Positions 1 to 41,424 of a stretch of DNA of 41,424 bases are shown piece after piece; within the stretch, counting starts at the first letter, position 1, and each line of letters opens with the position of its first letter. The position numbers and the translations under genes are program-made. Location: NCBI GenBank assembly GCA_008015325.1, contig SSFI01000013.1, positions 1-41,424 of the forward strand, written 5' to 3'. Below the pieces are notes generated by a model. The model did no database searches and had not been told where the DNA came from. It saw only the letters and a program-made list of their open reading frames with translations. The stretch is from Rheinheimera sp. Lineage in GTDB: Bacteria; Pseudomonadota; Gammaproteobacteria; Enterobacterales; Alteromonadaceae.

Positions 1-510
1 AGACAGCAGTCGTTGTTTTACGTCCTGATCCATGGCAAAACCCACAGCGGCATTATTGCCCAGCAGAATTTCCTGATTGGCTAAATCAATTTGCCACTGC
101 TGCGGCCCTTGTTTGCAGCGGTTAAACAGGAAATCGATGTTGGCGGCGCTGAGGCTTATCAGCAACATGCCGTTGTTGATGCTGTTATTAAAGAAAATAT
201 CAGCGAAACTTTCGGCGATGACGACGTTAAATCCATATTGCTGAATGGCCCATGGCGCATGTTCGCGGCTGGAGCCACAACCAAAGTTGGCGCGGGTCAG
301 CAGCACTGAAGCGCCCTGATATTGCGGCTCGTTCAGCACAAATTCCGGGTTGGCGCTGCCATCGGCCAGATAACGCCAGTCAAAAAACAGCGCTTCAGCA
401 AAACCGTCGCGGCTGACCGAAGTTAAAAACTGTTTCGGGATGATTTGGTCGGTATCGACGTTATTTTTGTCCAGCGGGCACACCAGGCCCTTGGCGAAGA
501 TCTCACTCAT
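1..510 (-). CDS. leuD: 3-isopropylmalate dehydratase small subunit, 3' end outside window
   Basis: Small subunit of isopropylmalate isomerase, which with LeuC converts 2-isopropylmalate to 3-isopropylmalate in leucine synthesis (cytoplasm). The 170 codons present read without a stop and run off the left edge; the family is about 200 residues, so some 30 C-terminal residues are missing. The start reads [20 protein letters not shown], followed by the family motif DQIIPKQFL and, further on, the swivel-domain segment [14 protein letters not shown]. The ATG overlaps the leuC stop in an ATGA, so translation is coupled. Last gene of leuLABCD here. Family identity is clear. Confidence 0.95.
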
Positions 511-1919
511 GCGCTTGCTCCGGTTAAAGTGGCCACATCAACAAATTTGCCGTGAATAGCAGCAGCTGCTGCCATCGCCGGGCTGACTAAATGGGTGCGG
601 CTGCCGCGGCCCTGCCGGCCTTCAAAGTTGCGATTTGACGTAGACGCACAGCGCTGGCCTGCATCAACCCGGTCGTCATTCATGCCGAGGCACATCGAAC
701 AACCCGGTTCACGCCATTCAAAACCAGCGGCTTTGAAGGTATCGGCTAAGCCTTCAGCTTCGGCCTGACGTTTGACCTGACCCGAGCCCGGTACCACTAA
801 AGCGCGCACGCCAGCGGCGACGGTTTTACCGGCAACCACTGCAGCGGCGGCTCGTAAGTCCTCAATCCGGCTATTGGTACAGGAACCGATAAAGACGACG
901 TCGACGCTTACATCGGTCAGCTTCTGGCCGGCCTCTAAGCCCATATAGGTCAGCGCGCGACGGGCCGCGTCGGCTTTAATCAGGTCAGTGAAAGATTCTG
1001 GTGCCGGCACCGGCTGGTCAATGGCAATTACCTGCTCAGGGTTGGTGCCCCAGGTCACTTGCGGCTTAATCTGGCTGCCGTCGATTTGCACCACTTTGTC
1101 GAACTGCGCGTCCGCATCTGAATACAGGCTCTGCCAGTAGCTAACCGCGGCGTCCCAATGCTCAGCTTTTGGTGCGAAACGCCGGCCTTGTAAATATGCA
1201 AAAGTGGTGGCATCCGGCGCGATTAAACCGGCTTTGGCACCCATTTCGATGCTCATATTACACAGCGTCATGCGGCCTTCCATCGTCATGCCTTTTATGG
1301 CATCGCCACAGAATTCGGCGACATAGCCGTTACCACCGGCAGTGCCTAAAGCACCAATCACCGCCAGAATCACATCTTTTGGCGTCACAAAAGGCGACAG
1401 CGTGCCGGTTACTTCCACTTTCAGTGTTTTTGCCACTTGCTGCGGCAGCGTTTGTGTCGCCAGCACGTGCTCGACTTCAGACGTGCCGATGCCAAAAGCG
1501 ATAGCGCCAAAAGCACCGTGGGTGGAGGTGTGCGAATCGCCGCAGACGATGATCATGCCAGGTTGAGTTAAGCCCAGCTCAGGGCCAATCACATGCACAA
1601 TGCCCTGATCCGGGTGATACAAATCCAGCAGCTCGATACCGCTTTCGGCACAGTTGGCGGCCAAGGCTTCCAGCTGTTTGCGCGAAGTCTCGCCGGCGGC
1701 GTCGTAGCTGCGCACTTGCGTCGATGTGTTGTGGTCCATAGTGGCAAAAGTTAAATCCGGCCGGCGCACTTTACGCCCGGCCTGACGCAGCCCGGCAAAG
1801 GCCTGTGGACTGGTCACTTCGTGGATGAGATGGCGGTCGACAAACAACAAATCTGTGCTGCCGTTTAAGGCGCCGACCACATGGCTCTGGTAAATCTTCT
1901 GGTATAAAGTCTGGCCCAT
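507..1919 (-). CDS. leuC: 3-isopropylmalate dehydratase large subunit
   Basis: Large, [4Fe-4S]-carrying subunit of isopropylmalate isomerase, an aconitase-superfamily enzyme that works with LeuD. The product is 470 residues (family about 466) starting [15 protein letters not shown]. Cluster-ligand regions are visible: [15 protein letters not shown] carries the first cysteine, and [10 protein letters not shown] carries the other two. The motif [12 protein letters not shown] is also typical. The reading frame stays open upstream to 2105 inside leuB, but that extension does not resemble the family. The chosen ATG lies 10 bases after the leuB stop with a GGAGT-type Shine-Dalgarno. It overlaps leuD by 4 bases. 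Confidence 0.97.
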
Positions 1920-1929
1920 GGTGGACTCC

Positions 1930-3015
<1,086 letters not shown>

Positions 3016-3025
3016 TTAAAGCGAA

Positions 3026-4600
3026 TTATTTTTCGATGGTGCTGTCGGCGTTTTTCCGCGCCAGCTTCACCGCATCAATGCGTTTGCTGCGTTCAATCAG
3101 GTTCAGTACATGCACGTAGGCCAGCACGGATGAGCGCACGATGTCGGTGGCCAGGCCTGCACCGTGATAACGCCGGCCCTGATATTCGATGATGATGTCG
3201 ACCTGGCCCAGCGCGTTTTCGCCTTCGCCTTTGGCCTGCAGGTTGTAATCGACCATCTTGGCATCTTCCAGTCTGGCGATGCGGTGAATCGCCTGAAAGG
3301 CTGCTTCGACCGGACCGTTGCCGGTGGCTGCTTCTGTATAAGTTTCATCGCCAACCGTTAAACCTACAGTGGCGCTGGCGACATGGCCGGTATGAGTGCT
3401 GGAACTTAAAAACGCCAGTTTGTAGCGCTCGTCGTCATCTTTTAAGTTTTCGAAAAACACCAGTGCTTCTAAGTCATAGTCAAACACCCGGCCTTTTTGG
3501 TCGGCCAGGGTTAAAAACGCCTGATAGACCTGGTCTAAATCATAATCTTCCTTGCTGTAACCCATTTCGGTTAAGCGGTGCGCGATGACGGCGCGGCCAG
3601 AGCGTGAAGTCAGGTTCAGTTCGTTGGTGCGGATGCCGACTTGCTCCGGCGACATGATTTCATAAGTGTTTTGCGCTTTTAACACGCCGTCCTGGTGAAT
3701 ACCGGAGCTGTGCGCAAAAGCGTTTTCGCCGACAATGGCTTTGTTCGGTTGAATGGGCATGTGGCAAATCTGGCTGACCAGATGGCTGGAGCGGTAAATT
3801 TCGGTGCTTTTGATGTCGGTATAAAACGGCAGATAGTCGCCGCGGGTTTTGATGATCATCGCCACTTCTTCCAGCGAACAGTTACCGGCGCGCTCGCCGA
3901 TGCCGTTCACCGTGCACTCAATCTGGCGGGCACCGGCCTGAATGGCGCTGATGCTGTTGGCTACAGCCAAACCTAAATCGTTGTGGCAATGCACCGAAAT
4001 TCGCGCCTGATCGATATTCGGCACTTTGTGCATCAGCTGGCTGATGATTTGGCCAAATTCGTTCGGGATGGTGTAGCCGACAGTATCCGGAATATTAATG
4101 GTATTGGCGCCGGCTTTGATGGCGGCTTCAACAATGCGGCATAAATCATCAATCGGTGTGCGGCCGGCATCTTCACAGGAAAATTCCACATCGTCGGTAT
4201 AACGGCGGGCGTGCTGGATACAGGCGACGGCTTGCTCGGTGGCTTGTTCTAAAGTCTTGCGTAATTTGTATTGCAGGTGCAGTGGGGAAGTAGCAATAAA
4301 GGTGTGGATACGACGGCGTTCGGCAGCTTTTAACGCCTCGCCGCAGGCGTCGATGTCGGCGAACACCGCGCGCGACAGGCCACAAATCACCGGGCCTTTG
4401 ACGCTTTGCGCTATCGCCTGCACTGAAGCGAAATCGCCCGGCGAGGACACCGGAAAGCCTACTTCCATCACGTCGACATTTAAGCGCGCAATGGCATGGG
4501 CCAGCTGGATTTTTTGTTTATGGCTTAAGCTGGCACGTAATGCCTGCTCGCCGTCGCGCAATGTGGTATCAAAAATCCAGATTTTGTTGTCGCTGCTCAT
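3026..4600 (-). CDS. leuA: 2-isopropylmalate synthase
   Basis: First committed step of leucine synthesis: condenses acetyl-CoA with 2-oxoisovalerate; feedback-inhibited by leucine in the family. The product is 524 residues, almost exactly the enterobacterial length of 523. The N-terminal TIM barrel starts [20 protein letters not shown], with the metal and substrate site in DTTLRDGEQ. The [13 protein letters not shown] motif gives two metal-ligand histidines, and [14 protein letters not shown] is typical. The C-terminal third (from about residue 390) is the LeuA allosteric domain, so this is the long, leucine-regulated type. First structural gene after leuL and the attenuator; a GAGGA-type ribosome site precedes the ATG. 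Confidence 0.97.
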
Positions 4601-4647
4601 ATCCTGTTCCTCTTGCTGAAATTTTCACCCATCAGACCTCGAGGTAA

Positions 4648-4676
4648 CAAAAAACCCCGGCCTGTGGCTCGGGGTT
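4648..4676 (-). terminator. leu operon attenuator terminator
   Basis: On the minus strand the RNA reads AACCCCGAGCC-ACA-GGCCGGGGTT followed by a T run. This is a GC-rich stem with a small internal loop, placed between leuL and leuA. The 5' arm (ACCCCGAG) is exactly complementary to CTCGGGGT inside the leuL coding region (codons 21-24), so the leader can form a competing antiterminator. That arrangement is what transcription attenuation needs: stalling at the leucine codons frees the antiterminator, and fast translation lets the terminator fold. Confidence 0.88.
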
Positions 4677-4699
4677 TGTTTGCTGGATCCGTATTTACA

Positions 4700-4786
4700 C
4701 TACGACCAATGCACAACACCCCGAGGTCCGGTTAGGAGCACGAGGAGGCTGAGAAGAATGGCGGTCATAGTGTTTAAGTGATTCAT
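4700..4786 (-). CDS. leuL: leu operon leader peptide
   Basis: A 28-residue peptide, MNHLNTMTAILLSLLVLLTG followed by PRGVVHWS, containing seven leucines, six of them within positions 11-18. E. coli LeuL is also 28 residues, but its sequence differs. The peptide has no enzymatic role; ribosome progress through the leucine codons decides whether the downstream terminator forms. A purine-rich stretch (AAAAAGACAGAG) just upstream of the ATG can serve as a modest ribosome site. The reading frame stays open further upstream, but the leader start and the position of the Leu run relative to the antiterminator support this ATG. Confidence 0.88.
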   Translation of the reverse strand: MNHLNTMTAILLSLLVLLTGPRGVVHWS

Positions 4787-4871
4787 TGCTCTGTCTTTTT
4801 TTGGCGCTAAGGCAAATGTGCCGGCGCATATTGCTGCAGATACACGACTGAACAAAGCTGCAGCGTTTTTA

Positions 4872-4900
4872 GTAATATCACGACAAAATGCTGAATGCAA
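4872..4900 (-). promoter_or_regulatory. putative leu operon promoter
   Basis: On the minus strand TTGCAT (4895-4900) and TATTAC (4872-4877) are separated by 17 bases, a plausible sigma-70 promoter about 85 bases before the leuL start. This is prediction from consensus only. Confidence 0.5.
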
Positions 4901-5083
4901 CAGTATAGATGGCTAAATGGATACGACTTTAGGCTGATTAATTATTAAGCTGTTGGTTTTTATATAGATTTCTGGATGGCTAAATTTGAGATCGGAGCAG
5001 TCGTTGTCAGCTTCGTTACCTCGCTGTGGCGGTTAAAAAACACACAACCGCAGTAAGAATTTGGCCCACACTGCAAAAAGCAC

Positions 5084-5113
5084 ATGACAGTAAGGCAAAA
5101 GCCAGCGTAAAAT
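5084..5113 (+). promoter_or_regulatory. putative promoter of tRNA-Leu
   Basis: ATGACA (5084-5089) and TAAAAT (5108-5113) lie 18 bases apart. They are followed by a GC-rich stretch (CGCCGCCG) where the discriminator should be, as is usual in stringently controlled stable-RNA promoters. The tRNA begins about 40 bases downstream. Confidence 0.55.
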
Positions 5114-5152
5114 CGCCGCCGTTCTGCCAAGTGCGCCTGCACACGCAACTCT

Positions 5153-5239
5153 GCCCGGGTGGTGAAATCGGTAGACACAAGGGATTTAAAATCCCTCGCT
5201 CGAAAGGGCGTGCCGGTTCAAGTCCGGCCCCGGGCACCA
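5153..5239 (+). tRNA. tRNA-Leu (anticodon UAA)
   Basis: An 87-base tRNA with encoded CCA. The acceptor stem pairs GCCCGGG with CCCGGGC. The anticodon stem AGGGA/TCCCT encloses the loop TTTAAAA, giving anticodon TAA. A long variable arm (CGCTCGAAAGGGCG) is typical of class II leucine tRNAs, and the T arm contains GGTTCAAGTCC. It reads UUA and, by wobble, UUG. It is a stand-alone gene, and tRNA-Leu genes are frequent integration targets, which fits the methylase fragment behind it. Confidence 0.97.
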
Positions 5240-5398
5240 CTTCTGCTTTATATTCAGTTGCTTCCGAACAATAAATCCGATCTAAGCTCTGCTGACTTTA
5301 TTTTCAGGCGCAGTGGATTGCAAAACCCACCTATAGAAATAACCTGCCCGTTCTTGTTCTACCCCAGAGTACTCTCATTCACCAAGTCAATTCATAAC

Positions 5399-5605
5399 AT
5401 CCTTGAAGCACAATTCACTTTGGCCCTGAGGAATTACACGGATGAGGACGGCAGTGGACTTGATGATTTCCTCGACAAGTTGTTCTCGGTATTAAACACT
5501 CCAGAAGGGGCTGAATCGCGCAAAGCTTTACCTACCCATTTTGCCGAATTTCCATACGTAAATGGGGACTGGCTCCCAGTACTAAAACAATCAATGCGTA
5601 TTTAA
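5399..5605 (+). pseudogene. fragment of an MmeI-like / type IIG restriction-modification methylase
   Basis: The frame has no credible start; it is open back into the tRNA. About 69 residues resemble the region ahead of the methyltransferase domain in MmeI/PglX/YeeA-like class I DNA methyltransferases. The markers are TDEDGSGLDDFLDKLFSVLN, then TPEG, and the hallmark FPYVNG at 5549-5566. In intact proteins FPYVNG is followed by (G/D)LF and hundreds more residues; here the frame ends after another 12 residues. The catalytic NPPY part is absent, so this is a dead remnant. The rest of 5240-5830 holds no gene I can support; frames at 5610-5815 contain stops. Position just behind a tRNA suggests a decayed genomic island. 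Confidence 0.62.
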
Positions 5606-5830
5606 CTTTGGCGGATACAACCATTCAACCTCCGGTCTTGCGCGGCTACAAACTCAAAGCCTAGGTCAGCAGTGAGTCTATTGCCAGATCAGGGACAACT
5701 GATTGGCTGAAAAACCAACGCTTGCTCAATCGGTATAACACCCTGAATGCTATGGTGCTGAAGGCAAATCAACATCCAGGTGCCGATTTTGCTAAACTAG
5801 CTGCAGTCGTAAGCTGCTCAGGGACTCACC

Positions 5831-7060
5831 ATGCCGTTTTATTCCGCTGATTTTATTAAAGAAATGCCTAAGTCTGATTTACACCTGCATCTGGATGGCA
5901 GTTTGCGGCTGGAGTCTTTGATTGAAATGGCACAGCGCAGTAAGCTGGTGTTGCCATCGAATACCGTCGAAGGCATGAAAGAGCTGGTGTTTAAAGAGCG
6001 CTACAACAACTTAGGCGAATACCTGCATGGTTTTCAGTACACTTGCGGTGTGCTGCGCGACCTGGAGAATCTGGAACAGGCAGCCTACGAACTGGCGCTG
6101 GATAATCAGGCGGAAGGCGTCAATTACATCGAAGTACGGTTTGCACCGCAGTTATTGATGGACCCGGCGGCCGGTATCGATTTCGACCGTATTATGCATA
6201 CGGTTAACAATGGCTTGAAGCGCGCCATGCATGAATACAATGCGCATGATCAGGTCCAGCTCGGATATCGACCGCCATTTGCCTACGGCATTATTAACTG
6301 TGCGATGCGGATGTTTTCCGGCAAAGGTTTTTCACCTTATTACACCAATTTATTTCAGCTGATGCGCGATTTTGATCCGATGCAGGTGATCAAACTGGCG
6401 GCGATGGAACTGGTGCGCGCCAGCGTGCGGTTACGTGACGAAGCCGGCATTCCGATCGTCGCACTGGATTTGGCGGGGCAGGAATCCGGGTTTCCGGCGC
6501 ACAATTTTAAAGAAGTGTACGAATACGCCCACCAGCATTTTTTGCTGAAAACTTTACATGCCGGCGAAGCATACGGCGCTGAATCGGTGTTTGAAGCCAT
6601 CACCGAATGTTATGCCGACCGGATTGGCCACGGCTATTCGATGTTTATTCCGGAGATGATTAAAGATCCGGCCATCACGGATAAACAGAAATATATCAAA
6701 GAGCTGGCGTCCTACATTGCCGATAAACGTATCGCGATTGAAGTCTGCCTGACCTCAAATTTACAGACCAATCCGGCAATCACCGATATCAAACAACATA
6801 AGTTTAAAGACATGCTGGAAAATCGCATCGCCACCGTGATTTGTACCGACAACCGCCTGGTGTCGAATACCACGGTGAGCCGGGAATATCAGCTGGCGGT
6901 GGACAACTTTGATATCCCGCTAAAACGCTTAAAAGACATCGTGGCGTACGGCTTTAAAAAGAGTTTTTTCCCGGGCAGTTATGTGGAAAAACGTGAATAT
7001 GCCAAGCAATGCCTGAACTATTTCGATGTGATTTCCCGCAAATACGGTTTTATTAATTAA
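5831..7060 (+). CDS. adenosine deaminase family protein
   Basis: Zn-dependent amidohydrolase-superfamily protein, probably deaminating adenosine or a related purine in the cytoplasm. It is 409 residues, longer than classical bacterial Add (about 333). The extra length includes a segment near residues 140-185 containing YRPPFAYG. Metal and catalytic motifs are present: H18-L-H20 in SDLHLHLDGS, H243-A-G-E246, IGHG, and T339-D340-N341-R342, where many Add proteins have TDDP. TDNR occurs in some bacterial Add-like groups, so it need not mean loss of activity, but substrate identity is uncertain. AGGGA precedes the ATG by 7 bases. Monocistronic, closed by its own terminator. Confidence 0.85.
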   Translation: MPFYSADFIKEMPKSDLHLHLDGSLRLESLIEMAQRSKLVLPSNTVEGMKELVFKERYNNLGEYLHGFQYTCGVLRDLENLEQAAYELALDNQAEGVNYIEVRFAPQLLMDPAAGIDFDRIMHTVNNGLKRAMHEYNAHDQVQLGYRPPFAYGIINCAMRMFSGKGFSPYYTNLFQLMRDFDPMQVIKLAAMELVRASVRLRDEAGIPIVALDLAGQESGFPAHNFKEVYEYAHQHFLLKTLHAGEAYGAESVFEAITECYADRIGHGYSMFIPEMIKDPAITDKQKYIKELASYIADKRIAIEVCLTSNLQTNPAITDIKQHKFKDMLENRIATVICTDNRLVSNTTVSREYQLAVDNFDIPLKRLKDIVAYGFKKSFFPGSYVEKREYAKQCLNYFDVISRKYGFIN

Positions 7061-7080
7061 GCGGTCTGTGTTGACCTGCA

Positions 7081-7104
7081 AAAGCGCCTGCCGGCGCTTT
7101 TTTG
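7081..7104 (+). terminator. terminator of the adenosine deaminase gene
   Basis: AAAAGCGCC-TGCC-GGCGCTTTTTT: perfect stem, four-base loop and T run, 20 bases after the stop codon. Confidence 0.88.
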
Positions 7105-7248
7105 CTTTTCGCAGCCTGAGGCTTTTGCAGTGGACTTGTCGTAAATCTTGCTGTGGCCTGACTTCAGCTGAAAATTGGGAGGTTTAACTTTTATTTAAGT
7201 TATTGAATTAAAATTATTTTATTGATTTTTTCTGTGGGGCGCTAAAAC

Positions 7249-7331
7249 TGTCGCAAAAAAGATACATGCTAAGTAATTGATTTTTAAGTATAAAATATTT
7301 ATCTGCTTTTGGCTGTCGCTATTTAGCAACA
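7249..7331 (+). promoter_or_regulatory. two GlrR-like upstream activator sites (TGTC-N10-RACA type)
   Basis: TGTCGCAAAAAAGATACA (7249-7266) and TGTCGCTATTTAGCAACA (7314-7331) each match the enterobacterial GlrR/QseF site TGTC-N10-GACA with one change in the second half. The two share TGTCGC at the left and are 65 bp apart centre to centre, about six helical turns. They lie 110-190 bp ahead of the sigma-54 promoter at 7428, the usual distance for an enhancer-binding protein. GlrR itself is encoded at 12515-13879. The functional link is inference. Confidence 0.5.
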
Positions 7332-7427
7332 GATCCTGTGATCCTCTTGCCGTCATTCTTATTGTTTTGGTACTTTTTAAGTAATTAAATTTATTAAAAA
7401 CAATAATTTACGAGTTACCTTTTAAGT

Positions 7428-7443
7428 TGGCACACCAACTGCA
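7428..7443 (+). promoter_or_regulatory. sigma-54 promoter (-24/-12)
   Basis: TGGCACACCAACTGCA matches TGGCACR-N4-TTGCW except for one base (CTGC for TTGC). The invariant GG (7429-7430) and GC (7441-7442) are exactly 10 bases apart. Predicted start of transcription is near 7454, giving a 5' UTR of about 115 bases before the small membrane protein at 7569. Confidence 0.68.
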
Positions 7444-7459
7444 TATAACTTATCAAGCA

Positions 7460-7506
7460 GGTAAATAACGAAAGTGATACAGCGAGTTCCACTTCCGTTT
7501 TTTACC
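7460..7506 (+). repeat. large imperfect inverted repeat in the 5' UTR
   Basis: GGTAAATAACGAAAGTG (7460-7476) and CACTTCCGTTTTTTACC (7490-7506) pair at 15 of 17 positions around a 13-base loop. It begins within a few bases of the predicted sigma-54 transcript start, so the RNA would carry a long 5' hairpin, perhaps for stability or control. It lacks a terminal T run and is not a terminator. A second short CCGG/CCGG hairpin lies just before the ribosome site. Confidence 0.6.
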
Positions 7507-7568
7507 TGAAACCCAAGGTAATCACAGTTTAAGTTCCGGCAAAGTCCGGTGATGTAATGAGGTGTAAG

Positions 7569-7763
7569 ATGGACACATTTTTAATCGCAGCAGCAGCTTT
7601 CTTCGTGGTTAATGCTTTTGTGTTTGTAACTTATCTGCGCAAGATTGACCTGAACGGTGAAGCAGTGCGCAAACTGGAAAAAGCCCAGTTTACTGATGCT
7701 TACAACCGTCAAGCCGCAAAAGCACGTAAAGCCCGCGCTGCTGGTGTTGCAGCTAACGCCTAA
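7569..7763 (+). CDS. small single-pass membrane protein, unknown function
   Basis: A 64-residue protein beginning MDTFLIAAAAFFVVN. Residues 4-24 form one hydrophobic membrane segment; the rest is short, basic and alanine-rich (KARKARAAG near the end), probably cytoplasmic. An in-frame ATG at 7557 would add four residues, but a GAGGTG Shine-Dalgarno sits 5 bases before the 7569 ATG, so that start is preferred. No family recognised. It has its own sigma-54 promoter, two activator-like sites, a structured 5' UTR and a strong terminator, making it a dedicated single-gene transcription unit. A stress-response small membrane protein is a possibility, not shown. Confidence 0.75.
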   Translation: MDTFLIAAAAFFVVNAFVFVTYLRKIDLNGEAVRKLEKAQFTDAYNRQAAKARKARAAGVAANA

Positions 7764-7778
7764 GCGCTAATGAATTTG

Positions 7779-7808
7779 AAAAAACCGGTCAGCTGACCGG
7801 TTTTTTTT
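7779..7808 (+). terminator. strong terminator after the small membrane protein
   Basis: AAAAAACCGGTCAGCTGACCGGTTTTTTTT: a perfect palindrome with a T run on both strands, 15 bases after the stop codon. Confidence 0.93.
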
Positions 7809-7916
7809 CGCCCGTAATTTGAACTGCTCATACCAAAAATCTTGCTCTGCAGCTGCAGACTGCCTACTTGTGTGATAAGGTGATAATTATTTGTAAATAA
7901 ATATGGAGGTTTTGTG

Positions 7917-9932
7917 ATGCGGCGATCAGAGCTCCGCTGGTTACGTCAGTCCGGCTTTTTCCTGTTCAGCGTCATTGGTCTGGCGGGTTGCGGCGGTGGC
8001 GGCTCAGACAGTCCGCCTGCTCCACAACCGACACCACAAAATGTCGCGCCGGTGCCTGGCAGCAATACCTTTCAGTTAAACGAAGACAGCAGCCTGCAGG
8101 CGCAACTGGGTGCTACCGACGCGGATAATGATGCGCTCAGTTATCAGCTGACCAGCCAAACTCAGGCGCAAGGTGTCGTCACTTTGCAAAATGATGGTCG
8201 TTTCACTTATCAGCCCAGCGCTAATTTTGCCGGCGAAGCCAGTTTTACCTTTACCGTCAGTGACGGGAAAAATCCGCCGGTCGCCGGCAATGCCAAACTC
8301 ACAGTACAAAATATCAATGACCTGCCGCAGGCCGCGCTACAACAATTTGCCGGCGTTGAAGATACAGCGGCGACCTTTCAGCTCAAAGCAACGGATGTCG
8401 ATCAGGACACACTGACGTTCAGCTTACAAAGCGTCAGTCCGGCCAATGCTGGCGTGACCGTCAGCCCGGCCGGCAGTATCAGTCTGAAACCAGCGGCAAA
8501 CTTCAATGGCAAAATCGCGCTGCAGTTACAGGTGACAGACGGGAAGTCTGCGGCCGTGGCTTTTGTCGCAGACATTACGCTGACCGCGGTGAATGATGCG
8601 CCTGTACTGACCGTCACGCCATTACCGGCGCTGCTGGACGCAGGTCAGAGCTACACGCTGACTTACACAGCTGAAGATGTGGATGGTGATGTGGTGACGG
8701 TCAGTAATGCGCAACCGGAACTGTTCCGGCTGGATCGCAGCCAGGCCAACGCCTCGCTGCAGGTGTTAGCGCGTACCGATGCCTTAGATACTGAACTGGT
8801 GCTGCAGGCCACAGATCCACAAGGCGCCACCACCCAATATAAACAGAAAGTGCTGCTGGCTATTCCGGCCAGCAATGGTATGGGCCGCACTATTGTTGGG
8901 CCTGTGCAAAGCAACCGGCTGAATCTGGTGATTGTCGGCGATGGTTTTACCGCGACAGAACAACAGAAATTACGTGATGCCGCAGTCAAGTTCAGTCAGG
9001 TATTTTTCACCAGTAAAGAAATCGGCACTCACCGCGACGGCTGGAGCCTGCATGTGCTGGATGCGGTCTCCGCGCAAAGTGGTGCCGACGACCCGTCGAC
9101 CAACACGCTGGTTGATACTTTGTTTGACGGTAATTTCGGTTGTGCCGGCATCGACCGTCTGTACTGCGTCAACAGCAGTAAAGTGTTTAATTACGTGTTC
9201 CAGCATTATCCGCAGTTTGATTTTGTGCTGGTCGCTGGCAACAGCACTAAATATGGCGGGGCTGGTGGCGCCATCTCGACTTTCACCCTGCATCAGAGCG
9301 CGACCGATGTAGCGATCCACGAGCTTGGCCATTCCTTCGCCCGTCTGGCCGATGAATACGTTGACGATGCCAATGCGCATTTGTATCTGCCGGGATATTG
9401 CGAATCCTGTTACGCCAACATTACCCAACTGACCGACTTAAGCCAGGTGAAATGGCGGCACTGGTTCAACGATCCGGCCAAAGTACCGACATTGCCGGGT
9501 CAGGCCGGGGTTGGTTTGTTTGAAGGTGGTTATTATCACAGCAAAGGTTTTTACCGGCCGAAGGACAATAGTTTTATGCTCGAATTAGGCAAGCCGGTCG
9601 GTGAAATCAACGGTGAAGCCTGGGTCAATCAGCTGTATCAGACCATCGGCATGTTTCACAGCCAACAGCCGCAGCAGTCGCAAGTGGTGCAAGCGAGAGG
9701 GCAGAGCCAACAGTTTGCGCTTAAGTTGTCCATCGGCAGTGCCCAGCAACAAGTGCAGTGGTGGTTAAACGGTCAGTTATTGCCACAGTTTGACAATCAA
9801 ACCAGCATCAGCTGTTGTCAGGACCAACAACAAAATTACCAGCTCAAAGCCGTGGTCACCGATATCAGCGGTTTAATCAAAGCGCCAGCGCTTGTCAGCA
9901 AAGAGGTTCAATGGCATGTTCAAATCCAATAA
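7917..9932 (+). CDS. lipoprotein M64-family (IgA peptidase-like) metallopeptidase with cadherin-like domains
   Basis: A 671-residue exported lipoprotein. The signal peptide ends in the lipobox LAGC with Cys25, followed by a GGGGSDSPP linker. Residues about 43-135, 136-228 and 229-318 are three cadherin/tandem-95-like beta domains, with the repeated DADND/DVDQD/DVDGD calcium-type signature and the FTYQPSANFAGEASFTFTV pattern. Residues about 325-625 resemble the M64 peptidase family: VIVGDGFTATEQQKLRDAA, the zinc site H468-E469-L-G-H472, then ADEYVDD. It should cleave proteins at the cell surface; substrate unknown. GGAGGT lies 6 bases before this ATG; the GTG at 7914 is too close to it. Its end overlaps the next gene. 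Confidence 0.85.
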   Translation: MRRSELRWLRQSGFFLFSVIGLAGCGGGGSDSPPAPQPTPQNVAPVPGSNTFQLNEDSSLQAQLGATDADNDALSYQLTSQTQAQGVVTLQNDGRFTYQPSANFAGEASFTFTVSDGKNPPVAGNAKLTVQNINDLPQAALQQFAGVEDTAATFQLKATDVDQDTLTFSLQSVSPANAGVTVSPAGSISLKPAANFNGKIALQLQVTDGKSAAVAFVADITLTAVNDAPVLTVTPLPALLDAGQSYTLTYTAEDVDGDVVTVSNAQPELFRLDRSQANASLQVLARTDALDTELVLQATDPQGATTQYKQKVLLAIPASNGMGRTIVGPVQSNRLNLVIVGDGFTATEQQKLRDAAVKFSQVFFTSKEIGTHRDGWSLHVLDAVSAQSGADDPSTNTLVDTLFDGNFGCAGIDRLYCVNSSKVFNYVFQHYPQFDFVLVAGNSTKYGGAGGAISTFTLHQSATDVAIHELGHSFARLADEYVDDANAHLYLPGYCESCYANITQLTDLSQVKWRHWFNDPAKVPTLPGQAGVGLFEGGYYHSKGFYRPKDNSFMLELGKPVGEINGEAWVNQLYQTIGMFHSQQPQQSQVVQARGQSQQFALKLSIGSAQQQVQWWLNGQLLPQFDNQTSISCCQDQQQNYQLKAVVTDISGLIKAPALVSKEVQWHVQIQ

Positions 9933-10392
9933 ATTCGTCGGCCTGTTCACTGTTGCTGTGCTGGCCGCCTGCTCAGCCGTACCTGGATTTGCCGCCGAAT
10001 TCTGGTTGGTGAAAGTGGCTTTTGATGCCAATGGTAGTGAAATTCAACAAGTGCAGCGGGTGCAGGTTGCGGACGGGCAGCGCAGGAACACGCAACTGAC
10101 ACATGCCGGCGCTATGACTGTCAGTGTGAGAAATGCCGACGGCAAAGTGCTGCAGCAAGTGTCCATCGAAGACCCCAGAGTGATCCGGGTGCCGATGTTG
10201 CCGGGCTCAGCTCAAGGGCACCAGTTTGTGGTGCGGGATGAAGGCGATTTTATGCTGGTGCTGAGTGCACAACCGGAAGCTAGTCTGTTACAGCTGCAAT
10301 GGGCCGAAACACCGGGCCAGCCGGTGCTGCCAGACAGCCCGCAGCAACAACTCTCGTTACAGCAATTTGCCACTGAGCTGCAGTTAAAATAA
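9916..10392 (+). CDS. exported protein of unknown function, coupled to the M64 peptidase
   Basis: 158 residues, starting MFKSNKFVGLFTVAVLAACS. The N-terminus is a signal peptide that could be processed either as a lipoprotein (LAAC, Cys19) or by signal peptidase I after GFAA. The mature part is soluble, beta-rich in appearance and acidic; I recognise no family. Its start lies 17 bases inside the peptidase gene, with AAGAGG as ribosome site, so the two are co-translated. That suggests a partner, chaperone or inhibitor of the peptidase (inference from position). No terminator is evident in the 127 bases before glrK. Confidence 0.72.
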   Translation: MFKSNKFVGLFTVAVLAACSAVPGFAAEFWLVKVAFDANGSEIQQVQRVQVADGQRRNTQLTHAGAMTVSVRNADGKVLQQVSIEDPRVIRVPMLPGSAQGHQFVVRDEGDFMLVLSAQPEASLLQLQWAETPGQPVLPDSPQQQLSLQQFATELQLK

Positions 10393-10519
10393 GCCGTTGG
10401 CAGGTTGTGCCGGCAAAACTGAACAATTGACCGTGAGTTGTCGCATACAAATCCGCTATGATAGGCGCCAGAGTCCCAGACCGGCGCCTGATGCGCCTGA
10501 TTGATGCGGAGCCTTCGGC

Positions 10520-11932
10520 ATGCGAAGTCCTATCCAGCCGGCCTCATTGCGGCAGTTTATTTTATTAAGCTTTTTTCTGGCGCTGATCCCGCTGGCGGTG
10601 TTGCTGTGGCAAAGTAACAGCGCGCTGTCTGATGTCAGCCGTTTTGCCGTCGCGGAAGCAGAATCTTCAGTCGACAGTGTGAAACGGGCGGAGAACATGC
10701 AAAATCTGGTGATCGATATTGAACGGGCGGTGCGTCAGTTCGGTATTTTACGCACCGATTCGTTAAGTACGCTGGCCACCACGCATTTGCTGAACTACCA
10801 GCAGATGCTGCAGCAGGTTTGCCTGGATTTAGACGCACCTTTGCTGTGTCAGGCGCAGGCGGCGCAGGTGACGACCTTACTGCAGAATTTTCTGCATGCC
10901 AGCAATGAAGAACTTTCCCCAACCTTACAGACGCTGCGCCAGCAGCAACAGCAGCTGACGGAGCAAATCTGGCAACGGCTGGAACAGCGTTTACAGACGC
11001 AGCAGAGTTTTGTCGTCGATGCACAAAACCAGCTGGCCTGGCAGTCTGTGACCTTAGTGCTGCTGACTTTGTTACTGGTGCTGTGGGCACAGGCGCGCAT
11101 CGCCTCACCGATTAAACAGCTCGATACCATGATCCGGTCTATCGGTCAGGCCAGTCACCATTTTCCGCACGAACAAGTGGTGGGGCCGCGTGAGCTGACT
11201 GAACTCGGCGAGCAATTACGCTGGCTGGCGTCGCGCTTACAGCAACTGGAAGCCTTAAGGCTGATTTTATTACGCCACGCCTCCCATGAACTGAAAACGC
11301 CGTTGTCCAGTATCAAAGAAGGCTGTGCTTTGCTCAGTGAGCAGCTGGTGGGGCCACTCAACAGCCAGCAAATGGAAGTGGTGACTTTGCTCAACGGCAG
11401 TGCAGATCGGCTCAGTCAGCTGACTGAACAGCTGCTGGACTACAACCGCCTGTTGCAACAAGCCAAACCGGAATTTGCCTGGCATGACAGCCAGCAGCTG
11501 CTCGACAGTTGTTTCGCCGACCATGCTTTGTCGTTGCAACAACGCCGGCAGTTCATCCAGCTGGACTGTCAGCTGCCGCGTATCTATACCGATGCCATGT
11601 TGTTTCGGCGTATTCTGGATAATCTGATCAACAACGCTCAGGCCTATGGCGGCGACGGCAGCCCGGTGTGGGTGGTGCTAAAACCACATGAGAAATTTAT
11701 GCTGCTGGATGTGGCGAATAACGGCACGCCGATCCCGGCGGAGCTCAGAGCCAAGCTGTTTGAGCCGTTTCAGCGCGGCAAAGCGCCGCGTTTTGATGCC
11801 GTGCAGGGCTCGGGCTTAGGCCTGTCGATCGTGTCTGACTGTGCAAGATTACTCGGCGGCATGGCCGAGATCATTGATGTGAATTATGCCGACGTGTGTA
11901 TCCGTGTGCGTTTGCCTATGGTAGAGGAATAA
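10520..11932 (+). CDS. glrK: sensor histidine kinase GlrK/QseE
   Basis: Inner-membrane sensor kinase of the GlrK-GlrR (QseE-QseF) system. 470 residues: membrane segments at about 13-30 and 173-194, with a helical periplasmic domain between them. HAMP follows, then HisKA with the phospho-accepting His256 in RHASHELKTPLSS. The ATPase domain has the N box in DNLINNAQAYGG, a DVANNGTPI segment and GSGLGLSIV. Assignment rests on the diagnostic gene order kinase - QseG-like lipoprotein - GlrR, spaced by 2 and 1 bases. In enterobacteria it responds to envelope conditions and phosphorylates GlrR. A TATGAT -10-like hexamer lies at 10457, but no convincing -35. Confidence 0.87.
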   Translation: MRSPIQPASLRQFILLSFFLALIPLAVLLWQSNSALSDVSRFAVAEAESSVDSVKRAENMQNLVIDIERAVRQFGILRTDSLSTLATTHLLNYQQMLQQVCLDLDAPLLCQAQAAQVTTLLQNFLHASNEELSPTLQTLRQQQQQLTEQIWQRLEQRLQTQQSFVVDAQNQLAWQSVTLVLLTLLLVLWAQARIASPIKQLDTMIRSIGQASHHFPHEQVVGPRELTELGEQLRWLASRLQQLEALRLILLRHASHELKTPLSSIKEGCALLSEQLVGPLNSQQMEVVTLLNGSADRLSQLTEQLLDYNRLLQQAKPEFAWHDSQQLLDSCFADHALSLQQRRQFIQLDCQLPRIYTDAMLFRRILDNLINNAQAYGGDGSPVWVVLKPHEKFMLLDVANNGTPIPAELRAKLFEPFQRGKAPRFDAVQGSGLGLSIVSDCARLLGGMAEIIDVNYADVCIRVRLPMVEE

Positions 11933-11934
11933 GT

Positions 11935-12513
11935 ATGAACAAGTGGACCCTGCTTGGGGTAACGCTGCTGGTAGCCGGTTGTCAGGGTGTGCCTGCACCA
12001 TTGCCGGTGATTTTAAAGCCCAAACCGGCACCGGAAAAAGTGGTTGAGCTGCCAAAAGAACAGCCGGCGCCGGTCAAGCCGCAACTGGCCTTGCAGGATG
12101 ATGTGGCGACACTGGGCGCCTGGCAGAATTTCCGTGCTGAAGTGCTGCAGATGAATGCCGCGCAGCGCGACGCCGTCAGCAAAACACTGGAAAAAACACC
12201 GGTGGGTGAATTGCAGGGACTGTTGCTGCGGTTGCATCCGGATACACCTTATGCCGTGCGCTTTCGTGCGCAGAATCAGCTCAGCGAACAGCTGAGTCGT
12301 TTACCGGCAGGCCTTGCTGCGTTACTGCGCTGGGATTACGCCTATAACCAGAAATTGCTGGAGTCTGAGTCTGCGGTCAAAGCGCTCGGCCGGCTCAATG
12401 GTCAGCAACAGGACAATCTGGAAAAATTGCAGAAGCAAAATGCCGATCTGCAGAAGAAAATCGAAGCGCTGACTCAAATCGAAGCCAAGCTGAACCAGTC
12501 AGGCGGAGGTTAA
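11935..12513 (+). CDS. qseG: QseG-like lipoprotein
   Basis: 192-residue lipoprotein encoded between the kinase and its regulator, the place of qseG in enterobacteria, where the product is an outer-membrane lipoprotein that modulates the kinase. Signal peptide MNKWTLLGVTLLVAGC with lipobox Cys16, a Pro/Lys-rich linker, a helical middle part, and a C-terminal coiled coil (about 160-188, LEKLQKQNADLQKKIEAL). Start chosen for GAGG just upstream and for the 2-base gap from the kinase stop; an upstream in-frame start lies inside glrK. Sequence similarity to E. coli QseG cannot be judged by eye, so the name rests on gene order and type. Confidence 0.78.
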   Translation: MNKWTLLGVTLLVAGCQGVPAPLPVILKPKPAPEKVVELPKEQPAPVKPQLALQDDVATLGAWQNFRAEVLQMNAAQRDAVSKTLEKTPVGELQGLLLRLHPDTPYAVRFRAQNQLSEQLSRLPAGLAALLRWDYAYNQKLLESESAVKALGRLNGQQQDNLEKLQKQNADLQKKIEALTQIEAKLNQSGGG

Positions 12514-12514
12514 C

Positions 12515-13879
12515 ATGCCAACAACTCCGACCGGCAACAATGCCCGTTTATTACTGGTCGACGATGACCCGAGTTTATTGCGGCTGATGACGTTGCGCCT
12601 CGAAGGCGAAGGTTATCAGGTGATCTCGGCCGATTGTGCTGAAACTGCCTTGACGCTGTTGGCCAAGCAGCCGGTTGACGTGGTGCTTAGCGACTTACGC
12701 ATGCCGGGCCTCGATGGCATGGCGCTGTTTGATGAAATTGCTAAACGCAGCCCGGGTTTACCGGTGGTGCTGATGACGGCACACGGGTCTATTCCGGAAG
12801 CCGTTGCTGCCACGCAGCGCGGCGTGTTTGGTTTTCTGACCAAGCCGCTGAATAACGTCGAACTGCGCGATATTCTGCAAAAAGCCGTGCATCAGTCGCA
12901 TGTGCCGAGCAAAGACAGCTGGCGTCAGGCCATTGTCACGCGCAGCAAAACCATGGAACAAGTGCTGGAGCAGGCGTACCGCGTGGCGCAGCGCGATGTC
13001 AGCGTGCTGATCACCGGCGCCAGCGGCACCGGCAAAGAGCTGCTGGCCAATGCCATTCACCTAGCGAGCCCACGCGCACGGCGCGCTTTTGTCGCGATCA
13101 ACTGTGGCGCTTTGCCTGAACATTTGCTCGAGTCCGAACTCTTTGGCCACGCCAAAGGCGCTTTTACCGGCGCGGTGACAGAACATGCCGGTTTATTCCG
13201 CGAGGCCGACGGCGGCACGCTGTTCCTTGATGAAATCGGCGATATGCCGCTGCCGCTGCAGGTTAAATTACTTCGCGCGCTGCAAGAGCGGCAAATCCGG
13301 CCGGTCGGCAGCGCTAAGTCGATTCCAATTGATGTGCGGGTGATTTCCGCTACGCACCGCGACCTGAAACAAGCGATGCAGGAGCAGAGTTTCCGCGAAG
13401 ACTTATATTACCGGCTCAATGTGGTCAATCTGCAGTTGCCGACCTTGCGGGAGCGCGCCGAAGATATTCCGCTTTTAGCCCGACATGTACTGCAGCAAAG
13501 CGCTGAGCGCCATGGTGTGCAGGTCAACCGGTTTTCCGAAGATGCGATGCAGGCTTTGGTCACAGCGCAGTGGCCTGGCAACGTGCGCCAGCTGGTCAAC
13601 GTGGTGGAGCAGTGCGTGGCGCTGACAAGTAACCCGGTGATTAGTCTGGCGCTGGTCAGTCAGGCGCTGGAACAAAACCGCAGCTTCTGGCCGACGCTGA
13701 GCGAAGCGCGTGACCAATTTGAGCGGCAATATCTGGTGCGGGTGCTGAAAATGGCCGAAGGCAATGTCACCCGTGCCGCTGAATTGGCCGGACGTAACAG
13801 AACTGATTTTCATAAGCTGCTGAAAAAGCATGAGTTAAGCGCAGCGCAGGTGTCTGAGCAAGGCGACGAACCTGAATAA
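12515..13879 (+). CDS. glrR: sigma-54-dependent response regulator GlrR/QseF
   Basis: Response regulator and enhancer-binding protein of 454 residues. The receiver domain (about 10-125) has acidic residues D16-D18, phospho-acceptor Asp60 in LSDLRMPG and Lys110. The AAA+ domain has Walker A GASGTGKE (168-175), the sigma-54 contact loop GAFTGA (215-220), a Walker B-type GGTLFLDEIGD, and arginine-finger region. A Fis-type helix-turn-helix ends the protein (GNVTRAAELAGRNRTDFHKL). In enterobacteria it activates glmY and rpoE from sigma-54 promoters through TGTC-N10-GACA sites; sites of that type lie at 7249-7331 here. GGAGG precedes the ATG by 7 bases. glnB, usual next gene in enterobacteria, is not present. 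Confidence 0.92.
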   Translation: MPTTPTGNNARLLLVDDDPSLLRLMTLRLEGEGYQVISADCAETALTLLAKQPVDVVLSDLRMPGLDGMALFDEIAKRSPGLPVVLMTAHGSIPEAVAATQRGVFGFLTKPLNNVELRDILQKAVHQSHVPSKDSWRQAIVTRSKTMEQVLEQAYRVAQRDVSVLITGASGTGKELLANAIHLASPRARRAFVAINCGALPEHLLESELFGHAKGAFTGAVTEHAGLFREADGGTLFLDEIGDMPLPLQVKLLRALQERQIRPVGSAKSIPIDVRVISATHRDLKQAMQEQSFREDLYYRLNVVNLQLPTLRERAEDIPLLARHVLQQSAERHGVQVNRFSEDAMQALVTAQWPGNVRQLVNVVEQCVALTSNPVISLALVSQALEQNRSFWPTLSEARDQFERQYLVRVLKMAEGNVTRAAELAGRNRTDFHKLLKKHELSAAQVSEQGDEPE

Positions 13880-13896
13880 TCCGACAGAACGAGTAC

Positions 13897-14217
13897 ATGA
13901 TGCACGACAATTTTGATACTGAACCTGAAGTTTTAAAGGCCAAAATCACCGGTGAAACGGCGCGAATTCACTGGCACGAACTGCAAAAATTCTATGCCGC
14001 CGGCGCCGTGATTGAAGTTGTAGCTGGCCTCGATTTGGTCGAAGTGGCTTACGCTTTTGCGGTGGATGACAAAACCAAAGTCGGTGCCTGGCTGCAGGGC
14101 AATCAGGTGCGCCGGGTTGATGATGTGCTGGCCAGCACCTGGTATCAGCAAAATGCCGAATTATGGGCAGTGGTGGTGTCACCCTGGGTGCTGGTGCAGG
14201 ATAAAAGACTGCATTGA
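13897..14217 (+). CDS. DUF2288 family protein
   Basis: 106-residue cytoplasmic protein of the conserved proteobacterial DUF2288 family. Recognisable segments are ETARIHWHELQKFYAAGAVI, GLDLVEVAYAFAVDDKTKV and ELWAVVVSPWVLVQ. No function is established for the family. Two ATGs are adjacent (MM) and the first is given. It follows glrR by 17 bases and may be read from the same transcript. Confidence 0.85.
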   Translation: MMHDNFDTEPEVLKAKITGETARIHWHELQKFYAAGAVIEVVAGLDLVEVAYAFAVDDKTKVGAWLQGNQVRRVDDVLASTWYQQNAELWAVVVSPWVLVQDKRLH

Positions 14218-14241
14218 TCTGGCTTTGCTTGGAAAAACCGA

Positions 14242-14958
14242 ATGTTACAACTGAATCTGCCAACTGTGAGCGCTGACTTAAAAGCTGAGTTTGCCGCTGA
14301 TCTGAAAATCAATCTGTCAGACATTTGGACCACTGACAGCGCGGAGCAAATTCTGCATTGTCTGCAGCGCGAAACTCCGTACGACAATGCCTTTTTTGCC
14401 GCCGGCCGATATCAGTCGCTGTTAGATCAGGAGTTACGGCAAATGCCCGCCGAGCAGGTCAGGCAGTGGATGGCCCAGCTGCATCAGCTAGCCGCTGAGG
14501 GCACCGGCTTTTTATACGGCAGCCATTTAATTGGCCGGCCGCAGCGACAGATGCAAACTCCGCCATTGCTGAGCCAGGTACATCAACTGCTCAATAGTCC
14601 GGCGATGCTGCAGTTTGTGCGCGAGCTGACCGGCGAAAAAGAACTGATTTATGTTTCAGCGCAGGCCAGCCGTTATGTGCCGGGCAACTATCTGACCCGG
14701 CATAACGACGTGGTGGAAGCCGAGGGCCGGCGTTTTGCGTATGTAATTGGCTTTACCCGGCAATGGCATCCGGACTGGGGTGGTTTGCTGCAGTTTTTTA
14801 CACCGGATGGCACCCCAACTCAGACCTGGGTGCCCCGTTTTAACAATATGGCACTGTTTGAGGTGCATCATCCACATGCTGTGACTTATGTCACGCCTTT
14901 TGCGCGCCAGGTGCGTTATTCCATTACCGGCTGGTTCAGAACTAAAGGGCCGCAATAG
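14242..14958 (+). CDS. 2-oxoglutarate/Fe(II)-dependent dioxygenase
   Basis: 238-residue cytoplasmic protein of the prolyl-hydroxylase-like 2OG-Fe(II) oxygenase fold. The iron triad is visible as His154-x-Asp156 (LTRHNDVV) and His212 (EVHHPHAVTYV). Arg225 in the RYSITGWF strand is the expected 2-oxoglutarate anchor. The segment WHPDWGGLLQFF is also typical. The N-terminal 90 residues are helical and specific to this subfamily. Such enzymes hydroxylate prolines or other residues; the substrate cannot be told. It starts 24 bases after the DUF2288 gene and ends 6 bases before a convergent gene. Confidence 0.85.
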   Translation: MLQLNLPTVSADLKAEFAADLKINLSDIWTTDSAEQILHCLQRETPYDNAFFAAGRYQSLLDQELRQMPAEQVRQWMAQLHQLAAEGTGFLYGSHLIGRPQRQMQTPPLLSQVHQLLNSPAMLQFVRELTGEKELIYVSAQASRYVPGNYLTRHNDVVEAEGRRFAYVIGFTRQWHPDWGGLLQFFTPDGTPTQTWVPRFNNMALFEVHHPHAVTYVTPFARQVRYSITGWFRTKGPQ

Positions 14959-14964
14959 CGGCAC

Positions 14965-15747
14965 CTACAGATAGCGGGTCGGATCGAGGTCTCTTTGAAA
15001 TTCCTGCAGTTTGAACACCAGAAGGTAAACTACTGCACTGATCGCACCGAGTAACATGACAATGCCTTGTTGCAGCAATACCTGCCAGCAACCGAGCCAA
15101 AGACCAGGCCAGAATCTTTGGCGTACACTGATCCCGACATAACAAAAAACGACCAGCATGACCAGTATCGACAGGCTCACCATCTGCTCAGTGTGCTGCG
15201 CGTATATGCCGCTGAGTAACATGACCAGACTCAGCATATAATTCAACACGTTGGTATAGAGTAGCGCGACATAACGTTCGGCGACTGTCGAACCTCGCCA
15301 CAGCCAGCCGCTGGCGGCGGCGACCGGGTAAGTCAATACTATCATCAGATAATTCGCATATTGCATGACGATGTCTATGACGTCCGTCAGCATTTCTTGC
15401 GTCGAAGCCTGTTCCGTGGCTATCTCAGGCAAGTATGGTTTCCAATGGTATAAAAAAGTGAAGACTGCGCCAAAAACCAGCAACATCAACACTGGATTGG
15501 CATAATGCAAACGAATGCCCTGATGATAATTCCGGATCAGTTTTCCGGGATTTCTCAGTAATAACCAGAGGGTTGCAGGCCAGCGTTTGTCGATATTAAA
15601 CAGCGACGCAAACACCTTGTTGAGAATGGCGGCGCTGCGCAGGCGCTCCGGACGGGCTTCGCCACAGTGCGGGCAAAACTGCTGCTCAATTGGTGTAGTG
15701 CAGTGACTGCAGGATAATGCCGCACTTTGTACCATTGGTGTATTCAT
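14965..15747 (-). CDS. DUF3667 family membrane protein with zinc ribbon
   Basis: 260 residues. The N-terminus has a CxxC...CxxC zinc ribbon (C13, C16, C25, C28: CSHC and CPHC followed by GEARPERL). Then comes the DUF3667 hallmark: an LLRNPGKLIRNYHQGIRLHY segment and NPVLML, leading into four or five membrane helices up to residue about 245. Function of the family is unknown; it sits in the inner membrane with the ribbon probably cytoplasmic. Convergent with the dioxygenase gene and divergent from the HDOD gene. Confidence 0.8.
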   Translation of the reverse strand: MNTPMVQSAALSCSHCTTPIEQQFCPHCGEARPERLRSAAILNKVFASLFNIDKRWPATLWLLLRNPGKLIRNYHQGIRLHYANPVLMLLVFGAVFTFLYHWKPYLPEIATEQASTQEMLTDVIDIVMQYANYLMIVLTYPVAAASGWLWRGSTVAERYVALLYTNVLNYMLSLVMLLSGIYAQHTEQMVSLSILVMLVVFCYVGISVRQRFWPGLWLGCWQVLLQQGIVMLLGAISAVVYLLVFKLQEFQRDLDPTRYL

Positions 15748-15865
15748 TTTGTTACTTCCGTGTAGAGAACCTGCACAGTCTAGCCTTTTTAGTAATTTGG
15801 CTTCAAGCCGGGGATGGCTTAGGGCTACACTCAGGGCAAAGCGGTGGAGTGAAGAGAAGTACGTT

Positions 15866-17275
15866 ATGCAAGAAATCAGAGGCCTGCAGGCCTGGCTGAA
15901 GCTTATATTAAATCAGCAAATGCCGGCGCTTGATGTGGTTGTGCAGCAAATCTGTCAGCTGGATGAGCGTAATGAGGGCAATGCCGACGATCTGGCCAAG
16001 ATTGTGTTACGCGATGCCGGGCTGACCGCCAAAGTGCTGCGGGTCGCCAATGCGGTGCATTACAACAGATCCGGCAAACCTATTCAGACGGTGTCCCGTG
16101 CTATTATTCAGGTCGGTTTTCTCGAAATTAAAAACATCACGCTGGCCAGCAGTCTGATTGACAGCTTTTTGCAGGGCAAACCGCGCCAGCTGTTGTTACA
16201 ACAATTGACTCAATCTTTTCATGCCGCTGTGCAGGCGCGCGCTTTGGTGCCCCGTGCCGATGCGGCCAAACGCGAACTGGTGTTTATTGCCGCTTTATTA
16301 CGTCACATCGGCAAACTGGCGTTATTGGCCACCAGAGAGCCGGCGGCGGAACAGTTTGTCCGTGAATGCCGTGAATATCCGGATGACGAACATGCTATTG
16401 CGATGAAATACCTCGGGATCGGTATCGACAGCCTGAACCGCGAGCTGGTGAAAGAGTGGAAGCTCGGTGATTTTATGCTCGATGCGCTGCAACAAAGCGC
16501 GCCAGCCGGTTCCATCGGCGCTTTGGTCAATCTGGCTGACAGTATTAGTATGCATTTGTCGGAAGGGCTGCAGTCGGCAGCGATGCTGGAAAATTGTGCG
16601 CAGGTCGGCCAGCTGTGTCAGCTGACACTGGAAGAAAGCCAGCAGCAAGTCTTGTTGATGGCGGAAGAAGCAGCGCTGACGGCCAATCAATATAACGCCG
16701 AGGGGCTGGTACCGCTGTTGCCGAGCCGGGCGCAAATTCTGGCGCAGAATACCGAGTACAAACCGACCGGTTATGAATTCAGTGTGCATCTCAATACTTT
16801 ATTAAAGCTACAGCGTGTCAGCGACAGTTTGTCGCGCTTGCTGCATGCGACGGTGATTTGCCTGCAGGAAGGCGTGGGGCTGCCGCGGGTCGCGCTGTTG
16901 TTGATGGATTATCAGAGTAAAAGCTTTGTGCCGAGTTACGTCGCCGGTCGTGATACGCAACTGTGGCGTAATCAGGCAGCAATCGCGCTGGAACAACTGC
17001 GAAAAGGCGAAGTGTTGTACGACTTGCTGCGTTCAGAGCAAATGCTGTGGCATAAAAAACTCAATGGTGCAGACATTGGCGCGCTGCAGCAGTTTCTGCC
17101 CTACGACGGCGATTGTTTTGTCGCGCCGGTAAGGCTGGAGCGCCGGCTGTTTGGCTTGTTATATGCCGATGCCGCCGGTAAGCCGCTGACTGAACGTCAG
17201 CAAATAGAATTTGAGCTCACGGCGCAGTTATTAACGCTGATCGTGCAGCAAAGTGATGGGAAGGCGACCGACTAA
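15866..17275 (+). CDS. HDOD domain signalling protein with C-terminal GAF-like domain
   Basis: 469-residue cytoplasmic protein. Residues about 15-215 form an HDOD domain: an ALDVVVQQICQLDE-like first helix, DLAKIVLRDAGLTAKVLRVA, then LRHIGKLALLA where true HD phosphodiesterases have HD. HDOD proteins lack the catalytic metal site and act as signalling scaffolds in motility, biofilm and competence control. Residues about 290-469 look like a GAF-type sensory domain (VALLLMDYQSKSFVPSYVAG; LFGLLYADAAG). The frame is open back to 15749, but the residues before 15866 do not resemble the family, and AGAGAAG lies just before this ATG. Partner unknown. Confidence 0.82.
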   Translation: MQEIRGLQAWLKLILNQQMPALDVVVQQICQLDERNEGNADDLAKIVLRDAGLTAKVLRVANAVHYNRSGKPIQTVSRAIIQVGFLEIKNITLASSLIDSFLQGKPRQLLLQQLTQSFHAAVQARALVPRADAAKRELVFIAALLRHIGKLALLATREPAAEQFVRECREYPDDEHAIAMKYLGIGIDSLNRELVKEWKLGDFMLDALQQSAPAGSIGALVNLADSISMHLSEGLQSAAMLENCAQVGQLCQLTLEESQQQVLLMAEEAALTANQYNAEGLVPLLPSRAQILAQNTEYKPTGYEFSVHLNTLLKLQRVSDSLSRLLHATVICLQEGVGLPRVALLLMDYQSKSFVPSYVAGRDTQLWRNQAAIALEQLRKGEVLYDLLRSEQMLWHKKLNGADIGALQQFLPYDGDCFVAPVRLERRLFGLLYADAAGKPLTERQQIEFELTAQLLTLIVQQSDGKATD

Positions 17276-17362
17276 ACTATTTCCGTCAAATAGAGGGTGA
17301 GCGCCATGGATGGCAGCGAATCGCCGAAAAGCTCTGGGTACCACGTACCTGCATTTTCGTCG

Positions 17363-17430
17363 GCCAGTCGCAGAGCGACTGGCGTTCATCAGGCAACATG
17401 CCAAATTGTTGGCATGTTGAAAGACCTGAT
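17363..17430. repeat. two adjacent perfect hairpin-forming inverted repeats
   Basis: GCCAGTCGC-AGA-GCGACTGGC (17363-17383) is a perfect 9-bp stem. CAACATGCCAA-ATTG-TTGGCATGTTG (17394-17419) is a perfect 11-bp stem, extended by ATCAGG/CCTGAT (17388-17393 with 17425-17430) past a 5-base bulge. Both lie in the 400-bp non-coding stretch after the HDOD gene (17276-17677). No coding frame is credible here; neither stem has a T run, so they are not simple terminators. They might be a dispersed repeat unit or a structured RNA. Confidence 0.7.
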
Positions 17431-17456
17431 TCACCGTACCATCCCTCCCTGGACAT

Positions 17457-17488
17457 AAAAAAACGGGGGACGGCGCAAACGTCTCCCG
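17457..17488 (-). terminator. minus-strand intrinsic terminator
   Basis: On the minus strand CGGGAGACG-TTTGCGC-CGTCCCCCG is followed by seven T (17463-17457). It is a 9-bp stem with one mismatch. No protein gene ends here on the minus strand, so it must close a non-coding transcript. Confidence 0.8.
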
Positions 17489-17588
17489 CAAAGTCACTGC
17501 AGAACAGCAAACACCCAATCGAAGACCGGGTCTACCGTGGAGTGGATCCCTCCATGCACCGGGCAAGTATCGGTGTGTCATCCTGACG
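17457..17588 (-). ncRNA. candidate Fur-regulated small RNA
   Basis: Predicted transcript of about 130 bases, read from a minus-strand promoter (TTGCAA 17618-17623, 17-base spacer, TATGGT 17595-17600) to the intrinsic terminator at 17457. The -35 region lies inside a Fur box. The RNA could fold several hairpins, for example CACCG/CGGTG and TGGAG/CTCCA with loop GGATCCA, before the terminator stem. No open frame of interest lies in it. By promoter logic it resembles RyhB/PrrF-type iron-starvation RNAs, but the sequence does not contain the RyhB core that I know. The 5' end is estimated. Confidence 0.5.
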
Positions 17589-17594
17589 TTGCTT

Positions 17595-17646
17595 ACCATA
17601 ACTTAGTCTTTTTCTAATTGCAAATAATTCTCATTTGAATTATTTT
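17595..17646. promoter_or_regulatory. Fur box in a divergent promoter sharing one -35 hexamer
   Basis: TGCAAATAATTCTCA (17619-17633) matches the 7-1-7 Fur consensus TGATAAT-N-ATTATCA at 11 of 14 positions. The palindromic TTGCAA (17618-17623) can serve as -35 both ways: rightward with TATTTT (17641-17646) at 17 bases, leftward with TATGGT (17595-17600) at 17 bases. One Fur dimer would therefore block both transcripts when iron is plentiful. Confidence 0.65.
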
Positions 17647-17677
17647 AGTCTCAGCGATTGACCGATGGAGATGGCAA

Positions 17678-17878
17678 ATGCTGGGCTTAAGTTTATGGGT
17701 GCTGTGGCCGGCGTTATTAGTCTGTGGACTGGATCTGTGGCTGTTCCGCCGGCTGGATTGGCGCAGTTTGCTGCTTGGCACGGCCTGGGTGTTGTTGATG
17801 CTGCTGATGGTGATGAGTATGGCGGCGCTGCAGCCCGCCTATCTGCGACCGGCAGTTGAGCTGCAATCGCCGTTATGA
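17678..17878 (+). CDS. small hydrophobic membrane protein under a Fur-box promoter
   Basis: 66 residues, starting MLGLSLWVLWPALLVCGLDL. Two membrane segments (about 2-20 and 30-50) are joined by the basic turn FRRLDWRS; the C-terminus is short and polar. GGAG lies 7 bases before the ATG. An overlapping frame (17665-17859) is less likely because it does not give a membrane or soluble protein of sensible composition. No family recognised. The Fur box 45 bp upstream implies a role in iron starvation, perhaps with metal or siderophore uptake, but no transport gene is adjacent. Confidence 0.6.
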   Translation: MLGLSLWVLWPALLVCGLDLWLFRRLDWRSLLLGTAWVLLMLLMVMSMAALQPAYLRPAVELQSPL

Positions 17879-17953
17879 GTCGGTTCTTTGATTGCAGTGA
17901 CAGTAAAAAGCATTAATACTGAACAGAGTCGCTTTCCTTTCAGGTAGATACAG

Positions 17954-20900
17954 ATGCTGAACTGGCGGATTTACTGCCTGATCTTATTATGTATTGTTCC
18001 TTTTTTCGCTTGGTCGCAGCTGCCGCAAGCCGTGCCGGCACCCACTCAGGTTGAAGTCTACAGCCGTTTTCTCAATCTGACCCGCGTGACGCCAAAACTG
18101 GCACAGTCCACAGCCATTGTACAGGACCAGCAAGGTTTCCTCTGGGTTGGCACGCAGCATGGTCTGTATCGATTTGATGGCCAGCAAATCAAAGTCTGGC
18201 AGGCTGATCCGGCCGACCTGAATGCGTTGTCGGCGGACTGGGTGTCCAGTTTGCTGGTCGACCGCCAGGGCATCATTTGGATTGGCACCCGCTATGGTGG
18301 TTTGAACCGCTTTAATCCGGCAACTGAACAGTTCAGCCGCGTGGCATTACCGGCTTTACAGGGCGAACAGCAGCAGGTTGAGATTTCGGTGTTGTATCAG
18401 GATAGTGCCGGTGAGTTGTGGGTAGGCACCTATGGCGGCGGATTGCTGCGCTGGGAGCCGCAGGACGCGCGACTGGAAAATGTGGTTTTGCCGGTCCCGC
18501 TTAACGAGCTGGATAGTTTGTATATCAACACGTTATTTCGCGACAGCAGCGGTTATCTGTGGGTAGGTACCGGTAATGCGCCGCTGCGTAACCGTCAGGT
18601 GCAACAAGGCGGCGCTATCCGCTGGCACCCGCAGCAGGGCCACAAACAGCTGTTCAGTACCCGCAGCTCAGTGCTTACTGCCGCGGCTGTCACGGCGATT
18701 AAAGCCGACGCCCAAGGCCAGATTTGGCTGACCAGCTATGGAGGCGGTCTCTATCATTTCGACAGCGCCAGCGGCATTTTACAGGCGGAGCGGGCGCAGC
18801 CAGCGGCACTGGCACAGGGGCTGCTGACCGATATCGGTTTTGACAGCCAGGGCGGGCGTTGGATCAGCAGCTACGACAAAGGGCTGTGGTATCAGGCTGT
18901 TGGCAGTGCGCAGTGGCAATTATTTAAAGCTAATCCGTTAGTCAGTTATCAGCTGCCGAGCAATAATCTGACCGGTTTGTTATTTGATAAACAGCAGACG
19001 CTGTGGTTAAAAACGCCGGTCGGCGTTTTTGGCCTGTCGGCACAGGCGCAGCGGGTACGGAATATTCCGCTTGGGCCCGGCGATACCGGTTTATTAGAGC
19101 ATGGCGATGTGTTTGGCATCTGGTATCAGAATGAACAGCATGTCTGGCTCGCCAACCGCGATGCCGGGGTTGCCGAGCTCGATTTAACCCGGTTTCGGGT
19201 CAAACGCTGGCCACTGCCGGTGATCGCGGGTCTGACTAAGCAGCCGACGCTGGTCAGGCAAGTGGTGCAAAATAATCAAGGCCTGCTGTATGCCGGCACC
19301 GACAATGGCTTGTTTGTGTTAGATCCAAACAGCCGCAGTTGGCAGCTGCAGCCGCTGGGCGAGAGCCGGCAACCACATATTGGCAACCTGCATCTGGACA
19401 GTCAGCAGCGCCTGTGGATTGGCACCCGGGGTGAAGGGCTGTATTTGCTGCAGCAGGGACAGGTCCGGCAATTTCATCAGCAGGTGCGGCCGGGCGTGCG
19501 ACTGGATAATGCGGTGATTTCGATTATGGCGACGGACCAGCAGGATGCCTTGTGGATTGGCCTGGCGGATCAGGGCTTAGTCAGGCTGGATAAACTCAGC
19601 GGCCAGCTGCAGCACTGGCAGGCGTCGGACGGTTCAGGCTTGCGCTTTGATGGCATTCAGCTGATTTATCCGGAAGGTGATCATTTGTGGTTACGGGCCG
19701 GCAACATCAATCACCGGGTGTTGTTTAATCCGCAGCAGCCAGACAAGGTGGAAGGTTTTAAAGCCTATCTGAGCCCGGCAGATCACGATAAATACTTAGA
19801 AGACGCCAGCCAGTTTTTGCTGCTGTACCGCAATAAATTACAGTCGGGCGGTTTAGTCCAATATGGCGAGATGCATGGCTTTCAGGGCACGACCTGGATT
19901 GGTGCCTGGTTTGTCGACCCGCAGCAACGCCAGTTTCGGGGCGGTAGTCAGGGCCTGGATATTTATCCGTCTGCTTTGCTGCAAATACCTGAGCAGACCT
20001 TTCCGGTCCGGCTGACTGGTTTTAGTTTGTTTAACCGGCCGGTGATGGTCGGCGACTCACGGCTGCAGCTGAAAAAATCGCCCGGTTTTGCCGAGCATAT
20101 CCAGCTGCAATATGAACAGGATATGTTCAGTCTGCATTTTTCCGCGCTGAATCTGGTGGACCCGCTGTCGATGCAATATCGCTACCGCATGCAGGGTTTT
20201 GACCGCGACTGGATTGAAACCGATGCGGCGAATCCGGTTGCCACTTACACCCGGCTGGCGCCGGGGCGGTATCAGTTTGAAGTGATGGCCAGAGCGCCGG
20301 GCCAGAGCTGGCAGGGCCAGCCGCCGAGTCAGCTGACGCTGCAGATTTTACCGCCCTGGTGGCTGACCTGGTGGTTTAAGACGCTGATAGTGCTGCTGAC
20401 ACTGAGCCTGATTTGGTTTGTGATGCAATACCGGCTGCGGCATGAACGCAAAACCCGGCTTTGGCTGGAAAAAGTGGTGGATAATCGCACCAGTGAGCTG
20501 AAAACCCAGCATCAGGCGCTCAGTAATTCCTACCGCGATTTATCGTTGTTACAGACCGTTTCACGACAGATCACCGCGTCGCTGGACTTACAGGAAATTC
20601 TGCTGCTGGTGCATCGCAGTCTGAACGACCTGATGGACGTGCATGTGCTGGCGATCGGCGTGTATCAAAGCGAACAACAGCTGCTGGAATTCCGCCACTG
20701 GATGGAAAACGGTCAGCTGATGCCGCCTTTTGAACTGGTGCTGCAAGGCCAGGCCAATCTGGCGGCGGTTTGTTTTGCCCAGCAACGCGAGATCCAGACG
20801 CAAAGCCGGCAGGATTTTCTTCTTTATCTGAAAGAGTTACCAACACCGCTGGTCGGTGAGCCGATGCAGTCGGTGCTGTACTTCCCGCTCAGTGTAAAAG

Positions 20901-21808
20901 GTGAACAAATTGGTTGTCTGACGGTACAAAGCCCGCAGCAACATGCCTTTCCGGCTGAACAAACCGATTTGTTACGCACGCTGTGCAGCACTATTGCGAT
21001 TGCGGTCGCTAATGCCAATGCGGTGCAGCGGCTGCAGCAAACCCGGGAACAACTGGTGATGCAGGAAAAAATGGCCTCGCTCGGTGGCCTGGTCGCCGGC
21101 GTGGCGCATGAAATTAATACGCCGCTGGGTATCTGTGTCACCGCTGCCAGTCATTTGCAACACGAGCTGGCGCAGCTGACTGCACTGCAGCGCGACAAAC
21201 GTCTGACCGCTACCGTATTTAATGATTATCTGGAGACTGCCGCCGCGACCTGTCAGATGCTGGCAGACAACACCCAACGTGTTGCCGCGCTGGTACAAAG
21301 TTTTAAACAGGTAGCGGTGGACCGCTCGGCCATCAGTGTGCGGGATGTTGAAATGAGCAGTTATTTTGCTGAAGTGATACAGGCTCTGGCGCCTGAGCTC
21401 AGTAAAGCCGGCTGTCAGGTGCAGTTTAATGCTGAGCCGGGTCTGGTGCTGCATGCCGATGCCGGCATTCTGGCGCGGCTGCTGGAACATCTGCTGATGA
21501 ATTCAATACAGCATGCGTTTTTGCCGCAACAGTCGGACCGGCAAATCCGCCTGGGCTTGACGCAACAAGGCAATCAGGTACTGATCCAGTATCAGGATAA
21601 TGGTCAGGGCATGCCGGCTGAACTACTGCCGCGGCTGTTTGAACCTTTCTTTACCACCAAACGCCATGCCGGTTTTAGCGGCCTCGGCAGTCATATTGTC
21701 TACAATCTGGTGACGGTGGAACTGCACGGCAGTATTCAGGTACGCAGCGAAGCTGGTCAGGGCCTGAGTTACCGGATATTGTTACCGTTACAACGCCGGC
21801 CGGACTAA
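17954..21808 (+). CDS. two-component-regulator-propeller sensor histidine kinase
   Basis: 1284-residue inner-membrane sensor kinase. A signal peptide (to about residue 21) leads to a large periplasmic part: two seven-bladed propellers built of Reg_prop repeats (GFLWVGTQHGLYRFDG, GIIWIGTRYGGLNRFNP, ELWVGTYGGGLLRW and others), then a Y_Y_Y domain at about 718-790. One membrane helix at about 806-826 is followed by a GAF domain (about 865-1030), HisKA with His1052 in GVAHEINTPLG, and an ATPase domain (N box LLMNSIQHAF near 1180, DNGQGMP, GLGSHIV). No receiver domain and no response-regulator gene is adjacent. Such kinases usually sense polysaccharides or their breakdown products. Confidence 0.9.
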   Translation: MLNWRIYCLILLCIVPFFAWSQLPQAVPAPTQVEVYSRFLNLTRVTPKLAQSTAIVQDQQGFLWVGTQHGLYRFDGQQIKVWQADPADLNALSADWVSSLLVDRQGIIWIGTRYGGLNRFNPATEQFSRVALPALQGEQQQVEISVLYQDSAGELWVGTYGGGLLRWEPQDARLENVVLPVPLNELDSLYINTLFRDSSGYLWVGTGNAPLRNRQVQQGGAIRWHPQQGHKQLFSTRSSVLTAAAVTAIKADAQGQIWLTSYGGGLYHFDSASGILQAERAQPAALAQGLLTDIGFDSQGGRWISSYDKGLWYQAVGSAQWQLFKANPLVSYQLPSNNLTGLLFDKQQTLWLKTPVGVFGLSAQAQRVRNIPLGPGDTGLLEHGDVFGIWYQNEQHVWLANRDAGVAELDLTRFRVKRWPLPVIAGLTKQPTLVRQVVQNNQGLLYAGTDNGLFVLDPNSRSWQLQPLGESRQPHIGNLHLDSQQRLWIGTRGEGLYLLQQGQVRQFHQQVRPGVRLDNAVISIMATDQQDALWIGLADQGLVRLDKLSGQLQHWQASDGSGLRFDGIQLIYPEGDHLWLRAGNINHRVLFNPQQPDKVEGFKAYLSPADHDKYLEDASQFLLLYRNKLQSGGLVQYGEMHGFQGTTWIGAWFVDPQQRQFRGGSQGLDIYPSALLQIPEQTFPVRLTGFSLFNRPVMVGDSRLQLKKSPGFAEHIQLQYEQDMFSLHFSALNLVDPLSMQYRYRMQGFDRDWIETDAANPVATYTRLAPGRYQFEVMARAPGQSWQGQPPSQLTLQILPPWWLTWWFKTLIVLLTLSLIWFVMQYRLRHERKTRLWLEKVVDNRTSELKTQHQALSNSYRDLSLLQTVSRQITASLDLQEILLLVHRSLNDLMDVHVLAIGVYQSEQQLLEFRHWMENGQLMPPFELVLQGQANLAAVCFAQQREIQTQSRQDFLLYLKELPTPLVGEPMQSVLYFPLSVKGEQIGCLTVQSPQQHAFPAEQTDLLRTLCSTIAIAVANANAVQRLQQTREQLVMQEKMASLGGLVAGVAHEINTPLGICVTAASHLQHELAQLTALQRDKRLTATVFNDYLETAAATCQMLADNTQRVAALVQSFKQVAVDRSAISVRDVEMSSYFAEVIQALAPELSKAGCQVQFNAEPGLVLHADAGILARLLEHLLMNSIQHAFLPQQSDRQIRLGLTQQGNQVLIQYQDNGQGMPAELLPRLFEPFFTTKRHAGFSGLGSHIVYNLVTVELHGSIQVRSEAGQGLSYRILLPLQRRPD

Positions 21809-21841
21809 CGCAGCCGCTGGCGTTTGGCAGCAGTGAAATGC

Positions 21842-21897
21842 TTGCAATAATATTTCGAATGGATAGAATATCTTTCGAATCGAAACTTAAACCGAAA
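21842..21897 (+). promoter_or_regulatory. promoter and DeoR-type operator of the glmS regulator gene
   Basis: TTGCAA (21842-21847) and TAGAAT (21864-21869) are 16 bases apart. Over and after them lie four TTTCG/CGAAA half-sites: 21853, 21873, 21881 and 21893, two of which form the perfect palindrome TTTCGAATCGAAA (21873-21885). Repeated TTTCG half-sites are typical DeoR-family operators, so the downstream regulator probably controls its own gene and glmS. Confidence 0.6.
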
Positions 21898-21916
21898 TTT
21901 AAGCGCCCGCAGCCTG

Positions 21917-22708
21917 ATGAATAAACGCAATACCCAACAAAGACGTCGTGGCATCCTTGACCTCTTGGCCGAACAGGGTGAAGTCAGTGTTGACGACCTG
22001 GCGCTGCGGTTTGAAACCTCGGAAGTGACTATTCGCAAAGATTTAACTGCGCTGGAAGACAATGGCCTGCTGTTGCGCCGGTATGGCGGTGCTGTGCAGC
22101 TGCCGCATGAATTGATCAGTGAGGCGGCACCTGCAACCATTTCCGCCCGTAAACAGGCGCTGGCCAAAGCCGCCGCGGCGCTGATTAAAGACCACTACCG
22201 CATTATTCTCGACAGCGGCAGCACCACTGCCGCTTTGCTGCCAGAGCTTTCCGCCAAACAAGGCCTGGTGGTGATGACCAACTCGTTATACATCGCCAAC
22301 AGCCTGCGCGAACTGGAACACGAACCCAAATTATTAATGACCGGCGGCAGCTGGGACGCACAGTCTGAGTCCTTTCAGGGCCAGCTGGCGGAACAGGTGC
22401 TGCGGGCTTACGATTTTGACCAGCTGTTCATCGGTGCCGATGGCATCGATTTACAACGCGGTACCACCACCTTCAACGAACTGACCAGCTTAAGCCGGGT
22501 GATGGCGGAAGTGGCGCGCGAAGTGGTGGTAATGGTCGAATCCGACAAAATCGGTCGCAAAATTCATAATTTAGAACTGCCGTGGACGTCGATAAAAATC
22601 CTGGTAACAGACGACAAGTTACCCGACACGGCAAAAAGGCAAATAGAACAACAGGGCGTCCGGGTGATCTGTGCCCCTGTTTCAACTGAACATACGACAT
22701 CGGAGTAA
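21917..22708 (+). CDS. DeoR-family transcriptional regulator
   Basis: 263-residue repressor. N-terminal helix-turn-helix at about 8-60 ([31 protein letters not shown]) and a C-terminal sugar-phosphate-binding DeoRC domain with [24 protein letters not shown] and FIGADGID, the family's isomerase-like site. It ends two bases before glmS, so it very probably senses a hexosamine phosphate and controls glmS; similar DeoR-glmS pairs occur in other gammaproteobacteria. Operator-like half-sites precede it. The ribosome site is weak. Confidence 0.87.
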
Positions 22709-22710
22709 AT

Positions 22711-24540
22711 ATGTGTGGAATAGTAGGCGCAGTAGCGCAACGTGACGTCGTCGACATTCTGGTCGAAGGTTTACGTCGTCTGGAATACCGCGGTTATGAC
22801 TCAGCCGGTGTGGCCGTAGTGAGCCCGACCGGTGAGCTGCAGCGTATCCGCCGTTTAGGCAAAGTCAAAGAGCTGTCCGACGCGGTGAAGTTAAATCCAA
22901 CCGTTGGCGGCACTGGTATCGCGCACACGCGCTGGGCGACGCACGGCGAACCTTCTGAGCGCAACGCGCATCCACACGTCTCCGACAAAATCTCTGTGGT
23001 GCACAACGGCATCATCGAAAACCATGGCCCGCTGCGCGAAATGCTGAAAAGCAAAGGCTATGTATTTAATTCTGACACTGACACTGAAGTCATCGCGCAC
23101 TTAGTTGAAGAAGAATTCAAAACCGCTGGCTCATTACTGGCCGCAGTACAAAAGGCGGTGAAACAGTTCAGCGGTGCTTACGGCACAGTGCTGATGGACA
23201 AAACCGACCCGTCACATTTAGTCGTTGCACGCTCAGGCAGCCCGCTGGTGATTGGCCTCGGTATCGGCGAAAACTTTATCGCCTCTGACCAGCTGGCACT
23301 GTTACCGGTCACTCGCCGTTTTATGTTCCTGGAAGAAGGCGATGTGGCAGAAATTACCCGCTTTGACGTCACTGTCTACGACAAACATGGCAATAAAGTA
23401 GAGCGCGCTGTCACTGAGTCGAACGTCAGCTATGATGCTGGCGACAAAGGCCAGTACCGCCACTTTATGCTCAAAGAAATCTACGAACAGCCACACGCCA
23501 TCATGAACACGCTGGAGGGCCGTTTAGGTTCTGATTCAGTGCTGGACGAGACTTTTGGTAACGGCGCGGCTGAGCTGTTCAAAAAAGTGAAGCACATTCA
23601 AATCGTCGCCTGTGGTACTTCTTATCACTCCGGCATGGTTGCCCGTTACTGGCTTGAATCCTTAGGCGGCATTTCCTGTAACGTTGAAATCGCTTCTGAA
23701 TTCCGTTACCGCAAATCCTTCGTGCAGCCGGGTTCGTTACTGGTCAGCATTTCCCAGTCCGGCGAAACGGCAGATACTTTAGCCGCGCTGCGTCTGGCGA
23801 AAGAAGCCGGTTATATCGGCAGCCTGACCATTTGTAACGTCGCCGGCTCTTCGCTGGTGCGTGAATCTGACTTAGCCTTTATGACCCGCGCCGGTGCTGA
23901 AATTGGTGTGGCATCAACGAAAGCCTTCACCACGCAGTTGGTTGGTTTAGCCATGCTGACGCTGGCAGTGGGTAAATACAACGGCCTGACCGCTGCCGCG
24001 CAAAAAGACATGGTAGAGGCGCTGAAATCGCTGCCAGCCAAGCTGGAAGAAACCCTGACTTTAGCCGGCAAAATCGAACAGCTGGCGGAAGAGTTCGCTG
24101 ATAAGCACCATTCATTGTTCTTAGGCCGTGGCGACCAGTACCCAATCGCGATGGAAGGCGCACTGAAACTCAAAGAGATCTCTTACATCCACGCCGAAGC
24201 CTACGCCGCAGGCGAGCTGAAACATGGCCCGCTGGCGCTGATTGACGCGCAGATGCCAATTATCGTGGTAGCGCCTAACAACGAACTGCTGGAAAAACTG
24301 CAGTCGAACGTGGAAGAAGTGCGCGCCCGCGGCGGTATCCTGTACGTGTTTGCCGACGTCGACGCCCACTTTAAATCGGATGCTACCCAGCGCGTGTTAA
24401 ACGTCCCACACGTCCACCCGCTGATCGCACCAATCATCTACACCATCCCGCTGCAACTGCTGAGCTACTACGTCGCCATCATCAAAGGCACAGACGTCGA
24501 CCAGCCACGCAATCTGGCGAAGTCAGTGACTGTTGAGTAA
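22711..24540 (+). CDS. glmS: glutamine-fructose-6-phosphate aminotransferase (isomerizing)
   Basis: Makes glucosamine-6-phosphate from fructose-6-phosphate and glutamine, the entry to amino-sugar and cell-wall synthesis (cytoplasm). 609 residues, the usual length. N-terminal glutaminase domain with nucleophile Cys2 (MCGIVG), [18 protein letters not shown], and SGAYG. Two SIS domains follow: [35 protein letters not shown], then [20 protein letters not shown] and LKHGP. The C-terminus AKSVTVE is the conserved catalytic tail. GGAG lies 6 bases before the ATG; co-transcribed with the DeoR gene, closed by a terminator. Confidence 0.98.
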
Positions 24541-24556
24541 GTTATTGATTTGAAAT

Positions 24557-24584
24557 AAAAAAGCTGGCCATTGCCAGCTTTTTT
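24557..24584 (+). terminator. glmS terminator
   Basis: AAAAAAGCTGGC-CATT-GCCAGCTTTTTT: perfect stem with T run, 16 bases after the glmS stop. Confidence 0.93.
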
Positions 24585-24695
24585 ATTGCTTGTAAATTGG
24601 TCGTTTATTGTTCATTATGGGTAAATTAGTTCGTTCTGGCTGACTTTCTGCCTGGCGATTCTTTCCATTCATTGCCATAAAAAAGGAGTTTGCAC

Positions 24696-24800
24696 ATGGC
24701 TGAAAACAGACAAGACAATGTCCCTGAAACCATTCGTGCAGATTTGGAACACATTGCAGAGCGGCTTTGGAGTGATAGAGCTGTTTGCGAACTTTTTTAA
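24696..24800 (+). pseudogene. truncated start of a SIR2-like defence gene
   Basis: A 34-codon frame with an excellent Shine-Dalgarno (AAGGAG, 7 bases before the ATG). The peptide begins MAENRQDNVPETIRADLEHI and continues AERLWSDRAV. This resembles the first residues of SIR2-like NADase/NTPase proteins of phage-defence systems, where the (I/L)AERLWSG...A stretch leads straight into the NAD-binding VGAGFS motif. Here it turns into CELF and stops, so everything catalytic is gone. It could alternatively be a real 34-residue protein, but the match in order and spacing favours a remnant. It sits between glmS and the glycan cluster, a likely recombination spot. Confidence 0.45.
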
Positions 24801-25131
24801 CCACTTTGCCGGAAAGTAGCAGCCGTAGCTTTTTTATGATCAGGAACTGACCTTTATTGGCGACCAGAATGAAAGTTTGTTCCTTGTTGACCACTAAAAC
24901 TGCACGGTAAAGTAGTCGGGGAATTCAGCGACGCGGATGATTATCTATCTGGCGATGTTCAGCAATTCCACCGTTTTAGCCATCCCGGCACGGCAAAAAG
25001 CCGGGGTTTTCCTGCGCAACCGCCAGACTATTTACCAGCGAGCGGCAAAACTCTGGTTTCGTTGCCATGGCAGAATCATCTATATTGCTGCTTAATGAAC
25101 GTACCACGGCAGTGCAGGGCACGGGACCGCG
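24801..25131. other. non-coding stretch before the glycan cluster
   Basis: No supported gene. A minus-strand frame over 24583-24894 has no ribosome site. At 24984-25010 CCCGGC and GCCGGG flank a 10-base loop and are followed by GTTTT, a weak possible terminator on the plus strand. No convincing promoter for the plus-strand cluster could be picked out. Confidence 0.4.
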
Positions 25132-25560
25132 ATGATTGAACAATTTATCTATGAAAATCAGTTAGCTGCTTTGGTGATCCGGCGGGATTTCCAGCGTGAT
25201 GGCATTGAGTTTTTTACGCCGGATGACTTCAGTCAGCAGCTGGCTTATATGCAAAGGCCCAAGGGCTATCAGATAGAGCCGCACTTGCACCAGCAGGTGA
25301 AGCGGGAAGTAGTGTATACCCAGGAAGTGCTGTGGATTAAATCCGGCTCAGTGCGGGTCGATTTTTATGACACTCAGCGGGTTTATCAGGAAAGCACTAT
25401 TTTGCAGACCGGCGATGTGATCCTGTTGGCACACGGTGGTCATGGTTTTTACATGTTGGCGGACAGCGAAATCATTGAAGTCAAACAAGGCCCTTATGCC
25501 GGCGATGGTGACAAAGTCCGTTTTGCTGCCGTAGCGCCAGACCAGGTGGTACTCAGATGA
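25132..25560 (+). CDS. cupin-fold protein of a sugar-modification cluster
   Basis: 142-residue cytoplasmic single-domain cupin. The metal-binding strand has H51 and H53 in IEPHLHQQ, followed by a turn-strand VLWIKSGSVRVDFYD and the second cupin motif LQTGDVILLAHGGHGFYML. WxcM/FdtA-like sugar-nucleotide isomerases are one possible relation, but the usual active-site pattern is not evident, so the reaction is unknown. It overlaps the aminotransferase gene by 4 bases (ATGA), which implies a joint role in making an unusual sugar. Ribosome site weak. Confidence 0.7.
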   Translation: MIEQFIYENQLAALVIRRDFQRDGIEFFTPDDFSQQLAYMQRPKGYQIEPHLHQQVKREVVYTQEVLWIKSGSVRVDFYDTQRVYQESTILQTGDVILLAHGGHGFYMLADSEIIEVKQGPYAGDGDKVRFAAVAPDQVVLR

Positions 25561-26672
25561 TCTCGGTCAGTACGCCTTATCTGGCCGGCAATGAAAAACA
25601 GTATCTGGCAGAATGTATCGATTCTGGCTGGGTCAGCTCCGATGGGCCTTTTGTTACACGCTTTGAGCAGGCGATGGCTGCTACTGTGCAGCGGCAATAT
25701 GGGGTCGCCTGTGCCAATGGCACCGCAGCACTTGATTTGGCAGTACGGGCGCTGGATTTACAGCCTGGCGATGAAGTCATTCTGCCGGCATTCACTATTA
25801 TTTCCTGTGTTCGTGCTTTGGTGTTGCAGGGCTTACGGCCTGTGCTGGTCGACAGTTGCCCGCGTACTTTTAACATGCAGGCTGCTGATGTCGCAGCCAA
25901 AATCACCACAAAAACCAAGGCCATCCTGCTGGTGCATCTGTATGGTCTTTGTGTGGACCTGGACCCCATTCTGGCGCTGGCACAGCGCTATCAGCTCAAA
26001 GTGATTGAAGATGCGGCCGAAGTGCTGGGCCAGCACTATCGCGGCGCTCCTTGCGGCAGTTTTGGCGATATCAGTGTGTTTAGTTTTTATGCCAATAAAC
26101 AGGTCACGACCGGTGAAGGCGGTATGGTGCTGACCAATGACCCGCAACTTGCTGAGCGCTGCCGGTCGCTGCGCAATCTGGCCTTTTCGCCGGACCCGGC
26201 GCGGCGGTTTATTCACGAAGAACTGGGCTGGAATTACCGGATGACCAATCTGCAGGCGGCGCTTGGTGTGGCGCAGCTGGAGAATTTGTCCACAGTAGTC
26301 GCACTGAAACGGCAGATGGGCGCACGTTATCAGCAGTTGCTGGCCGACTTACCCGGCGTGACTTTACCGCTCACCGGGACTGATTATTGCCAGAATATTT
26401 ATTGGGTTTTTACGCTGACGCTACAGGATGAAGTGAAGTTATCCGTACCGGAACTGATGGCGGCCCTCGCAAAGCGTGGTATCGGTAGCCGGCCGTTTTT
26501 TTATCCACTGCATCTGCAACCGGTGTTTGCCGGCCTGGACTGGACCCGGGAGCAACAGTTACCGCATGCAGAATGGCTCTATACCCGTGGCCTGTATCTG
26601 CCGTCCGGTGCCGGCATCACTGCGGCGGAGCAACAACAAGTCGCCACTGTTTTAGCGGAGTTGCTGAGATGA
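25557..26672 (+). CDS. DegT/DnrJ/EryC1 (perosamine-synthase-like) aminotransferase
   Basis: PLP-dependent sugar aminotransferase of 371 residues, converting a nucleotide-linked keto-sugar to an amino-sugar in the cytoplasm. N-terminal PYLAGNEKQYLAECIDSGWV is much like GDP-perosamine synthases (PerA). Family motifs: ANGTAALDLA (cofactor phosphate), IEDAAEVLG with Asp152, GSFGDISVFSFYANK with the Schiff-base Lys181, TTGEGGM, and NYRMTNLQAALGVAQLE. Substrate is inferred only. Genes for the GDP-mannose dehydratase step are not in the window, so the keto-sugar precursor must come from elsewhere. ATGA overlaps at both ends. Confidence 0.88.
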   Translation: MISVSTPYLAGNEKQYLAECIDSGWVSSDGPFVTRFEQAMAATVQRQYGVACANGTAALDLAVRALDLQPGDEVILPAFTIISCVRALVLQGLRPVLVDSCPRTFNMQAADVAAKITTKTKAILLVHLYGLCVDLDPILALAQRYQLKVIEDAAEVLGQHYRGAPCGSFGDISVFSFYANKQVTTGEGGMVLTNDPQLAERCRSLRNLAFSPDPARRFIHEELGWNYRMTNLQAALGVAQLENLSTVVALKRQMGARYQQLLADLPGVTLPLTGTDYCQNIYWVFTLTLQDEVKLSVPELMAALAKRGIGSRPFFYPLHLQPVFAGLDWTREQQLPHAEWLYTRGLYLPSGAGITAAEQQQVATVLAELLR

Positions 26673-27421
26673 AACCTTTTGCCGATTTATACGCTTTGTA
26701 TTACGACTTGCTCTACCGCGACAAAGACTACCAGACCGAGGCTGATTATATTACGACGCTTATCCGGCAATACCACCCGCAGGCTAAAAGCCTGCTTGAT
26801 TTGGGTTGTGGTACCGGTAAGCATGCACAATGTTTTGCCGGACAAGGCTGGCGTGTGCATGGCGTGGACCGCAGCAGCGGCATGCTGGCGCTGGCCCATG
26901 CCAGAACTAGACCCGGGCAGCTGACCTTTAGTCAGGCGGATATCCGGCAACTGGCGCTGGGACATCAGTTTGATGTCGTCACTGCGCTGTTTCATGTAAT
27001 GTCGTATCAGACCAGCGCGGCCGATCTCAATGCAGTATTCAGCGGCGTGGCGCAGCATCTGGCGCCTGGTGGCCTGTTTATTTTTGATTTCTGGTATGGG
27101 CCGGCGGTGCTGACTGACCGGCCTGTGGTACGGGTCAAGCGGCTGGAAAATGAACTGGTACAGGTGACGCGCATTGCCGAGCCGGAATGTATCGCCCGCG
27201 ACAATCTGGTCAAAGTGCAGTACGACATTTTCATTCAGGACAAACAACAACAGCAACACCAGCATTGTCAGGAGCAGCATCTGATGCGTTATTTCTTTGA
27301 CCCCGAGCTGGATCTGCTGGCGCAGCAACATGGCTTTACCACTGTGGCCAGTCTGGCCTGGCAAAGCGACAGAGCGCCGGATTTTGCCAGCTGGTATGCC
27401 GTGCGGGTGCTACAACGATGA
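26669..27421 (+). CDS. class I SAM-dependent methyltransferase
   Basis: 250-residue cytoplasmic methyltransferase. SAM motif I is LLDLGCGTGKHA (about 43-54), followed by GVDRSSGMLALA and an FDVVTALFHVMSYQ motif; then APGGLFIFDFWYGPA. This arrangement is seen in methyltransferases of sugar and antibiotic clusters, where they N- or O-methylate amino-sugars. Start chosen because its ATG overlaps the aminotransferase stop (ATGA); an open extension upstream lies within the previous gene. Likely acts on the amino-sugar made by the preceding enzyme (inference). Confidence 0.85.
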   Translation: MKPFADLYALYYDLLYRDKDYQTEADYITTLIRQYHPQAKSLLDLGCGTGKHAQCFAGQGWRVHGVDRSSGMLALAHARTRPGQLTFSQADIRQLALGHQFDVVTALFHVMSYQTSAADLNAVFSGVAQHLAPGGLFIFDFWYGPAVLTDRPVVRVKRLENELVQVTRIAEPECIARDNLVKVQYDIFIQDKQQQQHQHCQEQHLMRYFFDPELDLLAQQHGFTTVASLAWQSDRAPDFASWYAVRVLQR

Positions 27422-28902
27422 AAGTTGCCATTCTGCTGACAATGGAACCTGCAGCCGGCGGCGGTTTTCAATACGAACTGAAAATTGCAGCCTTGCTGGC
27501 TCAGGCGACGGCAGCGCAGTGGCAGGTACAGCTGTTTTGTCTCAATCCGGCATTGCTGGAGCCTTATGCCCGGCATGGTCTGAAGTTGCATCTGTTGCCG
27601 ACGGATGGTTTTGAGCGCGAACTGGTACAAAGCTTTCAGACCGATTTGCTGTATTTCCTGAGCCCCTCGCCGCTGTGCCTGCAGTTGCAGCAATTGCCAT
27701 ATGTGTTGACAGTATGGGACCTGTGCCACCGCGACTACCCGGAATTTCCCGAGGTGCGGACCGACGGTGAATTTGCCCGGCGTGAACAGTTTTATGCCGG
27801 CCCGGCACTGAGTCAGGCGGTGGCGGTCATCGTTGATTCTGACCATAGCGCGGCCCAGCTTCATCGTCGCTATGGATTGGACCGCGCACGTATCCGCGTC
27901 TTGCCGTTTTTACCCCGGCTTGACACTTTTGATAGCGAAACTGTCGATATCCGGAAGCAATTCGGCATCAAGGCCGACTATGTGTTTTACCCGGCGCAGT
28001 TCTGGGCGCATAAAAACCATGTGTATATTATTGCCGCGCTGGCTTTGCTGAAAGACGCGCATGGTGTCAGGCTGGATGCGGTGTTCTGCGGCAAAGATTA
28101 CGGCAATTTAAGCCATGTACTGCAACTGGCACAGCAGCTGGGTATTGCGGAGCAAATTCATTACCTCGGTTTTGCCGACGATGCGCTGATCCCATCTTTG
28201 TACCGGCAAAGCCGCGCGCTGGTGATGCCGACTTACTTCGGCCCGACTAATATCCCGCCGCTGGAGGCGTTCCACTATGGCGTACCGGTCTGTTATCCGG
28301 ATTTGCCCGGCCTCCGCGACCAGGTTGTGGAGGCTGCATATTTAATGGATTTGGCCAGACCCGACAGTCTGGTACAACATCTGCTGAGTATTCTGCAAGA
28401 CCCTGCAACAGTGCAGCAAAAAATCGCCGAAGGCAAAGCCCGGCTGGCTGGCTGGACAGATGCTGATTTTGCTGCCGGCATTGGCGCAGCGTTTGATGAT
28501 TTTGCAGCAAAACGCCGCTGCTGGGGGTCGACACACTGGACCGCGCCGATAGCTCCTGTACCGCCGCCGCCTGATTTTGCCGCTAAGTTTTATGCCGTGT
28601 CGCGGCTGGTGCGCAGTTGGCCGGCAGACTGCCGGGTCGCGCTGTACGGCGCCGGCACAGTTGGCGATATAGTGCTGGCCTTAGCGGGCGCACAGATCTG
28701 TGCGGTGGTGGATCAAAGCAGCGACCGGCGGCAACGCCGGGCAGAGGATGCCGCCGGGACCGTCTATGCACCTGAGCTGCTCAGTGCGCTTGAGTTTGAT
28801 CTGGTGCTGATTAGTGTGCTAGGGCGGGAAGCGCAAATCAGCGCCTATTTGTCGGACAAGCTCGGGATAGCGCCGGAAAAAATTCAGACGCTGTCCTGTT
28901 AA
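27418..28902 (+). CDS. GT4 glycosyltransferase with C-terminal Rossmann-like domain
   Basis: 494 residues. Residues 1-380 are a two-domain GT-B glycosyltransferase of family 4: an N-terminal MKVAILLTMEPAAGGGFQYE start, PFLPRLDTF, FYPAQFWAHKNH, and the donor-site motif PTNIPPLEAFHYGVPVCYPD. Residues about 405-494 are an added domain beginning CRVALYGAGTVGDIVLAL with VVDQS, PELL and LVLISVLGRE. This is a small dinucleotide-fold domain also visible in three other proteins of this cluster. The ATG overlaps the preceding stop. Probably transfers the modified amino-sugar to a glycan or protein. Confidence 0.87.
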   Translation: MKVAILLTMEPAAGGGFQYELKIAALLAQATAAQWQVQLFCLNPALLEPYARHGLKLHLLPTDGFERELVQSFQTDLLYFLSPSPLCLQLQQLPYVLTVWDLCHRDYPEFPEVRTDGEFARREQFYAGPALSQAVAVIVDSDHSAAQLHRRYGLDRARIRVLPFLPRLDTFDSETVDIRKQFGIKADYVFYPAQFWAHKNHVYIIAALALLKDAHGVRLDAVFCGKDYGNLSHVLQLAQQLGIAEQIHYLGFADDALIPSLYRQSRALVMPTYFGPTNIPPLEAFHYGVPVCYPDLPGLRDQVVEAAYLMDLARPDSLVQHLLSILQDPATVQQKIAEGKARLAGWTDADFAAGIGAAFDDFAAKRRCWGSTHWTAPIAPVPPPPDFAAKFYAVSRLVRSWPADCRVALYGAGTVGDIVLALAGAQICAVVDQSSDRRQRRAEDAAGTVYAPELLSALEFDLVLISVLGREAQISAYLSDKLGIAPEKIQTLSC

Positions 28903-28908
28903 GCGCCA

Positions 28909-29613
28909 TCAGCTGGCCCAGTGTTCATCTTTGACATAGCCGGCCTGTTGCAGCATCAAACCGCCATGTTGCTGAAAAACCTGCCGGTCGTTGGCGCTGA
29001 AATGATTGCGCCAGTCGCCGGCAACACCTTTACGCACAAAGGTATTACTTTCAAATACTTTGCCAAGCTCTTCGCGCATCCGAGGGATTGAGCTGCGCGC
29101 CAGCGCCTCTTCAATGGTTAACACTGCGGGCAGGGTCAATTGGCCAAGGAGCTGGCGGATAGTCTGCTCCGGTGTTGCTAACAAATCCTCGTAACGCAGC
29201 ATGATCACATCAGGCTCTGCCTGCCACAAAGCCAGATAGGCTGCCCAGTCGGCGGCAGTGCGTGCCAAATAGTCGCTAAAATCCACGTCAAACGAGGCGT
29301 ACAGGCCGTTGTTGACGCAAAAATCCTTCTCGAAAAAGTATTTGGAAACCACCACATCGCGGCCATCGCGGATCAGATGAATACGCCGGCCGGACAGATT
29401 TCGCGCCGACTGCGGCGGTTCATGACTTTTCACCACCGCTTGCGGTGGAATAGACAAATCGTCCTGCTCCAGATACCAGGGATGCTGCGAAATGGCAAAG
29501 GCATTAAAACCGGTCTGCACATAAATATCGCGGCGCGGCAACCCGAGCAGATGGCCGAGGATGTTCACCAGCCAGCTGCCGCCGGATTTCGGGTATTCGT
29601 AGACGGTGATCAT
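28909..29613 (-). CDS. sulfotransferase domain protein
   Basis: 234 residues. The PAPS 5'-phosphosulfate loop is YPKSGGSWLVNIL with Lys9; the 3'-phosphate motif is IRDGRDVVVSKYF (81-93). A late RKGVAGDWRNHF matches the RKG...GDW motif of cytosolic sulfotransferases. It should move sulfate from PAPS to a hydroxyl or amino group, most likely of the sugar built by this cluster. No PAPS synthesis genes are in the window. It lies end to end with the plus-strand operon (6 bases apart), and its start abuts the radical SAM gene directly. Confidence 0.88.
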   Translation of the reverse strand: MITVYEYPKSGGSWLVNILGHLLGLPRRDIYVQTGFNAFAISQHPWYLEQDDLSIPPQAVVKSHEPPQSARNLSGRRIHLIRDGRDVVVSKYFFEKDFCVNNGLYASFDVDFSDYLARTAADWAAYLALWQAEPDVIMLRYEDLLATPEQTIRQLLGQLTLPAVLTIEEALARSSIPRMREELGKVFESNTFVRKGVAGDWRNHFSANDRQVFQQHGGLMLQQAGYVKDEHWAS

Positions 29614-30846
29614 TTATACCTCACTGATTTGATGCAGACTGGTACAGTTACGGCACAGCGCGTTTTGCACCAGATTGGCGTTAAATTCGCGCCGAAGCTG
29701 TTGCATCGGCGCGCCGTTCCAAATCTCTTGCAAGCGCTGGCTGACGACATTTCCCAATACGTATTTTTTGTCGTAATCGTAACAGCAGGGCACTACGTCA
29801 CCATCCCAGGTGATGGTCATAGTGCGCCAGGGGATTTGACAGCTGACAAAATCGCGGTACGGCAGGCCCTGCGGTTGCTCATATTGATTGATCGACTGAA
29901 TATCGCCATTCCAGCTGACAAAGCCTTTTGCCATAAACTGGTCGATCCCAGGAATTTGCTGCCAGTATTGCTGCATTTTTTCGATACTTTCTGTGTTTTC
30001 GACGAAATTAATCATCGACAATACGACTTTAACTTTGCTGTTCAGCTGCACCTTACGCCGCAAAAAGGCCAGTAATAGTTCATGTGATTTGTCATAAGCG
30101 TTGCGCACGCCGCGAATGCGGAAAAACGACTCGTTGTCGTGCCCATCCAATGAGATATACAACAAGTGCGGCTGCGCCTGCAGCAGTCGTTCTGTCACAT
30201 CCGGCGTCAGCAACAGCGGATTGAGCGACAATGCTGGCTGCAGGTGACGTTCGGCGGCGAGCTGAATAAAAGTATCAAACTGCGGGTGCAGTAGACTTTC
30301 ACCAAAATGATGTAACCACAGCTGATTATCGCGGTAGAACTGCGGGTTTTCAGCAGCCAGCTGGTCGATGATATCGGTATAAAGTGCCAAATCCATCAGG
30401 CCCTGCCGACGCGTCATGCCTTCGGTGCGCGCACACATCACACACTTCATCGGGCATTGGTTGGTCAGTTCGATATTAAACACCGCCAGCGGTGCAGTGG
30501 TGATTTCTGGTCTGTGCTGACTGGCGTCGGCCGCACGGACATATCGTACGGCGTCGGCAAATGATAAAAAATGCTGATATTCACGCAGCAGCAAACTTTG
30601 TAGTTGGGGTTTGATCTCGGCGTAAAACGAGCTGGCGACCACAATAAGCAACTGTTGTTGTGGCCATTCAGTCAACACTGATGGTGGCAGAATGTCGATA
30701 CCATCAAGCTGTTGCTGCCATTTGGCCGGATTATTATCCACCACGGCAGTCACCGCGATGTGCCGGCTGCGCAGCCAGGCCAAGCATTCAACGGCCAGAC
30801 AGCCGCTGCCAAACAACACGACGGTTTTACCCTGGAATAACAACAT
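29614..30846 (-). CDS. radical SAM/SPASM protein with N-terminal Rossmann-like domain
   Basis: 410 residues. Residues 1-100 are a small Rossmann-like domain (VVLFGSGCLAVECLAWL, VVDNNPAKW, ILPPSVL, LLIVVASSFYAEI). The radical SAM core starts at about 121 with the [4Fe-4S] motif C131-PMK-C135-VM-C138 preceded by FNIELTNQ. A SPASM region ends the protein: VPCCYDYDKKYVLGNV, EIWNG, and CRNC near the C-terminus, binding auxiliary clusters. Such enzymes modify peptides or sugars. Start chosen for GAGGAG upstream; an open upstream extension overlaps the preceding gene. Confidence 0.85.
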   Translation of the reverse strand: MLLFQGKTVVLFGSGCLAVECLAWLRSRHIAVTAVVDNNPAKWQQQLDGIDILPPSVLTEWPQQQLLIVVASSFYAEIKPQLQSLLLREYQHFLSFADAVRYVRAADASQHRPEITTAPLAVFNIELTNQCPMKCVMCARTEGMTRRQGLMDLALYTDIIDQLAAENPQFYRDNQLWLHHFGESLLHPQFDTFIQLAAERHLQPALSLNPLLLTPDVTERLLQAQPHLLYISLDGHDNESFFRIRGVRNAYDKSHELLLAFLRRKVQLNSKVKVVLSMINFVENTESIEKMQQYWQQIPGIDQFMAKGFVSWNGDIQSINQYEQPQGLPYRDFVSCQIPWRTMTITWDGDVVPCCYDYDKKYVLGNVVSQRLQEIWNGAPMQQLRREFNANLVQNALCRNCTSLHQISEV

Positions 30847-30851
30847 CAGAC

Positions 30852-31988
30852 TTACTCCTCTGCGCTGCTGCTGGTTTGCTGGCGCTTTAACAAAAAGCCG
30901 TAAAAATCGATGCGCAGCTGGTCCTGATAATAAAACTCCGGATTGAGCCAGCTGGCGCGCACCTGATGGGCTTGCTGAAAACGTGGTTGCCACTGTGCCA
31001 GGCTTAAATGCCAGCTGGGGTACGAGGCGTCAAACAGATGAACCGGTACGTCGAGCCGGGCCACGACGTCCTCGGAACCTGGCCACAGCGGGAAGCGGCT
31101 GATATACATATAAGGCGCCTCAAGCGCGGCCAGGTCGGCAAAAGTTTGTGCCGGGTCGGCGACAAACTGCAGACTGCCGCTGGCGATCACCAGATCAAAA
31201 GCCTTACCCGGCGCTGCCGGCGGTTCAGGGATTGTGTGGCAAAACTGCAGGGCTGCCTGCTGCGGTAGCTGTGCGGCGGCCTCGACAATTAATGGGGTTT
31301 CGCAGACCAGCCAACGCTCAATCTGCAGCTCCGGCAGCAGATGGCGGACCAGCAAAAAATGCTCGCCGAGAGCGCCGCCAAAGTCCAGTACCCGTAAGAC
31401 ACGCCGGCCACAGCTCTGGTCTTGCAGCGCAGTGGCCGCCCATGTCAGCGCCAGCAGCATCTGCTGTTCATCGGCGTTGAGCTGATAGGTTCCGGCACTG
31501 AGCCGCTCTGATAATGCTGCCCGGCTGGCCAGCGCGGCAACCCGGTAACTGTCGACCTGATAACCGCTGCTGTCTGCCAGTGCCGAAGCATAATCCGGAT
31601 ACAGGGCGGAGAAAATCTGTCGGCCTTGCATTAAAGGGTCTGGCGGGATCGCCTGCAGAATTTGCTGGTCGTCGTGAACCCCCAATTCAGCCAGTTGCTG
31701 GCGAATGGCCGCGCCGGCGCCGCTGCTGATCAGAATAAAATATTGCTCCGGTTGATGTTGCAGCACGGCTGGGGCTTTCACCGGATAGCGGCCGGCAACC
31801 AATTGCTGCCAGCGGGTCGGGTCGTTGTCGACAAAAAAGGCGCATTGGATGCCAAGCATCTCCAGCAGCGTCAGGACCTGCTGACCGGCACCGCCGGCAC
31901 CGAATAACACCAGCTGAAAACCGGCCACTCGCTCGCGCAGTTGCTGCAATTGCCGGGCTGTCTGCAAATAATTAATCGGTTCTGCCAC
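30852..31988 (-). CDS. TIGR04325-like methyltransferase with N-terminal Rossmann-like domain
   Basis: 378 residues. Residues about 24-115 form the same kind of small domain as in the neighbours: FQLVLFGAGGAGQQVLTLLE, FFVDNDPTRWQ, KAPAVL and FILISSGAGAAIRQQL. From about residue 125 on it looks like the putative methyltransferase family TIGR04325: FSALYPDY and LDFGGALGEH (201-210) as SAM motif I. Members sit in O-antigen and glycan clusters; their reaction is not established. Ends 5 bases before the radical SAM start. Confidence 0.75.
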   Translation of the reverse strand: MAEPINYLQTARQLQQLRERVAGFQLVLFGAGGAGQQVLTLLEMLGIQCAFFVDNDPTRWQQLVAGRYPVKAPAVLQHQPEQYFILISSGAGAAIRQQLAELGVHDDQQILQAIPPDPLMQGRQIFSALYPDYASALADSSGYQVDSYRVAALASRAALSERLSAGTYQLNADEQQMLLALTWAATALQDQSCGRRVLRVLDFGGALGEHFLLVRHLLPELQIERWLVCETPLIVEAAAQLPQQAALQFCHTIPEPPAAPGKAFDLVIASGSLQFVADPAQTFADLAALEAPYMYISRFPLWPGSEDVVARLDVPVHLFDASYPSWHLSLAQWQPRFQQAHQVRASWLNPEFYYQDQLRIDFYGFLLKRQQTSSSAEE

Positions 31989-32003
31989 AGTTGTCTACAG
32001 TCC

Positions 32004-33263
32004 CTAATCACTGACAAAAGGTAATAACGCTGTCCAGTGCAGGATCTGCGCTTGTGCCGCATGTTTTTGCAAAATGCCCAGCACTTTTTTGTTTTTAAAG
32101 CTGCTCATGATGATCAGGTCACCAGCATCAGGTTTTGCTTCGTGCAGCGTCAGGACATTATCTGTGGAGGAATCGGTAAATTCTTTTTTGCTGACCAGGA
32201 TGGCTTCGGCAGATTTGCCCTGATTGCGGATGATTTTCAGCAGATGATTGGCAAAGCCGCTGTAGCCGAAAATAAACAGCCGGTTGCAGCGAAAATCAGT
32301 ATTGATGTGCTGCGCTGCGACACAGCGCTCGACATCGACATACAACTGCGCATTCTGACTGTTGTCGACGCGGATTTTGCTTGGTTTGCGTCTGGAGTAA
32401 ATCACGCCGTCGTTCAGATTGGCGTAGAGATTTTTATAAGCTTTACCATAGCTGGCGCTGCTTTGATAGTTGTTGTGGCGGAAGATCTCCAGCATATATT
32501 GATGCCAGAATTTTTTGCTGAGCTGCTCATTACGCGAAGTAAACACGCCCAGCGGCATGTCAGCGCAGTACAGCGTTTCGGTGCTGGCAAAATGTTTCCA
32601 TAAACTCCAGTCGCCGGCGTAGCGAAAACCATCCAGCGCCTGCGCCTGATATTGTTGCCACAAGCCGGCGCGAAAAAAGGTGCCTTCCTGCTGGATAAAA
32701 GGTGCACTGATGCCATCGGCCAGGCCGGCCCGGACTAAATCAGCGTTCAGCGCCCGGCGCGCGCAGCGGAATAAAGAGCCATTTCTGAGGATCATCGCTT
32801 CACCCGTCACCCAGTTGACACTATCGGCGAGGCCCGGGCTTTTGTCGATATTGGCGATAAATGAAAAAGAATCCGGCAAAATCAGGTCGTCTGAATTGAT
32901 CCAGGTGATCCAGTTTTGCGGCTGCAGCGCAAAACGGGCAAAACCTTGTTGGATGGCATCGTACATGCCATTGTCAGGCGCTGAGGCGTAGCTGAAATGC
33001 ACGCCGCGGCAAGACAAGGGCAACAGGCCCTGTGCCAGCGTGTGCTGCCATTGTTGCAGTAACGCGACGGTGCCGTCGCTGGAACCACCGTCCTGCACAT
33101 GGTAGTGAATGGTAAAATCACCGCTTTGTGAAATCACGCTATTGATGGTTCTGTTGATGGTTTGAACGGCATTAAAGGCTGGCGTGACCACGTAAATATG
33201 CATGTCTGATGTTGGTTCCACAGCTGATAAAGTTTGATGAGGCATAGGTGGCTGACACTGCAT
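32004..33263 (-). CDS. GT2 glycosyltransferase with C-terminal Rossmann-like domain
   Basis: 419 residues. The GT-A domain covers about 21-270: MHIYVVTPAFNAVQTINRTI, VQDGGSSDGT, APDNGMYDAIQQGF and WINSDDLILPDS, with the metal-binding DD. Acceptor side GDWSLWKHFA. Residues about 328-419 begin RLFIFGYSGFANHLLKII and continue with DLIIMSSFKNKKVLG; this resembles the GAG-type domains in the neighbouring proteins but is more divergent. The first ATG forms TGATG with the previous stop; MHIYVV (33203) is an alternative start that better fits the family. Confidence 0.85.
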   Translation of the reverse strand: MQCQPPMPHQTLSAVEPTSDMHIYVVTPAFNAVQTINRTINSVISQSGDFTIHYHVQDGGSSDGTVALLQQWQHTLAQGLLPLSCRGVHFSYASAPDNGMYDAIQQGFARFALQPQNWITWINSDDLILPDSFSFIANIDKSPGLADSVNWVTGEAMILRNGSLFRCARRALNADLVRAGLADGISAPFIQQEGTFFRAGLWQQYQAQALDGFRYAGDWSLWKHFASTETLYCADMPLGVFTSRNEQLSKKFWHQYMLEIFRHNNYQSSASYGKAYKNLYANLNDGVIYSRRKPSKIRVDNSQNAQLYVDVERCVAAQHINTDFRCNRLFIFGYSGFANHLLKIIRNQGKSAEAILVSKKEFTDSSTDNVLTLHEAKPDAGDLIIMSSFKNKKVLGILQKHAAQAQILHWTALLPFVSD

Positions 33264-34195
33264 CAGCAGGTCGTCGCATGAGCGACAGTGATCAGTTCGC
33301 CGCTGTGTATGTCCAGCACCGGCATGTCGGCAATTTCTGCCCGCCGCGCGGCACCGGCCAGAAAGGTCAGGTTTCCTTGCACATCACGTGATTCGCGATA
33401 GCTGGATTCGATATAAGCTTGCTGCGGTGTCAGCGCCGGGATGTCATTCAGCCGGTCCTGCCGGACAAAATACAGATTGTTGCCTGCGCTGTTTGAACCA
33501 ACCAGCGCATAACCTTTTTGCGTGCCCAGCGCTGCCAGTGCCGCAATCGACGCACCGAAATACAGGTTTGAATAATGCGCCGCTGTACGGTCAAACTGCG
33601 GCTGGTAAGGCACGGTAATAGCTGCGTCCGGGCCAAATACACTATTCCATTCCACGATGACAATAACTGGGCGGACACAGTCGATCGCCTGCCATACCCA
33701 ATAATCATTGCCGTCGATATCGACACTAAGTAAACCGATGTCGCCGCTAAAGCCGGCGTCGCTAAGCAGCTGATTGATGTTGTCGCGGGTGATCCAGGCT
33801 TGCTGCGCTGTCAGGTTATGGCGCCAATAAAATTCCTGTGAGCGGATAAAATCGATATCCTGGCAGCTGCTATCCATAACAAGGCCCTGCCAGTTATTGT
33901 TCACCAGTAAAAACCGGGTGTTGGATTCCAGATAATTTCCCACGCCAAATTCAACAAAACGCTGCTCCTGGCGGTCTCTGATGAGGTGATGCACCAGATG
34001 CTGAATGATGCCGTCATCACCGAATTGAGAAAATACTTTAAATTCAGCATCTTGTAGCTGTCCGGGTGTTAGGGTGGCTGCGTTTTGCCGTGCAAGCGTC
34101 CGGCCCTGTAAAGTCATCATTTCACTGATGCGTTGCTGCACCGAATATAAAGTGCCGCGCATCGATTGCAGCATCGGGTCGTCAGCCTGGGGCAT
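33263..34195 (-). CDS. FkbM-like SAM-fold protein
   Basis: 310 residues. An N-terminal helical part leads to a Rossmann core: FSQFGDDGIIQHLV, RFVEFGVGNYLESNT, LLVNNNWQGLVMDSS and LLSVDIDGNDYWVW. This is the layout of FkbM-like methyltransferases and of related proteins of unassigned function in surface-glycan loci, so methyl transfer to a sugar is likely but not certain. AAGGA lies 7 bases before this ATG; the upstream in-frame ATG at 34255 has no ribosome site. First gene of the minus-strand operon, coupled to the GT2 gene by TGATG. Confidence 0.72.
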   Translation of the reverse strand: MPQADDPMLQSMRGTLYSVQQRISEMMTLQGRTLARQNAATLTPGQLQDAEFKVFSQFGDDGIIQHLVHHLIRDRQEQRFVEFGVGNYLESNTRFLLVNNNWQGLVMDSSCQDIDFIRSQEFYWRHNLTAQQAWITRDNINQLLSDAGFSGDIGLLSVDIDGNDYWVWQAIDCVRPVIVIVEWNSVFGPDAAITVPYQPQFDRTAAHYSNLYFGASIAALAALGTQKGYALVGSNSAGNNLYFVRQDRLNDIPALTPQQAYIESSYRESRDVQGNLTFLAGAARRAEIADMPVLDIHSGELITVAHATTC

Positions 34196-34697
34196 GATTA
34201 TTCCTTGGATTTTATGCACCCTACAGAACGTGACTCTGTCGGTGTTGTTGTTCATCTCAGTGCGAACTATTTCAACAACATGCTCGCCGATTTTTTTTCA
34301 TTTGTCACTCTTCTGCCGAATTGCGGCACTAAGTTGCTGAGTTTTGGACGGGGCATCGGATACTGCTGAAGTCTGCACGCACAGTAACAGGTTGTGACGA
34401 GGGTGATCCTGTCGTATCAGCGATAGTTACTTTTACCCCAGAAGGCGCTGATATCACCTGCACGCCCCCACAAGGTGGACATCTCGCTCTCGCCGAATGC
34501 ACCAAACATTGGTGTCGCGCCGGTCAATGGGACTGACTCGACGATAGTCGTGACTGAGTTGATCAACGGGCATGCGGATAATGCAGCCGGTCTTGGCTGG
34601 AAGCAAATTGCAGCGTAGCAAGCCGAGGTCCGGTTTTTTCAAGTAACGATCAGTTATCACTGCTGACAGACAGATGCTGATGAATAGCACTGAATTG
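34196..34697. other. non-coding stretch between glycan cluster and ggt
   Basis: No gene with a credible start. One plus-strand frame without ATG, roughly 34340-34532, reads PVVSAIVTFTPEGADITCTP, and a second frame carries on after it (SLSPNAPNIGVAPVNGTDST, 34480-34617), as if a secreted protein gene had decayed through a frameshift. The family is not recognisable. Promoter for the minus-strand glycan operon should lie in 34200-34340, but no clear -35/-10 pair stands out. Confidence 0.3.
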
Positions 34698-34723
34698 AAA
34701 AGCCGCTGATTTCAGCGGCTTTT
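34698..34723 (-). terminator. ggt terminator
   Basis: AAAAGCCGCTGA-TT-TCAGCGGCTTTT: perfect 12-bp stem just after the ggt stop, with T run on the minus strand as well as the plus strand. Confidence 0.85.
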
Positions 34724-34733
34724 CTGGTTCGGG

Positions 34734-36458
34734 TTAATAGCCCGCAGCCTGACCGTCTTTGCGCGATTCGGACGCACCAAAATACACGCCGCGGACCGGG
34801 TCTTTTTTGATCGCCTGATACCCACCATAACCACCGAAGCCGTAGCGGATGTCATGGCCTTTTTGCATCAGCTGCTGCACCGTTTGCCATGGAATGCCAC
34901 GCTCCACTTCGGTATAGCCGCCATTCTCCAGGTACATATCGGCGTTGTCGGTTGGTTCGGTATTGCCGAGGTGCTGCCAGCGGGCGGCATCACCGGCTTC
35001 CTGCAGATTCATGCCGTAGTCGAGCATATTGACGACGATCTGCACATGACCTTGTGGCTGCATCGCGCCGCCCATCACGCCAAAGCTCATGTACGGCTGG
35101 TTATCTTTGGTGATAAAAGCCGGAATAATAGTCTGGAACGGACGTTTGCCCGGCGCATAGGCGTTGTGATGTTTCGGGTCGAGTGAGAACATCTGGCCAC
35201 GGTCCTGGAAGCCGAAACCTAAACCTGGCACCACGACACCAGAACCCATACCGCGATAATTACTCTGAATTAACGACACCATGTTGCCGTCTTTGTCGGC
35301 CGTGGTCAGATAAATGGTATCGCCGGTGTACAGATGTGGATTGCCGGCATCAACGCGCTGCGCCGCTTTGGGCCCAATCAGTTTGGCACGCTCGCGGCCG
35401 TAAGCTTCGGAGATCAGCTCTTTCACCGGCACTTTGGCAAAATCCATATCGGCGTAAAACTTGGCGCGGTCTTCAAACGCCAGTTTCTTCGCTTCAATCA
35501 GCGTATGTAAACTTTCCGGGCTGTTAAAACCCATGCTTTTCAGGTCGAAGTTTTTCAGAATTTGCAGCATTTGCAGTGCCGCAATGCCCTGACCATTTGG
35601 TGGCAGTTCCCACACATCATAACCGCGATAATTCACCGAGACCGGCTCAACCCAGGTCGAGCTGTGGCTGGCAAAATCTTCATAGCGCAGATAACCGCCT
35701 TCTTTTTGCATAAAAGCATCGATTTTTTTCGCGATGTCGCCTTGATAAAACGCGTCGCGGCCACCGCTGGCCAGCTGTTTATAAGTATTCGCCAGTGCCG
35801 GATTTTTAAAGATATCACCGGTTTGTGGGCCTTTGCCATTGATGGTAAACGTGCCCTTAAAATCACCGGGTTGGCTGGATAATTTCGGCACTGAAGCGTT
35901 CCAGTAGTAGGAAATAAGCTCAGTCACCGGAAAGCCGTTTTCGGCATAGCTGATTGCCGGTGCCAGTACTTTTTTCATCGGCAGTTTGCCGAATTTATCA
36001 TGCAGGCTAAACCAGCCATCGACCGCGCCCGGCACGCTGATCGGCAACATGCCGAGTGGCGGGATGTCGGTGCGGCCGAGTTTTTTCACTTCAGCCTGTA
36101 ATTGTTCCAGTGTCAGACCTTTTGGCGAGCGGCCTGATGCGTTCAGGCCGTACAGCTTTTTGTCTTTCGCCGACCAGACGATGGCGTATAAATCACCGCC
36201 GATGCCACAACCGGTCGGCTCCATCAGGCCTAACGCCGCATTAGCGGCAATAGCCGCATCAATGGCATTACCGCCTTGTTTCATGACATCGAGTGCAATT
36301 TGCGTCGCCAAAGGCTGGCTGGTTGCCGCCATCGCCTGAGTGGCGATGACTTCAGAACGGCTGGCAAATTCTTTGCCAGTGACCCGGTCATAAGCCTGGC
36401 TGTAAGCCGCCGGTAATAGCAGCAACGGGATCAACACAGATAAAGGGGTTAAACGCAT
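34734..36458 (-). CDS. ggt: gamma-glutamyltransferase (glutathione hydrolase)
   Basis: 574-residue periplasmic Ntn-hydrolase precursor that cleaves itself into two subunits and then releases or transfers the gamma-glutamyl group of glutathione. Signal peptide MRLTPLSVLIPLLLLPAAYS. Family motifs: GGNAIDAAIAANAALGLMEP, GCGIGGD, and the autocleavage point before Thr381 in GDTIYLTTADKDGN. The oxyanion and Gly-rich segments GMGSGVV and GVMGGAMQPQGHVQ follow. GGAG lies 9 bases upstream of this ATG; a start 7 codons earlier is possible. Divergent from the M1 aminopeptidase gene, which could finish degrading the Cys-Gly product. Confidence 0.95.
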   Translation of the reverse strand: MRLTPLSVLIPLLLLPAAYSQAYDRVTGKEFASRSEVIATQAMAATSQPLATQIALDVMKQGGNAIDAAIAANAALGLMEPTGCGIGGDLYAIVWSAKDKKLYGLNASGRSPKGLTLEQLQAEVKKLGRTDIPPLGMLPISVPGAVDGWFSLHDKFGKLPMKKVLAPAISYAENGFPVTELISYYWNASVPKLSSQPGDFKGTFTINGKGPQTGDIFKNPALANTYKQLASGGRDAFYQGDIAKKIDAFMQKEGGYLRYEDFASHSSTWVEPVSVNYRGYDVWELPPNGQGIAALQMLQILKNFDLKSMGFNSPESLHTLIEAKKLAFEDRAKFYADMDFAKVPVKELISEAYGRERAKLIGPKAAQRVDAGNPHLYTGDTIYLTTADKDGNMVSLIQSNYRGMGSGVVVPGLGFGFQDRGQMFSLDPKHHNAYAPGKRPFQTIIPAFITKDNQPYMSFGVMGGAMQPQGHVQIVVNMLDYGMNLQEAGDAARWQHLGNTEPTDNADMYLENGGYTEVERGIPWQTVQQLMQKGHDIRYGFGGYGGYQAIKKDPVRGVYFGASESRKDGQAAGY

Positions 36459-36656
36459 CGACGTGTACTCCGTGAGCAAGACTGAAGTTAGTTTAGTTAA
36501 TTCGAAACTACTGCGAAGCTCAGCGGATTACCAGATCACCGCGACCAAAGCCCCGGCGCCGGAGACAGGCCGCAGTGCCGCGCATTGGTCATTCCGTCAG
36601 CAACTGGCATTATGGAAAACAATATCCATAGTCGTCGTCCGAAGGAATTGATTTTA

Positions 36657-38372
36657 ATGAAAACGCTGCCTCGTTTTATGTCTGGCTCTGAGTTTCGTCT
36701 GGCGGCGCTGCCGCTGCTGGCTGGCCTGACCGCCTGTCAGTCGACCGTTACACCACTGGACCCGCTGATTGGCGATACCGGTCAGCCGTTGTCAGCTGTA
36801 GCGCAGGCTGCCGACGTTAAAAACTATGATTTAACTTTGGAGATTGACCCGGCTAACCAAAGTATCAGTGGTGTCGGCCGTACCGGTTTTGTCTTGCTGG
36901 CGCCGAGTGCGCAAGTGGAACTGAAACTCGACAGCCGCTTCGCTATCGACAAGATTGAAGTCGGCGGTAAAACCGCCACTTATCAGCGTAAGGGCGGGGT
37001 GCTGACCATTGAGTTGGGCGGCCAGCAAGCGGCTGGCAGCGCGGTGGACGTGGCGGTGTTTTATGCCGGCAAGCCGCATGTGGCGAAAAACGCACCATGG
37101 GCTGGCGGCACTGTCTGGGCCAAAACGCCGGACGGCAAACCCTGGATAGCCACTGCAGTGCAAGGCGAGGGCTGTGATTTGTTCTGGCCCTGTAAAGACC
37201 ATTTTGCTGACAAAGCCGATTCAATGCGCATCCGGCTGACGGTGCCCAATGGTCTGTCGGCGGTTACCAATGGCGTATTGCAGCAAGTCACGCCGGTGGG
37301 TAAAGACAAGCAGCAGTTTGACTGGCTCTTGTCAGTGCCGGCCAGCGACTACAATATCGCGCTCAATATCGGGCCTTATCAGCGGATTCAGCACAGTTAT
37401 ACCAGCGTCAACGGTACAAAAGTTCCGGTGGAGTTCTGGGCCTTGCCCGAGAACGCGGAAAAAGCAAACATCTTATGGCAGCAGGATGTTCTGCAACAGG
37501 TGCAGTGGTATGAGCGCGTACTTGGCCCATATCCCTGGGGCGACCAGAAACTGGGATTTGTCGAAACGCCACACCTTGGCATGGAACACCAGACCGTCAA
37601 CGCGTATGGCAAAGGTTATAAACGCGACGACAACGGCTACGACTGGCTGGCGCAGCATGAACTGGCGCACGAATGGTTTGGCAATTTAGTCACGCATCAA
37701 ACGCTGAACCACGCTTGGATCCACGAAGGTTTTGGCCTGTATATGCAGCCGGCTTATGCCAAAGATAAACTCGGTATCGCCGCTTACCATTATCAGCTGT
37801 ATAAATCTTACTTAGGGCTGGTGAACTGCGACCCTGTGGTGCGTACCGGCACAGTCACTTCGGATCAGGCTTTTAATTCAGATATTTACGGCAAAGGCGG
37901 CTGGACGCTGCACACTTTACGTTATCTGATTGGCGATGCCGTGTTCTGGCAGGCCACCCGCGAACTGCTGTACGGCACCGCCGATACCGCGGCTATCCAA
38001 TATCCCATCACGCCGAAATACCGCACCACTGAAGACTTTATCGCTATTGTGAACCGCTTAACCGGCAAAGATTATCAGTGGCTGTTTGATGTTTATCTGT
38101 ATCAGGCGGCCCTGCCGGAACTGGTTGACAGCACGGCCGGTGATGTCCGCACGCTGAGCTGGAAAGTGCCGGCGAATAAACCTTTCCCGATGCCGGTGCC
38201 GGTGGTATTAAATGGTCAGCCGACCGTGCTGGATTTCAGCAAAGGTGCTGTGGTGCTTAAAGCCTCAGATCAATTGCAAATCGACCCGGAAATGCAAATC
38301 CTGCGGCAGCTGCCGTTAATTGGTCTGTGTGAAGAGAACCAGCAAAAAATAAAAAATAAACGCAAAGACTGA
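36657..38372 (+). CDS. M1 family aminopeptidase, lipoprotein
   Basis: 571 residues. Signal peptide with lipobox LTAC (Cys27). N-terminal beta domain (about 50-240), then the gluzincin domain: the exopeptidase motif appears as LGMEHQT (GAMEN in most family members), and zinc ligands are His334, His338 (HELAHEWFGNLVTH) and Glu357 (WIHEGF), with the 18-residue spacing of M1. It trims N-terminal residues from peptides outside the cytoplasm. AAGGAA precedes the ATG; the upstream extension is not family-like. The 198-bp gap to ggt must hold both promoters, but none is clear by eye. Confidence 0.9.
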   Translation: MKTLPRFMSGSEFRLAALPLLAGLTACQSTVTPLDPLIGDTGQPLSAVAQAADVKNYDLTLEIDPANQSISGVGRTGFVLLAPSAQVELKLDSRFAIDKIEVGGKTATYQRKGGVLTIELGGQQAAGSAVDVAVFYAGKPHVAKNAPWAGGTVWAKTPDGKPWIATAVQGEGCDLFWPCKDHFADKADSMRIRLTVPNGLSAVTNGVLQQVTPVGKDKQQFDWLLSVPASDYNIALNIGPYQRIQHSYTSVNGTKVPVEFWALPENAEKANILWQQDVLQQVQWYERVLGPYPWGDQKLGFVETPHLGMEHQTVNAYGKGYKRDDNGYDWLAQHELAHEWFGNLVTHQTLNHAWIHEGFGLYMQPAYAKDKLGIAAYHYQLYKSYLGLVNCDPVVRTGTVTSDQAFNSDIYGKGGWTLHTLRYLIGDAVFWQATRELLYGTADTAAIQYPITPKYRTTEDFIAIVNRLTGKDYQWLFDVYLYQAALPELVDSTAGDVRTLSWKVPANKPFPMPVPVVLNGQPTVLDFSKGAVVLKASDQLQIDPEMQILRQLPLIGLCEENQQKIKNKRKD

Positions 38373-38391
38373 GGTCTGAATAAAGCGTGTC

Positions 38392-38414
38392 AAAGACGGC
38401 TGCGGCCGTCTTTT
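38392..38414. terminator. bidirectional terminator between M1 peptidase and FIST genes
   Basis: AAAGACGGC-TGCG-GCCGTCTTTT: perfect 9-bp stem with A/T tracts on both sides, 20 bases after one stop and 3 bases from the other of two converging genes. Confidence 0.82.
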
Positions 38415-38417
38415 GTG

Positions 38418-39656
38418 TTATTGCGTCAGGATCACTAAAACGCCGCTCCAGTCCAGACCATAGCTGGCGCCTTGCAGCGGTGCGATCTCGACACCGGTAT
38501 AAATGGCTAAAAACGGAATGCCGGCGCCAACACATAAATCCCGCACGATTTCTGCTTCTTCGCCGTCACTGCCGCTTATAGCCGACATGCGGCCACCACA
38601 ATCAAAATACAGTGCCAGCCGGCCTTGTTGCCCGTTTTCTTTAATTTGCGCCAGCAAACGTGTGGTGTTGTCACGGGCGGATTGCAGCATCAACTGCGGA
38701 TCGCGGCGCATCAGCATCACTTGCTGGCCTTTGATGAAATCGGCTTCAAATAACATCACCGCGTCGTCGCCCGGCATCACGCCGGTCATTAACCGGGTCA
38801 CCAGCTGTTGCTCGTCGCTGTCATCGCCAAGCGGCCGTGCCAGTGCCAGCGTGGTCACCGGTAATGGCGCACCGCTCGGGCTATGTTTTAAATGCCGCCA
38901 TTCCTGGCTGCCGGTCAGGCGGTCAAGCAGCGGCACTATCGGCTCATTGTCCAGCTGGTAGAGGTACTGGCCAAACACATCGGTCACAGTAAAATGCCGG
39001 TTGGACAGAGGCACACAGCCATGCATGATGCAGCTGGCGACCTGAAATTGCCCGGCCAGTTGCAGCGCGCTGGCACTATGGCGGCTGACACCGTCACCGC
39101 TGAACTGCCAGGTCAGGTTAAACTGCGGATCACCAATTAAACCGGCGCCAAATAATGGTAAATGTTTTAAACGCGGATGATGGACCCCGGAAATCATCGG
39201 GCCGGAGGGTACCAATACGGGCGGATTCTGCGCTGTGGCGGCAAAACGGATGGAGTCGAATAACACTAACAGGCAACGGCTGTCGGGCAGGCTTGGTAAC
39301 TGACCGGCCAGTACTTCGCCAGATAAATGCGGGTCACGGTAAATGTCCTGACTGGTTGCCAGCTGCCATTCCCAGTCGTCACCGGCCAGAATGACCACGG
39401 CGGCACAAGGGCCCTCAGTGACACATTGCTGTGCCCAGCACAGCCCCATAGCAGAACCGCCAACGACCGGCACCCAGTCGCCGAGCAATTGCCGGATGCC
39501 GGCATAAAAACCATGAGCATCTAAGTCGCCACTGCAAAAGGCCAAAGCCAGCCTTGGTGTGAGCTGAGTGGGCAGGTCTTTTAACGCAGCGGTGACTGCC
39601 TGAACCCCGGCCTGAAAGGCCTGTACTGCGGTACTATTCCCGATTACGACGTGCAT
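38418..39656 (-). CDS. FIST domain protein
   Basis: 412 residues covering FIST-N and FIST-C, a small-ligand sensory module thought to bind amino acids or similar. N-terminal MHVVIGNSTAVQAFQAGVQA, LALAFCSGD, VVGGSAMGL; the C-terminal domain has EADFIKGQQVMLMRR, ALYFDCGGR, and AIYTGVEIAP. Many FIST proteins are fused or linked to signalling domains; this one stands alone. AGGGA precedes this ATG; a TTG at 39677 behind GAGGAG is an equally possible start giving 419 residues. Confidence 0.85.
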   Translation of the reverse strand: MHVVIGNSTAVQAFQAGVQAVTAALKDLPTQLTPRLALAFCSGDLDAHGFYAGIRQLLGDWVPVVGGSAMGLCWAQQCVTEGPCAAVVILAGDDWEWQLATSQDIYRDPHLSGEVLAGQLPSLPDSRCLLVLFDSIRFAATAQNPPVLVPSGPMISGVHHPRLKHLPLFGAGLIGDPQFNLTWQFSGDGVSRHSASALQLAGQFQVASCIMHGCVPLSNRHFTVTDVFGQYLYQLDNEPIVPLLDRLTGSQEWRHLKHSPSGAPLPVTTLALARPLGDDSDEQQLVTRLMTGVMPGDDAVMLFEADFIKGQQVMLMRRDPQLMLQSARDNTTRLLAQIKENGQQGRLALYFDCGGRMSAISGSDGEEAEIVRDLCVGAGIPFLAIYTGVEIAPLQGASYGLDWSGVLVILTQ

Positions 39657-39858
39657 CTTATCCCTGATGAAAAACAAAATTGCTCCTCATTGTAACGAGT
39701 TTTGTTTAGAAATCAGCCTGATTTTTCAGATTTGGGCGTTGAAAGGTTGTAGTTGGACGTTGTAGGCGGGATTGCGTCAGGTGAAGCCTGTTGGCGGGCA
39801 CTTTGCGCACGTGAGTCAAACAGAGGACTGTGGCAAACAGCACGGACGATTACAACGC

Positions 39859-39921
39859 AGACACGCCATGAATACAATCCCTGTAGGCTCCTCTGCGGCA
39901 TCCCTGCCGCAGAGGGTCTGC
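39859..39921. repeat. palindromic dispersed-repeat-like element
   Basis: CCTCTGCGGCA-TCCC-TGCCGCAGAGG (39890-39915) is a perfect 11-bp inverted repeat. It is preceded by GACACGCCATGAATACA and CCCTGTAGGCTC and followed by GTCTGC. This order (GACACGCC.TGAATACATCCxTGTAGGCTC - hairpin with loop TCCC/TCCA - GGTCTGC) resembles high-copy intergenic repeats I know from several gammaproteobacteria. The rest of 39657-40051 holds nothing I can call. Copy number cannot be judged from one window. Confidence 0.55.
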
Positions 39922-40051
39922 TTTAGTAATCATCCAGCCGTTTTAATAGCTCATTTGAATCGTCACTTTGTGCCATAAGCGGTCATTGCCTGAGATTCGA
40001 TTAGATCGGCGCTTCACTGAAAGCTGACGTTGCTACTCCCATGTATCTGAC

Positions 40052-40498
40052 TCAGCCCGCGACAGGCTCAGACACATCAAGAAGTCGCTGACACCACCAA
40101 ACCATATAATCACGCTGTTGTATTTTCTGCCGAATGCGGTCACTACCGGCATGGCAATAAGGCATATCAAGCAATTGCTTTCTGGCTTCTTCAGCATCAA
40201 AGTCACTATCGCCAAATAAAAACGGATAAGGCGCTTTGTGGTAATCCGGGAACTGTTCAGCTTCAGGCGGTGATTGAATTAGGATAAACAACAAACTTTG
40301 TAGGTCATCGATGTTCGGATAACCACTGCTCGCGCGCCAGCAAATCAGCGTCCATTCATCACTTAATACTCTCGAATGCTGCGGCAGCTGCATGCTCAAC
40401 GTCTCGATGCCGTCCAGTAAAGAAAGGTCGGACAATTGCCGTAACAAAGGATGAGGCGATTGCTCCAACAAAGGCCGCTGCAAGTCCTGTTTGAGCAT
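40052..40498 (-). CDS. unknown protein, probably 5'-truncated
   Basis: 148 residues from the first ATG. No family recognised. Aromatic- and acid-rich soluble sequence with ALRs such as WTLICWRASSGYPNIDDLQS, a central DYHKAPYPFLFGDSDFDAEE stretch and a C-terminal RDYMVWWCQRLLD. No ribosome site precedes the ATG, and the frame reads on upstream as SIRQLIIALP until it meets the dehydrogenase fragment, so the real N-terminus may have been lost at a rearrangement near 40500-40530. Confidence 0.45.
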   Translation of the reverse strand: MLKQDLQRPLLEQSPHPLLRQLSDLSLLDGIETLSMQLPQHSRVLSDEWTLICWRASSGYPNIDDLQSLLFILIQSPPEAEQFPDYHKAPYPFLFGDSDFDAEEARKQLLDMPYCHAGSDRIRQKIQQRDYMVWWCQRLLDVSEPVAG

Positions 40499-40523
40499 GG
40501 GCAGCGCAATGATCAGCTGTCGG

Positions 40524-41165
40524 ATGGACCTTGCTGAAGGCGCAGCAGCTTGGATGCAGTACCTGACAGTTTATGGCGCTTTGGTCGAAATTGCTCACGT
40601 GCAAAAAGGCGATGCAGTACTGATAACCGCCGCATCGAGCAGTGTTGGATTGGCAGCGATTCAAATTGTGAATGCTCTGGGAGGTATCCCTATCGCTACA
40701 ACTCTAACAGGAGCTAAAAAGGCTGCTGTGCTCAAGGCTGGCGCGGCCCATGTGATTGCAACCCAAGAAGAACCGCTACTGGATAGCTTGAGAAGTATCT
40801 TGGGAGCAAACAATTTAAAAATCGCATTTGATGCGGTCGGTGGGCCGCAGATAGCTGAAATTGCTGAAGCAATGAGCCCTGAAGGAACAATAATAGTACA
40901 CGGAGCATTAAGTCCCGAAACAACGCCTTTTCCCTTAAAAATAGCACTTCGTAAAAGTCTGACCGTTAGGGGGTATGTGTTTACTGAAGTTATAAAAGAC
41001 ATCGAGCGTTTTCGCAGAGCAAAGCAATTTATCCACTCGGGTTTATCCGAGGGAACACTCAAGCCTGTCATTGATCGAAGCTTTAAATTTGAAGAGATAG
41101 TAGCAGCGCATCACTATCTGGAGTCAAATCAGCAGATTGGTAAAATAGTGGTCGTACTTGATTAA
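40524..41165 (+). pseudogene. zinc-type MDR alcohol dehydrogenase / quinone oxidoreductase, N-terminus missing
   Basis: 213 codons that cover only the C-terminal two thirds of a medium-chain dehydrogenase/reductase (usual length about 325-340). It starts at the helix AAAWMQYLTVYGALVEIA, then the NAD(P)-binding VLITAASSSVGLAAIQI, IATTLTGAKKAAVLKAGAAH, IAFDAVGGPQ, and the family end SFKFEEIVAAHHYLESNQQI. The N-terminal GroES-like catalytic domain is absent, so it is almost certainly inactive. No ribosome site is visible at 40524 or at the open start at 40491. It faces away from the gene at 40052-40498, and its base composition (AT-rich) differs from its neighbours, suggesting transfer. The final 259 bases hold nothing I can call. 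Confidence 0.72.
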
Positions 41166-41424
41166 CAGTTCGTAGCTTCCGCTTGTCTCTAAACTCAGTC
41201 AGTGCCTGATAATAATTAGCGTGCTGTAAGTTTCATACTTAGGCGTAAAGCAGGAACGCTTATTCGGCGAACTATAAATATCGAGATAGTACATGCAGAA
41301 AAGTCCGCTTTTCGCTCAAAGCTGCTGTTACGCCGCGATAAAACTGCTTGTCGCCAAAAGCCGCCATCCCCAATTTTCAACAAACCCGGCAGCCGCGGAG
41401 TGAGCGATCAAGAGTGAGCGCGGG

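Follow-up and report, generated by a model that had tools for sequence, protein, structure and literature searches.

A conserved putative sigma-54 promoter with paired GlrR-type sites precedes a gene for a small membrane protein near glrK in Rheinheimera

The window analyzed here, a stretch of 41,424 nucleotides from a Rheinheimera genome, carries the genes of a GlrK-QseG-GlrR system on its forward strand: glrK (qseE, sensor kinase, 10520–11932), qseG (11935–12513) and glrR (qseF, 12515–13879). The first two are named by their position, as glrK encodes generic kinase domains, and qseG has a lipoprotein-like start and matches no family. The product of glrR is a sigma-54 activator with a GAFTGA motif, and is named after its best NCBIfam match, which at 708 bits lies below the curated cut-off of 763. 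About 2.8 kb before these genes, close to the 3 kb originally given, is a small gene with an elaborate upstream region. This unit is bordered by a terminator-like hairpin (7080–7101, forward strand, found by the terminator scan) located 3' of an adenosine-deaminase-family gene. Motif matching and conservation identify two GlrR/QseF-type sites, TGTCGCAAAAAAGATACA at 7249–7266 and, 65 bp from it, TGTCGCTATTTAGCAACA at 7314–7331, as well as a forward-strand sigma-54 −24/−12 element, TGGCACACCAACTGCA, at 7428–7443. An IHF-type site was found by motif match on the reverse strand at 7270–7282. The predicted transcription start at 7454 was placed 12 nt downstream of the C in the −12 GC. The remaining features, all on the forward strand, are a 5'-terminal stem-loop of the predicted transcript (7458–7508, from folding and alignment), a Shine-Dalgarno-like GAGGTG read directly at 7559–7564, and an open reading frame at 7569–7763, stop codon included, for a 64-residue membrane protein with one predicted helix.

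The palindrome AAAAAACCGGTCAGCTGACCGG and the eight T that follow it (7779–7808, forward strand) were read directly from the sequence and form a likely terminator. The original prediction had called this terminator strong; the terminator scan did not flag the palindrome and the T run, possibly owing to pairing of the A run with that T run. A scan of 7060–7930 found no sigma-70-like promoter. Two further coding regions, a gene encoding an M64-peptidase domain plus cadherin-like repeats (7914–9932) and a 166-aa open reading frame (9892–10392), separate the unit from glrK in the window. Promoter and glrK are 525 bp apart in genome G015, and the peptidase gene and its neighbor look like an insertion in the lineage of the window.

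The sigma-54 element has the GG-N10-GC spacing first reported for 7428–7443, and no other exact TGGCAC-N6-TGCA occurs in the window. With up to one mismatch allowed, the motif occurs 4 times in the window against 6.93 expected, which is not above chance, so that the weight of this element rests on its position and conservation. The two near-copies of TGTC-N10-GACA described upstream were likewise recovered; they are spaced by 65 bp and start 179 and 114 bp ahead of the −24 element. Each has one mismatch to TGTC-N10-GACA and none to the shorter pattern TGTN12ACA. Among 5000 dinucleotide shuffles of the region, three contained two TGTN12ACA sites and one contained a pair at 65 bp.

Conservation of the TGTC sites and the −24/−12 element beyond that of the surrounding DNA had been set beforehand as the check on the original prediction. 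We compared 21 Rheinheimera loci, and all of them keep the site pair at 65 bp, a TGGCAY-N6-TGCA element 177–179 bp from site 1, the hairpin and the protein, so that within the genus the prediction passed its check. Comparison of the two clades gives mean identities of 0.89 at site 1, 0.86 at site 2 and 0.75 at the promoter, as against 0.61 in the stretch separating the sites and 0.42 and 0.45 for the flanks. The outcome in the sister genera g18 and g43 was divided. All seven loci read there have the 65-bp pair and a TTGGC element, preserving the sites and the −24 part, but the GC at −12 is retained in just two of the seven. The exact IHF consensus, which we take to be WATCAANNNNTTR both for the call at 7270–7282 and for this count, is found in 18 of the 21 genus loci, including the window (shuffled mean 1.07, maximum 4). 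A TAAG-N3-TTGA-type element also recurs near the GlrR-type sites in the genus (7190–7400 in the window), with the exact IHF consensus in only some copies. At the level of sequence, this comparison establishes the architecture of 7249–7808, its conservation and its coding capacity.

Comparison also supports the coding of the proposed 64-residue product, with dN/dS values of 0.02–0.12 over the first 48 codons in nine pairs, indicating purifying selection. The protein has one hydrophobic stretch at residues 5–23 (top 19-residue Kyte-Doolittle mean 2.29). Past residue 23 there are ten lysine or arginine residues versus four aspartate or glutamate residues, which by the positive-inside rule puts the basic tail inside. 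These properties suggest an inner-membrane protein with a single helix and a basic tail on the cytoplasmic side. Eight residues are the same in all 15 aligned members: M1, D2, F11, N15, R24, N29, V33 and E37. The AlphaFold model, one continuous helix over residues 2–63 (mean pLDDT 84, pTM 0.42), adds little. No Pfam family matched the window protein, or the 15 aligned members at E-values up to 1. The best NCBIfam E-values were 0.068 and 0.093, both far short of the cut-off, and a search for relatives of solved structure found none (best E-value 2.4). EF-hand loops are absent from the membrane protein. The version in Rheinheimera texasensis DSM 17496 is 98% identical, differing in 1 of 64 residues, and the protein is present in 21 of 22 Rheinheimera genomes, the one without a match being G012, an assembly of 680 contigs. 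A profile search of the taxonomic family found it in 19 of 196 genomes and three of 52 genera (g1, which is Rheinheimera, g18 and g43). Applied to 369 genomes sampled across the class, the same search returned the window's own genome alone.

The place beside glrK was surveyed across the family with the GlrR model NF011695 at E-values of 1e-170 or better. GlrR was found in 100 of 147 family genomes, none of the matches reaching the curated cut-off, and we examined the upstream DNA of 60 of the 100, covering 38 genera. When products are classified by a simple motif rule, these 60 loci divide into 10 with the membrane protein, 22 with a co-directional gene for a secreted EF-hand-type protein, 16 with a divergent EF-hand-type gene (that of G022 being doubtful) and 12 with neither; four of the last group (G142, G089, G148 and G085) resemble EF-hand loci by eye, and the group also includes three genera whose small exported proteins are of another kind. 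An EF-hand gene lies beside glrK in 25 of the 38 sampled genera, or 26 with the doubtful one. Pfam confirmed EF-hands in all eight candidates submitted, of which seven belong to the family and one does not, and assigned two other small exported proteins to no family. At L107, L114 and L125, in three genera, small exported proteins that are not of EF-hand type stand behind the divergent promoter; of these, the one submitted to Pfam matched no family. The idea that the membrane protein and the EF-hand proteins are related through a common IDLN-like stretch was not supported (hhalign probability 1%).

The promoter design is shared more widely than the membrane protein. Among the 57 family loci outside the genus, a sigma-54-like element is accompanied at a suitable distance by at least two GlrR-like sites in 22 (shuffled mean 0.02) and by at least one in 29 (shuffled mean 1.05), while 28 have no such element with a site; because the promoter score was picked after inspection of the data, the 22/57 and 29/57 figures serve as a guide only. 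With two mismatches allowed per site and the other spacings in the same loci as the yardstick, a 65-bp pair occurs in nine of the 22 co-directional EF-hand loci and any other spacing in at most two. One of these nine, L098 (g44), shares the exact site 1 sequence of the window and has it before an EF-hand gene. Divergent loci mostly show a spacing of about 121 bp between their sites, which precede a sigma-54-like element on the minus strand. In ten of these loci, from many genera (L101, L102, L104, L105, L108, L111, L115–L117 and L121), the divergent EF-hand gene is followed on the minus strand by a conserved protein of about 110 residues, of the form RYIQxDDWIFEVKxVRAxR...GxPYSAIANxxxNGDxAYIDGLxT. 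L119, L120 and L123 have two tandem EF-hand genes behind the divergent promoter, which suggests gene duplication.

In the class-wide sample, GlrR was detected in 84 of 369 genomes (E-value 1e-165 or better). Forty upstream regions were examined and a glrK-like open reading frame was recognized in 38 of them. Two GlrR-like sites with a sigma-54-like element were present in four of the 38 (G480, G264, G405 and G353); the class as a whole therefore does not share the arrangement. G480 is of the enterobacterial type, as judged from its GlrR score over the cut-off, and G353 is divergent and lacks a clear product. The locus in G405 (L193) has sites 66 bp apart and a sigma-54-like element followed by an EF-hand protein; that in G264 (L182) has sites 68 bp apart and a sigma-54-like element followed by a possible small proline-rich lipoprotein.

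For GlrK, a quick tree of 58 rows, from which L124 and L126 had been excluded beforehand, groups the ten membrane-type loci as one clade (support 100) beside g32 and g24 (88) and g47 (90), all of them EF-hand loci. The membrane type is placed among EF-hand loci on the strength of the forks at 88 and 90 in this quick tree. Since EF-hand genes are found on both sides of the tree, the simplest reading is that the Rheinheimera lineage exchanged the coding part a single time: the gene behind the old promoter would have been replaced once by that of the membrane protein, and the design of this GlrR promoter seems to have survived the change of gene. We tentatively extend this to a wider proposal, which we consider somewhat less probable than its opposite, that GlrK-QseG-GlrR has a conserved output position with an exchangeable small envelope product under one ancestral GlrR/IHF/sigma-54 promoter: GlmY RNA in enterobacteria, a secreted EF-hand protein in many genera of the present family, a one-helix membrane protein in Rheinheimera and its two sister genera, and perhaps a small lipoprotein in other lineages. 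If true, the EF-hand version would connect what the system senses with divalent cations or with the envelope charge that they stabilize.

We interpret 7249–7808 as a self-contained output unit of the neighboring GlrK-QseG-GlrR system, with a probability of roughly 0.84, a figure that refers to the regulatory unit and not to the role of the protein. Phosphorylated GlrR would bind both TGTN12ACA sites, IHF would bend the DNA, and GlrR would then open RNA polymerase-sigma-54 at 7428–7443; we infer that the promoter depends on both GlrR and RpoN. By eye, an rpoN-like C-terminus adjoins rapZ in this genome. The RNA would begin near 7454 with its 5' stem-loop and end near 7808, and this short mRNA would yield the 64-residue inner-membrane protein. 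That the protein acts as an envelope effector, produced when GlrK senses envelope trouble, has about an even chance of being right. The other role to consider is that of a membrane feedback partner of GlrK, as small proteins serve for some other kinases; we rank it as less likely. The gene adjoins the operon, and the product would reside in the membrane of the kinase. In addition, one accessory protein of the kinase is already known, QseG, which activates QseE through direct contact with R70 and R73 of QseE at the interface (PMC12691602), and by eye R69 and R72 of the window GlrK may be in an equivalent place. An EF-hand protein and a membrane helix behind promoters of the same design are, however, hard to fit to one required kinase contact, and the occurrence of unrelated products behind one promoter design favors an envelope effector over an obligatory kinase partner.

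At the 5' end of the predicted transcript, the onset of the stem follows +1 by 4 nt in 20 of the 21 genus loci and by 3 nt in the other, which fits a start near 7454. The large 5' hairpin anticipated for this transcript is evident at 7458–7508. The untranslated region in the window folds with z = −2.65, and three of 200 shuffles fold equally well. In an alignment of nine distinct stem sequences, 93.3% of cells pair. Among the 20 pairs, 4 have changed on both sides, 2 deviate only by unpaired cells and 14 are invariant. The same number of two-sided pairs was obtained in 139 of 500 control shuffles and the covariation score in none of the 500; the two-sided changes divide the two clades and therefore represent few events. 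By eye, a stem of different sequence is present in four g18 loci, and the stem is absent in G144 and G200 of the same genus and in both g43 loci. A stem at the 5' end can protect an RNA, as in the ompA leader, and by this analogy the stem-loop here most likely shields the transcript from 5'-end-dependent decay.

Could the RNA itself be the product, with the stem-loop acting as a GlmY-like regulatory RNA, for instance a RapZ decoy, and the open reading frame secondary? The covariation (two-sided changes in 4 of 20 pairs) would suit such a molecule, as would the presence of rapZ, and the unit holds the place that glmY has in the E. coli account available from PMC6075780. The explanation is nevertheless improbable, given that the protein is under selection (dN/dS 0.02–0.12) and that the stem is missing from some sister-genus loci that retain the protein. 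Neither the window nor ten loci gave an Rfam gathering match to the GlmY/GlmZ family, a test that may miss members since the enterobacterial-type locus L161 likewise has none.

A regulatory unit under GlrR also has to be set against the rest of the genome. The pattern TGGCAY-N6-TGCW occurs 69 times in the window's genome, versus 10 times for the reversed pattern. We scanned for GlrR-like sites with at most one mismatch within 260 bp upstream of the other 68, a pattern that weaker promoters escape, and found one site at four of them and two at none. With 4 of 68 other promoter-like sites having one GlrR-like site, single sites carry little meaning. As a second GlrR target, rpoE was not supported. 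The 600 bp before it contain one GlrR-like site with one mismatch, 442 bp upstream, and another with two, and GG-N10-GC is found there as weak matches only. Use of the 7428–7443 promoter by another sigma-54 activator is improbable, for although TGTC-type palindromes are simple, GlrR binding here is a prediction and the genome has further activator candidates, the sites match the QseF consensus as given in the available text of PMC6075780, remain near glrK across genera, and are paired at 0 of the 68 other promoter-like sites.

Sigma-54 has been proposed to control the bacterial exterior (PMC3162934). An output unit of this kind would matter in several ways. A promoter of the same design that drives proteins from the place of glmY would part the wider role of the regulator from GlmY. 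The membrane helix and the EF-hand protein would be natural test outputs, and would provide a simple reporter in water bacteria for the stimulus search. The locus would also exemplify a regulatory region that outlives the gene it controls. Among the openly licensed papers that literature searches listed, none reports a small membrane protein or an EF-hand protein driven by GlrR in its title or abstract opening.

Among small membrane proteins, we take the sigma-54-dependent PspB type to be alike in size, in its single N-terminal helix and in its charged tail; the present protein differs from it in its neighborhood and in the lack of a Pfam match to it from the 15 aligned members at E-values up to 1. 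As described in the available part of PMC6075780, the chief known output of QseE/QseF (GlrK/GlrR) in E. coli is the GlmY RNA, the stimulus was unknown in 2018, and the second known QseF/sigma-54 target is rpoE P2, unlike the rpoE of the window's genome with its weak GG-N10-GC matches. In the same account, glmY lies directly upstream of qseEGF and its sigma-54 promoter is served by QseF at three TGTN12ACA sites together with IHF. For Proteus, PMC8745638 describes a single operon of glmY and qseEGF, with predictions of two sites for IHF and three for QseF. The window unit resembles the glmY promoter in its place upstream of qseEGF, its TGTN12ACA sites, its IHF-type site and its sigma-54 element. 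It differs in having two sites instead of three, no sigma-70-like promoter detected by the scan, an mRNA for a small protein as its product, and a peptidase-like gene and the 166-aa open reading frame before glrK. The EF-hand genes of the family differ in encoding a secreted EF-hand protein without detectable homology to the membrane protein and in being divergent in many genera, with a spacing of about 121 bp. They share with the window unit the place beside glrK, a small exported product and, in nine of the 22 co-directional loci, the pair of sites 65 bp apart.
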